From a virus: a DNA stretch of 23,164 bases. The notes beneath the pieces are model-generated. The model was not told where the DNA came from. It searched no databases and saw nothing but the letters and a program-made list of their open reading frames with translations. The DNA is taken from the IMG/VR virus record IMGVR_UViG_3300006919_000481, positions 1 through 23,164 of that record. One strand, given 5' to 3'. Both the position numbers and the translations under genes were made by a program. Shown here piece after piece: positions 1 to 23,164 of the stretch (position 1 is the first letter of the stretch; each line of letters opens with the position of its first letter).

Positions 1-183
1 AAAACCTATTCTTATGACTTTGTACAGCATAGAACGAGTATACGAGAAATAGATAAACATACGTTAGAATATAGATTTTTCGTAAATGGTAAACTAATTA
101 AGAGGTCACAGTTTAATAAGAAAACTAAAATATACTCTGATAATTTACCAATTAATAACCATCAACAGTTAATGGGGGAATAG
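1..183 (+). CDS. 3' end of an unidentified gene (truncated by window edge)
   Basis: Frame 1 is open from the first base to a TAG at 181-183, giving the last 60 residues of a protein whose start lies outside the window. The fragment is rich in Lys, Asn, Arg and aromatic residues, starts KTYSYDFVQH and ends NNHQQLMGE. I recognise no domain. Its stop is followed directly by the ATG of the next small gene (TAGATG), a junction seen repeatedly in this phage, which supports it as real coding sequence. A terminator lies just past the next gene, so the fragment ends an upstream transcription unit separate from the packaging and structural operon. Confidence 0.6.
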   Translation, partial: KTYSYDFVQHRTSIREIDKHTLEYRFFVNGKLIKRSQFNKKTKIYSDNLPINNHQQLMGE

Positions 184-270
184 ATGGAAGGATTCATAAG
201 TTTAGTATATAAATTGTGTATGTCTTTATTAATAATTGCTGTTATTCTTATAGTATTATTAGTAATATAA
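184..270 (+). CDS. 28-residue single-pass membrane peptide
   Basis: The ATG follows directly after the upstream TAG stop. The 28 residues are almost all one hydrophobic helix (about residues 12-28, Leu/Ile/Val only) after a short N-terminus with one Lys and two Cys-proximal polar positions. No charged residue interrupts the helix. Such peptides in phages can be inner-membrane effectors, spanins or accessory lysis proteins, but nothing here identifies a role and the main lysis genes lie at 11031-11866. A terminator hairpin begins six bases after the stop. Translation probably depends on coupling to the preceding gene, since there is only GGGG just upstream as a weak ribosome site. It may be a chance open frame. 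Confidence 0.45.
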   Translation: MEGFISLVYKLCMSLLIIAVILIVLLVI

Positions 271-275
271 TTAAG

Positions 276-317
276 AAATACCGTTGCTGTATGTAGGTTA
301 TACTCAACGGTATTTTT
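276..317 (+). terminator. Rho-independent terminator, 11-bp stem, possibly bidirectional
   Basis: AAATACCGTTG (276-286) pairs perfectly with CAACGGTATTT (305-315) around an 18-base loop, and the 3' arm runs into TTTTT (313-317). It closes the upstream unit. Read on the other strand the same stem is followed by a weaker U-containing stretch, so it could also stop leftward transcripts. Confidence 0.75.
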
Positions 318-476
318 ACATCTGGCTCAAGTACCTACTTAATTCGTAAACTACTGATAATATTGAAATACACTTGGGTTGAATGACACGCCCACCAGCT
401 GGTAAACATTAGATTTTAATTAGATTAAACCAGAAATTTGTCATATATACTTTATACACATACGCATATATATAGA

Positions 477-534
477 AACTTACAAAAGAGTTTGTTTTAT
501 GTTGGTGCTTGGTTGTAGTTTGTAAGTTATTTTT
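477..534 (+). terminator. Hairpin with T tract, second terminator candidate
   Basis: AACTTACAAA (477-486) is perfectly complementary to TTTGTAAGTT (519-528), followed by ATTTTT. The 32-base loop is long for an intrinsic terminator and the stem is AT-rich, so efficiency is doubtful. Its T tract merges with the -35 box of the promoter candidate at 533. Confidence 0.4.
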
Positions 535-562
535 GACATATTTAATAAGAAAATAATATAAA
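533..562 (+). promoter_or_regulatory. Sigma70-like promoter candidate
   Basis: TTGACA at 533-538 and TATAAA at 557-562 are separated by 18 bp. The -35 box is perfect, the -10 box is 5/6 and the spacing is one over optimum. It would direct transcription rightward through the non-coding region toward the small terminase. AT-rich surroundings make a chance -10 box likely. Confidence 0.4.
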
Positions 563-738
563 AATACTCAATATGGGTATGCTTGGGACACGGGGGGTAC
601 CCATACATGTATATGCAATGGAAATAATAAATTTCTAAAAATGGAGGATTAAACCAGACTGGTTGCTGTACCTAAGTAAGACCCCGTTGCTGTCTATAAG
701 TATACCTATATATATGCTCCCCCAAAGGCTTACCTTTT

Positions 739-767
739 ATTATACACCCCTATGAGCAACCTGTCAA
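739..767 (-). promoter_or_regulatory. Perfect-consensus sigma70 promoter, leftward
   Basis: On the minus strand TTGACA (plus positions 762-767) and TATAAT (739-744) are separated by exactly 17 bp. Both hexamers match the consensus at every position. Transcription would start near 732 and run left, away from the structural genes, into sequence with no convincing gene. Confidence 0.7.
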
Positions 768-775
768 GAAAAAAC

Positions 776-803
776 TTGACAAAGTGTGTATATACAGTAT
801 AAT
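776..803 (+). promoter_or_regulatory. Perfect-consensus sigma70 promoter for the late operon
   Basis: TTGACA (776-781) and TATAAT (798-803) are separated by 16 bp and match the consensus at all twelve positions. The start would fall near 810, about 100 bases before the small terminase ATG. It implies that host RNA polymerase with its housekeeping sigma factor transcribes the packaging and structural genes. The -35 box is one arm of the inverted repeat TGTCAAG-N6-CTTGACA (762-781); the other arm is the -35 box of the leftward promoter. Confidence 0.8.
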
Positions 804-854
804 TATATAATAAGGCATAAACTTCGTTCAGGTCTCGCCAATTACAACACAGGG

Positions 855-914
855 ATGAACAGGGGACAGCAACCGTTTATGCTGGTTTCCAACTTAACAC
901 AGCAACAGAAATGA
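855..914 (+). CDS. Possible 19-residue leader peptide overlapping the small terminase start
   Basis: ATG at 855 opens a 19-codon frame whose TGA (912-914) overlaps the small terminase ATG (911) as ATGA. The peptide contains QQPFMLVS. It includes a 14-base sequence that recurs in the same reading frame in the small gene at 2290-2436, where it also encodes QQPF. Ribosome site is weak (ACAGGG). Overlap with the hairpin at 862-890 would allow translation to open the structure. It may be chance, because the small terminase has no clear ribosome site of its own but could also start independently. Confidence 0.25.
   Translation: MNRGQQPFMLVSNLTQQQK
862..890 (+). promoter_or_regulatory. Leader hairpin upstream of the small terminase
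   Basis: GGGGA-CAGC (862-870) can pair with GCTG-G-TTTCC (881-890): nine pairs including two G-U, one bulged G at 885, and a 10-base loop. It lies within the predicted 5' leader, ending 20 bases before the terminase ATG, so it could influence translation or mRNA stability. Confidence 0.35.
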
Positions 915-1321
915 ATCAAGGATTACTAAAAGAAAAATCCAGAGAGCTCACCGAAAAACAGCAATCGTTCTTGACAGAACTATTTAAGTGCGGTGGTAAT
1001 ATTACAAAGGCACTAGAGCTGGCTGGTTACAAGCCATCTTCTAGACAGCACGTATTACAGTCTCTCAAGGATGAGATTATAGAACAGGCAAAGGTAGAAC
1101 TTGCAGCACACTCGGTTACAGCAATCAATCGTGTAGTTGAGGGTATGAATGATGTAGGTGAACACCCTAGGGCAGAGTTGCGACTTAAGGCTGCACAGAC
1201 ACTTCTCGACAGGGTCGGTCTGGGCAAACAAGAGAAGATTGATGTAGAAGGTAAGTTACTTCACGGTGTGGTATTGATGCCAGCTAAGAAAGAGATGCCT
1301 ACTGTAAGTGTAGAAGATTAA
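911..1321 (+). CDS. terS: Terminase small subunit
   Basis: The 136-residue protein has the usual small-terminase plan. An N-terminal helix-turn-helix region (about 14-45, LTEKQQSFLTELFKCGGNIT then a second helix ALELAGY) recognises viral DNA. A central helical part (50-105) serves oligomerisation, and the C-terminus is short and polar. It binds the packaging site, recruits the large subunit and regulates its ATPase. Length and position at the head of the packaging module fit the family. It is the first sizeable gene after the perfect promoter at 776-803. No strong ribosome site precedes the ATG, so coupling to the possible leader peptide, or weak initiation, is likely. Its TAA shares a base with the next ATG (TAATG). 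Assignment rests on the HTH pattern and on the large subunit downstream. Confidence 0.8.
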   Translation: MNQGLLKEKSRELTEKQQSFLTELFKCGGNITKALELAGYKPSSRQHVLQSLKDEIIEQAKVELAAHSVTAINRVVEGMNDVGEHPRAELRLKAAQTLLDRVGLGKQEKIDVEGKLLHGVVLMPAKKEMPTVSVED

Positions 1322-2016
1322 TGGCTGAGAAAAATAAAAAACAATTTAAACAACAATTGTTGGGAGATATTGAATATGCAGCAGAAGTTCTACGTAAAAT
1401 TAAAAAACAAATACCTGAAGAAAATATTGATTTAGGTGTTAGAGTAGGTTTAGATGCATACGCTTTTGATCAAGGTAAATTGTCTAAAGAAGACTTTAAA
1501 GAAAAATTATTAAAGATAAAAAATGACCCTAGAAGAATGGGTATAAAAATGGGAAATAATTTATTTAAAGAGACTAGAGGAGCCTACGACTCTACTGATT
1601 CTATTACTTTGTATAAAGGTTCTGAGGCATATGAGAGAGAACTTACACCAGACCCTGAAGGAGGCCGTAGTTATAAAAGCACTCCTAGAAGTGAAGAAGC
1701 AGGTAGGTTTATGATTGCTGTTCACGAAATAAAACATAGAGGTAATGCTTTATTAAATAGTTTGGGATTAATAGACTATAATGTTGATAGGCATTCTGAT
1801 ACAGATTATGATGATAGCAAATTAAGAGATAAATTAAATATTAGACACACTCAGCCAAAGTATGAAAAACAAGGCGATGAAAAAAGGTCTAAAACAAGAA
1901 AAAAGAAAATAAAAAAGATTTATAAAAAAAGTAAAGCATTACAGGATAGGTACCCCGGTGCTTACAATAGAGGCGGTAAAGTATACGCCAACCAACCAAG
2001 GAAGGTAAGAGTATAA
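1321..2016 (+). CDS. HEXXH-motif protein, possible zinc-peptidase-like phage protein
   Basis: This 231-residue protein starts at the TAATG junction with the small terminase. A hydrophobic helix-like stretch carries HEIKH at 135-139, within IAVHEIKHRGNALLNSLG; HEXXH is the zinc-binding signature of many metallopeptidases, where the Glu is catalytic. A third ligand is not certain: H158, H176 or a nearby Asp are candidates. The C-terminal 45 residues are strongly basic, and the last 17 end GGKVYANQPRKVRV, a tail echoed in the next protein. Lys is almost always AAA, unlike the large terminase. Similar HEXXHRG proteins occur, to my recollection, among marine phage hypotheticals. A virion or assembly peptidase is possible, but activity is inference. 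It might equally be a structural protein with a fortuitous motif. Confidence 0.6.
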   Translation: MAEKNKKQFKQQLLGDIEYAAEVLRKIKKQIPEENIDLGVRVGLDAYAFDQGKLSKEDFKEKLLKIKNDPRRMGIKMGNNLFKETRGAYDSTDSITLYKGSEAYERELTPDPEGGRSYKSTPRSEEAGRFMIAVHEIKHRGNALLNSLGLIDYNVDRHSDTDYDDSKLRDKLNIRHTQPKYEKQGDEKRSKTRKKKIKKIYKKSKALQDRYPGAYNRGGKVYANQPRKVRV

Positions 2017-2017
2017 A

Positions 2018-2293
2018 ATGGACGAACAAGAAAAAGCATTTGAAGAATTTTATAAAAGAGAAGCACAAGAAGACATGGCAGATATTGAGCACGACATGGA
2101 GCGTACTAACAACCCTAGAGTGCAAAAAGAAGAAGAAGAGAGATTAAAAGAAATACTTAGAAGAAAAGGCGTGCCTGTACCGGGTGAACAAGAGGTAAAG
2201 AAGAAAAAAAAGAAAAAGACTTTAGTTTCTAAATATAATTATAAAAAAGGTAAAGCATACGCACAAAGTCCTAGATCAGTAAAAACAGCATGA
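2018..2293 (+). CDS. Small acidic-basic protein with the same C-terminal tail as its neighbour
   Basis: The 91-residue protein starts one base after the previous stop. Residues 1-50 are highly charged, Glu-rich and probably helical. Seven consecutive lysines (61-67) follow, then a tail YNYKKGKAYAQSPRSVKTA. That tail aligns with the end of the preceding protein (shared pattern G-K-x-Y-A-x-x-P-R-x-V). The lysine run is encoded by A-rich sequence including eight A's at about 2204-2211, where polymerase or ribosome slippage could occur. I recognise no family. Its TGA overlaps the next ATG (ATGA at 2290), so translation is likely coupled. Confidence 0.6.
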   Translation: MDEQEKAFEEFYKREAQEDMADIEHDMERTNNPRVQKEEEERLKEILRRKGVPVPGEQEVKKKKKKKTLVSKYNYKKGKAYAQSPRSVKTA

Positions 2294-2436
2294 GCATAGC
2301 TTGTTTGGTATTGGATTTCGTAACGAAAGAGTATTACACGATTAGTGAACTAGAGAAGATACAGAAAGATAGAAAAAAACAGCAACCGTTTAACTCGAAA
2401 GAGTCGGAAGTAGGGAAGACCGAAGAAACGCACTAA
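2290..2436 (+). CDS. 48-residue hypothetical protein
   Basis: The ATG overlaps the previous TGA as ATGA, the standard coupling arrangement in this operon. The 48 residues begin MSIACLVLDFVTKEYYTISE and continue with a charged, Lys/Glu-rich helix, ending EVGKTEETH. No family is recognised. The N-terminal ten residues are hydrophobic. It holds the second copy (2379-2392) of a 14-base sequence found upstream of the small terminase, read in the same frame, which encodes QQPF in both places. Evidence for it being real is the overlap and the lack of any other gene between 2293 and 2457. Confidence 0.45.
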   Translation: MSIACLVLDFVTKEYYTISELEKIQKDRKKQQPFNSKESEVGKTEETH

Positions 2437-2456
2437 CTTTAATTAGGAGGTGTGTT

Positions 2457-2540
2457 ATGAGTAAGCAATTTTTATATTGTTTATTACAAGAGAAAAAAAG
2501 GATTGAAGAAAGTAAAATCTTAAAAGCATTATGCAAATAA
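2457..2540 (+). CDS. 27-residue peptide with an excellent ribosome site
   Basis: AGGAGG at 2445-2450 lies six bases before the ATG, one of the best ribosome sites in the window. The 27 residues form a likely amphipathic helix, hydrophobic at first (QFLYCLLQ) and then Lys/Glu-rich, with two Cys. No function can be assigned. The strong ribosome site with tight spacing is the main reason to call it. The next gene begins 34 bases downstream with its own GA-rich ribosome site. Confidence 0.5.
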   Translation: MSKQFLYCLLQEKKRIEESKILKALCK

Positions 2541-2574
2541 GAAACTTTAGAAAACAGAGGAAGGGTATGAAAGT

Positions 2575-3315
2575 ATGGTTGATCCAGTTACGGCACTGGC
2601 TACAGCAACTGCAGCTTTTAACGTCATTAAGAAAGGCTTTGAGGTGGGTCGTGACGTGGAAAGCATGTATGGAGATATGGGTAGATGGATGGGTGCTTGC
2701 TCCGATATCAACCAAGCTCAAAAGATGTCGCAGAAGCCTCCGCTATTTAAAAAGATATTTGCGGGTGCGTCTATTGAAGAGGAGGCGTTAAATGCTTTCG
2801 CAGCTAAGAAAAAAGCTCAAGCGATGGAGAATGAACTTAGGACGTTCATTAACCTTGCACATGGGCCGAATGCATGGAATGAACTTTTGCAAATGCAAGG
2901 AAAAATTAGAAAACAAAGACAAGAAATGATTTATAAACAGCAAGAGAGACAGAGAAAGATGATAGAGATATCTTCTATAGCAGTGGTAGCATTACTAGCA
3001 GCAGCCATGATGATATGGATTGCCACAGCAGTAGCTAGTAAAGTAAATGCACACGAACTCTGTGGTGAGTTTAAAACGGGCTACGCTATCTGTATAAACG
3101 AAGGATACGATCAGGCACACGCTAGTATGTTTGGTAAGAGGTTTCCTAAACACGAGAGATATATAAGTTGCAAGCTGTCGGAGTATAGACCATACAACAG
3201 CAACGATATGGAAGGTATGCAATGTAGATACAGATTTCCTAATCAGGATAGTTTTACTATTGTTACCTACGAGGGTATGTGCCCAGAACAATTAACATGT
3301 ACGGTGAGTAATTGA
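2575..3315 (+). CDS. Membrane-anchored phage protein with a Cys-rich C-terminal domain
   Basis: The 246-residue protein has three parts. Residues 1-130 are helical, with a compact N-terminus (VDPVTALATATAAFNVIKKG, then a Gly/Met/Trp segment around 28-42) and a charged helix rich in Lys, Gln and Arg. A transmembrane segment spans 132-154. A C-terminal domain (155-246) carries six Cys (163, 173, 199, 217, 236, 242). By the positive-inside rule the charged helix would be cytoplasmic and the Cys domain periplasmic, where disulfides could form. I recall related N-terminal halves in marine phage genomes without a known function. The ATG at 2575 is preceded by GAGGAAGG about nine bases away. Its TGA overlaps the next gene's TTG start. 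Confidence 0.65.
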   Translation: MVDPVTALATATAAFNVIKKGFEVGRDVESMYGDMGRWMGACSDINQAQKMSQKPPLFKKIFAGASIEEEALNAFAAKKKAQAMENELRTFINLAHGPNAWNELLQMQGKIRKQRQEMIYKQQERQRKMIEISSIAVVALLAAAMMIWIATAVASKVNAHELCGEFKTGYAICINEGYDQAHASMFGKRFPKHERYISCKLSEYRPYNSNDMEGMQCRYRFPNQDSFTIVTYEGMCPEQLTCTVSN

Positions 3316-3539
3316 GAAGAACAACATCAACCATCCCATTTGGATATGAACTATCCGAGGATGGAAAAGAATATATTCCTATAGAGAAAGAATTGGAATT
3401 GTTAGAAAAGGCGTTTACATTCGCAAACAGCTGTGGGCCTGCAAAAGCTGCGAGATGGCTAAGTGTAGCATCGGGTAGGAAGATATCAAATCCCGGTCTG
3501 ACAAAGCGAATGAAAATAGGTGTACACTTAGATAGATGA
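3312..3539 (+). CDS. Small helical protein before the large terminase (TTG start)
   Basis: This 75-residue frame begins with TTG at 3312, overlapping the previous TGA as TTGA, and ends with TGA overlapping the large terminase ATG (ATGA at 3536). No usable ATG exists until near the end, so TTG is the probable start, with GGTGA just upstream. The sequence IPFGYELSEDGKEYIPIEKE, followed by helices ending in GLTKRMK, resembles the helical recombinase region that follows the catalytic domain in serine recombinases. There is no catalytic domain here. It may be a DNA-binding accessory packaging protein; this is inferred from its HTH-like pattern and its position. Confidence 0.6.
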   Translation: MRRTTSTIPFGYELSEDGKEYIPIEKELELLEKAFTFANSCGPAKAARWLSVASGRKISNPGLTKRMKIGVHLDR

Positions 3540-5221
3540 CAGAAGAACAGAAACCAAAAAGAGGTAGACCTCCCAAGAAAGAGGGAGAACCAAAGACGAG
3601 TTATAACTGGTCTAGAAAGATGAAGGCCAGATTGGCTACTCAGAGACAGCTTTCTGAAAAGAAGCGAAGAGCTGAAAGACTGACGAAACAGGCTAAGAAA
3701 GCGAGGCGTTCAGCCAAGGAAGCTCAAGAAGCTGCTGTCAAGGTGGACAATGCTCTGAAGGGAAGACAGAAGTCCGTCAGTGTGATCACAGATGAGGACT
3801 TGAAGAGGGTGCCTCAAGCTGTACGTGAGCATTTACAGCACCATGACGTAGTATTTAGGGCTAACGAAGGCCCACAGACTATGTTCCTTGAGTCACCTGA
3901 AAGAGATGTCTTATACGGAGGAGCAGCAGGAGGGGGAAAATCCTATGCATTACTAGCAGATGTGCTGCGAGATGCATCAAATCCCAACCATAGGGGCTTG
4001 CTGTTAAGAAGAACACTGGCAGAATTGACCGAATTGATAGACAAAAGCAAGCAACTCTATCCAAAAGCGTTCCCCGGAGCTGTATTTAAGGAGGCAAAGT
4101 CCATCTGGCAGTTCCCATCAGGTGCTAGGATATGGTTTTCATACGTAGATGATGACCGAGACGTGACTAGATACCAAGGACAAGCGTTCAATTGGATAGG
4201 AATAGACGAAATTACACAGTATCCCACACCATACGTGTGGAATTACTTACGTTCTCGACTGAGAACAACGGATAAAGACTTAGGAATGTACATGAGATGT
4301 ACAGCAAACCCCGGAGGAACCGGTGGTTGGTGGGTAAAAAAGATGTATATCGACCCAAATCCACCAAATGACCCCTTCTGGGCTAAGGATTTTGACACTG
4401 GTAAGGTTTTAAAGTACCCAGTGAACCACCCAAAGGCCGATCAGCCGTTATTTTTACGCAAATTCGTGCCTGCGAGGTTGACAGACAACCCATATCTGTT
4501 TGATGACGGTCAGTATGAGGCGATGTTGATGTCTCTACCGGAAATAGAGAGAAAAAGGTTGTTAGAAGGTGACTGGGACGTAGCAGATGGCTCTGCTTTC
4601 ACTGAATTTAGCCGTGAGACACACGTTGTAGAGCCGTTTGATGTGCCATCGGGCTGGGCTAGGATACGATCAGGCGATTATGGGTATTCTTCACCCTCAT
4701 GTATCCTCTGGGGAGCCATAGATTGGGACAATAACATATGGATTTATAGAGAACTCTATGTAAAAGGGTTCACAGGAGAAAGGTTAGGAGATTTGATAGT
4801 ACAAATGGAAAGAGAAGACCCACCAATGCAGCAAACAACGCTGGATTCTTCCTGTTGGAACAAAACAGGCTTGGGGCCTTCTATTGCCGAGACTATGATA
4901 CGAAGAGGAGCACGATGGACACCAGCAGACAGGAACAGAATTGCAGGGAAGATAGAAGTCCACAGGAGATTAGCCTGTGATGACCACGGTACTCCTAGGC
5001 TTCGCTTTTTTTCTACGTGCAACAATACAATCAGGACTCTACCTACACTACCTATATCTAAAACTAACCCTGAAGATGTGGATACGAAAGCTGAAGATCA
5101 TGCTTACGATGCGTTGAGGTATATGGTAATGAGTAGAACTCTGATGAATGTGCATTCTCCACATAGGATGACAAGACAGACACAGCAATATGAACCACAA
5201 GATCAGATATTTGGGTATTGA
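3536..5221 (+). CDS. terL: Terminase large subunit (ATPase-nuclease packaging motor)
   Basis: The 561-residue protein drives viral DNA into the prohead and cuts concatemers. The ATPase domain has Walker A GGAAGGGKS (128-136), Walker B with catalytic Glu in NWIGIDE (219-225) and the coupling motif CTANPGG (255-261). The RNase-H-like nuclease domain shows acidic positions expected for metal binding: D381 in SGDYG, D437 in TTLDSS and D521/D525 in DHAYDALRY. Before the ATPase there is an unusual basic, coiled 85-residue extension starting with an AT-hook-like KRGRPPKK (8-15). The start overlaps the preceding stop (ATGA). Codon use differs from the gene that follows: AAG is common for Lys here. 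Confidence 0.97.
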   Translation: MTEEQKPKRGRPPKKEGEPKTSYNWSRKMKARLATQRQLSEKKRRAERLTKQAKKARRSAKEAQEAAVKVDNALKGRQKSVSVITDEDLKRVPQAVREHLQHHDVVFRANEGPQTMFLESPERDVLYGGAAGGGKSYALLADVLRDASNPNHRGLLLRRTLAELTELIDKSKQLYPKAFPGAVFKEAKSIWQFPSGARIWFSYVDDDRDVTRYQGQAFNWIGIDEITQYPTPYVWNYLRSRLRTTDKDLGMYMRCTANPGGTGGWWVKKMYIDPNPPNDPFWAKDFDTGKVLKYPVNHPKADQPLFLRKFVPARLTDNPYLFDDGQYEAMLMSLPEIERKRLLEGDWDVADGSAFTEFSRETHVVEPFDVPSGWARIRSGDYGYSSPSCILWGAIDWDNNIWIYRELYVKGFTGERLGDLIVQMEREDPPMQQTTLDSSCWNKTGLGPSIAETMIRRGARWTPADRNRIAGKIEVHRRLACDDHGTPRLRFFSTCNNTIRTLPTLPISKTNPEDVDTKAEDHAYDALRYMVMSRTLMNVHSPHRMTRQTQQYEPQDQIFGY

Positions 5222-5224
5222 TAG

Positions 5225-7249
5225 ATGACAGATAGATTAGCATTAAAAAAAATAAAAGATTTTAAGTCGTTGGTAGAGCAATTGGAAATATCTTCTATAG
5301 AGGATATTCCTGAATTAGATGATTTAACAGAAAAATTTCAAACTGGTAATGCTTCTCTTAAAGATGCTTGGTTTGCTAAATTATACAAACAAGGTTTAAA
5401 AATACAACAGACTGCTATTAATGCTCCTGAAATGGGAGATTTAAAACAGCTTGCGTTGAACATGCAAAAAAGATTTCCTTCTCAGTTAAAAACAAAAGCG
5501 GGAACCGGATCATTAGCAAGACAAATAAAATCAATGAAAAATAATTTTTCAAAACAAGGGGTGGAGAATGCTCTAGATCAATCTTACTCTAAAGACATGT
5601 TTAAAAAAGGTTTCTCTAGGACTGACGTAAAAGCATTAGACACTGCAGTTGAAACAGTAAAATTAGGTTTAGGAATAAAGCCGGAAGTAAAATCTAAAAT
5701 ATTTAAAAGTATACCTACAAATGAAATGGTAAAAAAAGTTGTAGCAGGTATTGCAAACATACCTGATCAAGAAACTAAAAGATTAATTCTTTTAGGATTA
5801 TTTGGTACTAGAGGAGCTCAAATAAACGATATAACTAGCGATGTATTTTATGGTGAAGATATAGGCAGGCCTTATTATGATCGTGAAAAAGGCATTATGA
5901 TGGGTGTTGAAATTGAAGAAGGTAGAAAAGGTCTAGCCGCTAAAGTTCCTTTTGGCCCCCTTATGAAAGATGTGATGGATTACCAATATGATAAAGCTAC
6001 AGATGGTGGTAAAAATTTAACTAGGGCTTTGTTTAGTGAAGAGTTAAATCTTGGAAATGTTATTAACAAATATTTGTTTAATAAAAATGGTAAACCTGTT
6101 TTAACAGATGGAGAATTAGCTAAATTAGGTAGAACATCAATAGGTGGTTTTACAGATTTAAGAAGAATGATATTATCATGGGCTGCTGATAAAAGTGGAG
6201 AAAAAAAACTGGCAGCTGAACTTTTAACTCATGGTTCAGATGCAGACATGGATAAAAGTGTTACTGGTAGATTTTACATACCGGGTGAAGGAACAGACGT
6301 AAACAAACTACGTGAATTTACAACCGGTATAGAACAAAACATAGCAAAACTTCTTGGTCATAAAAATTACAAATCTTTTATGGATGAAGATTTAGGTTTA
6401 AACATACAGGCGTATGACACAGAGACAAATAAAGTAAAAAAATTTACAAGTAAAGTTGCTGTTCCACAGTTAGAAACCAAAGTCGTACAAGGCAATGTTA
6501 CTAAAACAGTAGAAATTACAAAATCTGCAAAAGATATTGCTAGAGAAGCAGAGGCAGAAAGTTCTCTTAAAGTTACTGAAACAGTTATAGCTGACGAATT
6601 AGCAATAAAAGAAGGTGCTAAAAAATTAGGAATCAGCGAAGATGAAATGAGACAGAGGATTGCTGATAAAACAAAAAAAGGCCCTAAAAAGAAAAAAACA
6701 GTAGTCCCTGCTACAGATACATCTTGGTTTCAAACTATTATTGATGAAGAAGGCTTAGACGTTGATATAAAAACTTTAGAAGGTAAAAGTTGGAAAGAAA
6801 TAAACAAAATACTAGAAACCGCTAGGGCAAAAACAAGTGTAAAACCTGAAGGGCAGGAGTTTAGAACTGACGATATAGATGCTCCAAAAGTAAGAAGTTA
6901 CGGTGCTACATTAGAAGCTACTGCTCCTGATTTTTTAGATTTCGTAACAGACCCAGAAACATTAAAAAAAGCAGGTAAAGTGGCAGCCAATGTAGTTGGA
7001 GGTATTCCCGGAAAAGTATTAAAAACAGGTAAATTTATTTTAGGTAATCCCGTAAAAAATGTAGCAGATAGACCTGTTGAAGACCCTACAGGTGCACAGG
7101 CAGAATTAATGGAAGAAGGAAGACAACAAAGAATACAAGAACAAATGGCGGATATAGAAAGTAAAATGGTAAATGTGCCAGAAGAAAACATTGTTCCTGA
7201 AACGACTGAAGAAAGAACTCAAAGAAGAATGAGTGAATTAGGATTTTAA
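5225..7249 (+). CDS. Large virion-module protein with a tyrosine-recombinase-like domain
   Basis: The 674-residue protein starts at TGA-TAG-ATG directly after the large terminase. Residues about 160-352 follow the order of a tyrosine recombinase (integrase/Xer) catalytic domain. Helices lead to GLFGTRGAQINDITSDVFY (R196 as Arg I, in place of the usual TGxRxxE), followed by a hairpin with K240 (AAKVPF). Next come FTDLRRMILSWAAD (R313 as Arg II, with Thr where His is usual), LLTHGS (H336) and RFYIP (Y351 as nucleophile candidate). Arg II to His spacing is 23 residues, as in the family. Residues 1-130 and 400-674 are extra, charged and unrecognised. Lys is nearly always AAA. Enzymatic activity is uncertain because of the Thr and the long His-Tyr spacing. 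A structural or ejected virion protein is the alternative. Confidence 0.6.
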   Translation: MTDRLALKKIKDFKSLVEQLEISSIEDIPELDDLTEKFQTGNASLKDAWFAKLYKQGLKIQQTAINAPEMGDLKQLALNMQKRFPSQLKTKAGTGSLARQIKSMKNNFSKQGVENALDQSYSKDMFKKGFSRTDVKALDTAVETVKLGLGIKPEVKSKIFKSIPTNEMVKKVVAGIANIPDQETKRLILLGLFGTRGAQINDITSDVFYGEDIGRPYYDREKGIMMGVEIEEGRKGLAAKVPFGPLMKDVMDYQYDKATDGGKNLTRALFSEELNLGNVINKYLFNKNGKPVLTDGELAKLGRTSIGGFTDLRRMILSWAADKSGEKKLAAELLTHGSDADMDKSVTGRFYIPGEGTDVNKLREFTTGIEQNIAKLLGHKNYKSFMDEDLGLNIQAYDTETNKVKKFTSKVAVPQLETKVVQGNVTKTVEITKSAKDIAREAEAESSLKVTETVIADELAIKEGAKKLGISEDEMRQRIADKTKKGPKKKKTVVPATDTSWFQTIIDEEGLDVDIKTLEGKSWKEINKILETARAKTSVKPEGQEFRTDDIDAPKVRSYGATLEATAPDFLDFVTDPETLKKAGKVAANVVGGIPGKVLKTGKFILGNPVKNVADRPVEDPTGAQAELMEEGRQQRIQEQMADIESKMVNVPEENIVPETTEERTQRRMSELGF

Positions 7250-7277
7250 TTTTTAACAACCAAAAAAGGAGGTAAAC

Positions 7278-7520
7278 ATGCCAAAAGGAACTTACGATAA
7301 AGGTTACATCATGGGACAAATGTCCAAACAAGGTGTAATGAACGAGGCTAACGAAGGTTCTCTATACAGAGAAGGTTTAGATCAGATGTTGTTAGGCTCT
7401 ACAGACCTTAATTCCTACAATGTGGCAACCCCAAAACCAGCTGGAAACAGACATATGGGTCAAGCAGGTTACATCATGGGGCAGACACAAAAGCAAGGCT
7501 ATCAAGGCACAGAGGGTTAA
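7278..7520 (+). CDS. Small Gly/Gln-rich protein with a repeated GYIMGQ motif
   Basis: The 80-residue protein has AGGAGG (7267-7272) five bases before its ATG. It contains two copies of an eleven-residue motif, GYIMGQMSKQG at 9-19 and GYIMGQTQKQG at 64-74, joined by a charged centre. The first 14 bases of each copy are identical (GGTTACATCATGGG), but the rest differ at many positions, as expected for an old duplication under protein-level constraint. It has no signal peptide or membrane segment. The strong ribosome site suggests high expression, and its place just before the portal suggests a small virion component. I do not recognise a named family. Confidence 0.65.
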   Translation: MPKGTYDKGYIMGQMSKQGVMNEANEGSLYREGLDQMLLGSTDLNSYNVATPKPAGNRHMGQAGYIMGQTQKQGYQGTEG

Positions 7521-7523
7521 TAG

Positions 7524-9632
7524 ATGAGTGATCCTGTAGACGTATCTACAGAACTTGACGATAGTCAAGCTCCGGGACTTGTAGGTTTAATCAATGGTTA
7601 TCAGCGAGAGGCAGAAAACGGTAGATTAGTTCATGAAGAACGCTGGCTAAAGGCTTATAAGAACTTCAGAGGTGTATACGACTCTAGTACACAGTATACA
7701 GACACTGAAAAGTCTAAAGTATTCATAAAAATAACCAAAACTAAAGTGTTGGCTGCCTACGGGCAGATAGTAGATATCTTATTTGCAAACAAGAAGTTTC
7801 CACTTACTGTGGAATCTACGCCTGTACCTGAAGGTATAGCTAAGTTTGCACATTTGAAAACACCGATAGATGAAATGAAAAGTCCCTATGGGTTTGAAGG
7901 AGATGGTAGAGAAATGCCACCCGGAGCTACTCAAGCCACAGAACCAGACTATTTAGGTGGTCTGAAAGAAAAATATGAAGGTGCACCGATAGCACAAGGG
8001 CCTGCTTTGATGGGAGAACCACAAATATCTCCTGCACAGGAGGCAGCAATGCGTATGGAGAAGGTTATACACGATCAATTGACAGAATCCAACGCTGTAA
8101 GCACGTTACGAAATTCTATATTTGAGTCTGTATTATTAGGTACAGGTATCGTAAAAGGCCCTTTTACACATACAAAAACGGTGCATAAATGGCAAAAAGA
8201 CGACAATGGTGAGAGAATGTACTCACCGTACTATAGAGATGTACCAAGAATAGAATCTGTATCTTGCTGGGATTTATATCCAGACCCTATAGCAACGAAC
8301 ATACACGATGCAGATTATGTAATACAAAGACACAGGATGAACAGAGAACAGCTTCGTGGTCTTATGGACATGCCGATGTTCGACCCTGATGCTATTAGAA
8401 CTGTGTTGACAGGTGGTGGAAACTACATAGATAAGTATTTCGAGAGTTTAATTAGAGATGATGAGTATCTATCAAGAGCTGCAAACGAAAGATATGAAGT
8501 ATTAGAGTATTGGGGTGCTGTAGACGTATCTTTTCTTCAACAGATAGGAAAAGATGTAGGCGATGTAGACCCATTGGGTAAAGTACAGATAAATGCATGG
8601 ATATGTGGTAATCAGGTATTGCGTGCTGTAATCAACCCATTTACACCCCACAGAATACCATATCAGGTATTTCCATATGAAATAAGCCCTTATCAAGTGT
8701 GGGGCATTGGAGTACCAGAGAACATGGAAGATGCACAGATGTTAATGAATGGTCATGTAAGAATGGCTATTGATAACTTGACACTTGCAGGTAATTTAGT
8801 ATTTGATATAGATGAAACATCATTAGTTCCCGGACAGAATTACGATATATTTCCGGGTAAGATATTCAGAAGACAGTCTGGCGTTACAGGAACAGCAGTA
8901 AATGGTATTAAGTTCCCTAATACCGCTGGTGAGAACATACAGATGTATGATAAAGCTAGACAGTTGGCTGATGAAGAGACTGGGATTCCCAGTATTATGC
9001 ATGGGCAGACAGGCGTTAGTGGCACAGGCAGAACAGCAGCTGGCCTATCAATGTTGTTAGGTTCGGCTGGTTTATCCATAAAAACGGTGATTAAAAACAT
9101 GGATGATCATCTTTTGAAACCGTTGGGAGAATCACTATTTCAATGGAACATGCAGTTTAACGATGAACAGCCTGACATTGTAGGAGACTTAGAGATCAAA
9201 CCAAAAGGTGTGTCTTCTGTAATGCAGAAAGAAGTACGTTCACAAAGACTGACAATGTTACTACAGACAGTGGTAAACCCAATGTTAGCTCCGTTCATTA
9301 AGATTCCTAATCTTATAAAAGAACTAGCTATCTCACAAGATATTGATCCGGACAGTTTAGTCAATGATATTAACCAAGCTCAAATATACGCAGAAATGCT
9401 GAAAGGAATGCAAAATGCCCAACAACCAACAGAACAACAACAATCAGGAGGTGCTGAAGCAGCTCTCCCCGGTAGTGAACAACCCGCAGGTATGGCAGGC
9501 CCTACAGAAGCTCCTTCAGGGGCTCAACCTTCAGACCTTACAGGGGCTGGTAACGGCACAATCGGAACTGGAGCTGTACCGACTGCAGGGGAAAGCCAGT
9601 TTGCTGGCAATGCTCCTCAACTTGAAGAATAA
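7524..9632 (+). CDS. Portal protein
   Basis: The 702-residue protein forms the dodecameric ring through which DNA enters and leaves the head and to which the tail adaptor binds. Evidence is the size, the position after the large terminase and before scaffold and coat, and the sequence. An N-terminal region has LVGLINGYQREAE and ERWLKAYKNFRGV, a central clip/stem region follows (including ESVLLGTGIVKGPFTHTK), and then a long alpha-helical wing. The style resembles P22-like and other podovirus portals. The last 70 residues are Gln/Gly/Pro/Ala-rich and probably disordered. They are overlapped in the +1 frame by another gene (9415-9669). The ATG follows TAATAG, with AGAGGG about seven bases upstream. 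Confidence 0.9.
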   Translation: MSDPVDVSTELDDSQAPGLVGLINGYQREAENGRLVHEERWLKAYKNFRGVYDSSTQYTDTEKSKVFIKITKTKVLAAYGQIVDILFANKKFPLTVESTPVPEGIAKFAHLKTPIDEMKSPYGFEGDGREMPPGATQATEPDYLGGLKEKYEGAPIAQGPALMGEPQISPAQEAAMRMEKVIHDQLTESNAVSTLRNSIFESVLLGTGIVKGPFTHTKTVHKWQKDDNGERMYSPYYRDVPRIESVSCWDLYPDPIATNIHDADYVIQRHRMNREQLRGLMDMPMFDPDAIRTVLTGGGNYIDKYFESLIRDDEYLSRAANERYEVLEYWGAVDVSFLQQIGKDVGDVDPLGKVQINAWICGNQVLRAVINPFTPHRIPYQVFPYEISPYQVWGIGVPENMEDAQMLMNGHVRMAIDNLTLAGNLVFDIDETSLVPGQNYDIFPGKIFRRQSGVTGTAVNGIKFPNTAGENIQMYDKARQLADEETGIPSIMHGQTGVSGTGRTAAGLSMLLGSAGLSIKTVIKNMDDHLLKPLGESLFQWNMQFNDEQPDIVGDLEIKPKGVSSVMQKEVRSQRLTMLLQTVVNPMLAPFIKIPNLIKELAISQDIDPDSLVNDINQAQIYAEMLKGMQNAQQPTEQQQSGGAEAALPGSEQPAGMAGPTEAPSGAQPSDLTGAGNGTIGTGAVPTAGESQFAGNAPQLEE

Positions 9633-9669
9633 TTTTGATCAGATGAAAAAGGAAGATAAGAAAAAATAA
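9415..9669 (+). CDS. 84-residue helical protein overlapping the portal 3' end out of frame
   Basis: The gene overlaps the portal C-terminus for 218 bases in the +1 frame, continues 37 bases past the portal stop, and its TAA shares a base with the next ATG (TAATG). AGGA (9404-9407) is seven bases before its ATG. The protein begins with an Asn/Gln run and then reads like a genuine helical protein. VVNNPQVWQALQKLLQGL is followed by SELELYRLQGKASLLAMLLN and a Lys-rich tail. The pattern P-x-V-W and L-Y-R-x-Q-G-K-x-x-x-L resembles, as I recall it, small proteins that follow the portal in other marine podoviruses. In the overlap the portal is low-complexity, so it can tolerate the second frame. A role in the portal vertex or scaffold is inference. 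Confidence 0.65.
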   Translation: MPNNQQNNNNQEVLKQLSPVVNNPQVWQALQKLLQGLNLQTLQGLVTAQSELELYRLQGKASLLAMLLNLKNNFDQMKKEDKKK

Positions 9670-11021
9670 TGGCTTTACCACAAACAAATCAAGGATTTTT
9701 AGGTAATATAGAAACTGTAAATACAGATGTTACATCTGAGAGTGTGCCTAGTGCTTTTTTAGGTAAAGAAGCTCTACAGCCAACTTATGAAGTAGCATCT
9801 TTACAGAGAAATATTCCTACTGTTCCTACCATTGATGTAACAGGCAGTGGTGATTTGTACAGTGGTTCAAACGATCTTAGTTACATTGTGGACTTGACAA
9901 CAGACCCTGAGACTATAAAGAAAAGAAGAGAAGAAGAAAAAAAGCTAAGAGCAAGATTAGACCCAGATGTAGACCCTTTGTTTGCTACAGACCCCGGAGT
10001 AGATATTACAGCTGCGGGTATCTCTGCTAACGTGCCAGATTTTAAAGTAGAAGGTACAGGGCCTACTATTGAAAGGGGTAGGTTAGATACCTCTACAGAC
10101 ATTACAGATAGAATTGTAAGATTTGGAGAAGCTGTAGAATTAGGTAGTAGAGTTGTTAGTGATCCTTTTAAGATAGATTTTTTGAAAACAGAGGTAAAAG
10201 AACAAGTTACAGGAGCTGGCCAAAAAGCTGCTGGAGAATTAGTTAAGGACTTATTTAAATCTGGCGTGCCGTATAGAGATGTTGCTAATCCTTTTGCTAC
10301 ATCTTACCAAGCAGCCACTGTTCCAAACCCCGCTACTTCTTCTTATCAACCTAGGCTTGTAAAACCCGGTGGCCCTCTTGCTGGTACTGGTTCTTCTACA
10401 AGTAGTTTTATGAGCACTGCTGGAAAAGTAGCAGGAGCAGCCGGAGCAGCATTTTCTGCTTATAATGCATATGATGCTTTTAAACAAGGAGATACTTTGG
10501 GTGGTTTAACAAATGCAGCAGCCACCGCAGCTTTTTTCATACCCGGAATGCAGCCTGTAGCAGCGGCTCTAACTGCTTTAAACTTCGTAAGTGGGTTTAG
10601 AAAAGGTAAACCAAAACCGGGCATGGGTGGTTCAGAAATTAAATATGATAAAGACACTGGTCAGTTAGCTCACAGTATGACTTGGAGTTACAACGGTTTC
10701 AATCCATCACAGGCTAAACAGCATACAGATAAAGCCATAAAATTTGTAAACGATTATATGAAAGAATTTAACGTAAAATTAAATCCTGAAAAATTTCCAC
10801 AGGGACAATCTAATTGGCAGTATCTATCTAGAATAGATGTGAGTCCTTATAAAAACGGATCACAAAGTGCCGGTGAGTTAATAGAAAGATGGATGTCTTC
10901 AGGAGCATTTACTGGTAATCCTTCTTATTATGATGCAGACGCAGGGGAGAGAAGATTTTTTACATCACAAGAAGAATATGAAGCTGCAGTAAACAATTTT
11001 TCAAACAGAGTATTTTCGTAA
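9669..11021 (+). CDS. Probable internal virion or DNA-ejection protein
   Basis: The 450-residue protein starts at a TAATG junction. Residues 1-240 are polar, Thr/Pro/Asp-rich and low in predicted structure, with a short charged coil at 80-100 (KKRREEEKKLRARL). Residues 248-310 form an Ala/Gly-rich hydrophobic region (AGKVAGAAGAAFSAYNAYDA, then FKQGDTLGGLTNAAATAAFF) that could insert in or cross a membrane. The remainder is a soluble domain. Such Ala/Gly hydrophobic hairpins in large proteins near the portal are typical of ejection proteins that form a channel through the host envelope. No homologue is identified from memory, so this role is an inference. Lys is mostly AAA. The holin follows ten bases after its stop. 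Confidence 0.55.
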   Translation: MALPQTNQGFLGNIETVNTDVTSESVPSAFLGKEALQPTYEVASLQRNIPTVPTIDVTGSGDLYSGSNDLSYIVDLTTDPETIKKRREEEKKLRARLDPDVDPLFATDPGVDITAAGISANVPDFKVEGTGPTIERGRLDTSTDITDRIVRFGEAVELGSRVVSDPFKIDFLKTEVKEQVTGAGQKAAGELVKDLFKSGVPYRDVANPFATSYQAATVPNPATSSYQPRLVKPGGPLAGTGSSTSSFMSTAGKVAGAAGAAFSAYNAYDAFKQGDTLGGLTNAAATAAFFIPGMQPVAAALTALNFVSGFRKGKPKPGMGGSEIKYDKDTGQLAHSMTWSYNGFNPSQAKQHTDKAIKFVNDYMKEFNVKLNPEKFPQGQSNWQYLSRIDVSPYKNGSQSAGELIERWMSSGAFTGNPSYYDADAGERRFFTSQEEYEAAVNNFSNRVFS

Positions 11022-11030
11022 GGAGTAAAC

Positions 11031-11396
11031 ATGTTACAATTTTTAAGCCCAATAGCAAACCTAGCAGGAACATGGTTGAAGGGTAGACAGAAGAAAGCAG
11101 AGATAAAACAGAAACTAGAAGTAGCAAAGATAGAAGCACAGGTAAAAAGAGTGCAGAGTGATGCGAACTGGGAAGAGAAAGCAATGGATGCTTCTGCAGA
11201 TAGCTGGAAAGATGAGCTCTGGACAATTTGTTTCATCTCTATCATAGTAGCGTGCTTCATTCCTGCTGCACAGCCATATTTATCTGATGGGTTTAGGTTC
11301 TTGAGAGAGGATTGCCCTGATTGGTTAAGCTGGGGTATCCTTGCAAGTATCGGTGCTAGTTTTGGTTTGAAATCAATAGGACAATTTAAAAAATGA
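11031..11396 (+). CDS. Holin, 3TM/GTA type
   Basis: The 121-residue protein has the signature layout of the holin family named for gene-transfer-agent release. An N-terminal amphipathic helix with LSPIANLAGTWLKGRQKKAE (5-24) leads into a charged coil. The motif SWKDE (58-62) sits immediately before the first transmembrane segment (64-81), followed by the loop PYLSDGFRFL and a second segment (98-114, WLSWGILASIGASFGLK). Holins collect in the inner membrane and open it at a set time, letting the endolysin reach the wall. AAGGAG lies six bases before the ATG. The lysozyme ATG overlaps its stop (ATGA), so the lysis pair is translationally coupled. Confidence 0.75.
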   Translation: MLQFLSPIANLAGTWLKGRQKKAEIKQKLEVAKIEAQVKRVQSDANWEEKAMDASADSWKDELWTICFISIIVACFIPAAQPYLSDGFRFLREDCPDWLSWGILASIGASFGLKSIGQFKK

Positions 11397-11866
11397 TAAA
11401 CGAAGAGACAAGAGAAAAATTAATAGACAAGTTAGTATTGCACGAAGGTATGCGATTGAAAGTGTACGATGATGCAAACGGAAACGAAGTAAGAGCTGGA
11501 GATACGCTTGTGGGACATCCTACCATTGGTGTAGGTAGAAACATCGCAGGAGACGGGTTAGGTATCACAGAAGAAGAAGCAAAGATGTTGCTGTCTAATG
11601 ATGTAGACAGAGTGTTGAAAGAAGTAGATCACTGGACTTTTATGAAAGACCTGAACGAAGTGAGAAAGACTGTAATTATAGACATGGTGTTCAACATGGG
11701 CGTATCTAGATTTAATCAGAGAGAATGGCCTAACTTTTTTGGTTCTGTAATAGAAGGTGATTTTAAAAGAGCCAAAAAAGAAATGCTGGATAGCAAATGG
11801 GCAAGTCAAGTGAAGACAAGAGCAAACATATTAGCAAACATGATGGAAAGTGGTGAATGGCTATAG
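11393..11866 (+). CDS. Endolysin, T4-lysozyme-like muramidase (GH24)
   Basis: The 157-residue enzyme hydrolyses the beta-1,4 bond between N-acetylmuramic acid and N-acetylglucosamine in peptidoglycan. Residues LHEGMRLKVYDD (16-27) match the T4 lysozyme active site, where E11 and D20 correspond to E18 and D27 here with the same spacing of nine. HPTIGVGRNI (42-51) supplies the catalytic Thr (T44), after an insertion of about nine residues in the loop between Asp and Thr. Length is close to the 164 residues of T4 lysozyme. No signal sequence is seen, so access to the wall should depend on the holin. It overlaps the holin by four bases and the next gene by ten. Confidence 0.92.
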   Translation: MINEETREKLIDKLVLHEGMRLKVYDDANGNEVRAGDTLVGHPTIGVGRNIAGDGLGITEEEAKMLLSNDVDRVLKEVDHWTFMKDLNEVRKTVIIDMVFNMGVSRFNQREWPNFFGSVIEGDFKRAKKEMLDSKWASQVKTRANILANMMESGEWL

Positions 11867-12816
11867 CAAACGAAAATATGATAGCAAACGGTGAGATACC
11901 TGTAGAACAGCCTGTGCAACAGCCAGCAGGTCTATCTATGGAGCAGTTAGACCATGAGTTTTTAGGTAGAGGTGATCCACAAGTAGAAGGTTTAAGACTA
12001 GGCGAACAATATGAAAAAAACCTAACACCTGAAGAATTAACAAGAATGAAACAGCTTGCACCTGCAGTAGAAGAGTTTTTCATACTAGATCATAAAGGTA
12101 GAACAGGCGAGCTACCAGAGGGTGAAAGAGAAATGCCAGAAGGTTCTCTACCAGCAGAAGAAGAAATAACTGTAGAAGAGTACGGTGACTTGTACAATGC
12201 AGAAAACAAAGAAGAGGTGCTAGCTGAGTTATTCGGACAGAAACAACCATTACAGCCGCAGGGAGCAGACATACCGCCAAAAGAAGTAAAGAGAGAAGAA
12301 CCAGCACCTACACCACAGCCTGTTCAACAGCCTGTAGTAGAGGCAGCAAGAGGATTAGAAGTACCCGCAATGCCACAAGAAGACATGGTAAACACAGATG
12401 CTAATCCACAGAAGAATGGAATGATTGATGTCCCCGGAAAGAGTAACACAGGTATAGCAGATGATGTACCGATGGATTTACCAGAGGGGTCATTCGTAAT
12501 CAACGCAGCTGCTGTAGAGTTTGCAGGACTAACAGACATTGAGCAGATGATAAAGAAAGCTGAAGAAGAAGAAGGAAGATTAATAAATCAAGGAACATTA
12601 AAACAAACAGATCAGGGCGGTAAAACACCTGTTCTTGTATCTAACAGAGAAGTAGTAATCAGACCAAACATAGCAAAAATCATAGGTCTAGATAAGTTAG
12701 AAAAGATAAACAATAGGGGGAAAGCCGAAACAGAGAGAGCTATACAGGAAGAACAGTTAGCAGAAGGCAATCCACAACCCGAAAGAGTTCAGTCACCTAA
12801 AGGTAGGATGACTTAA
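11857..12816 (+). CDS. Acidic Pro/Gln/Glu-rich virion-associated protein
   Basis: The 319-residue protein overlaps the lysozyme end by ten bases. Residues 1-190 are low-complexity, with repeated Pro-Val-Gln-Gln segments (EQPVQQPAG, PQPVQQPV) and many Glu, and are probably disordered. A conserved-looking domain follows: GIADDVPMDLPEGSFVINAA (about 198-217), then a Glu-rich helix, then LVSNREVVIRPNIAKIIGLD. The phrase ADDV-x-x-x-L-x-x-G-x-F-V-I is one I associate with phage structural proteins near the head genes, function unknown. It is the last gene before the scaffold leader RNA. A minor capsid or internal protein is the best guess. It does not look like a scaffold, which is the next gene. 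Confidence 0.55.
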   Translation: MAIANENMIANGEIPVEQPVQQPAGLSMEQLDHEFLGRGDPQVEGLRLGEQYEKNLTPEELTRMKQLAPAVEEFFILDHKGRTGELPEGEREMPEGSLPAEEEITVEEYGDLYNAENKEEVLAELFGQKQPLQPQGADIPPKEVKREEPAPTPQPVQQPVVEAARGLEVPAMPQEDMVNTDANPQKNGMIDVPGKSNTGIADDVPMDLPEGSFVINAAAVEFAGLTDIEQMIKKAEEEEGRLINQGTLKQTDQGGKTPVLVSNREVVIRPNIAKIIGLDKLEKINNRGKAETERAIQEEQLAEGNPQPERVQSPKGRMT

Positions 12817-12820
12817 AAAG

Positions 12821-12842
12821 TTTTAGTTGATGATAACTAAAA
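12821..12842 (+). promoter_or_regulatory. AT hairpin after the acidic protein gene
   Basis: TTTTAGTT (12821-12828) pairs perfectly with AACTAAAA (12835-12842) around the six-base loop GATGAT, five bases after the stop codon. There are few G-C pairs and no T tract, so it is unlikely to terminate efficiently. It may protect an mRNA 3' end or mark a processing site, and it leads straight into the paired hairpins. Confidence 0.4.
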
Positions 12843-12845
12843 GTT

Positions 12846-12916
12846 CCAGCCACCCGATTTGCCTCGGCACTGGATTTTTATAAACCCGTAAACAGCCACC
12901 CTCGTGAGAGGCACTG
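12846..12916 (+). ncRNA. Two hairpins of identical architecture in the scaffold/coat leader
   Basis: Copy 1 (12846-12873) has outer stem CCAG/CTGG, asymmetric internal loop CCAC opposite CA, inner stem CCGA/TCGG and loop TTTGCC. Copy 2 (12893-12916) has outer stem CAG/CTG, the same internal loop CCAC opposite CA, inner stem CCTC/GAGG and loop GTGA, a GNRA-type tetraloop. The inner stem differs in sequence but keeps pairing, which is compensatory change within one molecule. They occupy the only sizeable gap (116 bases) in the structural cluster, ending 16 bases before the scaffold ATG. A binding site for a regulatory protein is possible; no known RNA family is claimed. Confidence 0.55.
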
Positions 12917-12932
12917 AGAAAGGAATAGTAAA

Positions 12933-13829
12933 ATGGCAAAAAGAAAGACTAATGTACGCAATAAAGCAGAAGCACTAGGTGCAGACCCTCGTGAAGATAT
13001 GTACAAGGGAAAGGACAGAGTAACTACTGCTGAGGAAGAAGAAACAGAAACTGAGGACACTGACATCAAGGCCACGATGGAAGCCACTCCAGAGGTAGAA
13101 GGTTTTATAGATTCCACCCAACCTGAAAGTAAAGAGGAACCAGTTCAGGAAGACGAAGGTAAGTATAAGAAAAGATACGATGACCTTAAAAAGTATTACG
13201 ATCAGAAGCTGTCTGAATGGAAGCAAGAAAAGGAAGTCTTAGAAGCACAAAGTAAGGCTGCTGAAAAAGCACAACCTAAGTATGCTCCACCAAAGACACC
13301 GGAAGAACTTGATAAGTTTAGGGAACAGTATCCAGATGTATACCAAGTTGTAGAGACCATATCTCATAATATGGCATCGAAACAAGTTGAAGACCTTCAA
13401 GCTGAAATAGGTAGATTGAGTGAGAAAGAAAAGAAACTCAAAGTGCAATCAGCCTACAAACAGCTTCTGAACAATCATCCAGATTTCGATGAGATCAAGA
13501 AATCACCTGATTTTTTAGGATGGTTAGAACAACAGCCCAAAAGCATTTCTGAAGGTATCACAAAGAACAATACCGATCCTGTTTGGGCAAGTAGGACTGT
13601 TGATTTGTATAAAGCGGACATGGGTATGAATAGGAAACCGACTTCTGATAAATCTAAACAGGCTGCCAGAGCCGTGACGAAGACTGCTGCAAAGCAGATA
13701 AACACTACTGGTAAGACTGGAAGGGTTTGGAAGATGTCTGACATTCAGAAACTCAAGCCATGGGAGTTTGAGAAGTATGAAGCGGAGATTGATCAGGCCG
13801 TAAAATCTGGTCAAGTTGTAAATGATTAA
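12933..13829 (+). CDS. Head scaffolding protein
   Basis: The 298-residue protein lies directly upstream of the coat gene, the standard place for a scaffold. It is very charged and mostly helical. Residues 1-65 are acidic and disordered (EEEETETEDTD). Residues 70-180 hold coiled-coil-like segments (YKKRYDDLKKYYDQKLSEWK, then DLQAEIGRLSEKEKKLK). The C-terminus is basic, with a conserved-looking end GRVWKMSDIQKLKPWEFEKY that probably contacts the coat protein. Scaffolds guide coat assembly and then exit or are cleaved. AAAGGA is eight bases before the ATG. There is no protease domain in it, nor an obvious prohead protease nearby, unless the HEXXH protein at 1321-2016 serves. Confidence 0.85.
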   Translation: MAKRKTNVRNKAEALGADPREDMYKGKDRVTTAEEEETETEDTDIKATMEATPEVEGFIDSTQPESKEEPVQEDEGKYKKRYDDLKKYYDQKLSEWKQEKEVLEAQSKAAEKAQPKYAPPKTPEELDKFREQYPDVYQVVETISHNMASKQVEDLQAEIGRLSEKEKKLKVQSAYKQLLNNHPDFDEIKKSPDFLGWLEQQPKSISEGITKNNTDPVWASRTVDLYKADMGMNRKPTSDKSKQAARAVTKTAAKQINTTGKTGRVWKMSDIQKLKPWEFEKYEAEIDQAVKSGQVVND

Positions 13830-13853
13830 CTAGCTAATAAAGGAGGATAAATC

Positions 13854-14810
13854 ATGGCTACTATGTCATCCGCTGCCGGATACCAAAACTTACCGGTTGG
13901 TAACTGGGCACCAGCGATATACAGTCAAAAAGTTCTCAAATATTTCCGTAGGGCATCAGTCGTAGAAGCTATTACTAATACTGACTACACTGGGGAAATC
14001 GAGAATTTTGGCGATACGGTAAACATCATCAAAGAACCAACTATCACAGTCAAAGACTATGCTAGAGGTCAAACTGTAAATACAGAGAACCTAGACGATA
14101 ATCAAATTCAATTGACTATCGACCAAGGTAGTTACTTTGCATTTAAAGTAGATGATATCGAAGAAAGACAGTCACATATCAACTTTGAAGCATTAGCAAC
14201 CTCTTCAGGTGCTTATGCATTAAAGAAGAATTATGACTATAATGTGTTAAAGTACATTTTTGATAACGCTGTAGCATCTACAGGTACATTAGGAACTCAA
14301 GGCACATCAGCAGACACTGGTGACAAAATTGCTGACCTTGTAGCTCAAGCTGCTGCTGAATTAGATAAAAATGACGTACCAGAAGAAAACAGATGGCTTG
14401 TTGCACCACCTCAATTTTATCAAAATTTGAGAGGAGCAGCATCTAAAATTATGGATATGTCTGTAACTGGTGGAGGAGCATCTCCTTTACTAAACGGTAG
14501 AGTTACTGATAGTAAATTACATGGTTTTGATTTATATCAAACTAATGCAATTGGTGTCGGTACTACTGGTAGTGCAGCTACTCAGATTTTTGGATCATCA
14601 AGCACAGCTGGTCAAACATTAATCCTATACGGACATATGTCTGGTGTTGCTACTGCATCTCATATTGCAAAGACTGAAGTGATAAGAGACCCAGATAGTT
14701 TCTCTGACATCGTAAGAGGATTACATGTTTATGGTAGAAAAGTTCTAAGAGCTGAATCTGATACAGGCTTCAAAGGCGTGTTCAAAGGGCTTATGGACTT
14801 AGACTCTTAA
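13854..14810 (+). CDS. Major capsid (coat) protein
   Basis: The 318-residue protein has AGGAGG (13841-13846) seven bases before the ATG, the strongest ribosome site of the head genes, as expected for the most abundant virion protein. The sequence pattern is that of an HK97-fold coat. NFGDTVNIIKEPTITVKDYA (residues 52-71) and the following ENLDDNQIQLTIDQGSYFAF and KVDDIEERQS belong to the E-loop/P-domain-like region. They are followed by a helical core with LDKNDVPEENRWLVAPPQFY and a C-terminal FSDIVRGLHVYGRKVL. No delta-domain or cleavage site is evident. It resembles coat proteins of marine podovirus-type phages. Codon use is more mixed than in the neighbouring AAA-rich genes. Confidence 0.93.
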   Translation: MATMSSAAGYQNLPVGNWAPAIYSQKVLKYFRRASVVEAITNTDYTGEIENFGDTVNIIKEPTITVKDYARGQTVNTENLDDNQIQLTIDQGSYFAFKVDDIEERQSHINFEALATSSGAYALKKNYDYNVLKYIFDNAVASTGTLGTQGTSADTGDKIADLVAQAAAELDKNDVPEENRWLVAPPQFYQNLRGAASKIMDMSVTGGGASPLLNGRVTDSKLHGFDLYQTNAIGVGTTGSAATQIFGSSSTAGQTLILYGHMSGVATASHIAKTEVIRDPDSFSDIVRGLHVYGRKVLRAESDTGFKGVFKGLMDLDS

Positions 14811-14835
14811 TCTTAATTTGGAAAGGAAATAAAAA

Positions 14836-15327
14836 ATGGCTACATATAATGTAACAGGTGCCGGTGGCACTACTGGTCATCCTTCCAATGGGAGGGTACC
14901 ATATTTAGTTGAAAACACAATTGACATATCTGCAATTAATGGAGATTCAGGAGCAGCTCAAAATGATGTTCTTCAATGTATCGACATTCCGGCAGAAACA
15001 GTAATTTTACACGCTGGATTAGAAGTTTTAACAGCGTGTTCAAGTTCTGTAGTTCTTGATCTAGGTATCACAGGAAGTTCAGCTGGGTTCTCAGACCCAG
15101 ATGCTTTTGTTGATGCTTACGATGCTACGGGTGCAACTTATGCACCAAGAGACGTTGCTGATGCAGCACCTGTATTGACTACGAAAGTAGCAGATACACT
15201 TGATGTGTTAGTGGCTGGAGCAGCCTCAACTGCAGGTAAAATTCGTGTTTTTGCTATTTTGTGTGACGTATCAGGTATTGAAGAAGACGATTTAAATACT
15301 GCTACACAGCACGACACCGCAGTTTAA
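14836..15327 (+). CDS. Probable head decoration or minor structural protein
   Basis: The 163-residue protein follows the coat gene by 25 bases with AAAGGA ahead of its ATG. It is Ala/Asp/Thr-rich, has almost no Lys and looks all-beta. GHPSNGRVPYLVENTIDISA at the start leads into repeated short strands (ILHAGLEVLTACSSSVVLDL and VADTLDVLVAGAASTAGKI). Size, composition, position and the terminator after it fit a small capsid-surface protein made in large amounts together with the coat. I recall related sequences after coat genes in marine phages, without a solved function. No signal peptide or membrane segment is seen. Confidence 0.7.
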   Translation: MATYNVTGAGGTTGHPSNGRVPYLVENTIDISAINGDSGAAQNDVLQCIDIPAETVILHAGLEVLTACSSSVVLDLGITGSSAGFSDPDAFVDAYDATGATYAPRDVADAAPVLTTKVADTLDVLVAGAASTAGKIRVFAILCDVSGIEEDDLNTATQHDTAV

Positions 15328-15339
15328 CACTAAATAACT

Positions 15340-15371
15340 TTGAGGGAGGGGTTATTCTTCTCCCTCAATTT
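15340..15371 (+). terminator. Strong stem-loop after the coat/decoration genes
   Basis: TTGAGGGAG (15340-15348) pairs perfectly with CTCCCTCAA (15360-15368). Two G-U pairs and one G-C pair extend the stem inward, leaving the loop TTATT. Only a short T run (TTT) follows, so it may act as a partial terminator or an mRNA-stabilising 3' end that keeps coat and decoration transcripts abundant relative to the tail genes. Confidence 0.65.
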
Positions 15372-15386
15372 AACAAAGGAAAATAA

Positions 15387-15593
15387 ATGGCAACACATGA
15401 TTTGAGAGCCACTCAAAAAATACATAAAACAAGTGCTGTAAGCAATAAGGAAATAAATTCCTTAAACAAAAGAATGGAAACTATGGAGACAGCACTAAAT
15501 TTAATATTACAAAAGTTAGATAACAACGATCAGGGGAAGGTAGAACAGGAGAAACAACTTGAGCTACCTAATTTCAAATATCCCACACTTTAA
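15387..15593 (+). CDS. Small coiled-coil protein
   Basis: The 68-residue protein begins after the terminator, with AAAGGAAA upstream of the ATG. Residues 18-45 show a heptad-like pattern (KEINSLNKRMETMETALNLI), indicating a coiled coil and probably an oligomer. The ends are polar, and the C-terminus is LELPNFKYPTL. It is overlapped for 35 bases by the next gene, which starts at TTG in another frame. No family is recognised. A virion-assembly or accessory role is guessed from position only. Confidence 0.55.
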   Translation: MATHDLRATQKIHKTSAVSNKEINSLNKRMETMETALNLILQKLDNNDQGKVEQEKQLELPNFKYPTL

Positions 15594-16257
15594 GTGTTGG
15601 GTACGTAAGGAGTTTACGCATAACCACATGAAATACCACGGTGAGTATTTACATGGGTTAGCAATAGCAGTCAACACAATACCAGACAGATGTCTTAGTT
15701 TTCAGGTGGTGTTTACTGGTATCGAAGAAGAAGACAACGTAGTCGGTGGTGCGATGTGGGCACGAATGCCAATCACCAGTTTGATTGCGGATGAGGTGTT
15801 AGATGAAATGCCAGAACGAATGGACACACACCTCGCACAGCCTTGGGACTGTTCCTCAAGAGGTCACTCAGTAGTAGTGATGGACAGAGTAAGTTCAAGC
15901 CCATGGATATGCAAAATAGGAGGGGATTTTTACAAGGGTCGATATCTGTTTACGGTTGATTATACAGACAGCCACATATCAGACGATCCTGCACAGCATA
16001 AACAGAGTCATGTACTCCAGTTGATAGATGCTGATAAATGGACAGGCAACATAGTTGCATTACCAAACAACAGGGTTCGTGTTACTAATCCTGCTCTGTG
16101 GGTAGCAGGCGAAGGGCCACCAGACTTTGCACCTAGCCAGTATGTACACTCTGCAGAGATACACGATACGTACACTGATCCTGACGTAACTTTTAATAAC
16201 TTATACAACCAATCAGAAAGGAAGACAAATGCCCGGAAGAAAAACAACAAAAAATAA
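15559..16257 (+). CDS. Conserved phage structural-region protein (TTG start)
   Basis: The 232-residue frame is best started at TTG 15559 because AGGAG (15547-15551) sits seven bases upstream and the first residues, SYLISNIPHFKCWVRKEFTH, look conserved. The first in-frame ATG would remove about 24 of them. Middle segments include MWARMPITSLIADEV, AQPWDCSSRGHSVVVMDRV, PWICKIGGDFYKGRYLFTVD, DDPAQHKQSHVLQLIDADKW and IVALPNNRVRVTNPALWV. I recognise this as a protein common in marine phage genomes near head and tail genes, with no established function. The last 15 residues are basic. It overlaps the next gene by 29 bases. No membrane segment or signal peptide is seen. Confidence 0.7.
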   Translation: MSYLISNIPHFKCWVRKEFTHNHMKYHGEYLHGLAIAVNTIPDRCLSFQVVFTGIEEEDNVVGGAMWARMPITSLIADEVLDEMPERMDTHLAQPWDCSSRGHSVVVMDRVSSSPWICKIGGDFYKGRYLFTVDYTDSHISDDPAQHKQSHVLQLIDADKWTGNIVALPNNRVRVTNPALWVAGEGPPDFAPSQYVHSAEIHDTYTDPDVTFNNLYNQSERKTNARKKNNKK

Positions 16258-16414
16258 AGCGAAGATGATGAAAGGCGGAATGGCTAAGAAAAAAATGATG
16301 GGCGGAGGAAAGAAGTCCAAATATATGGCTAAAGGCGGTATGAAGAAATCTAAATACATGGCTAAAGGCGGTATGAAGAAGTCAAAGTACATGTCAAAAG
16401 GCGGCAGAAGATAA
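16229..16414 (+). CDS. Lys/Met/Gly-rich tandem-repeat protein
   Basis: The 61-residue protein is about one-third Lys and very rich in Met and Gly. Residues 28-60 are three tandem copies of KKSKYMAKGGM (the third ends SKGGR). Earlier segments KMMKGGMAKKKMMGGG look like degenerate versions. Such a basic, Gly-rich chain should be disordered and could bind DNA, RNA or an acidic protein surface. The gene overlaps the previous one by 29 bases and has AAAGGA six to seven bases before its ATG; its stop touches the ATG of another very basic small gene. It may be packaged with DNA or act in assembly, both inferred. Confidence 0.65.
   Translation: MPGRKTTKNKAKMMKGGMAKKKMMGGGKKSKYMAKGGMKKSKYMAKGGMKKSKYMSKGGRR
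16310..16408 (+). repeat. Three 33-bp in-frame tandem repeats
   Basis: Units at 16310-16342, 16343-16375 and 16376-16408 each encode eleven residues. The Ser codon is TCC, TCT and TCA in turn, and other third positions differ too, so the repeat is conserved at the protein level rather than being a fresh DNA duplication. Confidence 0.9.
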
Positions 16415-16696
16415 ATGGCTAAAACACCAGCTTGGCAAAGAAAAGAGGGTAAGTCTAAATCAGGAGGCTTGAACAAGAAAGGGATTGCCTCCTACAGAAA
16501 GGCTAACCCCGGCTCTAAGTTGAGCATGGCTGTAACGACTAAACCATCTAAGTTGAAGAAGGGTTCTAAAGCTGCCAAACGCAGAAAGAGTTTCTGTGCG
16601 AGGATGAAAGGCATGAAGAAGAAGTTGACGAGTAAGAAGACAGCTCGCAATCCTAATTCAAGAATTAATAAATCATTACGTAAATGGAATTGTTAA
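16415..16696 (+). CDS. Small basic phage protein, AWQRKEGK type
   Basis: The 93-residue protein is strongly basic. It begins AKTPAWQRKEGKSKSGGLNK, continues with ASYRKANPGSKL, and contains RRKSFCARMKGMKKKLTSKK then NPNSRINKSLRKWNC. I recognise this pattern from many tailed phages with marine hosts; the proteins are about this size and their function is unknown. Charge suggests nucleic-acid binding. Two Cys (in SFCARM and at the C-terminus) are notable. It starts directly after the stop of the repeat protein and its own TAA is followed at once by the adaptor ATG, so it lies in a coupled set. Confidence 0.75.
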   Translation: MAKTPAWQRKEGKSKSGGLNKKGIASYRKANPGSKLSMAVTTKPSKLKKGSKAAKRRKSFCARMKGMKKKLTSKKTARNPNSRINKSLRKWNC

Positions 16697-17797
16697 ATGG
16701 CAACTACTTACTTAACATTAGTAAATAATGTACTAAACGAGCTGAATGAATCAGAGTTGACATCTGCTACATTTGCAAACAGTAGAGGTGTGCAGACAGC
16801 TGTAAAGAAGTTCGTGTTGAAAGCTATGCACGAGATATACAGCACTCTACAAGAAGTGCCTGACTTGTACATATCTACAAAACAGGATACGCAAGTAGGA
16901 CAGAGAGTGTACGACCTACCCACTGCAAACTCTCCACAGACAGGAGACGCTGAGTATAGAAAGATTGACTATGACACTTTTCGTATCGTACCAAAAGAAT
17001 TGGTCACAAACGGAGAGTTCACATCAGCTATTACCAGTTGGACTACAGGGTCAGGAACACCTGCATACAACAGCGGTGGTAATGGTAGATTAAGACTGAA
17101 TGCAGCAGCTGCATATCAATCCTTATCCACAGTGAAGAACGTACAGTATAGATTACAGGTGAGACTTATAGACAGCAGCTCTAGTGGTGGTAACTTGAAA
17201 GTGTTGGTAGGAACATCTGCAGAAGCTAGTGACGTGCTAAATGAAACACTTGCTGTTACAGATTTTGGTGCTGGTAACATCTTAAACACCACGTTTACAG
17301 CAACAGCAGCTACTACTTTTATAACACTAGACAACGATAACTCTACAAACTTAGACGTAGATTATGTGCGTATATCTGAAGACACTGGCATTAAGAAACT
17401 AAAATATATAACTTACGACAACTGGGCTAGTAGATTCCTAGAGACAGATTTAGAAAACTCTAGTGAACACTATGGACTGCCAGAGCTAGTGTATACTACA
17501 CAGGATAAAAAGTTTGGTTTGCATCCTATACCAGACAAGGACACTTACACTGTTGAGTATGAATATTGGAAAGTACACACAGATTTATCTGCAGCGACAG
17601 ACACTATGGACTTAAATGACAGGTTCAAAGATGTGATAATTACAAGAGCAAAGTATTACACTTATGTGTTACGTTCTGATCCACAGGCTGCACAGATGGC
17701 ATTGGCTGAATATAAGTTACAATTACAAATATTAAGAAGTGAATATATAAACACAAAAGCATATATGCGAGATACGAGGGTTCATGTAAATGCCTGA
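16697..17797 (+). CDS. Tail adaptor (tubular A-like) with an inserted carbohydrate-binding-like domain
   Basis: The 366-residue protein is the likely head-to-tail connector below the portal. Helical ends fit the family: LTLVNNVLNELNESELTSAT with VKKFVLKAMHEIYS at the N-terminus, and YEYWKVHTDL, LNDRFKDVIITRAKYYTYVL and a long final helix at the C-terminus. Between them residues about 101-230 form a beta-rich domain (NGEFTSAITSWTTGSGTP, RLQVRLIDSSSSGGNLKV, FITLDNDNSTNLDVDYVRIS) that resembles the CBM4/9-like jelly rolls seen in phage tail proteins. The flanking parts rejoin at GIKKLKYITYDNWASRFLE. The insertion could decorate the tail and touch surface glycans. The gene overlaps the next by eight bases. 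Confidence 0.72.
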   Translation: MATTYLTLVNNVLNELNESELTSATFANSRGVQTAVKKFVLKAMHEIYSTLQEVPDLYISTKQDTQVGQRVYDLPTANSPQTGDAEYRKIDYDTFRIVPKELVTNGEFTSAITSWTTGSGTPAYNSGGNGRLRLNAAAAYQSLSTVKNVQYRLQVRLIDSSSSGGNLKVLVGTSAEASDVLNETLAVTDFGAGNILNTTFTATAATTFITLDNDNSTNLDVDYVRISEDTGIKKLKYITYDNWASRFLETDLENSSEHYGLPELVYTTQDKKFGLHPIPDKDTYTVEYEYWKVHTDLSAATDTMDLNDRFKDVIITRAKYYTYVLRSDPQAAQMALAEYKLQLQILRSEYINTKAYMRDTRVHVNA

Positions 17798-19334
17798 TAC
17801 CTCGATCATATCACCATTTAACGCAAGCTGTGCAGGCGGCTTAGTATTGAACAAAGATGTGTACAGCATGGCTCCGGGTGAAGCACTACAGCTTACAAAC
17901 TTTGAACCGGACATTACTGGTGGTTATCGTAGAATAAACGGCACGACCAAATTCAACACGAACATAGTGCCACAAGTATCTTCATCTACAGAAAGAATAA
18001 TGTTCTGTGCGATATTTAATGACTTAGTAGTTGCTGGCCGTGGGGGCACAATATATACAGGAACTACAAGTGGTAGTTGGACAAGTAGAGCTACAGGTAA
18101 AGGAACAGAATATACGTATGATTTTGATAGATTTAATTTTGATGGGACTGATAAGATTATTATAGCTACAGGCTCTACCAATGCTTTTACTCTAAACACT
18201 AGCTACGCAGAAGATATAATAAATGGCACAGGTGGAGGAACAGCACCAACAGCACCAAAGTTTGTAAAGACATTTGCCAACCACATGTTCTACGCAGGTA
18301 TGAGCAACAGTAAAGCAGAAGTGATATTTAGTGCACCGTTTGCAGAGGATGACTTTGACGCTAGTGATGGTGCAGGATCATTTAAAATAGGTACAGAAGT
18401 TACAGGTATGAAAGTTTTCCGTAATGAATTATTTATATTTGGAGAGAACAAGATATTTAAACTTACAGGAACCAGTTTATCTAACTTTGCACTTGCTGAG
18501 GTAGCGAAAAGTGTTGGCACAATTGCACATCATTCCATACAGGAACTGGGAGGAGATATTATATTTCTATCAGCTGACGGATTAAGAACAATCGCTGGTA
18601 CAGAAAGAATTGGTGACGTTGAATTGGGTACGGTATCTAAACAGGTACAGGAACGAATAAATGAGATTGGTTATGACAACGTCACAGCAACTGTAATCAG
18701 AAACAAAACACAATATAGATTGTTCTATCCTGCTACTGGTGGACTAGAATCTGTACAGAAAGGTTTAATTGCTGTAATTAAAATAAACCCAAACACAAAA
18801 CAAATGGGTTATGAATACTCAGACTTAAAAGGATTAAAAGTTGCTGATTGTGATTCAGACTTAATTAGCAATGTAGAAACTACCATACATGGTGGGTATG
18901 ATGGTTATATCTACAAACAGGATTCAGGTAACGTATTCACTAGAGCATCTGGCACGAGCATTATAGATGCCACATATAGATCACCAGACATAGTGATGGG
19001 TGATGCAGGTATAAGAAAAAGTATGCAAAGGGTAAACCTAAACTGGAAACCTGAAGGAGAAGTAAATGCCAGTTTATTTGTACGATATAACTACGATGAC
19101 GTAAACACACCACAGCCTAACGTAATTAGTTTAGCTACATCAGGAAGTGGTGCTTTGTACGGAACAGCGTTGTTTGGTACAGCCGCATACGGACAAGGTG
19201 ATTTGCCTATTACAAGACAGAGTGTCGAGGGCTCTGGTTTTTCAGTGGCAATCAAGATAACAGATACAAGTACAAACATACCTTTTGCAATAAAAGGTTT
19301 TCAATTAGAATTTACACCGGGAGGGAGAAGGTAA
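17790..19334 (+). CDS. Tail nozzle-like protein (tubular B-like)
   Basis: The 514-residue protein follows the adaptor with an eight-base overlap, the order found in short-tailed phages. The N-terminus has GGLVLNKDVYSMAPGEALQL and FEPDITGGYRRINGTTKF, typical of nozzle proteins. A beta-propeller-like body follows, with repeated strand pairs such as MFCAIFNDLVVAGRGGTIYT, KTFANHMFYAGMSNSKAEVI and EVTGMKVFRNELFIFGENKI, and then GGDIIFLSADGLRTIAGTER. The C-terminal third is beta-rich and more variable. It should form the distal tube that leads DNA through the outer membrane. It might alternatively be called a stabilisation protein. No catalytic motif is seen. Confidence 0.75.
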   Translation: MPDTSIISPFNASCAGGLVLNKDVYSMAPGEALQLTNFEPDITGGYRRINGTTKFNTNIVPQVSSSTERIMFCAIFNDLVVAGRGGTIYTGTTSGSWTSRATGKGTEYTYDFDRFNFDGTDKIIIATGSTNAFTLNTSYAEDIINGTGGGTAPTAPKFVKTFANHMFYAGMSNSKAEVIFSAPFAEDDFDASDGAGSFKIGTEVTGMKVFRNELFIFGENKIFKLTGTSLSNFALAEVAKSVGTIAHHSIQELGGDIIFLSADGLRTIAGTERIGDVELGTVSKQVQERINEIGYDNVTATVIRNKTQYRLFYPATGGLESVQKGLIAVIKINPNTKQMGYEYSDLKGLKVADCDSDLISNVETTIHGGYDGYIYKQDSGNVFTRASGTSIIDATYRSPDIVMGDAGIRKSMQRVNLNWKPEGEVNASLFVRYNYDDVNTPQPNVISLATSGSGALYGTALFGTAAYGQGDLPITRQSVEGSGFSVAIKITDTSTNIPFAIKGFQLEFTPGGRR

Positions 19335-22130
19335 ATGGCAGTATATACAAGACAAAGTTCATCTGGAATTGTTGATGGTGGTGTTATTGAGGCTTCAGAT
19401 TTAAATGCAGAATTTGATCAGTTAGCTTCAGCATTTCTACAGCCTACGTTTGGTACGGGGGCAGCAGGGACAGACATAGCCCTGACATTCGATGGGGAAA
19501 CCAACGATGGTATTATAACATGGATGGAAGACGAGGATTACTTTCAATTCTCTGATGACATACTGATGACAACTACTGAGAAGTTGCAATTTAGAGATAC
19601 TGCAATTTATATAAATTCTAGCACAGATGGACAGCTTGATTTAGTAGCAGACACTGAAATACAAATAGCAGCAACTACTGTGGACATAAACGGTAACGTA
19701 GACGTATCAGGTACACTGACTGTAGCAGGTGCTGTAGACTTTGGTGATGCTGCATTATCTAACGTAGGTGCTGTACAGCTAGACTCCATAGCCGGTGATG
19801 CAGACACAAACACAAGCATTACATTCAGTGGTTCAGATGTTATTACAGTAGCAACTGGTGGTTCAACTGCATTCACTGTAAACGCTTCACAATTAATTAC
19901 AGCATCCGGTGGTATTACATCCACAGCTGCTTCAAACACTTTTGGTGCTACTTCTTTTAACGATGCAGACATAACCAACGTAGGTAGCATTGCATTAGAC
20001 ACTATAACTAATGATGGTACAGATGTTACTATAGACTCCGGGGGAGACATTGTACTGGACGCAGGTGGTGCAGACATCACATTAAAAGATGACGGCACAA
20101 CTTTTGGTAGCTTATCACAATCAAGCGGTGAGTTAGTAATCAAGTCTGGCTCTACACCAACTGCTGCGATTACAATGAGTGGTGCAAATGTAACTGTGGC
20201 TGGAGACTTAACAGTATCTGGCGATGACATTACTATGGGCACAAACACTGCTGGTAACTTACTAATAGCAGATGGTACAAACTTCAACTCAGTTGCTGTT
20301 GGTTCTCTATCTGAAATATCTACTGTAGCTAACGATGATGTATTCTTAGCTGTAGATACATCTGGCGGTGGTCTGAAGAAGATCACAAGGAGTGCTGTTG
20401 TAGCAGGACTTGCAACATCTAGTGCGATATCAAACGTATCAGAGGATACGACTCCGCAATTGGGCGGTGACCTTGATGTTGATGGAAACGATATTGTTTC
20501 TACATCAAACGGAAATATTAATTTATTACCAAATGGTAGTGGTAAAGTTATCATGGATGGTAATGGAAGCTCTGGCGGTGTTAGCATAACTGATGGTAAC
20601 ATTGATATACGCACAGGAACAGGTGCTGTATCTAAAGTAAAATTTTATTGTGAATCTTCAAATGCTCATGCACAAACATTACAGGCACAGCCACATTCAG
20701 CCGGTAGTTCAGCTGTACTAACTTTACCTACTGCAACAGGTACGTTGATTGGCACTGGTGATACAGGAACATTACCTGTAGCCGCCATAGATATAGATGG
20801 AGCAACTGATATCGGTGCTGACATTGTAGATGCTGATTTATTTATAATTGATGATGGTGCTGGTGGTACGAACAGAAAAGTTGCAGCCTCCAGAATTAAA
20901 TCATACGTAGCTTCTGCTACTGCTGCTGATGATATAGGAACTGGTGACGCTGCTGTGACCATTGCTACATCTTCTGGTAACATCACTTTAGACGCACAGG
21001 CTAGTGACACAGACATTATCTTCAAAGGAACTGATGGTGGTGCAGATACTACTTTCTTAACTCTTGATGGTAGTGATGCTGGTACAGCCATATTCAACCA
21101 TGATATAAAAATAGCAGACGATGGACAAATTGGTTCTGCTTCTGCTGCAGACGCTATGATAATATCTTCAGGTGGTATTGTAACTTTTAAAGATGATATT
21201 TTAATTAAAGATGGTGGTACAATTGGTTCTGCCTCAGACGCAGATGCTATAGCAATCGCTTCAGACGGTGTAGTAACCATGAACCAAATACCAGTGTTCA
21301 GTGCTGGTATCAATGTATCTGGTGGTTCAATAGCAGGTACACTTTCTACTGCTGCACAGGCAAATATTACAAGTTTAGGTACACTTACAGCGTTGACTGT
21401 GGATGACGTAAATGTGAACGGCAAGGTCATAACCATGACAGGATCAACAGATGACACTGCTGTATTTACTGCAGGCACGAATGGTGCGTTAACTATAGAA
21501 ACAACAGACACTGCTGCTGCTGCTGCGAACATACAGATAACAGCAGACGGTACATTTGAAGTAGATGCTACTACAATAACATTAGATTCTGCAGGAGACA
21601 TTGCACTTGATGCTGCAGGTAATAACGTAACATTTAAATCTGGCGGTACATCAATATTAGATTTTAGTAACAGCTCAAGCGATGCTGTAATTACTTCTAG
21701 CGTGCAGGACAAAGATATTATATTCAAAGGAGATGACGGTGGCAGTGCTGTAACTCCTCTGACTATGGACATGTCTGCAGCTGGTAAATTGCTGTTGGGT
21801 GCTGGTGCTGTAGGAAGCACGTTGACAGATACATCTAATTCTGGTAGTATTGTACTAGATTTTGATACCTATCAAAACTTTGTACTTACAGCAACAGGAA
21901 ATATAACATTAGCTAATCCGTCCACGGAGTCTGCAGGACAATCAGGGATTATTATACTCATTCAGGACGGCACTGGAAGTAGAACACTATCATTAGGAAC
22001 AGATTATGAAACTGCTGGCGGAGCAGGTCTTACAATTTCAACAGCTGCGAATGCTGTAGACGTGATACCATACTTTGTAAAAGCCAGTGGATCAATTCAA
22101 TTAGGAGCACCACAACTTGCATTTGCTTAG
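19335..22130 (+). CDS. Tail fibre protein, repetitive beta-helical shaft
   Basis: The 931-residue protein has a short N-terminal attachment domain (VIEASDLNAEFDQLASAF, 18-35). A long Asp/Gly/Thr/Ser-rich shaft follows, made of short beta repeats such as GGDIVLDAGGADITLKDDGT and AGDIALDAAGNNVTFKSGGT. Pairs of longer repeats occur: GQIGSASAADAMIISSGG with GTIGSASDADAIAIASDG (about 21120-21280), and DIIFKGTDGGADTT with DIIFKGDDGGSAVT (about 21015 and 21715). Shaft-like linker modules include LFIIDDGAGGTNRKVAASRI. The C-terminal 95 residues (from FDTYQNFVLTATGNITL to GAPQLAFA) form a globular end I have seen in marine phage fibres. It is probably a trimer that reaches for the host surface. No chaperone cleavage motif is evident. 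Confidence 0.85.
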   Translation: MAVYTRQSSSGIVDGGVIEASDLNAEFDQLASAFLQPTFGTGAAGTDIALTFDGETNDGIITWMEDEDYFQFSDDILMTTTEKLQFRDTAIYINSSTDGQLDLVADTEIQIAATTVDINGNVDVSGTLTVAGAVDFGDAALSNVGAVQLDSIAGDADTNTSITFSGSDVITVATGGSTAFTVNASQLITASGGITSTAASNTFGATSFNDADITNVGSIALDTITNDGTDVTIDSGGDIVLDAGGADITLKDDGTTFGSLSQSSGELVIKSGSTPTAAITMSGANVTVAGDLTVSGDDITMGTNTAGNLLIADGTNFNSVAVGSLSEISTVANDDVFLAVDTSGGGLKKITRSAVVAGLATSSAISNVSEDTTPQLGGDLDVDGNDIVSTSNGNINLLPNGSGKVIMDGNGSSGGVSITDGNIDIRTGTGAVSKVKFYCESSNAHAQTLQAQPHSAGSSAVLTLPTATGTLIGTGDTGTLPVAAIDIDGATDIGADIVDADLFIIDDGAGGTNRKVAASRIKSYVASATAADDIGTGDAAVTIATSSGNITLDAQASDTDIIFKGTDGGADTTFLTLDGSDAGTAIFNHDIKIADDGQIGSASAADAMIISSGGIVTFKDDILIKDGGTIGSASDADAIAIASDGVVTMNQIPVFSAGINVSGGSIAGTLSTAAQANITSLGTLTALTVDDVNVNGKVITMTGSTDDTAVFTAGTNGALTIETTDTAAAAANIQITADGTFEVDATTITLDSAGDIALDAAGNNVTFKSGGTSILDFSNSSSDAVITSSVQDKDIIFKGDDGGSAVTPLTMDMSAAGKLLLGAGAVGSTLTDTSNSGSIVLDFDTYQNFVLTATGNITLANPSTESAGQSGIIILIQDGTGSRTLSLGTDYETAGGAGLTISTAANAVDVIPYFVKASGSIQLGAPQLAFA

Positions 22131-22138
22131 GATTACAT

Positions 22139-22873
22139 ATGTTTAAAGGAGAGTTTTTTCATACTTCTGCAGCAGGTGCTGGTGAATTTTATTCACATCA
22201 AATAGAACAGTCAGTTAGACTAGATAGAGCATCAAGTTCTTATTTTAGTTATGATGTTCCTAGTGGTGCAGGTGGTAGTTCAAATTGGACTGGTTCTTTA
22301 TGGTTTAAAAGAGGACAATTGAGTTATAATTATGGAGGTTTATTTGCTAGTGGCTCTGGATATATGAGAACTAGAATTAATAATGATGATACTTTTCAAT
22401 TTCAAACACAAACAAATTTTGCTAGTTCTTTAAAAGTAAGAGATACTAATGGTTGGACACATCTAGTTATAAATTCACAAGATACAAATAACTGTAAATT
22501 ATATATTAATGGAGTAGACCAAACATCTGATTTAACAAAAAGTTCTGTTGCAAGTATGGTGAGTTTTTTTCAAGGAGGACAACCTGCTTGGTTAGGAAAT
22601 GATAGTACAAGTGGTTCTGCTTTTGATGGATATTTTGCAGAGGTACATATGGTATATGGATTAAATAAAGCAGCTAGTGATTTTGGAGAAACTAAAAATG
22701 GTGTTTGGATACCTAAAGAATATACTGGTGGACATGGCACTTATGGAGCCTATCTTAAATTTGAAAATGCAAGTGATTTAGGTAATGATAGTTCAGGAAA
22801 TAATAACGATTGGACAGCAAACAATATGGGAACAGACCATCAAGTTCCTGATAGTCCAACATTTGGGAGTTAA
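22139..22873 (+). CDS. LamG/concanavalin-like receptor-binding protein, ends at an in-frame stop
   Basis: The 244-residue protein begins nine bases after the fibre stop, with AGGA just upstream. Residues about 25-190 read as a LamG-like jelly roll: QSVRLDRASSSYFSYDVPSG, WTGSLWFKRGQ, NGWTHLVINSQDTNNCKLYI, NGVDQTSDL and GYFAEVHMVYGL. A Gly/Asn-rich linker, YLKFENASDLGNDSSGNNND, then DHQVPDSPTFGS precedes TAA. These domains bind glycans or proteins at the cell surface. In related proteins I recall, this linker continues directly into a SPRY-type domain. Here the same frame resumes after the stop and encodes one, so a nonsense change, readthrough or a split gene should be considered. Codons are very AT-rich. 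Confidence 0.72.
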   Translation: MFKGEFFHTSAAGAGEFYSHQIEQSVRLDRASSSYFSYDVPSGAGGSSNWTGSLWFKRGQLSYNYGGLFASGSGYMRTRINNDDTFQFQTQTNFASSLKVRDTNGWTHLVINSQDTNNCKLYINGVDQTSDLTKSSVASMVSFFQGGQPAWLGNDSTSGSAFDGYFAEVHMVYGLNKAASDFGETKNGVWIPKEYTGGHGTYGAYLKFENASDLGNDSSGNNNDWTANNMGTDHQVPDSPTFGS

Positions 22874-22879
22874 ATAGAT

Positions 22880-23164
22880 ATGGCAAGTAGTGGAAATTTT
22901 ATGACATGGAGTTCTTTATGGAGTTGTGATAGTGGTTCTTATCCTCCTTCACCAGATGTTCTTTCTAATGGTAATTGTAGATATTCTAGTTCAAATTCAA
23001 ATAATGGTTTTGGAGCTACACATTCTTTTTTGAGTGGTAAATGGTATTGGGAAGTATATATAGTTGCTAATGGAAATAAACAACTTATTTTAGGATTAGT
23101 TACACCAGAAACTAAAGTTGTAACTGACCAATTATGGAACAGAGATGGTATTTATGGAGTAACA
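22880..23164 (+). CDS. SPRY-like receptor-binding domain, 5' part (runs off the window)
   Basis: ATG at 22880 opens a frame through the window end (95 codons). It is in the same frame as the LamG-like gene, separated only by TAA ATA GAT. Early residues are SSGNFMTWSSLWSCDSG, followed by FLSGKWYWEVYIVANGNK and LILGLVTPETK, the G-K-W-Y-W-E-V signature of SPRY/B30.2-like folds in phage tail proteins. No ribosome site is evident before this ATG, so it may be translated by reinitiation after the TAA or by readthrough. It is incomplete and its total length is unknown. Confidence 0.65.
   Translation, partial: MASSGNFMTWSSLWSCDSGSYPPSPDVLSNGNCRYSSSNSNNGFGATHSFLSGKWYWEVYIVANGNKQLILGLVTPETKVVTDQLWNRDGIYGVT

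Follow-up and report, generated by a model that had tools for sequence, protein, structure and literature searches.

Putative tyrosine recombinases in a hypervariable single-gene slot between the terminase and portal genes of HMO-2011-like marine podoviruses

Described recombinases and the gene behind the terminase

Tyrosine recombinases and phage integrases (PF00589; XerA, XerC-like enzymes, XerH, lambda Int and Tn1549 Int) share with the proteins described here, which are encoded in a slot between the large terminase and portal genes, the R-K-R-H-Y order of catalytic residues and a match to the catalytic-domain profile. The slot recombinases differ from them in being about twice as long, in possessing a C-terminal tail, in lying within a late operon, in their extreme allelic turnover and in the lack of any attachment site that could be found. 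Within the same phage group, the canonical integrase (int) of HMO-2011-type phages is likewise a tyrosine recombinase with a non-His DLRR box, but it measures only about 290–370 aa, is located upstream of the replication module and is not matched by the slot profile; no genome in our dataset was found to have both. Many HMO-2011-type isolates carry such an ordinary integrase elsewhere. The int of CRP-3, a phage of this type, was reported to be functional and integrating, and HMO-2011-type phages have been described as dominant in the ocean (PMC9038755). Protelomerases (TelK, TelA) are tyrosine recombinases of a length similar to that of the slot protein, which is set apart from them by the absence of a profile match and of a palindromic target near the gene in the DNA analysed. 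The internal proteins of phage T4 are injected, highly diverse and share only a capsid-targeting sequence (PMC3012670). Such T-even proteins (IPI etc.) serve here as a working analogy only, namely that of proteins which vary greatly and yet keep a short conserved targeting sequence; they are small inhibitors unrelated to the slot recombinase, for which carriage in the virion has not been shown. No paper on a recombinase slot between terminase and portal was found, with the reservation that our coverage of the literature was partial.

The DNA analysed (IMG/VR record IMGVR_UViG_3300006919_000481, 23,164 nt; hereafter the window) covers part of the genome of an HMO-2011-like marine podovirus, a virus of bacteria. 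The closest terminases from isolates are those of HMO-2011, CRP and HTVC phages (47–56%), and a 32-kb contig (L002, G001) is 99.9% identical to the window across the compared part. Going by terminase kinship, Pelagibacterales, SAR116 or Roseobacter are candidate hosts of the phage group. An earlier note, made from the sequence of the window alone, had pointed to a 674-residue ORF between the large terminase and the portal, and both its size and its position were as claimed (Table 1): it starts 3 nt past the stop codon of the large terminase and ends 28 nt ahead of an 80-aa ORF. Elsewhere in the window, a glutamine riboswitch aptamer (2385–2434, + strand; Rfam RF01739, 52.5 bits, E 4e-9) was detected upstream of the ORF 2575–3315, and three 33-nt tandem repeats at 16301–16399 encode repeats of the KKSKYMAKGG type.

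Table 1. Coordinates of the recombinase gene, its neighbours and its predicted domains and residues in the window
Feature	Position	Strand	Evidence or remark
Small terminase	911-1321		
Large terminase, conserved upstream flank of slot	3536..5221	+	
ORF of slot tyrosine recombinase, 674 aa	5225..7249	+	Homologues in same slot
N-terminal all-helical part (residues 1–150), probable core-binding domain	5225..5674	+	AlphaFold2 model of residues 1–430; role inferred
Catalytic domain (residues about 164–360)	5714..6304	+	Profile alignment to XerC-like, lambda Int and others; hhalign to phage integrases
R196, catalytic Arg I	5810-5812	+	R in 116/116 alignment rows
K235 of 'EEGRKGL', probable catalytic Lys	5927-5929	+	Alignment with gaps
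TDLR box (T310 at usual His position; R313, Arg II)	6152..6163 (R313 6161-6163)	+	R313 in 116/116 rows
H336, His/Trp position	6230-6232	+	H 71, R 43, gap 2 (116 rows)
Y351, nucleophile	6275-6277	+	Y 99, gap 17, no substitution (116 rows)
C-terminal extension (residues 415–674), low confidence, amphipathic/hydrophobic stretch	6467..7246	+	Variable among close relatives
Extreme C-terminus MSELGF, member of recurring GF-type terminal motif	7229..7246	+	
80-aa ORF, conserved downstream flank of slot, between recombinase ORF and portal	7278..7520	+	
Portal protein, SU10 type	7524..9632	+	
Head protein	13854-14810		

Relatives were gathered from IMG/VR via the terminase, which yielded 240 loci with a terminase frame; in 211 of them the terminase is immediately followed by a frame of 150 aa or more (160 distinct). 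Complete proteins numbered 124, and 117 of these were 541–809 aa long, including two isolate portals and one Clostridia protein; about 114 are true slot proteins (540–809 aa). An iterative profile seeded with the window protein recovered 131 of the 160 distinct slot-position proteins. About 160 distinct proteins occupy the slot in uncultured HMO-2011-like marine podoviruses. The slot recombinase is absent from the isolates HMO-2011, HTVC115P, CRP-212 and phiM6, no such gene was found by tblastn of the window protein against 50,697 records of deposited phages, and a plasmid search with the terminase as query returned distant matches only.

Family assignment and active site

Taken alone, the window protein has no match in Pfam, PHROGs, NCBIfam or PDB. 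A core profile built from 116 rows, in turn, matched tyrosine recombinases exclusively in PDB at E<0.1, with the XerC-like enzyme (1.1e-13), Tn1549 Int (1e-9) and lambda Int (2e-8) followed by XerH (7.5e-7), XerA (4.6e-6) and XerD (7e-6). A profile from 25 slot sequences found no PDB recombinase; more sequence diversity was needed. Among single slot proteins, 18 of 67 matched PF00589 and 19 of 67 the phrog_1 integrase. When the window's own cluster was compared by hhalign with a profile of ten phage integrases, an E-value of 0.007 was obtained (0.6–0.9 after column shuffles), with R, DLRR and GH aligned in register; pooling of all slot cores improved this to 1.7e-8 (probability 95%), and with the four closest sequences alone the integrases went undetected. 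The profile search that the earlier note had proposed as a check on its tyrosine-recombinase-like core thus reaches the integrase and Xer families from the relatives in the slot, and not from the window sequence by itself.

The AlphaFold2 model of residues 1–430 is confident over the core (mean pLDDT 82.7) and has N-terminal helices at residues 2–19, 31–39, 45–56, 68–83, 94–110 and 132–146, with low confidence around 337–354, where Y351 is located. Foldseek of the model against PDB gave no significant match (P2 Int, TM 0.50 by target). With the full-length model, the best matches in BFVD were unnamed (probability 0.99–1.00, E 4e-3 to 9e-3), and a named tyrosine integrase appeared at probability 0.80. 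Since the model is weak at 337–354 and without a significant PDB match, the family assignment rests on the profiles and on the conservation of the active site rather than on the model.

The order R, K, R, H/W, Y of the tyrosine recombinase superfamily is satisfied, the window itself having a His at position 336. R196, R313, H336 and Y351, all named in the earlier note, proved to be conserved far above chance in the 116-row alignment, and in a second alignment the nucleophile position is occupied by Tyr in 113 of 114 rows. That note would have been refuted by relatives in which R196, R313 and Y351 vary freely, which is not what was observed, neither Arg being substituted in any row of the 116-row alignment and Tyr in none of its rows where it is aligned. 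The other outcome that would have spoken against it, a predicted fold lacking the recombinase core, did not arise either, on a model that is weak around the tyrosine. Its choice of K240 as the catalytic lysine has to be corrected: this position is Lys in only 5 of 116 rows, and the conserved lysine is K235 (25 of 26 in a set of 28 sequences; 74 of 77 ungapped rows in the second alignment). At the position of T310 most relatives have S, T, Y, K, G or R, and the usual His is likewise missing from the canonical integrases of two sister phages (HMO-2011, 'MDLRR'; CRP-212, 'RDLRR'). A subgroup of slot proteins (43/116; e.g. L006, L024 and L072) has Arg for His at 336, which is unusual among tyrosine recombinases. 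Based on the profile matches to solved recombinases, the Pfam and PHROG integrase matches of relatives and the invariant catalytic residues, we consider it well supported that the ORF encodes a tyrosine recombinase with a full catalytic residue set, DNA cleavage itself being inferred.

Allelic turnover in the slot

The slot between terminase and portal takes up a single, hypervariable gene, of which the window carries one allele. In pairs of loci with TerL at least 98% identical, the recombinase core has a median identity of 26%, against a shuffled background of 22%, and lies below 35% in 80% of the pairs, whereas the median for the portal is 81%, and no pair drops below 35% there. At the level of DNA, an upstream identity of 90–98% ends at the start codon, and homology returns at the stop codon (L006, L007 and L010). 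In the comparison with L007, identity amounts to 96% up to position 5227 (start codon) and again from 7234 (gene end), and inside the gene the two share no more than a stretch of 146 nt, in the tail region. Another locus, L003, has the same core as the window with a different tail. The upstream stretch 281–1343, including a non-coding region, stays conserved across the allele change.

A minority of relatives encode unrelated proteins of 200–355 aa in the slot (L043, 9671–10636; L046, L048, L052, L053 and L068). Most of these end in ..YAMGGKVYSNSVRKPKFK or similar, a tail of the same kind as that of the window ORF 1321–2016, which carries a zinc-peptidase-like HEIKH motif and terminates in GGKVYANQPRKVRV. 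At the DNA level, L007 and L010 match neither this ORF nor 2018–2293, and the region hence represents a second variable slot. A third was noted behind the portal at 9702–10596, i.e. the N-terminal two thirds of the ORF 9669–11021, which differs from L007 between flanks that are 88–96% identical.

The most hydrophobic 19 residues lie within the last 180 aa in 97 of 117 proteins. A short GF-type C-terminal motif recurs on otherwise unrelated tails: it was present in the last 15 residues of 72 of 115 proteins (shuffled mean 10, maximum 19; 1–7 in other tail windows). Among the 69 non-redundant tails, 42 contain it within their last 25 residues (shuffled 7). The pattern was defined post hoc, after inspection of the tails, and about a third of them lack it. 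A PxxAxA-type motif behind the hydrophobic segment occurred at only about twice the shuffled level and is not claimed.

Possible roles of the slot recombinase

A profile search of eleven contigs of 32–57 kb found exactly one slot recombinase in nine of them. In 19 long contigs PF00589 had three matches, all of them slot proteins, and neither PF00589 nor the slot profile revealed a second tyrosine recombinase outside the slot in the long contigs. Families listed for the two 55–57 kb contigs and G001 include family A DNA polymerase, DnaB-like helicase, endonuclease I and ribonucleotide reductase. The earlier note had considered the gene unlike a normal integrase, which is upheld by its position in a late operon, its length, its long variable C-terminal tail and the lack of a second recombinase in the long contigs.

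The main rival to a virion-carried enzyme is a plain temperate-phage integrase that has moved to the late region, its allelic diversity reflecting different host attachment sites. The complete set of catalytic residues would be expected of it, and long contigs with the slot recombinase lack the canonical int, the reverse being true of HMO-2011 and CRP-212, which fits a functional replacement. Integrase swapping is also known in some temperate phages. Against this stand the size of the protein and the packaging operon in which its gene sits, where the adjoining non-coding DNA, just 0–5 nt on the upstream and about 30 nt on the downstream side, leaves no space for an attP outside the gene. In line with the earlier note, no attachment site was found, though only by weak tests: no tRNA fragment was scored in the window or the two 55–57 kb contigs, and a limited pattern search of the genome collection returned no prophage. 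A small HTH_3 protein is missing from 10 of the 11 contigs, but its presence in G001, the contig of the window's own phage, means that lysogeny is not excluded. We regard a plain integrase as unlikely, without being able to exclude it.

The sharp edges at start and stop codons, with the allele change limited to the ORF, might also point to a self-moving cassette, in which the enzyme would swap the gene that encodes it at the borders of the slot. Homologous recombination in the conserved flanks would leave such edges too, no core sequence common to both edges was seen by eye, and the tail alone can be exchanged (L002 versus L003), all of which makes a cassette improbable. The earlier note had also offered an enzyme that resolves concatemers or termini. 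In favour of a protelomerase-like resolvase of concatemers, dimers or hairpin termini of the phage's own genome, the gene adjoins the terminase; the size and the non-His HxxR box also recall protelomerases. We hold it to be very improbable, as alleles of the gene replace one another in phages whose packaging genes are otherwise almost identical and whose flanks and 281–1343 region are conserved, without a co-varying phage site being seen; in addition, no long palindrome was found near the gene in the window, and the profile reaches Xer and Int and no protelomerase in PDB. Least probable of all, in our view, is an exapted fold, the last suggestion of that note, here taken as a non-catalytic protein that serves structure or regulation. 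The replacement of H336 by Arg in some relatives could be taken in its favour, but both Arg and the Tyr remain unsubstituted over proteins mostly 11–25% identical to the window protein.

The reading that we prefer, to which we assign a probability of roughly 0.4, is that of a late-made, probably virion-carried tyrosine recombinase from a multi-allelic locus. Its family, active-site conservation, slot position, allelic turnover and single copy per genome are observed; late expression, carriage, delivery, target and catalysis are inferred. The protein would consist of a helical DNA-binding N-terminal part, the catalytic domain and a tail of roughly 260 residues. Its gene belongs to the packaging operon, which makes late synthesis, alongside the head proteins, the most likely timing, and the gene position suggests that virions may carry the protein. 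Docking into the procapsid most likely occurs through the tail and the motif that recurs at its C-terminus, and the recombinase would then enter the next cell together with the phage DNA. That the enzyme cuts DNA is inferred from the conserved active site; once delivered, it would cleave and rejoin DNA at allele-specific sites in the host chromosome, prophages or other mobile elements, and the allelic turnover makes a fixed target within the packaging region of the phage improbable. This is the simplest model to unite these points, and it would have the enzyme work much as the diverse T4 internal proteins do, without belonging to their family. Of the three functions considered in the earlier note, a virion-carried recombinase remains the most likely one, in the absence of proteomics or expression data. 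A more specific version, in which the slot is a hypervariable arsenal of virion-carried alleles, each targeting a different DNA site of the host or of a competing element, is doubtful.

The locus turns over faster than its near-identical neighbour genes, a sign of strong selection that may act on DNA-target specificity, and the slot supplies more than 100 divergent uncharacterised recombinases. As most slot proteins escape single-sequence annotation, wrong conclusions may be drawn about how these phages live. Furthermore, the delivery of site-specific recombinases by phage virions becomes a testable question, and the arsenal, if true, would represent an injected counter-defence or inter-element weapon of abundant marine phages without other signs of lysogeny.
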